From: Actinomycetota bacterium
GTDB taxonomy: Bacteria > Actinomycetota > Actinomycetes > Propionibacteriales > Propionibacteriaceae
Direction of reading: 5' to 3'
Length of the DNA: 41,079 bases
Assembly: GCA_020161795.1 (NCBI GenBank)
Contig: JAIUOR010000054.1
Span: 1-41,079 of the forward strand
A program made the translations under genes and the position numbers. This document shows, one piece after another, positions 1 to 41,079 of this stretch. Below the pieces are notes generated by a model. That model did no database searches. It saw only the letters and a program-made list of their open reading frames with translations, and had not been told where the DNA came from. Within the stretch, counting starts at the first letter, position 1; each line of letters begins with the position of its first letter.

Positions 1-1124
1 CGACCCAGGGTCACACCCAGTCGCTGCACACCAACGCGCTGGACGAGGCGATCGCGCTGCCGACCGACTTCTCCGCCCGGATCGCCCGCAACACCCAGCT
101 GTTCATCCAGCAGGAATCCGGCACCACCCGGTCGGTCGACCCGTGGGCGGGCTCGGCCTACGTCGAGCGGCTCACCTACGACCTGGCGCGCAAGGGCTGG
201 GATCTGATCCAGGAGGTCGAGGCGGCCGGCGGCATGGCCAAGGCGATCGAGGCGGGCATCCCGAAGATGCGCATCGAGGAGGCCGCGGCCCGCACCCAGG
301 CCCGGATCGACTCCGGACGGCAGCCGCTGATCGGCGTCAACAAGTACACCGTCGAGAACGATGTGCTGCCCGAGGTGCTGAAGGTCGACAACGCCAGCGT
401 CCGCGAGCAGCAGATCGCCAAGCTGCACCGGTTGCGCGCCGAGCGCGACCAGGCGGCCACGGACGAGGCGCTGGAGCGGCTCTCCTGGGCGGCGGCCAAC
501 CCGGATTCGACCGATCCCGACCGCAACCTGCTCAAGCTGGCCATCGACGCGGCCCGGGCGCGGGCCTCGGTGGGCGAGATCTCGGACGCGCTGGAGAAGC
601 ACTTCGGGCGGTTCACCGCGAACATCCGTACCATCTCCGGTGTGTACAACGCGGAATCCGGGCAGACCGAGGGCGTCCAGCAGGCTCGTGGGCTGGTCGA
701 CGACTTCGAGAAGGCCGAGGGACGCCGTCCCCGCATCCTGGTCGCCAAGATGGGCCAGGACGGTCACGACCGCGGTCAGAAGGTGATTTCGACCGCCTTC
801 GCCGACCTCGGGTTCACGGTGGACGTCGGACCGCTCTTCCAGACCCCGGAGGAGACCGCCCGCCAGGCGGTGGAGTCCGATGTGGACGTGGTGGGCGTCT
901 CGTCCCTGGCGGCCGGTCACCTCACCCTGGTGCCGGCGCTGCGGGCCGAGCTCGACAAGCTCGACCGGCAGGACATGATGATCGTGGTCGGTGGCGTCAT
1001 CCCGCCGCAGGACTTCGACGAGCTGTACGCCAACGGGGCCGACGCGATCTACCCGCCCGGCACGATCATCCCCGACGCGGCGATCGAGCTGCTCGCCAAG
1101 CTCCGGGAGCGCCTCGACGCGTGA
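1..1124 (+). CDS. mutB: Methylmalonyl-CoA mutase large subunit, 5'-truncated
   Basis: Adenosylcobalamin-dependent mutase subunit interconverting methylmalonyl-CoA and succinyl-CoA, the central step of propionate formation or propionyl-CoA use. The reading frame is open from base 3, so only about the last 373 codons are present. The window opens at the end of the substrate-binding TIM barrel (TQSLHTNALDEAIALP). The C-terminal B12-binding domain follows, with the DxHxxG motif read as DGHDRG at 759-776, whose histidine is the lower cobalt ligand in this family. The later SSLAAGH and GGVIPPQD segments complete the B12 fold. The stop overlaps the GTG start of meaB by four bases, so the two are translationally coupled. 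The small subunit gene, if present, would lie upstream, outside the window. Confidence 0.97.
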   Translation, partial: TQGHTQSLHTNALDEAIALPTDFSARIARNTQLFIQQESGTTRSVDPWAGSAYVERLTYDLARKGWDLIQEVEAAGGMAKAIEAGIPKMRIEEAAARTQARIDSGRQPLIGVNKYTVENDVLPEVLKVDNASVREQQIAKLHRLRAERDQAATDEALERLSWAAANPDSTDPDRNLLKLAIDAARARASVGEISDALEKHFGRFTANIRTISGVYNAESGQTEGVQQARGLVDDFEKAEGRRPRILVAKMGQDGHDRGQKVISTAFADLGFTVDVGPLFQTPEETARQAVESDVDVVGVSSLAAGHLTLVPALRAELDKLDRQDMMIVVGGVIPPQDFDELYANGADAIYPPGTIIPDAAIELLAKLRERLDA

Positions 1125-2278
1125 GTGACGAACTAGCGCAGCCGGACGGGATCCACGGGGCAGAGCACGCCAAGGCGCCGATCTGGCTGGAGGCCGATCC
1201 GACGCCCGGACGTCAGTACGGCGACGCCCGTCCGCTGCCGCCCGATCCGGCGCGGCGGCGGCGTCCGCTGCCCGACCCGGCCGCGCTGGCCGAGTTGGTG
1301 CTCAGCGGCTCCCGGCAGGGGATCGCGCGGGCGATCACCATGGTCGAGTCGAGCCGGCCCGCCCACCACGCCGTGGCGGCTGACCTGTTGCGCATCCTGC
1401 GTCCGCATACCGGCAAGGCGGTGCGGGTCGGCATCTCGGGTGTTCCCGGGGCCGGCAAGTCGACCTTCATCGACGCACTCGGCCGGCGTCTGATCGCCGA
1501 GGGGCACAAGGTCGCGGTGCTGGCGGTCGACCCGACCTCGGCAAAGACCGGAGGCTCGATCCTGGGCGACCGAACCCGGATGGGGGAGCTCGCCCAATCC
1601 GAGCGGGCGTTCATCCGGCCCTCGCCGGCCGGCAGCCACCTCGGCGGGGTGGCCCGGACCACCCGGGAGTCGATGTTCGTCCTCGAGGCCGCTGGCTTCG
1701 ATGTCGTCCTGGTCGAGACCGTGGGCGTGGGGCAGTCCGAGGTGGCGGTGGCGGGGATGGTCGACACCTTCCTGCTGCTCACCCTGGCGCGGGCCGGCGA
1801 TCAGTTGCAGGGCATCAAGCGCGGCATCCTGGAGATGGCCGACGTGATCGCGGTCAACAAGGCCGACGGCGACCATGAGGGCGAGGCCCGGGTCGCGGCA
1901 CGCGAGCTGGCGATCGCGATGAAGCTGATCTCGTCCGACCCCAAGGCGCCACGTCCGCCGGTGCTCACCTCGAGTTCGCTGACCGGGAAGGGCCTGGACG
2001 AGGTCTGGCAGGCGGTGCTCGATCATCGCGCGGCGCTGGAGGAGGCGGGCGAGCTGGAGGCACGCCGTGCCCGGCAGCAGCGGGAGTGGCTGTGGGCATT
2101 GGTGCGCGGCGACCTGGAGGACGCCCTGCGCACCTCACCGGCGGTGGAGGCGATGCGCGAGTCGCTGGAGGACGAGGTCGGCAGCGGCGAGCTCTCCGCG
2201 CTCGAGGCCTCGGAACAGATCCTCACCGCCTTCTACACCGAACTGGCCCGCCGCGGCTCCCACGGTCACGCCGGTTGA
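1121..2278 (+). CDS. meaB: MeaB/ArgK-family GTPase, methylmalonyl-CoA mutase chaperone
   Basis: G3E-family P-loop GTPase that gates cobalamin loading and protects methylmalonyl-CoA mutase from inactivation. It has 385 residues from a GTG that overlaps the mutB stop (GTGA), which is why this start was chosen. The Walker A GVPGAGKST is at residues 107-115. It is followed by the GGSILGDRTRM switch region, VETVGVGQSE, and the base-recognition motif NKAD. The family core begins near residue 50. The first 50 residues are a Pro/Arg/Asp-rich extension not typical of the roughly 330-residue mycobacterial homologues. Adjacency to mutB fixes the role as mutase chaperone rather than another G3E metallochaperone. 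Confidence 0.95.
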   Translation: MSDELAQPDGIHGAEHAKAPIWLEADPTPGRQYGDARPLPPDPARRRRPLPDPAALAELVLSGSRQGIARAITMVESSRPAHHAVAADLLRILRPHTGKAVRVGISGVPGAGKSTFIDALGRRLIAEGHKVAVLAVDPTSAKTGGSILGDRTRMGELAQSERAFIRPSPAGSHLGGVARTTRESMFVLEAAGFDVVLVETVGVGQSEVAVAGMVDTFLLLTLARAGDQLQGIKRGILEMADVIAVNKADGDHEGEARVAARELAIAMKLISSDPKAPRPPVLTSSSLTGKGLDEVWQAVLDHRAALEEAGELEARRARQQREWLWALVRGDLEDALRTSPAVEAMRESLEDEVGSGELSALEASEQILTAFYTELARRGSHGHAG

Positions 2279-2387
2279 GCGACGCCTCCGTCCACCTCGC
2301 TCCCCGAAATTGGGCGCTCTGATCGAGTTGGAAGGGCCTGGGCCGGACTTTTCGGCGACGTGGGTGGCGGTGCCCGCTCCGCGTCAA

Positions 2388-2393
2388 TACCCT
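2388..2393 (+). promoter_or_regulatory. Putative -10 element of the lipoprotein gene
   Basis: TACCCT fits the actinobacterial TANNNT -10 pattern and lies about 27 bases before the ATG, leaving room for a short leader with the purine-rich GCGAAGGGGA ribosome site. No convincing -35 hexamer is seen. The rest of the 141-base gap after meaB shows nothing recognisable. Confidence 0.3.
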
Positions 2394-2419
2394 GAGGCAA
2401 GCTGAGCGAAGGGGACGCC

Positions 2420-3859
2420 ATGATAGGGCGCGCACTGGCGGTGGGGTTCGCACTATTGCTCCTGGCGGGCTGTGGGGCTGAGTACCCCATGCCGCCCGCC
2501 CCGACCGTCACGGTGACGAGCACCACGGACACCACCCCGCCGGCCACGCCGACCGCCGCGCCGACGACTCCGAGCGCGACTCCGTCGCCCAGCCCGACGC
2601 CGACGCCGTCCGTCAGCCCCACCCCGACTCCGAGCGCGACCCCGGCGCCCACCCCGTCTCGCAGGCCGACGCCGACCCCGTCGCCCAGCCCCACGCGTAC
2701 GCCGACCCCCACTCCCCGGCCGACGCCCTCCCCGACTCCGACGCCGACACCGGAGCTGACGATCGCCGTCCCCGAGATCGAAGGCACGGCTCGCTACCGC
2801 AGCGAGCTCGGCTTCGAGGAGCCGAACTGGGGGCCCGGCAAGGTCACGCTGAGCTACCAGTGGTTGCGCGACGGCAAGGCGATCAAGAAGGCCACCGCGA
2901 CCAGCTACAAGGTCGCTGCCTCCGACATCGGGCACAAGTTGCGGGTGCGCGTCACCGGCAGGAAGAAGGGCTTCGCCACGGCCACCGTCGATACCGTGTC
3001 GGTCGGCCCGGTGGCGCCCGGCAAGCTCTCGGCGAAGACCCCCACCATCACCGGCTCCGCCCGGGTGGGGCGCAAGCTCACCGCCAAGGTCGATCCCTGG
3101 GGCCCGGGCGAGGTGAAGCTCGCCTGGCAGTGGTACCGCGGTGACGCGAAGATCGCCAAGGCGACCAAGACCACGTACACGCTGACCCCGGACGATGCCG
3201 GCAAGCTCATCAAGGTTCGGGTGGTGGGCAGTGCCGAGCACTTCGACAAGGCCACCACGTACTCCGAGCCGACCGGGAAGGTCGCTGCCGGCGGGCTCGG
3301 CCCCACCCCGACCCCGCTGTACTCCGGAACGGCCCAGGTCGGGCAGAAGGTCACTGCGCTGCCCCGGGAATGGGGGCCGGGGGAGGTCGAGCTCGCCTAC
3401 CAGTGGTACCGCGAGACCGCCGACGGCCAGGTGAAGATCGAGGGTGCCACGAAGGTCTCCTACGTGTTCACTCCGGCCGATCTCGGCACCCGGGCCAGGG
3501 TGCGGGTCACCGGATCGAAGCCCGGCTACGAGACGACATCGAAGTTGTCGGGCTGGACCGCGGAGGTGGCGCCCGGGACGCTCGAACCGGCCAAGCCCGT
3601 CGTCAGTGGGTTGCCGGTCAGTGGGCGGACGCTGACCGTCGACCCGGGCGAGTGGGGCCCGGGAGAGGTGGAGTTCAGCTATCGCTGGTATCGCGACGAT
3701 CTAGTGCTGTCCCGGGAGATGGAGAGCACGCTGCTGTTGAGCGGGGCGGATGTCGGTCACACGATCACCGTCCGGGTGCGCGGCGAGTTGGACGGCTACG
3801 AGTCGGCGACCCTGGCCTCGTCGCCGACCGATCCGGTGCTGGCCCGCGAGCGGCGGTAG
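2420..3859 (+). CDS. Surface lipoprotein with Pro/Thr stalk and four Ig-like repeats
   Basis: A 479-residue exported lipoprotein. The signal peptide ends in lipobox LAGC, with Cys18 as lipidation site. Residues about 22-112 form a low-complexity stalk made almost only of Pro, Thr, Ser and Ala. After this come four repeats of roughly 90 residues, each containing WGPG(E/K)V, then YQW(Y/L)R or YRWYRD, a conserved D-hG turn and VRVTG or VRVRG followed by GY/GF. This is the Ig-like repeat common in actinobacterial surface proteins. The protein probably projects through the cell wall, but no catalytic domain or specific ligand can be named. It stands alone, with its own ribosome site GAAGGGGA. Stalk length could vary between strains because the DNA at about 2500-2755 is a short-period repeat. 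Confidence 0.85.
2500..2755 (+). repeat. Low-complexity Pro/Thr/Ser-coding tract
   Basis: Short-period, C-rich degenerate repeats of CCGAC, CCGTC and CCCCG triplets that encode the lipoprotein stalk. The tract would be prone to slippage and in-frame length change. Confidence 0.7.
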
Positions 3860-3950
3860 CCCGCGCCGTCCAGCTGGGCCCGGGCCGGCCCGAGGATCCG
3901 GAAGCGGACCTACCCGATCCGTGCCGAGCCGGCTGCCCCGGCCGTGACCT

Positions 3951-3966
3951 GAGGTGGATCCACCTC
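3951..3966. repeat. Perfect 16-bp palindrome upstream of the COG0212/BMP operon
   Basis: GAGGTGGATCCACCTC is self-complementary over all 16 bases. It lies in the 246-base gap after the lipoprotein gene, about 104 bases before the -35 of the operon promoter. It could be an operator or a short hairpin. No T-run follows, so a classical intrinsic terminator is not indicated. It has an A/T centre, unlike the CG centre usual for LacI-family sites. The ten-base half GGATCCACCT recurs at 10745-10754 over the start of the divergent LacI gene, which may be chance. Confidence 0.55.
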
Positions 3967-4069
3967 CCGCGGAGGCCGGCTCGCGGCCGATGGCCGTCGA
4001 ATGACGGCGCGCCCTCCCGATGCACATCCGGGCCGGCCCGGCATCGCGGTTCCAGATCCGGGGAATGGC

Positions 4070-4098
4070 TTTACAGCAGGTATCCAATCGTTTAGTGT
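4070..4098 (+). promoter_or_regulatory. Promoter of the COG0212/BMP operon, leaderless type
   Basis: TTTACA (4070-4075) resembles a -35 element. After a 17-base spacer comes TAGTGT (4093-4098), a TANNNT -10 element. The expected transcription start is at or next to the A of the ATG at 4106. No ribosome-binding sequence is visible before that ATG, so a leaderless mRNA is the simplest reading. Confidence 0.6.
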
Positions 4099-4105
4099 CC
4101 AGCCC

Positions 4106-4873
4106 ATGACGAGCGAAGCGACGCGGTGGCGGGGGCGCCACCAGGGCAAGGATGCACTGCGGGAGAGCGTCTGGTCGGCGCTGGAGGCCGCGGGCGCGGT
4201 GGACGGCGATCCGCGTGGCGGCATCCCCGACTTCGACGGTGCCGATCGGGCCGCCGACATGCTGGCCGAGCAGGATTTCTGGCGCGATGCCGCGGTCGTG
4301 AAGTGCACTCCCGACGCCTGCCAGGCACCCATCCGGTTGCGGGCGCTGCAGGAGGGCAAGCTCCTCTACATGGCCTACCCGCAGATCAAGGTCTACCCCT
4401 GCTTCATCGAACTGACCGCGGAAGCGATCGCGGCCAAGGGGGTCTCCCTCGAAGAGGCCTCCACGATGGACGGGGCGATCGCCTACGGCCGTCCCGTGCC
4501 GTTCGAGGAGATGCGGCATATCGACCTGGTGAACGTCGGCTCGGTTGCCGTCACGATCGCCGGCGGCCGCACCGGAAAGGGTGCCGGGTTCGCCGACATC
4601 GAGCTCGCGCTGCTGCGTGACGCAGGCGTCGTGGATTCGTCCACCGTCATCGCCTCGACCGTGCATCCGCTGAGCATCGTCCCCGACGAGGATCTGCCCA
4701 TGACCCCCACCGATTCCACGATCGACTGGGTGGTGACCGAGGAAGGCGCGTACCGCACCACCAGCCCGCGCGTCGAGGTGCAGGGAATCGACTGGGACCT
4801 CGTCCAGCCCGACCAGCTCCAGACGATTCCGATCCTCGCCCAGCTCGCCGCTGCTCGCGCAACCGGCGCCTGA
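4106..4873 (+). CDS. COG0212 5-formyltetrahydrofolate cyclo-ligase-like protein (MTHFSD type)
   Basis: A 255-residue member of the 5-formyl-THF cyclo-ligase fold, but of the COG0212 paralogue group rather than the folate enzyme itself. The tell-tale segments are VWSALEAAG, IPDFDGADRAA, VVKCTPDACQAPIR and GKLLYMAYP in the N-terminal half, and GRTGKGAGFADIELALL where the true enzyme has a G-GYYDR motif. COG0212 proteins have been linked by comparative genomics and genetics to thiamin metabolism, with no settled reaction. The start at 4106 is chosen because it begins the family homology and sits seven bases after a good -10. It is 36 bases upstream of the BMP lipoprotein and so probably co-transcribed with the importer. 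A true MthfS activity cannot be excluded. Confidence 0.85.
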   Translation: MTSEATRWRGRHQGKDALRESVWSALEAAGAVDGDPRGGIPDFDGADRAADMLAEQDFWRDAAVVKCTPDACQAPIRLRALQEGKLLYMAYPQIKVYPCFIELTAEAIAAKGVSLEEASTMDGAIAYGRPVPFEEMRHIDLVNVGSVAVTIAGGRTGKGAGFADIELALLRDAGVVDSSTVIASTVHPLSIVPDEDLPMTPTDSTIDWVVTEEGAYRTTSPRVEVQGIDWDLVQPDQLQTIPILAQLAAARATGA

Positions 4874-4909
4874 CCACAGCGGTTCCACGCCCGCACCACA
4901 AGGAGAGAA

Positions 4910-6022
4910 ATGAAGAAGAGATCCCTGCTAGCGGGCGCGGTCATCGCCGCGGCCGCTCTCCTGCTGAGCGCCTGCAGCCCCGGTGGCAGCAGCACCCCGG
5001 GAGAGAGCACCCAGCCCCCGGCCGGCGAAGCCGGCCTCAACATCAAGTACGTCATCAACGGCACCCTGGGTGACAAGTCGTTCATCGACTCCGCCTACCG
5101 CGGGCTCTCCGAGGCCGCCGACACGCTGGGCTACACCGTCAAGACGGTGGAGCTCGGCTACGACGAGAGCACCTGGGAATCCGGTCTGGCCGATGCGGCC
5201 GCGGGCGACGACTACGACATCCTGGTCGCCGGCTCGTACAGCATGTCCGACTACATCGGCCGAGTGGCGCCGCAGTACCCCGACAAGAAGTTCTGGGTCT
5301 ACGACGCCCCGCCGGACTACTCCGGCAAGGTCGGCTGCTCGAACGCCTGTGAGAACGTCTACTCGGTGACCTTCAAGCAGAACGAGGGCTCCTACCTCGT
5401 CGGCTACCTGGTCCAGCTCCAGCTGGCTGCCAGCGCGCTGCCCGGCGCCGAGGGCCTCACCAAGGCCGGCATCGTCGGTGGACAGGACATCCCGGTGATC
5501 AACGACTTCATCGCCGGGTTCAAGAACGGCTTCGCCGACGCCGGAGGCAATGCCGCCGATGTCATCGTGCAGTACGTCGGTGGTGACAAGGCATTCAACG
5601 ACCCCGCGCGCGGCAAGGAGATCGCCGCGGCGATGTTCGAGCAGGGCGCCGGTGTCGTCTGGGGCGTCGCGGGCGGTTCCGGAGCCGGTGTCATGGAGGC
5701 GGCCGCGGGTGCCGGCCGCTACTCGGTCGGCGTCGACTCCGACCAGTACCAGACGATCGAGGACGAGACGCTGCGCGACACCATCCTCACCTCGATGGTG
5801 AAGAACGTGGACGCGGCGCTGCTGCGCGCGGCGCAGCTCCACAAGGAGGGCACCCTGGTCTACGGCGCCGCCGAGAACGTGGGCATCGCCGAGAACGGCG
5901 TGGCGCTCGCGACGGACAATGCGAACTTCGAGAAGCTCGTGTCCGCCGACATCGCCGCGAAGGTGGAAGCTGCGGCGGCGGAGGTCAAGTCCGGCGCTGT
6001 GAAGGTCGATACCGCGTTCTGA
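4910..6022 (+). CDS. BMP-family ABC transporter substrate-binding lipoprotein
   Basis: A 370-residue binding lipoprotein of the Med/BmpA/PnrA family, whose characterised members bind purine nucleosides. The signal peptide MKKRSLLAGAV... ends in lipobox LSAC. Family motifs are GDKSFIDSAYRG, the YDIL/AGSYS strand, VWGVAGGSGAGV, VGVDSDQ and LTSMVKNVDAAL. The ribosome site AAGGAGAG precedes the ATG. The gene is the second of an operon COG0212, binding protein, ATPase, permease, permease. The ligand is probably a nucleoside, given adenosine deaminase nearby, but the first operon gene leaves open a thiamin-related compound. The binding-pocket residues were not modelled. Confidence 0.92.
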   Translation: MKKRSLLAGAVIAAAALLLSACSPGGSSTPGESTQPPAGEAGLNIKYVINGTLGDKSFIDSAYRGLSEAADTLGYTVKTVELGYDESTWESGLADAAAGDDYDILVAGSYSMSDYIGRVAPQYPDKKFWVYDAPPDYSGKVGCSNACENVYSVTFKQNEGSYLVGYLVQLQLAASALPGAEGLTKAGIVGGQDIPVINDFIAGFKNGFADAGGNAADVIVQYVGGDKAFNDPARGKEIAAAMFEQGAGVVWGVAGGSGAGVMEAAAGAGRYSVGVDSDQYQTIEDETLRDTILTSMVKNVDAALLRAAQLHKEGTLVYGAAENVGIAENGVALATDNANFEKLVSADIAAKVEAAAAEVKSGAVKVDTAF

Positions 6023-6023
6023 C

Positions 6024-7610
6024 GTGGCTCGATTCGCTCAGACCGGTTCGGCGGCGCCCAGCGCGGGTGCCGCCGAACCGGCGACTCCAGCGGTGCGCTT
6101 CGAGCGCATCCGCAAGGAGTACCCCAACGGGGTTGTCGCCTGTGAGTCGATCTCCTTCGAGATCCAGCCCGGCACCGTCCACGCCATCATCGGGGAGAAC
6201 GGCGCAGGCAAGTCCACCTTGATGAAGGTGCTCTACGGCATGGAGCAGCCCAGCTCCGGCCAGATCCTCTTCGACGGCCAAGCCGTCACGATTCCCTCCC
6301 CGCAGTCGGCCATCGACCACGGCATCGGGATGGTCCACCAGGCCTTCATGACCGTCGGCACCTTCACGATCACCCAGAACATCACCCTCGGTGCCGAGCC
6401 CCAGCGACGGGGCTTCGTCGACAGCCGGCGGGCGGTCGCCGAGGTGGACGAACTCGCGCGGCGCTTCCAGCTCGACATCGACCCGCTCGCCCGCGCCCAG
6501 GACGTCTCGGTCGGGATGTTGCAGCGCGCCGAGATTCTGAAGGCCCTCTACCGAGGGGCCCGCATCCTCATCCTCGACGAGCCCACCGCCGTGCTGACGC
6601 CGCAGGAGACCATCGAGCTGTTCCGCGCGCTGCGCGGCTTCGCGGCCTCCGGCCGCACCGTCATCTTCATCTCGCACAAACTCCGCGAGGTGCTGGAGAT
6701 CGCCGACGAGATCACCGTGATGCGCGGCGGGCACCTGGTGGGACAGACCACTCCCGAGGCCACCGACGAGGTGGCGCTCGCCGGCCTCATGGTGGGGCGA
6801 TCCATCGCCATCGCCGATCGGCACCCGGCCGCCGCCGCGGGCGAGGTCGCCCTCGAGGTGGCCGGGCTGAGCTGCCTCAACGACCTGGAACGCCCCGCCT
6901 GCACCGAGGTTGACCTGGAGGTCCGGGCCGGCGAGATCGTCGGCATCGTGGGCGTCGAGGGCAACGGCCAGACCGAGCTCGTCGAGGTCATCGCCGGCCT
7001 GCGCGCGCCCACCGGCGGAGAGATCCACCTGCACGGCGACGTCATCACCCAGGCCAGCGTCCGGTCCCGCCGGGCAGCCGGGCTGCACCACATCCCCGAA
7101 GACCGTATGAAGAACGGGGTCGCGCTGCCGGAGTCGATCGAGGACAACCTGATAGTCGACCGCTACACCGGTTCGACCGTCCGGCGTCACGGGCTGCTCA
7201 GCCCGAAACGCATCGGGCGGTTCGCCGAGGAGCTCATCTCGCGATTCGGCGTTCGCGCGGCCGACAGCAAGGTGCCGGCCGGCTCACTCTCCGGCGGCAA
7301 CATTCAGAAGCTGATCGTCGCGCGCGAACTCGGCGATCAGCCGCTGGTGCTGCTCGCCTCGCAACCCACGCGGGGTGTCGACATCGGGGCGATGGAGTTC
7401 ATCTACGCCGAGCTGCGCGAGGCACGGGACGCCGGCTGCGCGGTGCTGCTGGTCTCGGCCGACCTCGGCGAGGCGCTGACGCTTTCTGATCGCATCGCGG
7501 TCATCCGCAACGGGCGGGTCGTGGCCCGCTTCGACGACGTCGCCGCGGTGACGGAGGAGGACCTCGGACGGCACATGCTCGGTGCCGCCGAGAGCAAGGA
7601 GCCGGCATGA
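6024..7610 (+). CDS. BMP/nucleoside-type ABC importer ATP-binding protein (two fused NBDs)
   Basis: A 528-residue cytoplasmic ATPase with two nucleotide-binding domains in one chain, as in sugar (RbsA) and nucleoside (NupO/YufO) importers. Domain 1 is complete: Walker A GENGAGKST, signature region VSVGMLQR, Walker B ILILDEPTA and switch ISHKL. Domain 2 has a degenerate Walker A (GVEGNGQTE) and a degenerate Walker B (LVLLASQPTRGVD, lacking the DE pair) but an intact LSGGNIQK signature. One competent and one structural ATP site is usual in this family. The GTG start follows the binding-protein stop by one base, and the stop overlaps the next ATG (ATGA). Confidence 0.94.
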   Translation: MARFAQTGSAAPSAGAAEPATPAVRFERIRKEYPNGVVACESISFEIQPGTVHAIIGENGAGKSTLMKVLYGMEQPSSGQILFDGQAVTIPSPQSAIDHGIGMVHQAFMTVGTFTITQNITLGAEPQRRGFVDSRRAVAEVDELARRFQLDIDPLARAQDVSVGMLQRAEILKALYRGARILILDEPTAVLTPQETIELFRALRGFAASGRTVIFISHKLREVLEIADEITVMRGGHLVGQTTPEATDEVALAGLMVGRSIAIADRHPAAAAGEVALEVAGLSCLNDLERPACTEVDLEVRAGEIVGIVGVEGNGQTELVEVIAGLRAPTGGEIHLHGDVITQASVRSRRAAGLHHIPEDRMKNGVALPESIEDNLIVDRYTGSTVRRHGLLSPKRIGRFAEELISRFGVRAADSKVPAGSLSGGNIQKLIVARELGDQPLVLLASQPTRGVDIGAMEFIYAELREARDAGCAVLLVSADLGEALTLSDRIAVIRNGRVVARFDDVAAVTEEDLGRHMLGAAESKEPA

Positions 7611-8758
7611 CCGCCACCGAATCCGCTGCTGTCGCGCCGCCGGTGCCCGGCGACGATCGCGAGGCCGCCCGCGCCCGGGTGCACCGGCAGCGGCGCAGCG
7701 ACCTGGTCGCCGCCTTCGTGGCGATGATCGTCACGATCGTGATCGCCCTGGCGATCGGCTTCGTCATCCTGCTCATCGTCGGGAAGGACGCCGTCGCGGC
7801 CTACGAATGGCTGCTCACCGGCCCGTTCTCCCGCACCACCCGGATCGGGCGGGTCCTGATCGACACCACCACGCTGACGATCCTCGGCCTCTCGGTCGCG
7901 ATCCCGTTCCGCGCCGGGCTGATGAGCCTGGGCGCCGAGGGCCAGCTCTACATGGGAGCGCTGACCGCCGCGGTCGTCGGCCTGGCCTTCCCGCTCCCGC
8001 CCGGGCTCGGCATCCTCGTCCCCGCGCTGGCGGCGATGGTCGCCGGGGCGATCGTGGGCTTCGTCCCCGGGTGGATGAAGGCGCAGTTCGGCGCGAACGA
8101 ACTGGTGTCGAGCCTCATGCTCAACACCGTCCTGGTGCGCATCTACGGCTACATCCTCACCGAATACCTCACCGAGGAAGGCTCCACCAGCGTCGCCTCG
8201 GCGTACCTGCCGAACGAGTCGCTCATCCCCACCTTCACCCAGCTGACCGGCGTCAGCTTCGACCAGGCCAACCTGGCCGTCGTGCTCGTGCCGATCCTGG
8301 CGGTCGCCGTCTGGCTGATCCTGCAGCGCACGAGCCTGGGCTACGAGGTACGGATGACCGGCAGCAACCGGCTGTTCGCGGCCTACGGCGGCATCTCCTC
8401 GCGCAGGGTGATCATCCTGTCGTTCATCATCAGCGGTGCGATCGCGGGCATCGCGGGCGCCCACCTGGTGCAGGGCGTGAACGGCCGGGCGCTGCTCACC
8501 CTCTCGGTCGGCACCGGATTCACCGGCATCATGATCGCGATCCTCGCGCGGAACAACCCGATCGTGATCCCGTTCGCCGCCTTCTTCTACAGTTATCTCA
8601 AGATCGGTGGGGACGTCATGGAGCAGGAGCTCTCCGTCGGCACCGAGATCGTCAACGTGATCCTGGCGCTGATCGTGCTGCTCGTCACCTCCCAATTCGT
8701 GATGAGCCTGGTGAAACGCAGACGACTCTCCCGACTCGAGGCGAAGGGCCAGCCATGA
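7607..8758 (+). CDS. BMP/nucleoside-type ABC importer permease 1
   Basis: A 383-residue inner-membrane permease of the BPD_transp_2 (RbsC/NupP-like) family. A basic cytoplasmic N-terminus of about 40 residues is followed by about eight to ten hydrophobic segments. Characteristic strings are GAEGQLYMGAL, NELVSSLMLNTV and the coupling region RMTGSNRLFAAYGGIS, which would contact the ATPase. The GARNNP-like loop before the end (ILARNNPIVIPFAAF) is typical of the family. It is ATGA-coupled to both the ATPase upstream and permease 2 downstream. Confidence 0.93.
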   Translation: MTATESAAVAPPVPGDDREAARARVHRQRRSDLVAAFVAMIVTIVIALAIGFVILLIVGKDAVAAYEWLLTGPFSRTTRIGRVLIDTTTLTILGLSVAIPFRAGLMSLGAEGQLYMGALTAAVVGLAFPLPPGLGILVPALAAMVAGAIVGFVPGWMKAQFGANELVSSLMLNTVLVRIYGYILTEYLTEEGSTSVASAYLPNESLIPTFTQLTGVSFDQANLAVVLVPILAVAVWLILQRTSLGYEVRMTGSNRLFAAYGGISSRRVIILSFIISGAIAGIAGAHLVQGVNGRALLTLSVGTGFTGIMIAILARNNPIVIPFAAFFYSYLKIGGDVMEQELSVGTEIVNVILALIVLLVTSQFVMSLVKRRRLSRLEAKGQP

Positions 8759-9720
8759 TCTGGGACGCACTGTTCTCGACCCTGTTCCTCGCCGCCGTGC
8801 TGCGGGTGGCGACGCCGCTGCTGCTGGCCGCGATGGGCGGTCTCATCTCGGAGACGGCCGGCGTCCCCAACATCACGCTGGAGGGCTCGATGCTGAGCGG
8901 CGCCTGCGCGGGAGCGCTGGTCGGCGGCTTCACCGGCAACCCCTGGCTGGGACTGATCGCAGCGATCGTCGGCGGCGCGATCATCGGGATCCTGCTCGGC
9001 GTGCTGCACCTGGAGTTCGGCGCGGACCCGATCATCGTGGGCATCGGCCTCAATCTGCTCGTGGCCGGTTTCACCACCTTCATCGTGTTCTCGCTGCTCG
9101 GCGACAAGTCTGGAACCTCCAGCCTGGGACGCAACCTGCTACCGACCATCGAACCCGGGCCGCTGGCGGGCATTCCCTTCCTCGGTGACGTGCTGCTCGG
9201 CCAGCACATCCTCACCTACGTGGCCTTCCTGGTCTGGGCAGCGGTCGCGCTGTTGCTGGCGCGGGCCACCTTCGGGGTCCACCTCCGGGCGATCGGGCAG
9301 AACCCGCTCGCCGCGGCCACCGCCGGCATCAGCGTCAAGCGGCTGCAGTACGCGGCCGTGATCATCTGCGGCAGCCTGGCGGGAACGGCCGGCGCCTTCC
9401 TGTCGATGGGCTACGTGTCGAGCTTCATCCGCGACATGACGGCGGGCCGCGGCTTCATCGCCCTCGCCGCGATCTTCCTCGGCGGCATGCGGCCGCTGGG
9501 CGTCGGTTTCGCCGCGCTCGCCTTCGGCTTCTTCGAGGCGCTCTCGATCCGGCTGGGCAACCTCGACGTCCCCAGCCAGCTCGTCCAGACGATTCCCTAC
9601 ATCGCCACCCTCATCGGCCTGGGACTGTTCGCCTGGCGCGAGACGACCCGAAGACGTCGCGGATCCGGAGCCACCGGGCAGAGACGACGGCCGGTCACCC
9701 CGGGAGCCGACCCGGCCTGA
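8755..9720 (+). CDS. BMP/nucleoside-type ABC importer permease 2
   Basis: A 321-residue permease of the same BPD_transp_2 family and the partner of the upstream protein (NupQ-like). It has family strings GGLISETAGVPNITLEG, the coupling segment VHLRAIGQNPLAAATAGIS, and AIFLGGMRPLG near the end. The ATG overlaps the stop of permease 1. It ends with a short, very basic tail (RRRRGSGATGQRRRP). It is the last gene of the operon, and only nine bases separate it from the convergent LacI gene. Confidence 0.93.
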   Translation: MIWDALFSTLFLAAVLRVATPLLLAAMGGLISETAGVPNITLEGSMLSGACAGALVGGFTGNPWLGLIAAIVGGAIIGILLGVLHLEFGADPIIVGIGLNLLVAGFTTFIVFSLLGDKSGTSSLGRNLLPTIEPGPLAGIPFLGDVLLGQHILTYVAFLVWAAVALLLARATFGVHLRAIGQNPLAAATAGISVKRLQYAAVIICGSLAGTAGAFLSMGYVSSFIRDMTAGRGFIALAAIFLGGMRPLGVGFAALAFGFFEALSIRLGNLDVPSQLVQTIPYIATLIGLGLFAWRETTRRRRGSGATGQRRRPVTPGADPA

Positions 9721-9726
9721 AGCCGG
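9712..9726. terminator. Small hairpin between convergent genes
   Basis: CCGGC, loop CTGAA, GCCGG spans the permease 2 stop codon and the nine-base gap before the convergent LacI stop. It is short and lacks a T-run, so a bidirectional terminator role is only a suggestion. Confidence 0.25.
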
Positions 9727-9729
9727 CCC

Positions 9730-10752
9730 TCACGCCAGATCGGCGTACCGGCCGCAGCCGCAGCTGTCCCGCAGAACGAGTTCGCAGTCGAACACCCGAT
9801 CGCCGTCGCCATCGCCGTCCAGCAGCAGCGAGACGGCCGCTTCGCCCATCGCGGCGAAGGGCTCAGCGACCGTCGAGAGCTCGGGAACGCTGGTGCGCGT
9901 CTCGCGCACGCCGTCCATGGAGATGACCGCCACGTCACCCGGCACGTCGATCCGCAGCGCGGCGAGGGCGTGCAGGGCGCCGAAGGCGAGTTCGTCGGTG
10001 GTGACCACCAGGCCGCGTGGCACGGCCGCGCCGCCCTCAAGCGCGGTCATGACCGCACGCGAGGCCGCCTGCCGGTCGTAGCCGTCGGTGCGCCACAGCG
10101 AGGGCTCGATGCCCGCCGCTTCGACGGCGTCGCGAAAGCCCCGCATCCGCATTCCCACCGGACCGTCGTCGTCGGCGTGGGTGAGCAGGGCGAGCTCGGT
10201 GTGTCCGTGTCCCAGCAGATGCTCGGTCGCGCGCCGCGCCCACTCCCGGTCGGCGATCGTCACCAGCGGCCCGCTCAGCCCGGCCGGCCGGTGATGGAGG
10301 AAGACCGCGGGCACCGGCGAACTCTCCAGAACCGCGCGCAGGTCGCGCGACTCACCAAGCCCGACGAGGATCACGCCCGCCGCCTCCTCGTCGACCAGGC
10401 CCTCCAGCAGCGCGGCCTCCTGGTCGGGGTTGAAGCCGGAACTGCCGGTGAGCGTCAGGTAGCCCCGGCGCATGGCGGAGGCCTGGATCTCGTCGGCGAA
10501 GGCGACATAGAACGGATCCGCGGTGGCGGGGACGACCAGCCCGATGAAGCGCTGGCTGCGTACCCGCAGGGCGCGCGCGGCGCGATTGGGGCGGTAGTCG
10601 AGCTGGGCGATAGCGGCGCGCACCCGCTCCCGGGTCGCTGGTGCGACCGGCCGGTTGGTTCCGTTGACGACGTAGCTGACGACGGTCGTCGACGTCCCCG
10701 CGATCCGGGCGACGTCGGCCAGGGTCGGGCGTCTCGCGGGACGCGGATCCAC
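9730..10752 (-). CDS. LacI-family transcriptional repressor (nucleoside region)
   Basis: A 340-residue repressor. The N-terminal helix-turn-helix reads PTLADVARIAGTSTTVVSYVVNG, followed by the hinge region VRAAIAQLDYRPNRAARALR. The periplasmic-binding-like effector domain begins at IGLVVPATADPFY. The chain ends with an unusual Cys pair (DSCGCGRY), seen in some actinobacterial LacI proteins. The GTG start has GGGAG upstream. Its place between the BMP importer (convergent) and adenosine deaminase (divergent) makes a purine or nucleoside effector plausible. No clear CG-centred operator is visible upstream of the importer, so the target sites are not identified. Confidence 0.93.
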   Translation of the reverse strand: MDPRPARRPTLADVARIAGTSTTVVSYVVNGTNRPVAPATRERVRAAIAQLDYRPNRAARALRVRSQRFIGLVVPATADPFYVAFADEIQASAMRRGYLTLTGSSGFNPDQEAALLEGLVDEEAAGVILVGLGESRDLRAVLESSPVPAVFLHHRPAGLSGPLVTIADREWARRATEHLLGHGHTELALLTHADDDGPVGMRMRGFRDAVEAAGIEPSLWRTDGYDRQAASRAVMTALEGGAAVPRGLVVTTDELAFGALHALAALRIDVPGDVAVISMDGVRETRTSVPELSTVAEPFAAMGEAAVSLLLDGDGDGDRVFDCELVLRDSCGCGRYADLA

Positions 10753-10790
10753 CTGTGCTCCCTTCGGCCGGCGTCAGTGGCGCTGCACCC

Positions 10791-10857
10791 AGGCTAGGGC
10801 ATGTCGGGTGGCGCGGTGCCGTGGCGGGCCAGCCGCGCCCGATCCTCGTTCTACACT
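10791..10857. promoter_or_regulatory. Divergent promoter region between LacI gene and adenosine deaminase
   Basis: On the plus strand TACACT (10852-10857) fits a -10 for the deaminase, giving a leader of about 70 bases. On the minus strand TAGCCT (10796-10791) fits a -10 for the LacI gene. Neither has a strong -35. The 182-base gap holds no other evident structure. Confidence 0.35.
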
Positions 10858-10934
10858 GAACTGGCCCGCCGGGGACGGCCGCGACGGCCCGATCCTCGCC
10901 GTAGTCGCGGGCGCCTGTCTCGGAGGGGTTTGAC

Positions 10935-12113
10935 ATGGGGATCGACGCGGACGTCCTGGTAGCGATGCCGAAGGTGGCGCTGCACGACCACCTGGACGGC
11001 GGGTTGCGGGCCGGCACGGTTTGGGAGCTGGCGACCGAGATCGGTCACGAACTGCCCGTCGGCGATGCCGACTCCCTGGCGCAGTGGTTCTTCGAGGCTG
11101 CCGATTCCGGCTCGCTGGTGCGCTATCTGGAGACCTTCGACCACACCATCGCGGTGATGCAGACCTACCCGCAGCTCAAGCGGGTGGCCCAGGAGTGGGT
11201 GGAGGATCTGGCCGCCGACGGCGTGGTCTACGGGGAGGCCCGGTGGGCCCCCGAGCAGCACCTGCGAAGCGGGCTCTCGATGGCCCTGGCGATCGAGGCC
11301 GTTCGCGACGGCCTTGCCGAGGGGATGGCTGCCGCCGCTGCCGCCGGGCGTCCGATCGTGGCCCGCCAGCTCGTCACCTCGATGCGCCATGCCACCCCGA
11401 CGCCGGATGTGGCTGAGCTGGCGGTCGCCTATCGCCACGACTCGGTGTACTCCTCGCTTCGCTCGTCCGCACCTTCCTTGCCTTCGGAAGAGCTCAAGCA
11501 AGCTTGGCTCTTCGCTCAGGCTGCGTCGGTGGCGGGCTTCGACATCGCCGGGGCCGAGGACGGCTTCCCGCCCAGCCGCTTCGCCGCGGTCTTCGAGTAC
11601 CTGCGCCGGCACAACGTGCAGTTCACCATCCACGCCGGCGAGGCGTTCGGGCCGGCGTCCATCTGGGAGGCCGTTCAGCTCTGCGGCGCCTCCCGGATCG
11701 GGCACGGCGTCCGGCTGGTCGAGGACATCACCGGTGGCCCGGGGGAGTGGGTGCTGGGCGACCTGGCCAACTACGTGCTCGACCGGCGGATCGCGCTGGA
11801 GATCTGCCCCTCCTCCAACCTGCAGACCGGAATCGCCGACACCGTGGCCGAGCACCCCTTCGGGTTGCTGGCCGAACTCGGCTTCCGGGTAACCGTCAGC
11901 TGCGACAACCGGCTGATGAGCCGGACGACGCTGAGCCGCGAGTTCGGCCTATTGGCCGACGCCTTCGGCTACGACCTGACCGATCTGCGCCGGTTCACCC
12001 TGAACGCCGCCCGTAGCGCCTTCCACCCCTATCGGCAGCGCGAGGCGCTGATCCGGGACGTGATCCTGCCCGGCTTCGCTGCCCTCGGCCTGCCGACGGA
12101 CGCCCCCTGGTGA
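10935..12113 (+). CDS. add: Adenosine deaminase with an in-frame insertion
   Basis: Zinc-dependent deaminase converting adenosine or deoxyadenosine to inosine, in the cytoplasm. Metal and catalytic motifs are present: HDHLDG (His17, His19), HAGE (His233, Glu236), RIGHGVRL (His257) and CDNRLMS (Asp324) in place of the usual TDDP. GGAGGGG lies upstream of the ATG. At 392 residues it is longer than most actinobacterial relatives. The excess is a Ser/Leu-rich block at residues about 170-198, placed just before the VAGFDIAGAE strand. Codon use there (CTT, TTG, CAA, GAA, GCA) differs from the rest of the gene. The motifs on either side are intact and the frame is kept, so the enzyme is probably active. 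Confidence 0.93.
   Translation: MGIDADVLVAMPKVALHDHLDGGLRAGTVWELATEIGHELPVGDADSLAQWFFEAADSGSLVRYLETFDHTIAVMQTYPQLKRVAQEWVEDLAADGVVYGEARWAPEQHLRSGLSMALAIEAVRDGLAEGMAAAAAAGRPIVARQLVTSMRHATPTPDVAELAVAYRHDSVYSSLRSSAPSLPSEELKQAWLFAQAASVAGFDIAGAEDGFPPSRFAAVFEYLRRHNVQFTIHAGEAFGPASIWEAVQLCGASRIGHGVRLVEDITGGPGEWVLGDLANYVLDRRIALEICPSSNLQTGIADTVAEHPFGLLAELGFRVTVSCDNRLMSRTTLSREFGLLADAFGYDLTDLRRFTLNAARSAFHPYRQREALIRDVILPGFAALGLPTDAPW
11442..11528 (+). repeat. In-frame palindromic insertion within adenosine deaminase
   Basis: About 87 bases coding 29 residues absent from the usual family pattern. It contains a 27-base hairpin: GAAGAGC (11487-11493), T bulge, CAAGC, AA loop, GCTTG, GCTCTTC (11507-11513). 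The octamer CTTCGCTC occurs at 11457-11464 and again at 11510-11517. Base and codon use are less GC-rich than in the flanks. It resembles, in principle, palindromic elements that insert into genes in frame. Confidence 0.5.
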
Positions 12114-12155
12114 GAACCCGGTCAGGGCGTCTGGGCGTGGGAATGACGGCGTAGA

Positions 12156-12173
12156 CCGCGCAGGAAGGCGCGG
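12156..12173 (+). terminator. Weak hairpin after adenosine deaminase
   Basis: CCGCGC, loop AGGAAG, GCGCGG lies 43 bases after the deaminase stop. It has no T-run, so it is only a possible terminator of the U-less kind proposed for high-GC actinobacteria. Confidence 0.25.
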
Positions 12174-12251
12174 CCTCCCCGATCCCCAAGGTGCCCGCGA
12201 TCGTTCACTGAGGCGTCAACTCCCGTTGCTCGGGTGGTGAGGCGGGCTGCC

Positions 12252-12257
12252 TAGCGT
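12252..12257 (+). promoter_or_regulatory. Putative -10 of the nonulosonate cluster
   Basis: TAGCGT fits TANNNT and ends six bases before the ATG at 12264, the leaderless spacing. A GGAG also lies close to the ATG, so a short leader is possible instead. Confidence 0.35.
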
Positions 12258-12263
12258 CGGAGC

Positions 12264-13544
12264 ATGACGTCCGAACGCCTCCCCCCGAGGGTCGCGGTAC
12301 TCGCCGACAGCGACAGTCGCTGGAAGTGGGGCATGCTCACAGCCGGCCTGCTGGCGCCCCCGGCGGATATCGACTCCTACCAACTGGATCGGCTGAATCC
12401 CCCCAGCCGACGCCAGCTCGCCGAGGCAGGAGTGGACATCGAGGCGCTGACGACGCTGCGGATGGGCGACCTCGCAGCGGTTCTCACCGAGCGTCCACCG
12501 GATGTCCTGATCCTCGCGCTGCCGGGCGGCGGCACCATCGCCGCCCGGCACGCGCTGGCCGCTCGCTGGTCTTCGGACCTGCGGCGGCCGCTGTTGGTCA
12601 CCGGTTACGTGGGCGTGGTCTACGAGAAGCTGGTCGAGGGAGCCCTGGCGCGCGCCGGCTCGGACATCGTGCTGGCCAACAGCGGCCACGACGCCGCCCG
12701 GTTCCGTCGGCTCTACCGCGACCTGGGTCTGGATCCCGACCCGGTCGTCGAGGCCGGGCTGCCGTTCCTGCGCGGCCCCGAGGCGCCGCGCGCGGGCCGC
12801 CGATTCACGGTCACCTTCGCCGGCCAGCCCGGCGTCCCCGCCGGCGAGGCCGACCGCACCTATCTGGTCGACCGGCTGATCCGGCATGCCTGGCTGCACC
12901 CGGAACGCGTGGTCAACATCAAGCTGCGCAGCATGCCCGGAGAACGGGTCACCCACGCCGAGCCCTACCCCTACCCGGCGATCCTGCGCCGGGCGCCCGG
13001 CCCGCTGCCGGAGAACATCCGGATCACGCTGGGCGACATGGGCGAGGCGCTGCGGGCCACCGATCTGCTGGTCACCGTCTCGTCCACCGCCGCCCTGGAG
13101 GCGATGAACGCCAGCGTCCCCACCGTCCTGCTGACCGACTTCGGGGTGCGCGAGCAACTCGGCAACGCCCATTTCGCCGGATCGGGGTGCCTGGCCAGCT
13201 TCGATGAAGTGGACGCGGGGGTCGCACCGCTGGTCGATCCGGACTGGGCGGCGGAGCACGGCGTCGATCCGCTCGGGCCGGAGCAGTTCGTGGCCCGGGT
13301 CTCGGCCCTGCTGGCAGCCGAGCCGCCACCGCTGCGGCCGTACTACACCATGGCGCGCAGCCCGGCCTATCTGAGCCGGTTGCTCGCCTCCTACGGGCTC
13401 GGCCCGGACGGCCGCCCGGCGACCGCCTGGAACGGATCCACCGTCCGGCTGGCTCGCCGGGCGCTCCGCTCCACCGCCCGCACCCTCTACCGGACCGGCA
13501 CCCACGTCGTGGCGCCGGCACTACGAAAGCTGGCCTCGCTGTGA
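12264..13544 (+). CDS. DUF6716-like putative glycosyltransferase
   Basis: A 426-residue cytoplasmic protein that looks like a two-domain GT-B glycosyltransferase. The N-terminal Rossmann-like half starts RVAVLADSDSRWKWG. A middle segment reads GYVGVVYEKLVEGALAR and LANSGHD. The C-terminal half has a nucleotide-sugar-type pattern (DLLVTVSSTAALEAM, then PTVLLTDFGVREQLGNAHF). It is the first gene of a four-gene run whose later members make a CMP-activated nonulosonic acid, and its stop overlaps the next GTG by four bases. A role in transferring or extending a nonulosonate-containing chain is inferred. The donor and acceptor are unknown and no catalytic residue is assigned. Confidence 0.75.
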   Translation: MTSERLPPRVAVLADSDSRWKWGMLTAGLLAPPADIDSYQLDRLNPPSRRQLAEAGVDIEALTTLRMGDLAAVLTERPPDVLILALPGGGTIAARHALAARWSSDLRRPLLVTGYVGVVYEKLVEGALARAGSDIVLANSGHDAARFRRLYRDLGLDPDPVVEAGLPFLRGPEAPRAGRRFTVTFAGQPGVPAGEADRTYLVDRLIRHAWLHPERVVNIKLRSMPGERVTHAEPYPYPAILRRAPGPLPENIRITLGDMGEALRATDLLVTVSSTAALEAMNASVPTVLLTDFGVREQLGNAHFAGSGCLASFDEVDAGVAPLVDPDWAAEHGVDPLGPEQFVARVSALLAAEPPPLRPYYTMARSPAYLSRLLASYGLGPDGRPATAWNGSTVRLARRALRSTARTLYRTGTHVVAPALRKLASL

Positions 13545-14737
13545 CCCCCGATCCCCTGCCCAGCGATGTCCGCCCCGAGGTGGTGGCCGTGATCCCCGCC
13601 CGGGGCGGCTCCAAGGGTGTCCCGGGGAAGAACCTCGCCGCCGTGGGCGGGGTACCGCTGGTCGTCCGCGCCGTCAGGGCCTGTCTGGCCGCCACCCGGC
13701 TGACCGCCGTGGTGGTCTCGACCGACGACCAGTCGATCGCGGACGCCTCCCGGCAGGCGGGAGCAGTGGTGGTCACCCGGCCGCCGGAGATCTCCGGCGA
13801 CACAGCCGGCAGCGAGGAGGCGGTCGCCCACGCGCTGGACGTCCTCTACGGAAGTAGAGTCGATCGGGTGGACGTGGTGGTGCTCGTTCAATGCACCAGC
13901 CCCTTCACCACCCCCACCGAGATCGACGAGGTGGTGCAGGCCGTGCTGGCTGGCGCGGATTCCGCGTTCACCGCCGCCCGGTTCCATGGCTTCCTCTGGC
14001 GGCCCGAGCCCGACGGGGCAGTGGCGGTCAACCACCACCACAAACGCCGGGCCCGCCGCCAGGAGCGTCCGGTCGAACTGCTCGAGACCGGCGCTGCCTA
14101 CGCCATGCGCGGTGCCGGCTTCCTGGCCAAGCAGCGCCGGTTCTTCGGGACCATCCAGGCGGTGGAGACTCCCGCCGAGCGAGTGCTGGAGATCGACGAA
14201 CCCGGTGATCTGGAACGGGCCAGGATGCTCGCGCCGTCGCTGAGCAGCGGCTGGTCGACGCTCCCCGGCCGTCACGACGTGGACGCCGTGGTGCTCGACT
14301 TCGACGGCACCCAGACCGACGACCGGGTCTGGCTCTCCGCCGACGGCAGCGAGCAGGTGGCGGTGCACCGCGGCGACGGTATGGGCGTCGCCGCGCTGCG
14401 CCGCGCCGGGATCGAGGTTCTGATCCTCTCCACGGAGACCGACCCGGTGGTCTCGGCCCGGGCCGGGAAGCTGGGTGTCGAATGCCGGCAGGGCATCGCC
14501 GGCAAGGGCGCGGCGCTCACCGCCTGGTGCACCGAGAAGGGGATCGACCCCCGCCGCGTCCTCTACCTGGGCAACGACGTGAACGACCTGCCCGGCTTCG
14601 CCGAGGTCGGCTGGCCGGTGGCGGTGGCCTCGGCCCATCCTCCGGTGCGGGCAGCCGCCCGCGCCGTCACCACCGCGCCCGGCGGGCACGGTGCCGTCCG
14701 CGAGATCGCCTCGTGGATTCTCGGAAAGGATCTGTGA
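13541..14737 (+). CDS. neuA: Acylneuraminate (nonulosonate) cytidylyltransferase fused to HAD phosphatase
   Basis: A 398-residue bifunctional protein. Residues 1-235 are a CMP-nonulosonate synthetase: IPARGGSKGVPGKN (residues 18-31), VVVSTDD, and QCTSPFTTPTEID. Residues about 245-398 are a KDO8P-phosphatase-like HAD domain with all four catalytic motifs: DFDGT (Asp253, Asp255), LST (Ser297), Lys322 and GNDVND (344-349). The HAD half is therefore likely to be an active phosphatase, for example on a nonulosonate 9-phosphate. The GTG start overlaps the preceding stop (GTGA). The stop shares one base with the next ATG. Which nonulosonate is activated cannot be read from the sequence. Confidence 0.9.
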   Translation: MTPDPLPSDVRPEVVAVIPARGGSKGVPGKNLAAVGGVPLVVRAVRACLAATRLTAVVVSTDDQSIADASRQAGAVVVTRPPEISGDTAGSEEAVAHALDVLYGSRVDRVDVVVLVQCTSPFTTPTEIDEVVQAVLAGADSAFTAARFHGFLWRPEPDGAVAVNHHHKRRARRQERPVELLETGAAYAMRGAGFLAKQRRFFGTIQAVETPAERVLEIDEPGDLERARMLAPSLSSGWSTLPGRHDVDAVVLDFDGTQTDDRVWLSADGSEQVAVHRGDGMGVAALRRAGIEVLILSTETDPVVSARAGKLGVECRQGIAGKGAALTAWCTEKGIDPRRVLYLGNDVNDLPGFAEVGWPVAVASAHPPVRAAARAVTTAPGGHGAVREIASWILGKDL

Positions 14738-15663
14738 TGACCGCAGACTTCAACCCCCGCCTGCGCCGGCTCGGTGATCGCCTGGTCGGCCCGGGACAGC
14801 CGGTCTACCTGATCGGCGAGATCGGTATCAACCACAACGGCGAGTTGGCCAACGCGCTGGCGCTGATCGACGTCGCCGTCGAAGCCGGCCTGGACGCCGT
14901 GAAGTTCCAGAAGCGGACCCCCGAGGTCTGCACCCCCCGCGACCAGTGGGAGATCGAGCGGGACACCCCGTGGGGCCGGATGACCTACATCGACTACCGG
15001 CACCGGGTCGAGTTCGGCGTGGCGGAGTACCGCGCCATCGACGAGTACGCCCGTGCCAGGGGCATCGACTGGTTCGCCTCCCCCTGGGACGTCGAGAGTG
15101 TCGAGTTCCTGTCGCAGTTCGACCTGCCCGCCCACAAGGTCGCCTCGGCCAGCCTGACCGACGACCAACTGCTGCGGGCGCTGCGGGCGACCGGCCGCAC
15201 GATCGTCCTCTCCACCGGGATGTCGACGCCGGAGCAGATCCGGCACGCCGTCGAGGTGCTGGGCAGCCGCAACACCGTGCTGCTCCACGCCACCAGCACC
15301 TACCCGGCACCCCCGGAGGAACTCAACCTGCGGATGATCGACACCCTGATGGCCGAGTACCCGAATGTGCCGGTCGGCTACTCCGGCCACGAGACCGGGC
15401 TGCAGACCACTGTCGCGGCGGTGGCCCGCGGCGCGGTGATGGTCGAGCGCCACATCACGCTGGACCGGGCGATGTGGGGCTCGGATCAGGCGGCCTCGGT
15501 GGAGCCGGCCGGGCTGACCCGCCTGGTACGGGACATCCGGGTGATCGAGCAGTCGCTCGGGGACGGCGTCAAGCAGGTCTACCCCGGCGAGCTGGCGGCC
15601 ATGCGCAAGCTGCGCCGGGTGGCCGGAGTGGTGGCCGACGCGGCCCAGGGCGCGGTCGCGTGA
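14737..15663 (+). CDS. neuB: NeuB-family nonulosonate synthase lacking the SAF domain
   Basis: A 308-residue TIM-barrel synthase that condenses phosphoenolpyruvate with a hexose or hexosamine. Motifs are IGEIGINHNG (residues 26-35), KFQKRTPEV, FASPWD, STGM, HATSTYP, GYSGHE (214-219, metal-binding His218) and ERHITLDR. Standard NeuB proteins are about 340-350 residues with a C-terminal antifreeze-like (SAF) domain. Here the chain stops right after the barrel, with no SAF sequence. In Neisseria NeuB an SAF-domain arginine contacts the N-acetyl group of ManNAc. Its absence fits a substrate without that group, such as mannose-6-phosphate, which would make KDN-9-phosphate. GGAAAGGA precedes the ATG. 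Confidence 0.88.
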   Translation: MTADFNPRLRRLGDRLVGPGQPVYLIGEIGINHNGELANALALIDVAVEAGLDAVKFQKRTPEVCTPRDQWEIERDTPWGRMTYIDYRHRVEFGVAEYRAIDEYARARGIDWFASPWDVESVEFLSQFDLPAHKVASASLTDDQLLRALRATGRTIVLSTGMSTPEQIRHAVEVLGSRNTVLLHATSTYPAPPEELNLRMIDTLMAEYPNVPVGYSGHETGLQTTVAAVARGAVMVERHITLDRAMWGSDQAASVEPAGLTRLVRDIRVIEQSLGDGVKQVYPGELAAMRKLRRVAGVVADAAQGAVA

Positions 15664-16679
15664 CCACTCTCGCCCTGGTCGAGAGCCCGGTCCAGCTGCT
15701 GCACGTCATCGAGTGGTGCCATGCGACCGGCTCAGCCGATCGGACCAGCGTCTCCGTCCTGGCGCCGCGCGACGCCACCAGCCGCCGGCAGCTGCGGACG
15801 ATGCTGGGCTACGCCGGCGAGGAGGGGATCGGCACCCGGTGGCACGACCCGCGCCAGGGCGCCGGCGGCCTGCTCCGAACGATCGCGTCCCTGCGTCCCT
15901 CGATCGCGGCGGCCGACCGGCTGGTGGTGGGGGATCCGTTCTCGGGTCTGCTGCAGCTGCTGCTGCCGGCCTATCGCGGCCGCGGGCTGGTGGTCGTGGA
16001 CGACGGCACCGCGACCATGGAGTTCGCCTCGCGGGTGATCGACGGCAGGCCACTGGCTCGCTGGGACGCCCCGCCCGGGCTGGTGGCGCGGTTGCGCCGT
16101 CCGGTGGCGGCGCGGGCCCGCCGGATCCTGACCCCCGCGCCGGGCGCCCCGGTGACGCTGTTCACCGTGATGCCGGCGAACCGGGCGGCGGGCCTGGCGA
16201 TCCACCCGAACCGGTACGACTGGCTCAGGCGGCGGTTCGGCCGTCCCCAGGTGCTGCCGGGCACCGACATCATCGGTACCTCACTGGTGGAATCGGGAGT
16301 GGTGGACGCCGCCGCCTACCTGGACCAGATGGCCGCCCTGGCCACCGGCTCGGCTGGACGGTACTACGCCCATCGCCGCGAGGACGACGACAAGCTGCGC
16401 CGGATCGCGGCGCGCACCGGGCTGCAGGTGGTGCGGCCCGACGTCCCGCTCGAGATCGAGTTGCGCCGCGGGCCGGTCGCCGAACGGGTGATCGGGTTCC
16501 CCTCGTCGGTCGGCTACACGCTCCCGGTGGTGCTGGCCTCGGTCGGCACCACGGTGCGGCTGATCACGGTGAAACCGTCCTGGCTGCAACCCGGCATCGC
16601 CGCCGGGGCGCAGGAGTTCCTCACCACGATCGTGGCGAATCAGGTCAGCGCGGCACGAATGCCGGCAGCCCGCCGTTGA
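15660..16679 (+). CDS. Polysialyltransferase-like glycosyltransferase
   Basis: A 339-residue protein starting with LALVESPVQLLHVIEW, the opening pattern of bacterial alpha-2,8-polysialyltransferase-type enzymes. It has counterparts of their three signature sites: an acidic-acidic-Gly site DDGTA (114-118), a histidine site YYAHRRE with His238 (HR rather than the usual HP), and a Ser-Ser site FPSSVGYTL (Ser282, Ser283). It would use the CMP-sugar made by the two preceding gene products. The GTG start overlaps the neuB stop (GTGA). Its last 35 bases overlap the 3' end of the convergent small membrane gene. Linkage and acceptor are unknown. Assignment to the fold family is firmer than assignment to polymer formation. 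Confidence 0.75.
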   Translation: MTTLALVESPVQLLHVIEWCHATGSADRTSVSVLAPRDATSRRQLRTMLGYAGEEGIGTRWHDPRQGAGGLLRTIASLRPSIAAADRLVVGDPFSGLLQLLLPAYRGRGLVVVDDGTATMEFASRVIDGRPLARWDAPPGLVARLRRPVAARARRILTPAPGAPVTLFTVMPANRAAGLAIHPNRYDWLRRRFGRPQVLPGTDIIGTSLVESGVVDAAAYLDQMAALATGSAGRYYAHRREDDDKLRRIAARTGLQVVRPDVPLEIELRRGPVAERVIGFPSSVGYTLPVVLASVGTTVRLITVKPSWLQPGIAAGAQEFLTTIVANQVSAARMPAARR

Positions 16680-16953
16680 AGACGAGGTTGTAGCCCAGGC
16701 CGTGGGCGACGATGTAGCTGAGCCCCAGCAGCACCACCAGCACCACCAGTGCGAAGACCGCGATGCCGATCACCCGGCCCACCGGGTGCGGCGGCGGCAG
16801 GGTGCCTTCGTCGTGGTTGGTGGCCTCTCCGCCGGTTCCCCAGGCCATCGCCCGCACTCCGAAGGAGAACAGGGCGGGCAGCCCGGCGCCCAGCACCACG
16901 CCGATCAGGAGAATCCGCCACGCCGCATCCAGGGCGGCCACGATCTGGTTCAC
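16645..16953 (-). CDS. Small membrane protein coupled to Pit phosphate transporter
   Basis: A 102-residue protein with two hydrophobic helices, at residues about 13-38 and 60-86, joined by a hydrophilic loop (GGEATNHDEGTLPPPH). The GTG start overlaps the pit stop (GTGA), so it is translated together with the phosphate transporter. A small membrane gene next to pit recurs in actinobacteria (Rv0544c beside pitA in M. tuberculosis is a similar arrangement). It could be an accessory subunit of the transporter, but no function is known. Its 3' end overlaps the polysialyltransferase-like gene by 35 bases on the other strand. Confidence 0.85.
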   Translation of the reverse strand: MNQIVAALDAAWRILLIGVVLGAGLPALFSFGVRAMAWGTGGEATNHDEGTLPPPHPVGRVIGIAVFALVVLVVLLGLSYIVAHGLGYNLVFNGGLPAFVPR

Positions 16954-18194
16954 TGGGTCACCTCCTGGGAGACGGGCACGTCATCGGAGGTCTGCGCGAT
17001 ACCCTCGGCTTCCCACTCGTCGTTGACGTTGTGGCGGCCGATCGGATCCCGCCGGGAGTGCAGCCACATCCACAGCCAGCCGGCGACCATCAGGACGAAG
17101 ACCACCACGGCGCCGGTAGCGCCGCCGAACAGGTTCCCGATCCACCACATCACCGCGCCCACCAGGGCGGCGGCCGGCAAGGTGGTCAGCCAGGCCAGCC
17201 CCATCCGTCCGGCGACTCCCCAGCGCACCTCGGCTCCCTTGCGCCCGAGCCCGGAGCCCAGGATCGAGCCGGTTGCGACGTGGGTGGTCGACAGCGGGAA
17301 GCCCAGCTGGCTGGAGGTCAGGATGACCGCCGCGGAGGAGCTCTCGGCTGCCATGCCCTGTGGCGAGGAGATCTCGATCAGGCCCTTGCCTTTGTTTCTA
17401 ATGATCCGCCAGCCACCGAGATAGGTGCCGGACGCGATCGCGACGGCGCAGGCCACCTTCACCCAGAACGGGATCTGGTGGGTGTCGGTCCAGGTGCCGG
17501 TGGCCAGCAGACCCAGGGTGATCACGCCCATCGTCTTCTGGGCGTCGTTTGTGCCGTGGGAGAGCGAGAGCAGGGAGGCCGTGCCGATCTGTCCCCAGCG
17601 GAAGCCGGTCTCCTGGTAGCGCTGGTTCACGCCCTGGGTGATCTTGAACACCAGCTTGGTGCCGATCATCGCCACGATGATGGCGATCGCCGGTGAGACC
17701 AGCCCCGGCAGGATCACCTTCCCGACGACGCCGTCGAGGTGGTAGCCCTCACCGGTCCACTTCACGCCGCCGAAGCCGAGCCCGGCGATCGTGGCCCCGA
17801 TCAGGCCGCCGAAGAGAGCATGCGACGAGCTGGAGGGCAGCCCCCACAACCAGGTCAGGATGTTCCAGATGATCGCCCCGGCCAGACCCGCCATCAGGAT
17901 GAGCAGCAGCGCGCCGCCGCCGTCTCCCATGACTTCCGGAATCGGGGTGCCGTCCGGGTTCTGAATCCGGATCACCGCATTGGTGACGGTGATGGCTACC
18001 TCGACCGAGAGGAACGCTCCGACCAGATTGAGGATGGCGCACAGCGTGACGGCGCCTTTGGGAGTAAGGGCCTTGGTGGCGATCGACGTGGCCATGGCAT
18101 TCGCGGTGTCGTGAAAACCATTGGTGAAGTCGAAAGCCAGAGCCGTGACGACGACGAGCGCCAAGAGTAGAAACTCGGGGGACACCAGGGACAC
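16950..18194 (-). CDS. pit: Inorganic phosphate transporter, Pit family
   Basis: A 414-residue membrane permease for metal-phosphate, driven by the proton gradient. Both PiT signatures are present: DFTNGFHDTANAMATSIAT near the N-terminus and SHGTNDAQKTMGVITLG in the second half. Both fit the internal duplication of the family. About ten membrane segments can be counted. The GTG start at 18194 is favoured because a TANNNT -10 ends six bases upstream and no ribosome site is seen. The upstream region carries an array resembling a PHO box (18225-18253), so phosphate-starvation control is likely. It forms an operon with the 102-residue membrane protein. Confidence 0.95.
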   Translation of the reverse strand: MSLVSPEFLLLALVVVTALAFDFTNGFHDTANAMATSIATKALTPKGAVTLCAILNLVGAFLSVEVAITVTNAVIRIQNPDGTPIPEVMGDGGGALLLILMAGLAGAIIWNILTWLWGLPSSSSHALFGGLIGATIAGLGFGGVKWTGEGYHLDGVVGKVILPGLVSPAIAIIVAMIGTKLVFKITQGVNQRYQETGFRWGQIGTASLLSLSHGTNDAQKTMGVITLGLLATGTWTDTHQIPFWVKVACAVAIASGTYLGGWRIIRNKGKGLIEISSPQGMAAESSSAAVILTSSQLGFPLSTTHVATGSILGSGLGRKGAEVRWGVAGRMGLAWLTTLPAAALVGAVMWWIGNLFGGATGAVVVFVLMVAGWLWMWLHSRRDPIGRHNVNDEWEAEGIAQTSDDVPVSQEVTQ

Positions 18195-18200
18195 ACATTC

Positions 18201-18253
18201 ATGGTAGAGCCGATTGCCCGATCCGGAAAACGAACGATGAACAACAGGCTAAA
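18201..18253 (-). promoter_or_regulatory. PHO-box-like array and promoter of pit
   Basis: Reading the minus strand, three units spaced exactly 11 bases lie upstream of pit: TTTAGCC (18253-18247), GTTCATC (18242-18236) and GTTTTCC (18231-18225). The actinobacterial PhoP direct-repeat unit is GTTCACC with an 11-base period. The units match at 4, 6 and 5 of 7 positions. TACCAT (18206-18201) fits a -10 and puts the transcription start at about 18194, the GTG itself. The array would then cover the -35 zone, the usual place for an activator. Confidence 0.55.
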
Positions 18254-18347
18254 TCTGCTAGTGAGAGCGGACTCTCCGGCAGCGACGCATTACTGAGGGG
18301 AGGCGATGAGGGGCACCGGAGGGAGGAGTGGGCCACCCGCCAGCCCC

Positions 18348-18353
18348 TAAGAT
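18348..18353 (+). promoter_or_regulatory. -10 element of metG, leaderless type
   Basis: TAAGAT ends seven bases before the ATG at 18361 and matches TANNNT. No ribosome site lies at the right distance; the GGAGGGAGGAG at about 18318-18328 is too far upstream to serve. This supports a leaderless start at 18361. Confidence 0.5.
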
Positions 18354-18360
18354 GTCGCCC

Positions 18361-20145
18361 ATGGCGTCTTCCATCCTGACCGCGGTTGCCTGGCCCTATG
18401 CCAACGGCCCGCGCCACATCGGGCACGTGTCCGGCTTCGGCGTACCTTCCGATGTGTTCTCCCGCTATATGCGGATGGCAGGCAACGACGTCCTGATGGT
18501 CTCCGGTACGGACGAGCACGGCACCGCGATCCAGGTGCAGGCCGAGAAGGAGGGCCTCACCCCGCAACAGACCGCCGACAAGTACCACCGGGTGATCGCC
18601 GAGGATCTGCAGGGCCTGGGTTGTTGCTACGACCTCTACACCCGCACCACGACCCGCAACCATCGTGAGGTGGTGCAGGAACTCTTCCGGACGCTGCATC
18701 GCAACGGCTACCTGGTGGCCGAACGGCAGATGGGCGCGATTTCCCCGTCCACCGGACGGACGCTGCCCGACCGCTACATCGAGGGCATCTGCCCGATCTG
18801 CGGCTACGACGGCGCCCGTGGTGACCAGTGCGACAACTGTGGCCGGCAACTCGACCCGATCGACCTGAAGAACCCGCGCTCCCGGATCAACGGCGAGGTT
18901 CCCGAGTTCATCGAGACCGAGCACTTCTTCCTCGACCTGCCAGCGCTGGCCGGCGCGCTGGGGGAGTGGCTGGCCACCCGCACCGACTGGCGCCCCAACG
19001 TGCTGCGGTTCAGCGAGAACCTGCTGAAGGAACTGCGTCCGCGCGCCATCACCCGCGACCTCGACTGGGGCGTCCCGATCCCGCTGCCGGAGTGGGAGGA
19101 CGCTCCCATGAAGCGGATCTATGTCTGGTTCGACGCGGTGATCGGGTACCTGTCGGCCTCCATCGAATGGGCCCGCCGCTCCGGCGACCCGGAGGCCTGG
19201 CGCACCTGGTGGCAGAACGCCGAGGCGCGGTCGTACTACTTCATGGGCAAGGACAACATCACCTTCCACTCGGTGATCTGGCCCGGCATTCTGCTGGGCG
19301 TCAACGGCCAGGGCGATGCCGGCGGGGAGCCGTCGGCCTTCGGCCCGCTCGATCTGCCCACCGAGATCGTGTCCTCGGAATTCCTCACGATGTCGGGTTC
19401 AAAGCTGGCTTCCTCGCGTGGCCATGTGATCTACGTGCGGGATTTCCTGGCCGAGTTCGGGCCGGACGCGCTGCGCTATTTCATCGCGGTCGCCGGCCCG
19501 GAGAATCAGGACGCGGATTTCACCTGGGAGGAATTCGTCCGCCGCACCAACTATGAGCTGGCCAATGAGTGGGGCAATCTGGTCAACCGGTCGATCTCGA
19601 TGGCGCACAAGAATGTCGGCGCGATTCCGGTTGCCGGCGAGCTGACCGATACCGATCGAGAACTGCTGGCGGCCTCCCGGGCCGCGTTCGACACGGTCGG
19701 CGACCTGTGGGCGCGCTGCAAGTTCAAGGCGGCGACCACCGAGGCGATGCGGATCGTCGGCCTGGCCAACAAGTACCTCTCCGACTCCGAGCCCTGGAAG
19801 CTCAAGGACGACCCGGTTCGTCGCGACACCGTTCTGCACGTCGCGCTGCAGGTGGTGGCCGACTGCAACACCCTGCTCACCCCGCTGCTGCCGCACGCCT
19901 CCCAGAAGGTCTTCGAGGCCCTCGGCGGGGAAGGCGTCTGGGCGGCCCAGCCCGAGCTGATCGAGGTCAGCGAGGAGGGCGGTTCGCCCTACCCGGTGCT
20001 GACCGGCGACTACACCGCCCAGCAGGCTCGCTGGGAGTCGGTACCGATCGCCGTGGGGACGCCGCTGGCCAAGCCCACCCCGATCTTCGCCAAGCTGGAC
20101 GACACCCTGGCCCAGACCGGCCCCGCCTGGGCCCCGATCGTCTAG
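18361..20145 (+). CDS. metG: Methionyl-tRNA synthetase
   Basis: A 594-residue class I synthetase that charges tRNA-Met. The HIGH motif is exact (His19-His22 in [11 protein letters not shown]). A zinc knuckle of four cysteines is present (Cys144, Cys147, Cys157, Cys160 in CPICG...CDNCG). The KMSKS loop is divergent: it reads KLASS at residues 348-352 ([10 protein letters not shown]). The anticodon-binding region follows ([14 protein letters not shown]). There is no C-terminal EMAP-type tRNA-binding domain. The start at 18361 is set by the beginning of family homology and the -10 element upstream. A GTG at 18328 in the same frame is less likely. It is divergent from pit. Confidence 0.97.
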
Positions 20146-20194
20146 CCGCTCGCTCCTGCCACCCGATCCCGACCCCGGACCCCTCTCGCAGAAA

Positions 20195-20260
20195 CCGGGC
20201 AATCTGGGCCGTTCGCGTGGATTATCCACGCAGAGGCGTGGAATCACCCGGATTGTGCGG
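20195..20260. repeat. Nested inverted repeats between metG and the MFS gene
   Basis: Inner perfect inverted repeat GCGTGGA (20215-20221), TTA, TCCACGC (20225-20231). It is bracketed by outer arms, CCGGGCAATCTGGG (20195-20208) and CCCGGATTGTGCGG (20247-20260), which match as inverted copies at 11 of 14 positions. A further GCGTGGAAT half-copy sits at 20236-20244. This could be an extended hairpin ending metG transcription or a multi-site operator for the exporter. Confidence 0.45.
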
Positions 20261-20347
20261 CCTAGCACTGCACTGGGCTTACTGCCCGGACGAGGAGAGG
20301 TGCCCGACGCGAGCGAGGGCGGCCGCGGACGTGAGAGAGTGGCCGCC

Positions 20348-21622
20348 GTGAATCGCTCGGACCAGACCCAGCCCGCCGCACTGGCGAACACCCCGGGCTG
20401 GCTCTTCCTGGTGATGCTCGCTGGGCTCGGCTGGATCGGTCCGTTCTCGATCGACACCGTCTTCCCGGCCTTCGCCCAGATGGGTGCCCACTGGGGCGTC
20501 ACCGAGATCGCGCTGCAGCAGATCATCAGCGTCTATCTGCTCGCCTTCGCCGTGATGAGCCTGTTCCACGGCCCGCTCTCGGACGCACTGGGCCGTCGTC
20601 CGGTCGTCATCGCCGGGCTGATCGTCTACACGATGGCGGCGATCGGCTGCGCGCTGGCACCCAACCTGACGGTGCTGCTGATCTTCCGCGCGCTCCAGGG
20701 CTTCTCGGCCGGGGCCGGCCAGATCCTGGGACGGGCAATGGTGCGCGACGTCTTCGCCGACGCCCAGGCGCAGCGGACGATGGCCCACATCGCCATGATC
20801 TTCGGCATCGCGCCGGCGCTGGCGCCGATCGTCGGCGGCTGGGTCCTGATCGCGGGCGACTGGCGGGGCATCTTCTGGTTCCTGGTCGGCCTGGGCGCCG
20901 TGCTGCTGGTGCTCGTGATCTTCCGGCTGCCCGAGACCCATCCGGTCGAGCGCCGGACCACCTTCAGCGCCCGGGGCGTGGGACGCAACCTGGCCGCGGT
21001 CTGGCGGCTGCCCGCCGGACGCCGGCTGGCGCTGACCGGCATGCTGCACTTCGGCGGCAACTTCCTCTACATCTCGGCGGCCCCGCTGTTCGTGGTCAAC
21101 CTGCTGGGACGCGGCGAGCAGGATTTCTGGCTGCTCTTCGTCCCGCTGATCGGCGGCATGGTCGCTGGTTCCTGGGTGAGCGGACGGCTGGCCGGGCGGC
21201 TCTCCGGGCGCCGCCTGGCGAGCATCGGCTACCTGATCAGCGCGGTCGCCGGAGCGGTGAACCTGGCATTGGCCGCCTTCCCGGCCACCCAGGGGTTGCC
21301 CTGGTCGGTGCTGGCGCTGCCGGTGCTGTCCTTCGGGATCGCGATCTCCTTCCCGATCCTCACCCTGGCGATGCTCGATCTCTACCCGAGCCTGCGTGGT
21401 GCGGCTGCCTCCGTCCAATCCTTCGTGGCGATGATCGCGAACGCCCTGATCGCCGGGCTGCTCGCCCCGCTGCTGGCCGGAGCGCTATGGACGCTGGCCG
21501 CCGGCTCACTCGCCTTCGTGCTGAGCGCCTGGGCGCTGTGGACCTGGCATCTGCGCACCTCCGGCCAGGAGCCCGCCACCACGCCGGACGCCCCCGCCTA
21601 CGAGCCCACTGACGAGTTCTGA
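20348..21622 (+). CDS. Bcr/CflA-type MFS drug efflux transporter
   Basis: A 424-residue major facilitator with about 12 hydrophobic helices. DHA1/Bcr-CflA hallmarks are GPFSIDTVFPAF in helix 1, SLFHGPLSDALGRRPV in the loop 2-3 (motif A), RALQGFSAGAG, and GIAPALAPIVGGW (motif C of drug/proton antiporters) in helix 5. The GTG at 20348 starts just before family homology. Upstream in-frame codons read as low-quality sequence. Substrates of this family include bicyclomycin, sulfonamides and dipeptides, and nothing here narrows it. The gene follows metG after about 200 bases that contain nested inverted repeats. Confidence 0.9.
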   Translation: MNRSDQTQPAALANTPGWLFLVMLAGLGWIGPFSIDTVFPAFAQMGAHWGVTEIALQQIISVYLLAFAVMSLFHGPLSDALGRRPVVIAGLIVYTMAAIGCALAPNLTVLLIFRALQGFSAGAGQILGRAMVRDVFADAQAQRTMAHIAMIFGIAPALAPIVGGWVLIAGDWRGIFWFLVGLGAVLLVLVIFRLPETHPVERRTTFSARGVGRNLAAVWRLPAGRRLALTGMLHFGGNFLYISAAPLFVVNLLGRGEQDFWLLFVPLIGGMVAGSWVSGRLAGRLSGRRLASIGYLISAVAGAVNLALAAFPATQGLPWSVLALPVLSFGIAISFPILTLAMLDLYPSLRGAAASVQSFVAMIANALIAGLLAPLLAGALWTLAAGSLAFVLSAWALWTWHLRTSGQEPATTPDAPAYEPTDEF

Positions 21623-21692
21623 GAACGCTCCTCCGGGCACGACCTTCGACACGTGGCGACTCGGGCGTGGTCGTGGACGTCATCGAGACCTG

Positions 21693-22292
21693 TTACTGGC
21701 CGTCGCCGATCGCGCGCAGGGCGCGGCGCATCGAGAAGGGGTGGAAGCCAGCGGTGACCGCCCGGCGCTTGAGGCCGGGCTGGGCCCGCCAGAGCGCCAG
21801 CCCCCGGCGCAGCAGGACGCGTGGGGGTTTGCGCTTCCCGGCCAGGTCGCGGCGCAGCCGCAGGCCGAAGACCAGCCAGCCGGGCCGGTCCAGGTAGATC
21901 GGCGTGGCCGGGATGCCGGCCTCCCGCAGGTGGGGCAGCAACTCGATCGCGAACACGCCCTCGGCCACGACGCACTCGCAGTCGGAGAGGACGACGGTGT
22001 GGCGCCCGATCGTCCGGCTTTCGGAGATCGAGTAGTCGGGCACCTCCACCTCGCCTTCGGTCAGCAGGGCGTCCAGCGCGGCGACCGCCGCCGCCGCGTT
22101 CCAGGACGCCGCGTCGTCCCAGTCGATGATCCCGTAGTCGGTCAGGACGTGGCCGGGGTAGTCGGCGTCGAAGTAGAAGTCGTCCAGTCGGAAGGCCAGG
22201 CACCCGGAGGCACGCGCGAGCCGGGACTTGCCGCTGCCGGAGGCTCCGGCCACCAGGATCAGCCTGGGGGCTGGGGCCTCGGTCTCAGTCAC
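21693..22292 (-). CDS. Uridine kinase-like P-loop ATPase
   Basis: A 199-residue cytoplasmic protein of the uridine kinase/phosphoribulokinase-like P-loop group. Walker A GASGSGKS is at residues 16-23. It is followed by RLDDFYFDADYP, where DDFY matches the DxFY motif of uridine kinases, then the PDYSISESRT segment and VVAEGVFA before the basic C-terminal half. True uridine kinases are similar in length, but the substrate of this actinobacterial subgroup is not established. The GTG start overlaps the upstream membrane gene by eight bases, so they are co-translated. Confidence 0.82.
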   Translation of the reverse strand: MTETEAPAPRLILVAGASGSGKSRLARASGCLAFRLDDFYFDADYPGHVLTDYGIIDWDDAASWNAAAAVAALDALLTEGEVEVPDYSISESRTIGRHTVVLSDCECVVAEGVFAIELLPHLREAGIPATPIYLDRPGWLVFGLRLRRDLAGKRKPPRVLLRRGLALWRAQPGLKRRAVTAGFHPFSMRRALRAIGDGQ

Positions 22293-22731
22293 GCTCGGAC
22301 TCTATCGAGTCGTCACCGACCTCGTCGTCCTCTTCGGCAGGGATGATGCTGACCAGCGAACCGGCCCGCCGGCGGGGAAGCTTGACCACCAGCAGCACCA
22401 TCGCCGCCAGCAGCCCCAGCCACACCAGCGCCAGGCCCGGATGCACCAGGCCGCGCGCACCGGTCGCATAGGCGAGTGCGACCAGGAGCAGGCCGAGCGC
22501 CGCGAGCCCGACGCAGACCCAGCGGGCGATCCGGCCGCGCCGTCCCAGCGGCCGGGTCCGCGAAGCGAGGAAGGCCAGCCCGATCGCCACCGCGAACTGG
22601 AGTGGCAACGCCGCCAGTTCCAGCAGGACGACCTGGCTGGGGGTTCGCTCGGGCCAGCCGGCAGCGATCATCGCGATCGATGCGACGACACCGATCACCA
22701 CGGCGACGACCAGGAGCCAAGGGCGGGACAC
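22285..22731 (-). CDS. Four-helix integral membrane protein of unknown function
   Basis: A 148-residue protein with four hydrophobic segments (residues about 4-25, 35-56, 69-90 and 97-117), a basic KLPRRR edge and an acidic C-terminal tail (AEEDDEVGDDSIESERD). No family was recognised. The GTG start lies six bases after a TANNNT -10 (TACGCT), so it is probably leaderless and first in an operon with the uridine kinase-like gene. Confidence 0.8.
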   Translation of the reverse strand: MSRPWLLVVAVVIGVVASIAMIAAGWPERTPSQVVLLELAALPLQFAVAIGLAFLASRTRPLGRRGRIARWVCVGLAALGLLLVALAYATGARGLVHPGLALVWLGLLAAMVLLVVKLPRRRAGSLVSIIPAEEDDEVGDDSIESERD

Positions 22732-22737
22732 CCCCGC

Positions 22738-22743
22738 AGCGTA
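22738..22743 (-). promoter_or_regulatory. -10 element of the membrane protein gene, leaderless type
   Basis: On the minus strand TACGCT ends six bases before the GTG at 22731. No ribosome site is visible. On the plus strand another TACGCT at 22796-22801 may drive xylB with a leader of about 110 bases. Confidence 0.45.
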
Positions 22744-22919
22744 GCCCGACCGGCCCGCCTTTCCGCCAGGCGTTCCGGCGGGTGGCCGCGACGGCTACGC
22801 TGAGCTTCTGGCCGTTCGGCCTCCGGCTCAGTCGCCGGGGTGCGCTCAACGGCCATGGTTTCGTCCGGCCTCGGTCGCCGGCCGCCGCGCCTTCCGGCGC
22901 TCGCTGAACGGAGGTGGAG

Positions 22920-24320
22920 ATGGCCCGGGTGATCGGGATCGACTCATCGACCCAGAGCTGCAAGGTGGTGGTTCGGGACGCCGGGACCGGTGAGTTGCTG
23001 GCGAGCGGCCGCGCCGCCCACCCCGACGGTACGTCCGTCGACCCGGCGCACTGGTGGACGGCGCTGCGGGCCGCGCTGGCCGAGGCCGGAGGTCTGGACG
23101 ACGTCAGCGCGGTTTCGGTCGGTGGTCAGCAGCACGGCATGGTCGTCCTCGATGCCGACGGTCGGGTGATCCGGGATGCGCTGCTGTGGAACGACACCCG
23201 CTCTGCCCGGGCGGCCCAGGATCTGATCGACGAGGTGGGCGCGGCCGAGATCGTGGCGCGCACCGGCTCGCTGCCGGTGGCCTCCTTCACCGCCACCAAG
23301 CTGCGCTGGCTGCGCGACGCCGAGCCGGAGAACGCGGCCCGGGTGGCTGCCGTCGCGCTGCCGCACGACTGGCTGACCTGGCGGCTGCGCGGCTACGGCC
23401 CGGCCGGCGAATCCGAACTCGGCCCCGACCTGTCCGAGCTGGTCACCGACCGCTCGGACGCCTCCGGGACGAGCTACTGGTCACCGGCCGCGGACGACTA
23501 CGACCGCGACCTGCTGTCGCTCGCCCTGGGCCACGACGCAATCCTGCCGCGGGTGCTGGGCCCCGCCGAGGCGGTGCCCGCCCCTGGCTTCGTGATGGGT
23601 GCCGGAGCGGGCGACAACGCCGCCGCCGGGCTGGGGCTGGATGCGCGTCCGGGCGACGTGGTGGCGTCGATCGGCACCTCGGGCACGGTCTTCGCTGCCA
23701 CCGACGCGCCGATCGCCGACCCGTCCGGGATCGTCGCGGGTTTCGCCGACGCCACCGGCGGCTTCCTGCCGCTGGTCTGCACGCTCAACGCCGCCCGGGT
23801 GATCGGCTCGATGGCCGGTGTGCTGGGAGTGGACTTCGACGAGCTCGGACGGCTCGCGCTCGCGGCCGAGCCGGGCTCGGGCGGTGCTGTGCTGGTGCCC
23901 TACTTCGAAGGGGAGCGGACGCCCAACCTGCCCGACGCCACCGCTTCCCTCACCGGGCTCACCCTGGCCAACACCACCCGGGAGAACCTGGCCCGGGCCG
24001 CCATCGAGGGCATGCTCTGCGGGCTGGCCGCCGGTCTGGACGCGATCCAGGAGCTCGGCGTCGCGGCGCGCCGGGTGCTGCTGACCGGTGGGGCCGCCGC
24101 GAACCCGGCCGTCCAGGCGATCGCCGCGCAGGTCTTCGACGTTCCCGTCGTCGTACCCGAGCCGGGGGAGTACGTGGCCGACGGCGCCGCCCGCCAGGCC
24201 GCCTGGGCGCTGACCGGGAGGCGTCCGACCTGGCCGGTGGCGCTGCTGGCCGCCCCAGAGCCGGACCCGCGTTCCGTCATCCGCGAGCAGTACCGGGCCG
24301 CCGCGACGTCCTACCTCTGA
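22920..24320 (+). CDS. xylB: Xylulokinase (FGGY family)
   Basis: A 466-residue FGGY carbohydrate kinase phosphorylating D-xylulose to xylulose-5-phosphate. The N-terminal ATPase fold starts [29 protein letters not shown] is the substrate-site string typical of xylulokinases, and LLWNDTRS follows. The second half has [24 protein letters not shown] and [20 protein letters not shown] lies five bases before the ATG at 22920. A GTG at 22914 overlaps that ribosome site and is rejected. No xylose isomerase or pentose transporter is adjacent, so its pathway context is not visible here. Confidence 0.92.
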
Positions 24321-24403
24321 TCGGCGGGCGCGGAACACCGCCCTGACAAGCTGAGACACCGGGCGCAGTCGCCGATGTCCTGGTGTTCGGCGTCTGAGAC
24401 GAG

Positions 24404-24562
24404 TTACGGCCGCTGGTTGAAGCGAACCTGCATCCTGGCGCCGGCGGCGTCGCTGTCACGCAGGCGATCGCGTTCGGCCTCGGCGCGCAACTGCTCCTCG
24501 CTGGGTGCCGGTCCGCGCAGGAAGCCGATGAAGCGGGACCACAACGATGGGTTCTTGGTCAT
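24404..24562 (-). CDS. 52-residue conserved-looking small protein downstream of accA
   Basis: A short protein starting MTKNPSLWSRFIGFLRG, with a hydrophobic-aromatic N-terminal helix, then an acidic-basic helix (PSEEQLRAEAERDRLRD) and a tail ending RFNQRP. GGAGG lies five bases before the ATG, which is the main evidence that it is real. It begins 43 bases after accA on the same strand and is probably co-transcribed. No family is recognised. An amphipathic membrane-surface or carboxylase-associated role is only a guess. Confidence 0.65.
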   Translation of the reverse strand: MTKNPSLWSRFIGFLRGPAPSEEQLRAEAERDRLRDSDAAGARMQVRFNQRP

Positions 24563-24605
24563 GTGGACCTCCTCTGACCAGTGTGGCACGGCCGGCCCGC
24601 CGGCG

Positions 24606-26366
24606 TCAGGCGTCGGCGATCTCGCAGAGCACCTGACCGCTGGTGACCGGGTCGCCGGGAGCGGCCTGAAGGTTGGCGATCACGCCGGCGCGGTGGGCGG
24701 TGATGGGCTGCTCCATCTTCATCGCCTCCAGCACGACCACCAGATCGCCCTCGCCGACCTGATCGCCTTCGACCACCGCGACCTTGACGATGGTGCCCTG
24801 CATCGGGGCGGCCAGCTCGTTGGTGGCTGGTGCCTTGGCGCGGGCGCCGCCGGAGCTGCGCCTCATCGGACGCTTGGGGCCGGCGGCGCGGGCGGCGGGC
24901 GCGGCCAGCGAGGAGGGCACCCGCACCTCGATCCGGCGGCCGTCCACCTCGACCACGTAGCTGGTCTTCTCCTCGGCCTCGGCTTCGCCCAGGGCGCCCG
25001 TGTAGGGAGGGATGGGAGTGGCGAACTCGGTCTCGATCCAGCGGGTGTGGACCCCGAAGACGCCGTCCGCGGCGACGAAGGCCGGTTCGTGCAGCACCGC
25101 GGCGTGGAAGGGCAGCACCGACGGCATGCCCTCCAGGACGGTCTCGGAGAGCGCGCGGCGGGCTCGCTCGATCGCCTGGGTGCGGGTCGCGCCGGTGACG
25201 ATGAGCTTGGCGACCAGCGAGTCGAAGGCACCCGGGACGGCCATCCCGGCGGTGTAGCCGGTGTCCACCCGGACGCCGGGACCGGTCGGCGGCTGCCAGG
25301 CGGTCAGGGTGCCGGGCGCGGGCAGGAAGCTTCGACCGGCATCCTCGGCGTTGATCCGGAACTCGATGGAGTGCCCGCGAATCACGGGATCGCCGTAGCC
25401 CAGCGGCTCACCGTCGGCGATCCGGAACATCTCCCGCACCAGATCGATGCCGGTCACCTCCTCGGAGACCGGATGTTCGACCTGGAGCCGCGTGTTGACC
25501 TCCAGGAACGACAGCGTCCCGTCCCGTCCCACCAGGAACTCGCAGGTTCCCGCGCCGACGTAGCCGGCTTCGAGCAGGATCGCCTTGCTGGCCGCGTAGA
25601 GCTGTCCGACCTGGTCGTCGGTCAGGAACGGCGCCGGCGCCTCCTCGACCAGCTTCTGATGACGGCGCTGCAGTGAGCAGTCGCGGGTCGACACCACCAC
25701 CACGTTGCCGTGGGAGTCGGCCAGGCACTGGGTCTCGACATGCCGGGGACGATCCAGGTACCGCTCCACGAAGCACTCCCCGCGCCCGAAGGCGGTGATC
25801 GCCTCACGGGTCGCCGACTCGAACAGCTCGGGGATCTCGTCCGGGGTGCGAGCGATCTTCAGGCCGCGCCCGCCGCCGCCGAAGGCCGCCTTGATCGCGA
25901 TCGGCAGACCGTGCTCGGCGGCGAAGGCCACCACCTCGTCGGCTGTGGCGACCGGGTCGGCCGTGCCGGGCACCAGGGGAGCGCCCACCCGCTGCGCGAT
26001 GTGGCGGGCCTGCACCTTGTCGCCGAGTGCCTCGATGGCGGCGGGCGGGGGACCGATCCAGGTCAGCCCGGCGCCGATCACGGCCCGGGCGAAGCCGGCG
26101 TTCTCGGCCAGGAAGCCGTAGCCGGGATGGACGGCGTCGGCGCCGCTGCGTTCCGCCACCGCCAGCAGCTTGGTGACGTCGAGGTAGGTCTCGGCCGGGC
26201 TCAGCCCGTTCAGCGCGAAGGCCTCGTCAGCCAGCCGGACGAAGAGCGAATCGGCGTCCGGGTCGGCGTACACCGCCACGCTGGCCAGCCCCGCGTCCCG
26301 AGCCGCCCGGATCACCCGCACCGCGATCTCGCCCCGATTGGCCACCAGCACCTTGGTGATCGGCAT
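24606..26366 (-). CDS. accA: Acyl-CoA carboxylase alpha subunit (biotin carboxylase + BCCP)
   Basis: A 586-residue biotinylated subunit of an acetyl/propionyl-CoA carboxylase. It carboxylates its own biotin with ATP and bicarbonate and hands it to AccD. Biotin carboxylase begins [17 protein letters not shown] and includes the ATP-grasp glycine loop [11 protein letters not shown] and [19 protein letters not shown] linker of about 80 residues leads to a lipoyl-type BCCP domain with EAMKMEQPI, where Lys550 is the biotin site. The start at 26366 follows AGGAAGGA. Further upstream in-frame sequence lacks homology. It is the counterpart of mycobacterial AccA3 and here lies about 4 kb from accD/accE. 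Confidence 0.96.
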
Positions 26367-26394
26367 CGACGTCCTTCCTGAGTGCTCCCTCGGC

Positions 26395-26400
26395 AGTCTA
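26395..26400 (-). promoter_or_regulatory. Putative -10 element of accA
   Basis: On the minus strand TAGACT fits TANNNT and would give a leader of about 25-30 bases containing the AGGAAGGA ribosome site. No good -35 was found. Confidence 0.35.
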
Positions 26401-26463
26401 GAACCAACGCCGTGCGCTCGGGGCGGAGGCACGATCCAGCCGCGTGGGTGCGATGCTGTGGTC

Positions 26464-27453
26464 ATGAGCATGGTGCAGGGCCGGACCTGGCACGCCGGTG
26501 AACCGGCGCGCAGCGACTTCCCGCTGGTGGAACTGAGCGAGCTGCTGGCCGACCCGGAGAATCTGGTGTGGGTGGACCTGGTGGAGCCCGAACCCGAACT
26601 GCTGGCCACCCTGGCCGAGGAGCTCCAGCTCGACCGGCACGCCGTCGAGGACGCGGTGGCTCCCTTCGAACGGCCCAAGGCGACCCGCCATGCCGGCCAC
26701 GTGTTCCTCACCTGCTACGCCACCGCCTTGACCATCGATCCCGAGCAGGGCCCGCAGCTGAGCACTCCGCGGATCTCGGCCTTCGTGCTGCCGAACGGTC
26801 TGATCACCATCCGCTCCGGTGAGTTCGACTTCGACGAGGTGCAGCAGCGCTGGGCGGATGACGGCCAGCTCGGCCACGGCGTCGGCGCGCTGGTGCACGG
26901 CATGCTCGACACCGTCGTGGACGGCCATTTCGACGCGATCCAGGCCCTGGACGACGAGGTGGAGGGGCTGGAGGACATGCTATTCGGGGATGCCGTCCGG
27001 CCCCGGGCCTTCCAGCAGCGGGTGTTCGGCGTCCGCAAGGTGCTGGCGCAGCTGCGCCGTAAGGTCCTGCCGATGCGTGAGGTGGTGTCGGCGGTGATCC
27101 GGTTCCGGACCTCCGAGACGCTGCCGGTCGCGCGCGAGCTGGACGGTGACTTCGACGACCTTTACGACCACGTCATCCGCGCCGCGGACTGGAGCGAGTC
27201 ACTGCGCGAGGTGGTCGGCAATGCCTTCGAGACCAGCCTGTCGCTGCAGGACGCCCGGCTGAACGACATCATGAAGAAGCTCGCCGCCTGGGCGGCCATC
27301 ATCGCGGTGCCCACCGCGGTCACCGGCTGGTTCGGCCAGAACCTTCCCTACCCGGGCTACAACACCGGCTTCGGGGTGGCGCTGAGCGTGGGCCTGATCC
27401 TGGTCGGCGCGGCCGGGCTGTACCTGCTCTTCCGCAAGGTCGACTGGCTGTAG
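26464..27453 (+). CDS. CorA-family divalent cation transporter, GQN variant
   Basis: A 329-residue member of the CorA/ZntB family. It has a large cytoplasmic N-terminal domain, a long coiled stretch (from about [21 protein letters not shown] to the second helix), and two C-terminal membrane helices. The pore motif is [11 protein letters not shown] at residues 288-298, so the canonical GMN is GQN. This substitution occurs in an actinobacterial CorA subgroup, so it does not by itself imply loss of function. Ion specificity (Mg, Zn or other) is uncertain. The ATG at 26464 follows GATGCT by six bases, a weak -10, so it may be leaderless. ATG 26470 is an alternative start. Confidence 0.9.
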
Positions 27454-27469
27454 CCCCGGACCGGTGCGT

Positions 27470-28189
27470 TCAGCGACGGACCGGAGCGGGAGCGATCCGC
27501 AGCGAGCTCAGGCTGGCGCTCGGCGGCAGATCCACGGCCAGCCGGACGGTACGGGCCACGTCCTCGGGTGACAGGTAGCTCTCCGGCTCGTAGCTTCCGC
27601 CCTCGGCCGCGCGCAGCGCCTCCTGCATGGCGGTCGCGGTGCGGCCGGGATGGATGGTGGTGACCTTCACCCGTCCGGCCTCCTCGCCGCGCAGGGCATC
27701 GGCCAGCGCGGTCAGCGCGAACTTGCTGGCGGCATAGACCGACCAGCCCGGGTGGGCGGTCAGGCCGGCTCCGGAGTTGAGGAACACCACCAGGCCGCCG
27801 CTTGCGCGCAGCGCCGGCAGCAGCAGCCTGGTCAGCGTGGCGGGCGCGATCACGTTGACGTCCATCGTCCGGCGCCACTGCTCGCCGGTCGCCTCCGCCA
27901 CGGGGCCGTAGTGGCCCATGACGCCGGCCGAATGCACGAGGACATCCAGCCGTTCGATGCCCGCGCAGGCGGCGGCCACGGCCTCCTCGTCGGTCAGGTC
28001 GGCGAGGAAGGGTGCGGCGTCCGGCAGGGCGCTGACCACCTCGGCGACCGCGGCCTCGTCCCGTCCGCCGACCAGGACGCGGTGGGTGCGGCCCAGCTCG
28101 ATGGCGATGGCCCGTCCGATCCCCCGGCTGGCACCGGTGATCAGGGCGAGGGGCTTCATGCGTGGGGTGCTCATGCGTGGGGTGCTCAT
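27470..28189 (-). CDS. Short-chain dehydrogenase/reductase
   Basis: A 239-residue classical SDR oxidoreductase. The cofactor loop TGASRGIGRA is near the N-terminus, with HSAGVMG in the NAG position, SGAGL at the catalytic serine and YAASK with the Tyr/Lys pair. The residues after the second strand (GGRDE) suggest NADP(H). The ATG at 28189 overlaps the upstream UbiA stop (ATGA). Two more in-frame ATGs at 28174 and 28159 arise from a 15-base tandem repeat, giving the N-terminus MSTPRMSTPRMKP. The substrate is unknown. It is not similar to the DprE2 type that acts after decaprenyl-phosphate phosphoribosyltransferase. Confidence 0.9.
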   Translation of the reverse strand: MSTPRMSTPRMKPLALITGASRGIGRAIAIELGRTHRVLVGGRDEAAVAEVVSALPDAAPFLADLTDEEAVAAACAGIERLDVLVHSAGVMGHYGPVAEATGEQWRRTMDVNVIAPATLTRLLLPALRASGGLVVFLNSGAGLTAHPGWSVYAASKFALTALADALRGEEAGRVKVTTIHPGRTATAMQEALRAAEGGSYEPESYLSPEDVARTVRLAVDLPPSASLSSLRIAPAPVRR

Positions 28190-28192
28190 GCG
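28156..28192 (-). repeat. 15-bp tandem repeat duplicating the SDR start codon
   Basis: TCATGCGTGGGGTGC occurs at 28156-28170 and 28171-28185, and a partial third copy TCATGCG continues to 28192. Each copy carries an ATG on the minus strand, in frame, so three starts five residues apart are available. Confidence 0.9.
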
Positions 28193-29091
28193 AACACCGC
28201 GATCGTCACGGGAATCAGCCACAGGACACCGAGTATCTGCAGGATGCGGTCGCTCATCACCACATCCTCGGGCGCACCCGCGTCACCGGCATCGATCTTC
28301 ATGGCGTATCGCAGGATAGCCAAGGTGAACGGCGCGATCGAGATCGCCGTCCACGGCACGCCCCACAGCGGAACGAGATCGACGTCGAAGGCCCACAGGC
28401 TGTAGGACATGATCACGACACCGATCGACACCGACCAGATCAGCCGCAGGTAGGTGTCGGTGTAGCGTTCCAGCGAAGCGCGGGTGCCGGCTTCGGCACC
28501 CAGATCGCGCAACTCGGAGTAGCGCTTGCCGGCCACCATGAACAGTGAGCCGAACGCGGCCACCAGCAGGAACCACTGGCTCAGCGGGATGCCCGATGCC
28601 ACGCCACCGGCGATCGCGCGCAGCAGGAAGCCGGCCGCCACCATCGCCAGGTCGATGATCGGCTGGTGCTTCCAGAACAGCGAGTAGCCGACCTGGCAGG
28701 CCCAGTAGATGAGCAGGGTGAGGCCCAGCGCCGGCTGGGCCCAGAAGCCCAGGGCGAGGGCGCCTGCCAGGCAGACCGCCGAGAGCAGGTAGGCGGACCG
28801 GATCGAGAGCTCACCGGCCGCGATCGGACGGAATCGCTTGCGCGGGTGCTGCCGGTCGGCCTCGATGTCCCGGATGTCGTTGAACAGGTAGATCGAGGCG
28901 CTGACCAGGGCGAAGGAGAGGAAGGCCCACAGCGAGGCGATCGCAACGGCGGGCTCGAACAGCCGCCCGGCGGCCAGCGGCGCGGCCAGCACCAGGACGT
29001 TCTTCACCCACTGCTTGGGGCGCACGGCGCGCAGCCAGGCCGGCAGCGCGGCAGCGGGGCCAGGTGGGACGGGGAGGTTCTCGGACGACAT
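28186..29091 (-). CDS. ubiA: UbiA-family decaprenyl-phosphate phosphoribosyltransferase
   Basis: A 301-residue polytopic prenyltransferase-fold enzyme. It opens LRAVRPKQWVKNVLVLAAPLAAG, the pattern of actinobacterial decaprenyl-phosphate phosphoribosyltransferase (Rv3806c), which transfers phosphoribose from PRPP to decaprenyl phosphate. The Asp-rich catalytic motif is NDIRDIEADR (Asn71, Asp72, Asp75, Asp79), followed by HPRKRFRPIAAG. About eight to nine membrane helices follow. In mycobacteria the product feeds arabinan synthesis. Here no dprE1 or dprE2 is adjacent, so the downstream use is open. The stop overlaps the SDR start. Confidence 0.88.
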   Translation of the reverse strand: MSSENLPVPPGPAAALPAWLRAVRPKQWVKNVLVLAAPLAAGRLFEPAVAIASLWAFLSFALVSASIYLFNDIRDIEADRQHPRKRFRPIAAGELSIRSAYLLSAVCLAGALALGFWAQPALGLTLLIYWACQVGYSLFWKHQPIIDLAMVAAGFLLRAIAGGVASGIPLSQWFLLVAAFGSLFMVAGKRYSELRDLGAEAGTRASLERYTDTYLRLIWSVSIGVVIMSYSLWAFDVDLVPLWGVPWTAISIAPFTLAILRYAMKIDAGDAGAPEDVVMSDRILQILGVLWLIPVTIAVFA

Positions 29092-29162
29092 CGCGTTCCA
29101 GCCTACTGGTCGGGCCGGATCCTCCGGCAGGCTCAGGCGCCGCCGGTGGTGGGGATCCCGGT

Positions 29163-29783
29163 TTAGGACGGAATGGCCGGTGGGGGTGGCGGGCTGCTCC
29201 ACAGCCTGTGCCAGGCGATCCCAAGCTCGGCCAGCATGGTGCGCAGCAGGGGCAGGCTGATGCCGACGACCGTGTGGTGGTCGCCGGTGAGGCCGGTGAC
29301 GTAGGCGCCGCCCAGCCCGTCGATGGTGAAGGCGCCAGCCACCTCGACCGGTTCGCCGGTGGCCACGTAGGCCGCGATCTCCTCGTCGCTCAGATCGGCG
29401 AACCGCACGGTGGTGCTGGCCGTCGCCGTTCGGGATGCCGCGCCGTGGATGACGTGATGGCCGGTGTGCAGCACTCCGGAGCGGCCGCGTAACTGCCGCC
29501 ACCGCGCGGTGGCCTGCGCGGCGTCGGCCGGCTTGCCATGGATCTCGCCCTCGAGTGCCAGCACCGAATCGCAGCCGATCACGATCCGGTCAGCCGGCCC
29601 GGGCGGCAGGGCCTCCGCGACCGACTCCGCCTTGGCGCGGGCCAGCGCGGCGACCAGCGCCGCCGGATCGGGTTCGACGATCGAATCCTCGTCGAACCCG
29701 GAGACCACGACCTCGGGCTCGATCCCGGCCGCCCGCAGGGTGGCGAGCCGGGCCGGGGATCGCGAGGCCAGGACGACGTGCAC
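29163..29783 (-). CDS. maf: Maf-like nucleotide pyrophosphatase
   Basis: A 206-residue Maf/Ham1-superfamily protein hydrolysing non-canonical or modified nucleoside triphosphates to monophosphates. The family opening LASRSPARLATLRAAGI is present, as are GFDEDS, ARAKAESV, the catalytic-region GCDSVL and VEVAGAFTIDGLGG. The C-terminus ends in a proline run (SSPPPPPAIPS). The GTG start is five bases after the DUF937 stop. Its place after accD-accE matches Rv3280-Rv3282 in M. tuberculosis, with DUF937 inserted between. Confidence 0.92.
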   Translation of the reverse strand: MHVVLASRSPARLATLRAAGIEPEVVVSGFDEDSIVEPDPAALVAALARAKAESVAEALPPGPADRIVIGCDSVLALEGEIHGKPADAAQATARWRQLRGRSGVLHTGHHVIHGAASRTATASTTVRFADLSDEEIAAYVATGEPVEVAGAFTIDGLGGAYVTGLTGDHHTVVGISLPLLRTMLAELGIAWHRLWSSPPPPPAIPS

Positions 29784-29788
29784 CCGGC

Positions 29789-30412
29789 TCAGCGCCCGCC
29801 GCCGAGGATCTGTCCGAGCAGATCGCCCAGGTCGCCGTCGTCGCCGCGGCGCTGTTGCTGGGTCGGGGTGGTTCCGCCGCCGAGCATGCCGCCCAGGATC
29901 TGTCCGAGCATGTCGCCCATGCCGCCGCCCGCGCTGGATCCGGCGCCGGCGGTACCGCCGCCGCCGAGAATCCCGCCCAGCAGATCGCCGAGGATGTCAC
30001 CGCCGCCGGCCTGCTGCGTCTGCTGCTGGCCGCCGCCGAGCAGGTTCTTGGCAAGCCAGTTCATCACGATCGGAGCCAGGATCGGCAGCAGCTTGGCCAG
30101 CAGGCCGCTGTCCTGTCCGGCGAGCGCCTGAACCCGCTGCGGGTCGTCGGCGAACATGTGGCCGAGGATCTTGCGGCCGTCCTCGGCATCGATGTCGTCA
30201 ACTCCGTTGATGTCGCCCGCGTGCTGCTCCAGAGCGCCCAGCAGGCTGGCCTGTCCCGCGGCGTCGGTGGTGTTGGCCTGGAGGCTGCCCAGCAGGGTGG
30301 GAACGGCCACCTCCACGGCCTGCTCGACGGCGGCGGGGGAGGCGCCCAGTCGAGCGGCGAGGGCATTCAGGTCGATCCCCGACAGGATCTGGTTGACGGC
30401 GTTGTCACTCAT
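29789..30412 (-). CDS. DUF937-family protein
   Basis: A 207-residue protein. The first 120 residues are helical and match the DUF937 pattern: NQILSGIDLNALAARLGASPAAVEQAVEVAVPTLLGSL, then GRKILGHMFADD and LLAKLLPILAPIVMNWLAK. The rest is a Gly-rich, repetitive tail of DxLGxxLGGILGGG units with a QQQTQQ tract. Function is unknown. AGAAGGA lies before the ATG. It is inserted between accE and maf in an otherwise conserved gene order, and is probably co-transcribed with them. Confidence 0.88.
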   Translation of the reverse strand: MSDNAVNQILSGIDLNALAARLGASPAAVEQAVEVAVPTLLGSLQANTTDAAGQASLLGALEQHAGDINGVDDIDAEDGRKILGHMFADDPQRVQALAGQDSGLLAKLLPILAPIVMNWLAKNLLGGGQQQTQQAGGGDILGDLLGGILGGGGTAGAGSSAGGGMGDMLGQILGGMLGGGTTPTQQQRRGDDGDLGDLLGQILGGGR

Positions 30413-30428
30413 GGATTCGGTCCTTCTC

Positions 30429-30788
30429 TCAGATGCGGAAGCTGCTTCGCCAGGCCTCGCGGCCGGGGACGACGGGAGTTCGCACGGTGTGCCAGTACGA
30501 GCGCCAGCCGCCGGCCAGCGTACTGGTCATGGGCTGGTGCGGGGTAGGACGTTCCCTGCGCAATGCGGCCAGGATCACCGCCAGAGCGGCGAGCTCGGCG
30601 TCGGTGGGACGCCCGGAACGGATCTCCCAGGCGCCGGGACCAGACGGATCGCTCAGAACGGGGTCCCCGCGGAGTTGTTCGGAGGAGCGCAGCGGGGGAG
30701 AAGAACGTCGTGGGGTGTTCACAACGGGGTCCCCGCGGAGTTGTTCGGAGGAGCGCAGCGGGGGAGAAGAACGTCGTGGGGTGTTCAT
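30429..30788 (-). CDS. accE: Acyl-CoA carboxylase epsilon subunit with duplicated N-terminus
   Basis: A 119-residue small subunit that stabilises AccA-AccD complexes in actinobacteria. The conserved core starts at about residue 53, [21 protein letters not shown], and ends with the usual Trp-containing tail [10 protein letters not shown]. Before it lies an N-terminal extension made of a 22-residue unit twice ([18 protein letters not shown] then DPV), encoded by a 66-base tandem repeat. The ATG at 30788 overlaps the accD stop (ATGA). The GTG at 30722 in the second unit is an equivalent alternative start. Codon use in the repeat (CGA, TCT, CAA, GTT) is unlike the core. Confidence 0.85.
30657..30788 (-). 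repeat. 66-bp in-frame tandem duplication at the accE start
   Basis: Units 30657-30722 and 30723-30788 are identical except for the last base (C versus T), which makes the start codon GTG in one and ATG in the other. Each unit holds a near-palindrome in which TCCCCCGC and GCGGGGA on the minus strand can pair. The near identity suggests a recent duplication. Confidence 0.95.
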
Positions 30789-32359
30789 AGCGGGATGTTC
30801 CCATGCTTCTTGGGCGGCAGCTGTTGGCGCTTGGTGCGCAGCAGCCGCAGCACCTTGATCACCTGGGCACGGGTCTCGTGCGGGAAGATCACCTTGTCGA
30901 TCGAGCCCCGCTCGGCGGCGATGTAGGGGTTGGCCAGTTCGTCGTCGTAGTCGGCGACCAGCTCCGCCCGGCGCTCGGCCGGATCATCGGCGTCGGCCAA
31001 CTCCCGCCGGAACAGGATGTTGACCGCGCCCTCGGCGCCCATCACCGCGATCTGGGCGGTCGGCCAGGCCAGGTTCAGGTCCGCGCCCAGCGGCTTGGAG
31101 GCCATCACGCAGTAGGCGCCGCCGTAGGCCTTGCGGGTGATCACCGTCACCAGCGGGACGGTCGCCTCGCCGTAGGCGTAGATCAGCTTGGCGCCGCGCC
31201 GGATGATGCCGTCCCACTCCTGCTCGGTGCCGGGCAGGAAGCCGGGGACGTCCACGAAGGTGAGGATCGGGATGTTGAAGGCATCGCAGGTGCGGACGAA
31301 TCGGGCGGCCTTCTCGGAGGCCTTGATGTCCAGGCAGCCGGCGTACACCAGCGGCTGATTGGCGACCACGCCGACGGCGTGGCCCTCCACCCGTCCGAAG
31401 CCGCAGAGGATGTTCGGCGCGTACAGGGCGTGCACCTCGAGGAACTCGTCGTCGTCCAGCACCCCGCGCACCACCTCGTGCATGTCGTAGGGCTGGTTGG
31501 GCGAGTCCGGGACGATGGTGTCCAGCACCCGGTCGTGGTCGGTGATGGTGAGGTCGGCCTCGGTCTCGTCGTAGACCGGCGGATCCTCCAGGTTGTTCTG
31601 CGGGAGGTAGGTCAGCAGCTCGCGGACGTACTCGATGGCGTCCGCCTCGTCGGCGGCCAGGTAGTGGGAGTTGCCCGAGCGGGTGGAGTGGGTGCGTCCG
31701 CCGCCGAGTTCCTCCATGGAGACGTCCTCGCCGGTGACCGTCTTGATCACCGCGGGGCCGGTGATGAACATCTGCGAGGTCTGGTCGACCATCACCACGA
31801 AGTCGGTCAGCGCGGGGGAGTAGACGTGCCCGCCGGCCGCGGCGCCCATGATCAGCGAGATCTGCGGGATGACTCCGGAGGCCAGCGTGTTGCGGCGGAA
31901 GATCTGGGAGTAGAGGTCGAGCGAGACGACGCCTTCCTGGATGCGCGCTCCGCCACCCTCGTTGATGCCGATGATCGGGCAACCGGTCTTGATCGCGAAG
32001 TCGAGGATCTTGACGATCTTCTCGCCGTACACCTCGCCCAGCGCACCCCCGAAGAGCGTGACGTCCTGGGAGAAGACGCAGACCGGACGGCCGTGGATGG
32101 CGCCGACGCCGGTGATCACCCCGTCGGTGTAGGGACGCTTCGCGTCCATCCCGAAAGCGGTGGCACGGTGCCGGGCGAACCGGTCGAACTCGGCGAAGCT
32201 GCCCTCGTCCAGCAGCGCGAGGATGCGCTCCCGGGCGGTCAGCTTGCCCTGGGCGTGCACCTTCTCGACAGCCTCGGGCGGGCTGGGGTTGAGGGCCTCC
32301 TCGCGGCGATGCGTCAGATCTGCGAGCTTCCCGGCGGTGGTGTGGACGTCGATCCCCAT
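30785..32359 (-). CDS. accD: Acyl-CoA (propionyl-CoA type) carboxylase beta subunit
   Basis: A 524-residue carboxyltransferase that moves CO2 from biotin to acetyl- or propionyl-CoA. It has the two crotonase-like halves: [18 protein letters not shown] and the first oxyanion glycines ([26 protein letters not shown]) in the N half, and [28 protein letters not shown] and [15 protein letters not shown] in the C half. Length and motifs match AccD5/PccB. The start at 32359 is six bases after a TANNNT -10 (TATCGT), so the transcript is probably leaderless. The order accD-accE-(DUF937)-maf follows, with birA divergent. Confidence 0.96.
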
Positions 32360-32365
32360 GTGCGC

Positions 32366-32397
32366 ACGATACTGCCGCCGGGCTTCCCCGGTAGGGT
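32366..32397. promoter_or_regulatory. Back-to-back promoters of accD and birA
   Basis: In the 46-base gap the minus strand has TATCGT (32371-32366), ending six bases before the accD ATG. The plus strand has TAGGGT (32392-32397), ending eight bases before the birA GTG. Neither start has a ribosome site, so both look leaderless, and their -35 regions must overlap each other's core promoter. Confidence 0.5.
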
Positions 32398-32405
32398 GAA
32401 CCCCC

Positions 32406-33176
32406 GTGGATCCTCTGGTTGATGAGACCTGGCTGGCCGGCGAACTCGGACGCGGGCTGTGGCAGCAGATCGAGACGATCGCCGAGACCGGCTCCACCAA
32501 TGCCGTCCTGGGGGCCCGGGCGAGAGCCGGGGAGGCCTCCGGTCAGGTGCTGGTCTCCGACTATCAGAGCCAGGGCCGCGGCAGGTTCACCCGGGTCTGG
32601 GAGGCGCCGCCGGGGAAGTCGGTGGCGATCTCGGTGTTGCTGCGTCCACCCGCCGTGGAGCCGCAGCGCTGGCTGTGGCTGCCGCTGGTCGCCGGCCTGG
32701 CCGTGGCGGACGGGCTGCGCGCCTCGACTGGCATGGATACCCGCCTGAAGTGGCCCAACGACGTCCTGATCGACGGTGGCAAGGTGTGCGGCATCCTCGC
32801 CGAACGGGTTGCGGGCGCGCCGCCGGCCGTGGTGATCGGGATGGGCATCAACACTCTGCTCAGCCGGGACGAACTGCCCGTTCCCACCGCGACCTCGCTG
32901 GCCCTGGCCGGCGCCGAGGTGGTGCCGGGCGAGGTCGTCCGCGATGTGCTGCGCGCGCTGGAGCACTGGTACCTGAGCTGGGTCGCCGGGGATGACCTGC
33001 GCGAGGCGTACGGCGCGCGCTGCGACACCATGGGTCGTGAGGTGCGCGTGGTGATCAGCGAGACCGAGAGCGTGCAGGGCCGGGCGGTCGGCGTCGATCC
33101 CGACGGCCGGTTGCTGGTGCGGGCCGGTGGCGAGGTGCGCCCCTTCTCCGCCGGCGACGTCTGGCATCTGCGCTGA
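32406..33176 (+). CDS. birA: Biotin-[acyl-CoA carboxylase] ligase
   Basis: A 256-residue class I biotin protein ligase that attaches biotin to the AccA BCCP domain. It has ETGSTN, the biotinyl-AMP loop GRGRFTRVW (residues 57-65), [17 protein letters not shown] (115-131) and a C-terminal SH3-like domain ([19 protein letters not shown]). There is no N-terminal helix-turn-helix, so it is not the repressor type. GTG 32406 is eight bases after TAGGGT, and no ribosome site is seen. It is divergent from accD, as Rv3279c is from accD5. Confidence 0.94.
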
Positions 33177-33204
33177 CCTCGGTGCGATGTGGAACCATGG
33201 GGAC

Positions 33205-33720
33205 GTGGGTCTGCCGAAGAGACACCTCGGAGTCGACGAGGTCGAGGTGCTGCACATGCGCACCCATGGCAAGGCGCTGGTGGTGCCGACGCTGGTGCTG
33301 CTGGTGACCGCGGTGCTGGTCGGCGTGGCGGTGGCCGCGTCGCCGCCGGAATGGCAGCCTTGGGCCAACTGGACCCTGTTCGGGTTGGGCGGGGTGGTGG
33401 TACTCGGCTGGACGGTGCTGCCGTACCTGCGCTGGCTCACCACCACCTACACGCTCACCAACCGCCGCATCGTCACCCGCCGGGGCATCATCAACCGGAC
33501 CGGTCACGACCTGCCGTTGGGCCGGATCAACAACGTCGCCTACGAGCGCGGGCTGGTGGACCGGATGCTCGGCTGCGGCACCCTGCAACTCACCACGGCG
33601 GCCGAGGCGCCGCTGTACCTCCACGACATCCCGGACATCGAGCGGGTGCACGTGCTGATGACCGAACTGCTCTTCGGCACCGCTGAGCGGTCCGTCCGGT
33701 TGCCGGACACGGACGAGTGA
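33205..33720 (+). CDS. PH-domain (bPH2) membrane protein
   Basis: A 171-residue protein. Homologues begin with an M-LP--LL pattern, which places the start at GTG 33205 (VGLPKRHLGVDEVEVLHMRTHGKAL) rather than ATG 33187. Two membrane helices follow (residues about 29-49 and 59-80). A bacterial PH-like domain comes next: TTYTLTNRRIVTRRGIINRTGHDLPLGRINNVAYERGLVDRMLGCGTLQL. It corresponds in position to Rv3278c, beside birA. Function is unknown. The stop overlaps the GtrA start (GTGA). Confidence 0.88.
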   Translation: MGLPKRHLGVDEVEVLHMRTHGKALVVPTLVLLVTAVLVGVAVAASPPEWQPWANWTLFGLGGVVVLGWTVLPYLRWLTTTYTLTNRRIVTRRGIINRTGHDLPLGRINNVAYERGLVDRMLGCGTLQLTTAAEAPLYLHDIPDIERVHVLMTELLFGTAERSVRLPDTDE

Positions 33721-34154
33721 CCCGTCGGGCCCCGCTCCCACTGGGCACCCAACTGCTGCGGTTCGTGGCCACCGGTGGGTTGTCGGCGATCGTCGACTAC
33801 GGGTTGTTGCTGGCCTTGACCATGGCCGGTCTGGATCCGCGCCTGGCCAAGGTGTTCTCCTTCGTCGCGGGTACGACCACCGCCTACCTGATCAATCGCC
33901 GCTGGACCTTCCAGGCCGGGCCGAGCAGGCGGCGCTTCGCTGCTGTCGTGCTCCTGTACGCGATCACCTTCGTGATCAACGTCGGGCTGTACGCGCTGGT
34001 CTTCGGATGGTTGCGGACGCGGACCGGGCTGCAGCCGGGCGATGGCGATCCGGACACCGCCCTGCTCCTCGCCACCACGATCGCTTTCGTGATCGCCCAG
34101 GGCGTCGCCACCACCGTCAACTTCGTGATGCAACGCGCCGTCATCTTCCGCTGA
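33717..34154 (+). CDS. GtrA-family membrane protein
   Basis: A 145-residue protein with four membrane helices. The GtrA pattern is clear: LLRFVATGGLSAIVDYGLLLAL, then FVAGTTTAYLINRRWTF between helices 2 and 3. GtrA proteins are thought to flip or assist polyprenyl-phosphate-linked sugars in cell-surface polysaccharide assembly. The GTG start overlaps the PH-domain gene stop. Rv3277 is the matching gene in the M. tuberculosis locus. A link to the UbiA or nonulosonate genes of this window is possible but unproven. Confidence 0.9.
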   Translation: MTRRAPLPLGTQLLRFVATGGLSAIVDYGLLLALTMAGLDPRLAKVFSFVAGTTTAYLINRRWTFQAGPSRRRFAAVVLLYAITFVINVGLYALVFGWLRTRTGLQPGDGDPDTALLLATTIAFVIAQGVATTVNFVMQRAVIFR

Positions 34155-34198
34155 CGTCGCGATACCGCCTGCGTCGATGGAGCGCGAAGCCCCAACGG

Positions 34199-34915
34199 TT
34201 ACAGCACCGTCATCTGCTGCGGCTCGACCAGGACGCCGGAGGCGGTCGGCAACTCGGAGGGCATCACGCGGTAGACCCGCTGGCCCGCCGCTTCGGCGAC
34301 GAAGCCCGTCGGCACCCCGTCGACGTAGTGGACGGCCGCACCGTCGTCCGCGGCGAAACCGGCAGGCAGTTCGCCGGCCGCCACCGCGGTGGTGAAGGCG
34401 GGTGCCCGGTCGGCCTCGCCGTCGAAGTGCGGGCAGAAGCTGCCCGGAACCAGCCCAAGGCCCCCGCGCCAGGCGCGGAGCGGCCCGAAGGAGTCGGTGA
34501 CGCAGCCCTCGTGCCAGCAACTGCCGCCGGCCGAGACCCCGCCCAGCACCACATCGCCGGCCGCCGTCCGGGCCCGGAGCGCGGCGGAGACGCCGTGCGC
34601 ATCCCAGAGGGCCATCAGGTTGACGGTGTGCCCGCCGCCCACCAGCACCACGTCCGCTTCGGCCAGCCGGGCCACTGAGTGGTCCGAGCCGCCCTCCCAC
34701 AGGCTGAGCACCATGGTGCGGACGCCGAGCGTCCCATAGGCCAGCAGGAAGCGGTTGACGTAGTGCGGATCGTCGGCCGACGCGGTCGGCGCGAAGCAGA
34801 CCAGCGGCGCCTGTTTGCCAGACAGTTCCAGCAGGTAGCGGTCGAGGTTCGTCGGCGCGCCGCTGGGCGACATCGAGAACCCGCCACCGCCCATCGCGAG
34901 GATGTGGGTGCTCAT
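34199..34915 (-). CDS. Peptidase E-like protein (family S51)
   Basis: A 238-residue cytoplasmic serine hydrolase of the class I glutamine amidotransferase-like fold. It starts ILAMGGGGFSM. It has the strand ending VLVGGGHTVNLMALWD, the nucleophile elbow GGVSAGGSCW with Ser128, and PHFDGE with His163. Members cleave N-terminal Asp-X dipeptides (PepE) or cyanophycin-derived peptides; which applies here is not clear. It follows the LacI gene of the sugar operon by 72 bases on the same strand and may be read through from it. Confidence 0.87.
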   Translation of the reverse strand: MSTHILAMGGGGFSMSPSGAPTNLDRYLLELSGKQAPLVCFAPTASADDPHYVNRFLLAYGTLGVRTMVLSLWEGGSDHSVARLAEADVVLVGGGHTVNLMALWDAHGVSAALRARTAAGDVVLGGVSAGGSCWHEGCVTDSFGPLRAWRGGLGLVPGSFCPHFDGEADRAPAFTTAVAAGELPAGFAADDGAAVHYVDGVPTGFVAEAAGQRVYRVMPSELPTASGVLVEPQQMTVL

Positions 34916-34987
34916 GGCTCCATCCTGACAGAGTGCGGACAGCCCCGGAGGCGAACCGGCCGGCCGGGCGGCACGCGTTCCCGGGGC

Positions 34988-36052
34988 TCAGGCGGCCGGT
35001 GGTCCGCTGGACTCCCGCTCCACCAGGCGCCCCTGGATCGACACCTGTTCCGGGGCGACGGCCGGCTGCTCGATCGCCTGCAGCATCACCCGGGCGGTGG
35101 TGGCCGCGATCTCGACGAGCGGCTGGGCCACCGTGGTCAGCGAGGGCGTGAGGTAGCGGGCGATCTCAAGATCGTCGAAACCGGTCACCGCGCAATCCTC
35201 GGGCACCCGGTGCCCGGCCTCGGTCAGGGCGCGGATGGCGCCCACCGCCACCGCGTCGCAGGTGCACACCAGCGCGGTGAAGGTCAGCCCGTTCGCGGCC
35301 AGGTGCCGCCGCACCGTCTCGTAGCCGTTGGTCATGCTGTAGCTGGCGCCCGGGCGAGCGGAGGACAGCACCAGCCCGGTCGCCCCGGACCCCCGTGCTT
35401 CGGACAGCGCCCGCCGGTAGCCGTCCAGCCGCAACGCCCAGACATGCTGGGTGTCGGTGGCCTCGCCCCCGCTGGTGAACCCGAGTCGGCGGTGTCCCAG
35501 ATCCAGCAGGCGACGGGTCAGGTCGTAGCCGCCGCCGCGATCGTCCACCGACACCGAGGAGTGCATCCAGGATCCCCCGGAGAAGTCGGCAGTGGTGCAG
35601 AACACCATCGGCACCCCGATCTGGGTAAGGCGGCGGCCGAGATCGGGGGCCTCGCCCTGGTCGTCCTCGCCGTAGCGGCCCAGGAAGACCACACCGGCAT
35701 ACTTGCGTTCGTTGACGATCCGGGCCACCGTCTCGGGATGGGCGCTGCCCGCCGGGACCCTGGTGAGGATCAGGCCGTAGCCGTGATCGGCCAACCGGGT
35801 CTCCAGCAGCTCGAACAGTTCCAGCAGCAGCGGGCTGGTCTCGCCGTGGATGATCGCCGCGACCAGTTTCTCGGTGGAGATCTTCAGGCTCCGGGCGCTG
35901 GTGTTGGGGACGTAGCCGTGCTCCGCGGCGGCAGCCAGGATCCGGTCGCGGGTCAGCGGGCTGACCTCCGAGCGGTCGTTCATCGCGCGGGAGACGGTGC
36001 TCACCGCCACCCCGCAGATCTCGGCCAGTTCCCTGATCGTGATCTGGGACAT
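34988..36052 (-). CDS. LacI-family repressor of the carbohydrate import operon
   Basis: A 354-residue regulator. The helix-turn-helix is ITIRELAEICGVAVSTVSRAMND and the hinge ILAAAAEHGYVPNTSARSL. The sugar-binding domain begins VAAIIHGETSPLL and ends with VTGFDDLEIARYLTPSLTTVAQP. GAGGAGG lies eight bases before the ATG at 36052; an ATG 27 bases upstream would bury that ribosome site and is rejected. It is placed last of the transport genes. A good LacI-type operator lies at the promoter of the binding-protein gene (39289-39304), so it probably controls its own operon. Confidence 0.93.
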   Translation of the reverse strand: MSQITIRELAEICGVAVSTVSRAMNDRSEVSPLTRDRILAAAAEHGYVPNTSARSLKISTEKLVAAIIHGETSPLLLELFELLETRLADHGYGLILTRVPAGSAHPETVARIVNERKYAGVVFLGRYGEDDQGEAPDLGRRLTQIGVPMVFCTTADFSGGSWMHSSVSVDDRGGGYDLTRRLLDLGHRRLGFTSGGEATDTQHVWALRLDGYRRALSEARGSGATGLVLSSARPGASYSMTNGYETVRRHLAANGLTFTALVCTCDAVAVGAIRALTEAGHRVPEDCAVTGFDDLEIARYLTPSLTTVAQPLVEIAATTARVMLQAIEQPAVAPEQVSIQGRLVERESSGPPAA

Positions 36053-36098
36053 GCGTGGCACCTCCTCGTAGCACTCCAATGGTTGGGGACCGGGCGAC

Positions 36099-36932
36099 TC
36101 AGCCCTTGACCGCGCCCGCCACCACGCCCTTGATGATGTGCTTCTGGCTGAGCAGGTAGAACGCCACGACCGGGATCATCGCCAGCACCAGCACACCCAT
36201 CATCGCGCCCATGTCGACCGAGCCATAGCCGCCCTTGAGGTACTGTACGGCGATCGGGATCGTCTTGTACTTCTTGATGTCCATGCTCAGGTAGGGCAGC
36301 AGGTAGTCGTTCCACAGCCACATCACCTCGAGGATGGCGACCGTGATCAGGCTGGGCTTCATCACCGGCAGGATCACCTGGAAGAAGGTCCGCACCGGAC
36401 CGCAGCCGTCGATCAGGGCGGCTTCGTCCAGTTCGATCGGGATGCCCTTGACGAATCCGGTGAAGATGAACACCGCCAGCCCCGCCCCGAAGCCCAGATA
36501 GATGACCCACAGGCCGAACGGGTTGGACAGGCCGAGCCGGTCGGTGACCCAGGCCAGGGTGAACATCACCATCTGGAAGGGAACCACCAGGTTGAGCAGG
36601 AACGCACCCAGCAACGATTTCGCGAAGCCGTTGTTCACCCGGACGATCCACCACGCGGTCATCGAGGTGCCCAGCAGGATCAGGGCAGTGGCACCCACGG
36701 TGATCACCAGGGACCACACGAAGGCCTCGAGGAAGCCGGACAGTTCGATACCGCGGACGTAGTTGTCCAGGCCGACGAAGGTCTCGGCATTGGGCAGCGC
36801 GAACGGCTCGGAGGCGATGTAGACCTTCCCCTTGAAGGAGTTGACCACCACCAGCGCGATGGGAAAGAGGTAGGCCACGCAGAGCAGCGCGAAGAAGACC
36901 GTCCAGAACCTGCCGTGCTTGACCTCGTTCAC
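36099..36932 (-). CDS. Carbohydrate ABC transporter permease (MalG type)
   Basis: A 277-residue CUT1 inner-membrane permease with six helices. The coupling-helix signature is ELDEAALIDGCGPVRTFFQVILPVMKP, the EAA motif of MalG-type permeases. It starts at a GTG overlapping the stop of the partner permease (GTGA) and ends KHIIKGVVAGAVKG, the usual MalG-type terminus. The operon has no ATPase gene, so the pair presumably uses a shared MsiK-like ATPase encoded elsewhere. Confidence 0.94.
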   Translation of the reverse strand: MNEVKHGRFWTVFFALLCVAYLFPIALVVVNSFKGKVYIASEPFALPNAETFVGLDNYVRGIELSGFLEAFVWSLVITVGATALILLGTSMTAWWIVRVNNGFAKSLLGAFLLNLVVPFQMVMFTLAWVTDRLGLSNPFGLWVIYLGFGAGLAVFIFTGFVKGIPIELDEAALIDGCGPVRTFFQVILPVMKPSLITVAILEVMWLWNDYLLPYLSMDIKKYKTIPIAVQYLKGGYGSVDMGAMMGVLVLAMIPVVAFYLLSQKHIIKGVVAGAVKG

Positions 36933-37771
36933 TGCGCCGTCTCCCGGCTGGATGCGAATCGGTTCTGGACGAAGGCGATCGCCGCGACGATGAGCAGGAA
37001 GATCACGGCTTTCGCCTGGCCCACGCCCTCGAACCCGGGCCGTCCGTAGAAGGTGTTGAAGATGTTCAGCGCGAGCAGTTCCGACAGTCGCGACGGGGCG
37101 CCGTTGGTCAGCGCGAGGTTCTGGTCGAACATCTTGAAGCCGCTGGTCAGGGTCAGGAAGGTGCAGACCGTGATGGCCGGCATCACCAGTGGGATGACGA
37201 CCTGGAAGAGGGCCTGGCGTCCGGTCGCGCCGTCCACCCTGGCGGCCTCCAGGATGTCCTCGGGGATGGACTGCAGGCCGGCGATGTAGATCACCATCAT
37301 GTAGCCGATCTGCTGCCAGCACACCAACATGACCATGCCCCAGAAGCCGTAGGTCTCGGAGTAGGTGATCGAGCGGGTCCAGTAGGCCAGGATGCCGTTG
37401 AGCAGCAACAGCCAGATGTAGCCCAGCACGATGCCGCCGATCAGGTTCGGCATGAAGAACACCGACCGGAACAGGTTGGAGCCCCGGATCGCCTTGACCA
37501 GCATGTAGGCGACCGCGAACGCTGCGACGTTGATGATCACGCTGGTGACCAGCGCGAAGGCGCTGGTGTACCACAGCGAATGCAGGAAGGTCTGGTCGCC
37601 GATCAGGCGGACGTAGTTGTCCACGCCTACCCAGGTGGAACGGGTCACGGTGGTGAACTTGGTGAAGGAAAGGTAGATCCCCAACCCGAACGGGACCACG
37701 AATCCGATCATGAAGGCGAGGGTGGTGGGGCCGGCGAACAGCCAGCCCCAGCGGATGAGGCTCCTACGCAT
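36929..37771 (-). CDS. Carbohydrate ABC transporter permease (MalF type)
   Basis: A 280-residue CUT1 permease with six helices. It starts at the ATG reading MRRSLIRWGWLFAGPTTLAF. It has the WVGVDNYVRLIGD loop and the EAA motif DILEAARVDGATGRQALFQVVIPLVMP. It lies 81 bases after the binding-protein gene, across a strong hairpin (37801-37829), and overlaps the MalG-type gene downstream. The substrate is presumably an oligosaccharide, not identified. Confidence 0.94.
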   Translation of the reverse strand: MRRSLIRWGWLFAGPTTLAFMIGFVVPFGLGIYLSFTKFTTVTRSTWVGVDNYVRLIGDQTFLHSLWYTSAFALVTSVIINVAAFAVAYMLVKAIRGSNLFRSVFFMPNLIGGIVLGYIWLLLLNGILAYWTRSITYSETYGFWGMVMLVCWQQIGYMMVIYIAGLQSIPEDILEAARVDGATGRQALFQVVIPLVMPAITVCTFLTLTSGFKMFDQNLALTNGAPSRLSELLALNIFNTFYGRPGFEGVGQAKAVIFLLIVAAIAFVQNRFASSRETAQ

Positions 37772-37800
37772 GTCGACTCACTTCGATGGGAGACGGGGTC

Positions 37801-37829
37801 GGACGCCGGGGCGGGCAGCCCCGGCGTCC
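37801..37829 (-). promoter_or_regulatory. Strong intercistronic hairpin after the binding-protein gene
   Basis: GGACGCCGGGG (37801-37811) pairs perfectly with CCCCGGCGTCC (37819-37829) around a seven-base loop. It lies between the binding-protein and permease genes. There is no T-run. Such stems commonly protect the 3' end of the binding-protein mRNA and lower permease expression. A smaller inverted repeat, CCTGATC-AGA-GATCAGG (37841-37857), spans the binding-protein stop codon. Confidence 0.65.
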
Positions 37830-37852
37830 GAGGTTGGCTACCTGATCAGAGA

Positions 37853-39214
37853 TCAGGCGTGAGCCAGATCGTATTCGACGGCCCAGTTGTCGACGAAGGC
37901 GGTCCCGACGGCGTCCCAGCCACCGGTCTCCTGGGCGTAGGCGAGCAGCGCCTGGCCGAGCACGTCCTTCCACTCCTGCGACGGCATCGTGGTGAAGTTC
38001 CACGACACCGGGGTCTTCCCGGCCTGCTGGAAGACCTGATCGGCCAGGATCAGCGGGTTGGTGGACTGGAAGTCGCCGAAGGTGTCGAACGGGGTGGTGA
38101 AGCCCATGGTGTTGGCCAGGGCGTCACGGCCGGTGTCGGAGGTGATGACCCACTCCAGGAACGCCGCGGTGGCGGCCTGGTCGGCTTCGGAGACGCCGTT
38201 GTTGATCACCCAGTAGTTCTCCGAGCCGGTGCACAGGCCCTGGTTCTCCTCGCCCTCGGCGCCGATGTAGATCGGGAGCATGCCCAGATCCTCGTCGGCG
38301 ACCTGCTGGCCCTTGATGTCGTTGTAGGCCCAGGTGCCGTTCTGGTAGAAGACGGCCTTGGCCAGCGCGAAGTCGGCGTTCGCGTCCTCACCGGTCTTGG
38401 CGGAGAGCAGCTTGCGGTCGGTGGTGGAGTTGTTGATGTAGAGATCGAAGATCTTCTGGTAGCCGTCGAGGTAGGCTCCGCGGATGGTCGCCGGCTGGCC
38501 CACCACGTTGTCCGCCTTGAACTCGTAGTAGAGAGGCACGTTGGCCAGGTGGGTCTTGAAGCGCCAGTCCGAGGACGAGTCGAAGCCCGCGGAGGTGAAG
38601 GCCCCTTCGATGCCGAGGTCGGCCTTCTTGGCCTGGATGTCCTCAGCGACGGCCTTGAGGGTGTCGAAGTTGTTGATCTCCTCGACGGTGGTGACCACCG
38701 CGCCGGAGGTGGCGAAGTACTTCTCCAGCAGCGACCGGTTGTAGATGATGCCGTAGGTCTCCATCGCGAACGGGACGGCGTGCACCGCACCGTCAGCGCT
38801 GGTCAGCGCGGCGCCCTTGTCGGCCAGGTGCTGGTAGACGGCGGTGCCGGTGAGGTCGGCGGCGTAGTCCTCCCAGATGGCCAGGCCGACCGGGCCGTTG
38901 ACCTGGAACAGGGTCGGCGCCTCGGACTTGGCCATCTCCGACTTCAAGGTGGTCTCGTAGGTGCCCGAGGCGGCGGTCTGCACGGTCACCGGGACACCGG
39001 TCTCGGCGGTGTAGGTCTTGGCCAGCGCCTCCCAGTCCTGGGCGGCTTCCGGCTTGAAGTTGAGGTAGTAGACGCGACCGCCTTCGGCGGCCGGGGCGTC
39101 GGTGCCCTCGCCGCCCGCGGTCGGGGCGGGGGTGCCGCTTGAGCAGGCGGTCATCGCCAGGGCGGTGGTCAGTGCGATGCCTGCGCCCGCCCACCTGAGA
39201 ATTGTGCGGAACAT
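37853..39214 (-). CDS. Carbohydrate ABC transporter substrate-binding lipoprotein
   Basis: A 453-residue family-1 extracellular solute-binding protein. Its signal peptide MFRTILRWAGAGIALTTALAM... ends at Cys24 (MTAC, an acceptable lipobox with Met at -3). The mature part has the usual opening YYLNFKPEAAQDWEALAKTY, then PTLFQVNGPVGLAIW and a C-terminal aromatic-rich segment. The start at 39214 is fixed by the signal peptide, with AGGAG about 12 bases upstream. A strong promoter and LacI-type operator lie before it. The sugar is unknown; no glycosidase is in the operon to indicate it. Confidence 0.93.
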   Translation of the reverse strand: MFRTILRWAGAGIALTTALAMTACSSGTPAPTAGGEGTDAPAAEGGRVYYLNFKPEAAQDWEALAKTYTAETGVPVTVQTAASGTYETTLKSEMAKSEAPTLFQVNGPVGLAIWEDYAADLTGTAVYQHLADKGAALTSADGAVHAVPFAMETYGIIYNRSLLEKYFATSGAVVTTVEEINNFDTLKAVAEDIQAKKADLGIEGAFTSAGFDSSSDWRFKTHLANVPLYYEFKADNVVGQPATIRGAYLDGYQKIFDLYINNSTTDRKLLSAKTGEDANADFALAKAVFYQNGTWAYNDIKGQQVADEDLGMLPIYIGAEGEENQGLCTGSENYWVINNGVSEADQAATAAFLEWVITSDTGRDALANTMGFTTPFDTFGDFQSTNPLILADQVFQQAGKTPVSWNFTTMPSQEWKDVLGQALLAYAQETGGWDAVGTAFVDNWAVEYDLAHA

Positions 39215-39288
39215 GGTGTGGTGGTACTCCTGACGTCGGGACGGTGTGGCGCGGGAATCCGCCCCGATGGGGTTGATCGGCCGCCGTG

Positions 39289-39346
39289 CCGGAAACGTTC
39301 CCGGGCTCACGTCAGCGATATTACGAGGGTTGACCGGTCGGCACAA
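39289..39346 (-). promoter_or_regulatory. Promoter and LacI-type operator of the carbohydrate import operon
   Basis: On the minus strand TTGTGC (39346-39341), 17 bases and TAATAT (39323-39318) form a good promoter with start at about 39311. Just downstream, CCGGAAACGTTCCCGG (39289-39304) is a CG-centred palindrome with seven of eight base pairs matching, the classical form of a LacI-family operator, in a roadblock position. A mature leader of about 95 bases remains before the ATG. Confidence 0.65.
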
Positions 39347-39373
39347 CGTGGCCGGGCAGGGGTTATCGAATCG

Positions 39374-40015
39374 TTACGGTGCCGGGCCCGGCGGAGCCTC
39401 GGCCGCGCGGGCCAGGAGCGGTCGCAGCGCGCGCTCCAGCAGGGGGGTGTGAGCGAAGGCGATCAGCGGGTACCCCAGCATCAGCAACAGGAAGAGCCCT
39501 TGCGGCAGCCAGACCGCCACGGCAACCCCCAAGCCGATGAGTGCGACGTCGATCGCCGCCACCGCCAGAGCCAGCGGCAGGCCGGCGAAGGTCACCACGA
39601 CGGTGTTGATCAGGTTGCGACCCAGGCTGTTCTCGAACCGGGCGATCACCGCCCACCAGAACGGAAAGAGGACGACGAACACCACGCTGACCACCACTTT
39701 CAGCACGGTGAGCTCGGGCGCGTCCAGCCAGAGCCACCAGGCCGTGAGCAGCCCGCCCAGCGGGGCCACGATCAGCCACGCCGCAGTGGCCTGCCGCCAG
39801 TTCGCCCGCAGCGAGCCGAGGAAGATTCGCACCACGCTGCCCCCGGCACCGTCCAGCGACCGGCGGGCGGTGTCGTGCAGCGCGACCAGGACGGCGCCGA
39901 TGCTGACCAGTGGCAGGCTGATCAGCAGGGCTGCCAGGTTCAGCAGCACGATGTCGGCGATCCTGCCCATCGCCGTCCAGAATGGGCCCTCGCTGTCGAA
40001 CCAGCGTTCCCGCAC
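39374..40015 (-). CDS. DUF624 (YesL-like) membrane protein
   Basis: A 213-residue protein with about five hydrophobic helices. The DUF624 opening is RWFDSEGPFWTAMGRIADIVLLNLAALLISLPLVSIGA. Such proteins accompany carbohydrate ABC importers, as YesL does in Bacillus, but their role is unknown. GTG 40015 is preferred over upstream codons because GGGAGG lies six bases before it and family homology begins there. It is upstream of, and on the same strand as, the sugar importer, but separated by that operon's own promoter. Confidence 0.85.
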   Translation of the reverse strand: MRERWFDSEGPFWTAMGRIADIVLLNLAALLISLPLVSIGAVLVALHDTARRSLDGAGGSVVRIFLGSLRANWRQATAAWLIVAPLGGLLTAWWLWLDAPELTVLKVVVSVVFVVLFPFWWAVIARFENSLGRNLINTVVVTFAGLPLALAVAAIDVALIGLGVAVAVWLPQGLFLLLMLGYPLIAFAHTPLLERALRPLLARAAEAPPGPAP

Positions 40016-40041
40016 CGTCCACCTCCCTGCGAACGCGCTCA

Positions 40042-40047
40042 CTCTAG
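40042..40047 (-). promoter_or_regulatory. Putative -10 of the DUF624 gene
   Basis: On the minus strand TAGAGT fits TANNNT and gives a short leader of about 20 bases that includes the GGGAGG ribosome site before GTG 40015. Confidence 0.35.
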
Positions 40048-40145
40048 AGGGTCCGCCCAAGGTGGCGAGCGGGCGCCGCCGAGCCGGCGCAGCGGGCTGG
40101 ATATCCCCGTCCGGGCGCATTCCCGACGGGGCGCGTGGGAGACGC

Positions 40146-40151
40146 TAGGGT
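40146..40151 (+). promoter_or_regulatory. Putative -10 of the pruA gene
   Basis: TAGGGT fits TANNNT and would give a leader of about 40 bases, which contains GCAGGAGG seven bases before the ATG at 40198. No clear -35 was seen. Confidence 0.35.
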
Positions 40152-40197
40152 CGGAGGTGAGGGCTTGCGGTCCGTCCGCTGAGCAGGAGGTTGCGAG

Positions 40198-41079
40198 ATG
40201 AACGCAGTGGAGGCGGTCACCCGGGTGCCACAGCCGGCCAACGAGCCGGTCCGGGGTTACGCCCCGGGCAGCGCCGAGCGGGAGTCGCTGCGTCAGGCCT
40301 TGGCGAGTCTGCCCTCCGATCCGATCGAGGTCGGAGTGGAGGGTGGCCAGGTGCTCCAGGTGCGGATGCCGTCCGATCACGGCACCCTGCTGGCGCGCGT
40401 CCATCAGGCCGGGGCCGGGGACGCCGCCGCGGCCATCGCCGCCGCCCGCCGGGCCAAACCGGGCTGGGCAGGGCTGGACTTCGACGAGCGGGCGGCGATC
40501 TTCCTGCGCGCCGCCGAACTGCTCGCCGGGCCATGGCGGGATCGGCTGAACGCCGCCACCATGCTCGGCCAGGGCAAGACCGTCCAGCAGGCCGAGATCG
40601 ATGCGGCCTGTGAACTGATCGACTTCCTGCGGTTCAACGTCGGCTTCGCCCGCGAACTGCACGCCAACCAGCCGATCTCGTCGCCGACGGTGTGGAACCG
40701 GATGGACTACCGCCCGCTGGACGGCTTCGTCTACGCGATCACACCGTTCAACTTCACTGCCATCGCGGGCAACCTGCCCACCGCGCCGGCGCTGATGGGC
40801 AACACCGTGGTGTGGAAGCCGGCGCTCACCCAGAGCTACGCCGCCGCCTTCTGGATGGAGCTGCTGGCCGAGGCCGGCCTGCCCGAGGGCGTCATCACCA
40901 TGCTGCCCGGCCACGGCGCCACCGTCTCCGACGTGGTGCTGGCCGATCCCGACCTGGCCGGCATCCACTTCACCGGCTCCACCCGGGTGTTCCAGCAGGT
41001 GTGGGCCGAGGTCGGGACGAACATCGCCCGGTATCGCTCCTACCCGCGGCTGGTGGGGGAGACCGGCGGCAAGGACTTC
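40198..41079 (+). CDS. pruA: L-glutamate gamma-semialdehyde dehydrogenase, 3'-truncated
   Basis: The first 294 codons of a delta-1-pyrroline-5-carboxylate dehydrogenase, which oxidises glutamate semialdehyde to glutamate in proline and arginine breakdown. The ATG follows GCAGGAGG. The P5CDH-specific segment LGQGKTVQQAEIDAACELIDFLRF is split here as LGQGKTVQQAEI and DAACELIDFLRF. It is followed by WNRMDYRPLDGFVYAITPFNFTAIAGNLPTAPA in two pieces (FVYAITPFNFTAIAGN, then LPTAPALMGNTVVWKP) and the cofactor loop HFTGST. The window ends at GETGGKDF, just before the catalytic cysteine region. It is divergent from the DUF624 gene. A proline dehydrogenase gene may lie beyond the edge. Confidence 0.93.
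   Translation, partial: MNAVEAVTRVPQPANEPVRGYAPGSAERESLRQALASLPSDPIEVGVEGGQVLQVRMPSDHGTLLARVHQAGAGDAAAAIAAARRAKPGWAGLDFDERAAIFLRAAELLAGPWRDRLNAATMLGQGKTVQQAEIDAACELIDFLRFNVGFARELHANQPISSPTVWNRMDYRPLDGFVYAITPFNFTAIAGNLPTAPALMGNTVVWKPALTQSYAAAFWMELLAEAGLPEGVITMLPGHGATVSDVVLADPDLAGIHFTGSTRVFQQVWAEVGTNIARYRSYPRLVGETGGKDF

Follow-up and report, generated by a model that had tools for sequence, protein, structure and literature searches.

What does a run of four overlapping genes for the synthesis and transfer of nonulosonic acid do in a Gram-positive member of the Propionibacteriaceae? Such a run is present in the window, i.e. the whole 41,079-nt stretch of a Propionicimonas genome that we analyzed. 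The answer that we consider probable is that the four genes form a PhoP-controlled operon for the production of CMP-KDN and of an acidic surface polymer, free of phosphate, that is built from it, and that this operon is the counterpart of SCO4879-SCO4882 of Streptomyces coelicolor.

Layout and distribution of the four genes

All four open reading frames (ORFs) lie on the plus strand. They encode a DUF6716 protein (12264-13544; 426 aa), which is a NeuE-family putative glycosyltransferase, a NeuA-HAD fusion (13541-14737; 398 aa), predicted to be a CMP-nonulosonate synthetase joined to a KdsC-type nonulosonate-9-phosphate phosphatase, a NeuB-family synthase without the C-terminal SAF domain (14737-15663; 308 aa) and a glycosyltransferase with a predicted polysialyltransferase (GT38-like) fold (fourth gene, 15660-16679; 339 aa). 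The junctions read GTGA, TGATG and GTGA, in agreement with the overlaps of four, one and four bases given in the original prediction. A codon-GC gene pick recovered the DUF6716 and NeuA-HAD ORFs but missed the other two, because their longest ORFs overlap neighbours. The arrangement is not due to chance, because the gene order, with overlaps mostly of four bases, recurs in related genomes.

Pfam profile searches bore out the three proposed families: the DUF6716 protein matches PF20471 (330 bits; cut-off 27), the fusion has CTP_transf_3 and HAD domains (RGGSKGVPGKN at 21, DFDGTQTD at 253, GNDVND at 344) and the synthase matches PF03102 (266 bits). Also as predicted, the run has no exporter, flippase, NeuC or legionaminic/pseudaminic gene. 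The description of the locus as a compact nonulosonate module holds in that two sugar-supplying enzymes are flanked by a NeuE-family protein and an enzyme of polysialyltransferase fold. However, "self-contained" was too strong, because exporter and wall ligase are absent from the run and, in Streptomyces, two further transferases belong to the cluster. Four LCP genes are located elsewhere in the genome, outside the run.

Clustering of the homologs is conserved in two families, where the scattering that would have spoken against the original prediction is not seen, whereas elsewhere in the phylum NeuB often occurs without the fourth gene: among 20 genomes of the phylum in which NeuB matches strongly (1e-100), 8 have no fourth protein at 1e-8. 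The set of 80 loci from which the Streptomycetaceae counts below derive holds those that, out of 559, are most similar to the fourth protein, and co-occurrence counts within it lean to complete clusters. The 16 Propionibacteriaceae loci in this set appear to repeat related genomes compared earlier and are not independent.

The nonulosonate supplied

Judged by sequence families, a synthase, a nonulosonate-9-phosphate phosphatase and a CMP synthetase are present, while the NeuC-type 2-epimerase is absent, with none above cut-off in the genome. Our best guess is that the sugar is KDN. NeuB would then convert mannose-6-phosphate and phosphoenolpyruvate into KDN-9-phosphate. Dephosphorylation would fall to the HAD half of the fusion (closest PDB entry 3mmz, 6.2e-66), and the NeuA half would combine KDN with CTP to give CMP-KDN.

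Alternatively, the product could be Neu5Ac or another N-acylated nonulosonate derived from ManNAc-6-phosphate; the HAD half would then work like the Neu5Ac-9-phosphate phosphatase of animals. The best NCBIfam model for NeuB is indeed N-acetylneuraminate synthase (248 bits, under the cut-off of 400), and the HAD half scores just 72.2 bits against the curated KDN-9-phosphate phosphatase model NF058599, far under its cut-off of 180, which counts against KDN. Moreover, the genome has a gene for the ManNAc-6-phosphate epimerase NanE (160.6 bits), so the absence of NeuC lends weaker support to KDN than it otherwise would. Nevertheless, the neighbours of the NanE gene, read by eye, look like sugar-uptake and breakdown genes, and in NeuB no SAF domain was detected up to E = 10, using a library that does find SAF in E. 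coli NeuB. The SAF domain of NeuB contacts the N-acetyl group. Together with the lack of a NeuC-type epimerase and the link of the homologous Streptomyces cluster to Kdn, this makes an N-acylated product quite improbable.

The two putative transferases and the proposed polymer

By sequence, the fourth protein has no match in Pfam, NCBIfam or PDB, and its earlier label "polysialyltransferase-like" finds no support at this level; it is the predicted fold, GT-B like that of Mannheimia MhPST (GT38, 5wc6), that sustains it. The two proteins are 11% identical. The D/E-D/E-G motif of GT38 is present as D114-D115-G116, unchanged in all 18 divergent homologs compared, whereas the HP motif is not: in the same 18, H238 is invariant and followed by R, giving HR. 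No PF07388 was found among the matches of 20 members of the fourth-protein family at E up to 1. Comparison of the fourth-protein alignments using hhalign disclosed no sequence link to NeuS or to SCO4877-like proteins and no convincing match to DUF6716. Two weak PDB sequence-profile matches to RAD51 homologs (E = 0.59 and 0.77) were taken as chance. For this previously unannotated family, the predicted fold thus suggests a function: the GT38-fold enzyme would take KDN from CMP-KDN and add it to a growing chain.

The DUF6716 family, labelled putative glycosyltransferase in Pfam, includes NeuE of E. coli K1, the protein encoded between neuC and the polysialyltransferase gene: it matches PF20471 (56.6 bits; cut-off 27) and aligns with DUF6716 at an hhalign probability of 97.3 over 262 columns. 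DUF6716 had no match in the PDB sequence-profile search. According to PMC2408645, NeuE is dispensable for K1 polymer synthesis but required for export, and overproduced NeuS can replace it; PMC5517516 proposes that it primes the chain with sialic acid. The proposal that one transferase initiates and the other polymerises is therefore plausible, in view of this family membership, although the role of NeuE itself is disputed in these sources. The DUF6716 protein would either prime the chain or couple its synthesis to export.

Would both proteins be transferases, and would they polymerise? One possibility, which we doubt without dismissing it, is that DUF6716, rather than being a glycosyltransferase, serves as an accessory on the membrane side, where it stabilises the transferase and links it to export. 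This follows the proposal of one laboratory for NeuE (PMC2408645) and is consistent with three Propionicimonas loci that have no DUF6716 at this site, their genomes having only a diverged copy elsewhere. The Pfam label and the proposed priming by NeuE (PMC5517516) speak against it, as do two loci of the same order, L058 and L059, which have two and three DUF6716 genes, respectively, beside NeuA-HAD and NeuB. A single-protein search found no homolog of the fourth protein in these two genomes, suggesting that in those loci DUF6716 may itself be a transferase. It is unlikely that the two enzymes, instead of polymerising, attach single nonulosonate residues as a cap or decoration to a glycan, lipid or protein that is already there, even though the mono-sialyltransferases of GT80 and GT52 resemble GT38 in motifs and donor-site layout, one of 20 homologs of the fourth protein matches PF07922 (GT52; E = 0.0019) and the run has no polymer exporter. 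Rather doubtful, too, is the idea that the locus corresponds, in a Gram-positive host, to the neu operon of E. coli K1 but acts on KDN, so that NeuE-type priming and a single GT38-fold polymerase yield a homopolymer, poly-KDN, which takes the place of phosphate-containing wall polymers when phosphate is lacking; it is suggested by the lack of a second sugar transferase in the gene set.

Predicted promoter element and known systems

A predicted PHO-box-like element (12203..12235, plus strand; GTTCACT followed by two weaker 11-base units) is situated at -61 relative to the start of the first gene's coding sequence. It scores 14 of 21 (units 6, 4 and 4 of 7) against the S. coelicolor unit GTTCACC, the consensus of 11-base direct repeats (PMC4415409). 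In aligned upstream regions of relatives its position and score are kept; a score of 14 is not reached in five same-genus upstream regions, four of which belong to second-type clusters. One survey of relatives omitted L045 and L067, neither of which has the box. A putative -10 box, TAGCGT (12252..12257, plus strand), lies 6 bases upstream of the start codon, and 16 of the 17 upstream regions in the alignment carry CTA at -20..-8; this spacing suggests that the mRNA is probably leaderless. Another PHO-box-like match in the window, upstream of the PiT gene (score 15), was dropped as a sign of co-regulation, because none of the 17 relatives has it.

For the Streptomyces teichulosonic-acid cluster, published work states that PhoP binds and that phosphate starvation has an inducing effect. 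By analogy, we infer that PhoP may control the Propionicimonas operon, phosphate shortage perhaps being the trigger of polymer synthesis: under starvation, PhoP would switch the operon on and the KDN polymer, presumably attached to the wall, would substitute for phosphate-rich wall polymers. The resulting prediction is that phosphate controls a KDN polymer in Propionicimonas.

Among known systems, the CMP-Kdn genes of Bacteroides thetaiotaomicron, which we take to be BT1713-BT1715, likewise comprise synthase, 9-phosphatase and CMP-sugar synthetase with no epimerase. This route has been described (PMC6200933); in the window, by contrast, phosphatase and synthetase are fused and the HAD half is under the curated KDN-9-phosphate phosphatase cut-off. 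The E. coli K1 operon (neuDBACES) also combines NeuA, NeuB, a DUF6716 protein and a polysialyltransferase-fold protein. Unlike it, the window run, in a Gram-positive host, has no neuC, neuD or KpsMT, NeuA is joined to a HAD phosphatase rather than a GDSL-type domain, NeuB lacks the SAF domain of its E. coli counterpart, and no relation of the transferase to NeuS can be detected by sequence. The small actinobacterial operon could thus provide test enzymes without Kps machinery, and it ties DUF6716 to NeuE, a protein of disputed role in polysialic-acid capsules.

The closest likeness is to the S. coelicolor cluster SCO4873-SCO4882, in which the four core genes recur in unchanged order, with a PHO-box-like promoter element of the same type and, as in the window, a Bmp-type nucleoside ABC importer close by. 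This kind of module is already known from Streptomyces, a point left out of the original prediction, as was the PHO-box-like promoter, and the cluster is tied to Kdn in print. Among the 64 Streptomycetaceae loci within the best 80 of 559, 55 have the four genes in window order on one strand, the remaining ones being cut by contig ends; NeuB is 76-82% and the fourth protein 44-50% identical to ours, and the ADA, PiT and MetG neighbours of the window occur in none (0/64). The divergent GT2 and PF07388 genes ahead of the Streptomyces four, at the positions of SCO4878 and SCO4877 (55/64 and 54/64 of these loci, respectively), were not found in our genome: PF07388 gave no match, although a diverged copy could escape (the S. 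anulatus copy scores only 34 bits), and the GT2 matches were all generic (best E = 1.6e-7 over 94 residues). The polymer therefore cannot be assumed to be that of Streptomyces. The GT2 of locus L055 shares just 23% identity with that of Streptomyces. In one paper the counterpart of SCO4880 is called a sialic acid synthase, where we would expect NeuA-HAD. Gene content, order, families, predicted fold, active-site layout, conserved promoter motif and relation to the Streptomyces loci were all computed, and from gene order and annotation we infer that the module is the Propionicimonas counterpart of SCO4879-SCO4882, which would mean that the wall-polymer system of Streptomyces, cut down to four genes, also occurs in Propionibacteriaceae.

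Organization and conservation of the operon

Four head-to-tail ORFs occupy positions 12264-16679 with junction overlaps of 4, 1 and 4 bases, and encode, in this order, a DUF6716 protein, a CTP-transferase-HAD fusion (NeuA-HAD), NeuB (308 residues) and a protein of 339 residues, for which Pfam, NCBIfam and PDB sequence searches retrieved no match. The genome (3.47 Mb, completeness 95.6%, contamination 3.8%) has this NeuB as a single copy. Among 60 genomes including this one, DUF6716 was found in 25 (24 above the cut-off) and the fourth protein in 20. The corresponding numbers for the 30 same-genus genomes, own included, are 20 (one below the cut-off) and 18; the module is therefore common, but not universal, in the genus. 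When start codons were picked by projection, 4-base overlaps were observed in same-genus loci at 12/15 DUF6716/NeuA-HAD, 15/16 NeuA-HAD/NeuB and 13/17 NeuB/fourth gene junctions. Within the fetched stretches, some of them incomplete, the 18 same-genus loci with the fourth gene also contain the phosphate transporter gene PiT (17/18), ADA (13/18) and MetG (9/18). A small gene at 16645-16953 (−), encoding 102 amino acids of no clear family, is convergent with the fourth gene and overlaps its end by 35 bases; it lies beside PiT in all 17 same-genus loci scored for the two genes.

Among the best 80 of 559 loci, all four genes are on one strand and in order in 10 of the 16 from Propionibacteriaceae and 55 of the 64 from Streptomycetaceae. 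The nine incomplete Streptomycetaceae loci start 1.1-2.8 kb upstream of the fourth gene, at contig ends. As for Propionibacteriaceae, three loci without DUF6716 (L118, L122, L123) come from genomes with a diverged DUF6716 elsewhere, L124 is without NeuA-HAD, the genome's copy of which adjoins a second DUF6716 (L067), and the remaining two are cut (L119) or split (L181). In L174, L180 and L189 the translated match to NeuA-HAD (and in L174 also to NeuB) is fragmented by gaps or sequencing errors. Taken together, the four-gene operon is real and conserved.

In a phylum-wide sample of 396 genomes, the NeuB profile matched 39 (1e−50) and the fourth protein 12 (1e−8), namely, the genome itself, nine of one genus (f6/g15), two f6 genomes being placed within Streptomyces in the NeuB tree, and two of family f11. 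NeuB was found at 1e−100 in 20 genomes, eight of which lack the fourth protein at 1e−8; one counted among these eight, G090, carries a 28% relative. In this genome, from another class and distant in the phylum, the relative is close to DUF6716 (38%), NeuA-HAD and NeuB (locus L201).

In the tree of 48 NeuB sequences, the 19 Propionicimonas rows form one group (support 98/91), which joins Streptomycetaceae and two other Propionibacteriaceae (94/90, slightly below the tool's mark). NeuB of the same-order family f3 is separate from this assemblage and clusters with f11 and L201 (99/89).

A PHO-box-like promoter element

In S. coelicolor, PHO boxes are built from units of 11 bases, in which GTTCACC is the best-conserved motif (PMC4415409). 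Using this consensus, we scored about 260 bases upstream for three units, the highest possible total being 21. A score of 14 is reached by the window (12203-12235, +) and by 13 of 18 same-genus DUF6716 upstream regions, counts that include several near-identical genomes. Lower scores were obtained for the regions of L043 (13, in the same position), the two genes of L045 (11 and 12), L065 (10) and L067 (11), all but L043 being second-type clusters. In a 136-base test leaving out L045 and L067, the share reaching 14 was 13/15 for these regions and 1.2% for 4000 stretches drawn at random from the same loci. For the other genes, this score was reached upstream of NeuA-HAD in 2/16 cases and in none upstream of NeuB (0/18), the fourth gene (0/17), ADA (0/15), PiT (0/17), the small gene (0/17), MetG (0/9), ABC (0/8) and LacI (0/1). 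Where DUF6716 is missing, the box precedes NeuA-HAD instead (L037, L046); in L047 it is 188 bases upstream of the NeuA-HAD start, which is uncertain. Alignment of 17 upstream regions (16 distinct), selected from window-type clusters, places the core at about −61 relative to the start codon, with CCTA(G/A)C or a near form at about −14.

The 55 Streptomycetaceae upstream regions have a mean best score of 14.1, and 1100 random stretches one of 11.6 (sd 1.0); a score of 16 is reached by only 2/55 regions. The opposite strand of these regions scores equally high, which is compatible with a divergent gene pair. A further PHO-box-like triple (4, 6 and 5 of 7) is located at 18221-18253 (−), at −59 from PiT, and is absent from this place in 17 relatives.

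DUF6716, NeuE and the identity of the sugar

The E. coli control genome produced matches to both DUF6716 and PF07388. E. coli UTI89 has a gene annotated as DUF6716 that sits between neuC and the polysialyltransferase gene, and by this position its product is NeuE. It scores 56.6 bits against PF20471 and aligns with actinobacterial DUF6716 in hhalign (probability 97.3, E-value = 1.8e−11, 262 columns, 16% identity). NeuE has been proposed as a polysialic acid primer (PMC5517516); a contrary proposal describes it as dispensable for synthesis and required for export (PMC2408645). Our literature search for the term DUF6716 found no paper. In L058 and L059, from the same order, two or three DUF6716 genes accompany NeuA-HAD and NeuB, and the search of these genomes yielded no fourth-protein relative, as if DUF6716 were taking over transfer in its place.

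Several observations favour KDN as the sugar. The SAF domain, detected in E. coli NeuB by the same library, is absent from all ten actinobacterial NeuB proteins scanned, and none of 80 aligned NeuB stretches from the best 80 of 559 loci, some of them cut or broken, extends beyond position 324 (window numbering). The genome has no UDP-GlcNAc 2-epimerase at the cut-off (best 21.8 versus 30.6 bits) and two matches to phosphomannose isomerase. The HAD half gives a match to KdsC and, under the cut-off, one to the KDN-9-phosphate phosphatase model. A route Man-6-P → Kdn-9-P → Kdn → CMP-Kdn has been published (PMC6200933). The presence of NanE in the genome counts against KDN; its neighbours, read by eye, resemble sugar-uptake and breakdown genes. 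The operon product is probably a KDN polymer.

Relation to the Streptomyces teichulosonic-acid cluster

A Bmp/PnrA-type nucleoside ABC importer is encoded at 4910-9720 and also occurs near the cluster in Streptomycetaceae loci such as L188; its ATPase gives a long match in 46/64 Streptomycetaceae and 9/16 Propionibacteriaceae loci (best 80 of 559). A GtrA-type small membrane protein (PF04138), of a family linked to glycan precursor flipping, is encoded at 33717-34154 (+), 17 kb from the cluster. Four matches to LCP-type wall ligases are found elsewhere in the genome.

SCO4873-SCO4882 of S. coelicolor is described as a PhoP-controlled teichulosonic-acid cluster (PMC13011467), with an equivalent in S. 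lividans (PMC8003754); teichulosonic acid is described as a polymer that is made of Gal and Kdn and contains no phosphate (PMC11481543, PMC7831098). In Streptomyces anulatus (L188), divergent GT2 and PF07388 genes lie upstream of the four genes, and an M20-type gene, a Bmp-type lipoprotein and a nucleoside-type ABC transporter downstream (read by eye, ABC also by match). This layout agrees with SCO4877-SCO4881 as annotated in PMC2267785 (hypothetical, glycosyltransferase, conserved hypothetical, putative transferase and polysaccharide biosynthesis, respectively), a mapping based on gene order and annotation. For the Planobispora rosea counterparts, PMC8269224 gives SCO4878 as GT2, SCO4877, SCO4879 and SCO4882 as hypothetical, and SCO4880 as sialic acid synthase, where our mapping expects NeuA-HAD.

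Among the best 80 of 559 loci, GT2 is present in 55/64 and PF07388 in 54/64 from Streptomycetaceae, whereas in the window's genome the PF07388 search gave no match and that for Streptomyces-type GT2 only generic ones. Relatives of both are held by the second-type Propionicimonas loci L045, L065 and L067. L045 (G014) contains an additional, diverged version of the four-gene cluster; a second DUF6716 lies on the opposite strand, and GT2/PF07388-like genes are nearby. In L193 (f11), the place of the fourth gene next to NeuA-HAD and NeuB is taken by a gene of the PF07388 polysialyltransferase family (70 bits) and one related to the Streptomyces GT2.

The operon is homologous to the known Streptomyces cluster; the contribution of the present analysis lies in the fourth protein's predicted fold, the link to NeuE, a conserved PHO-box-like promoter and a reduced gene set.
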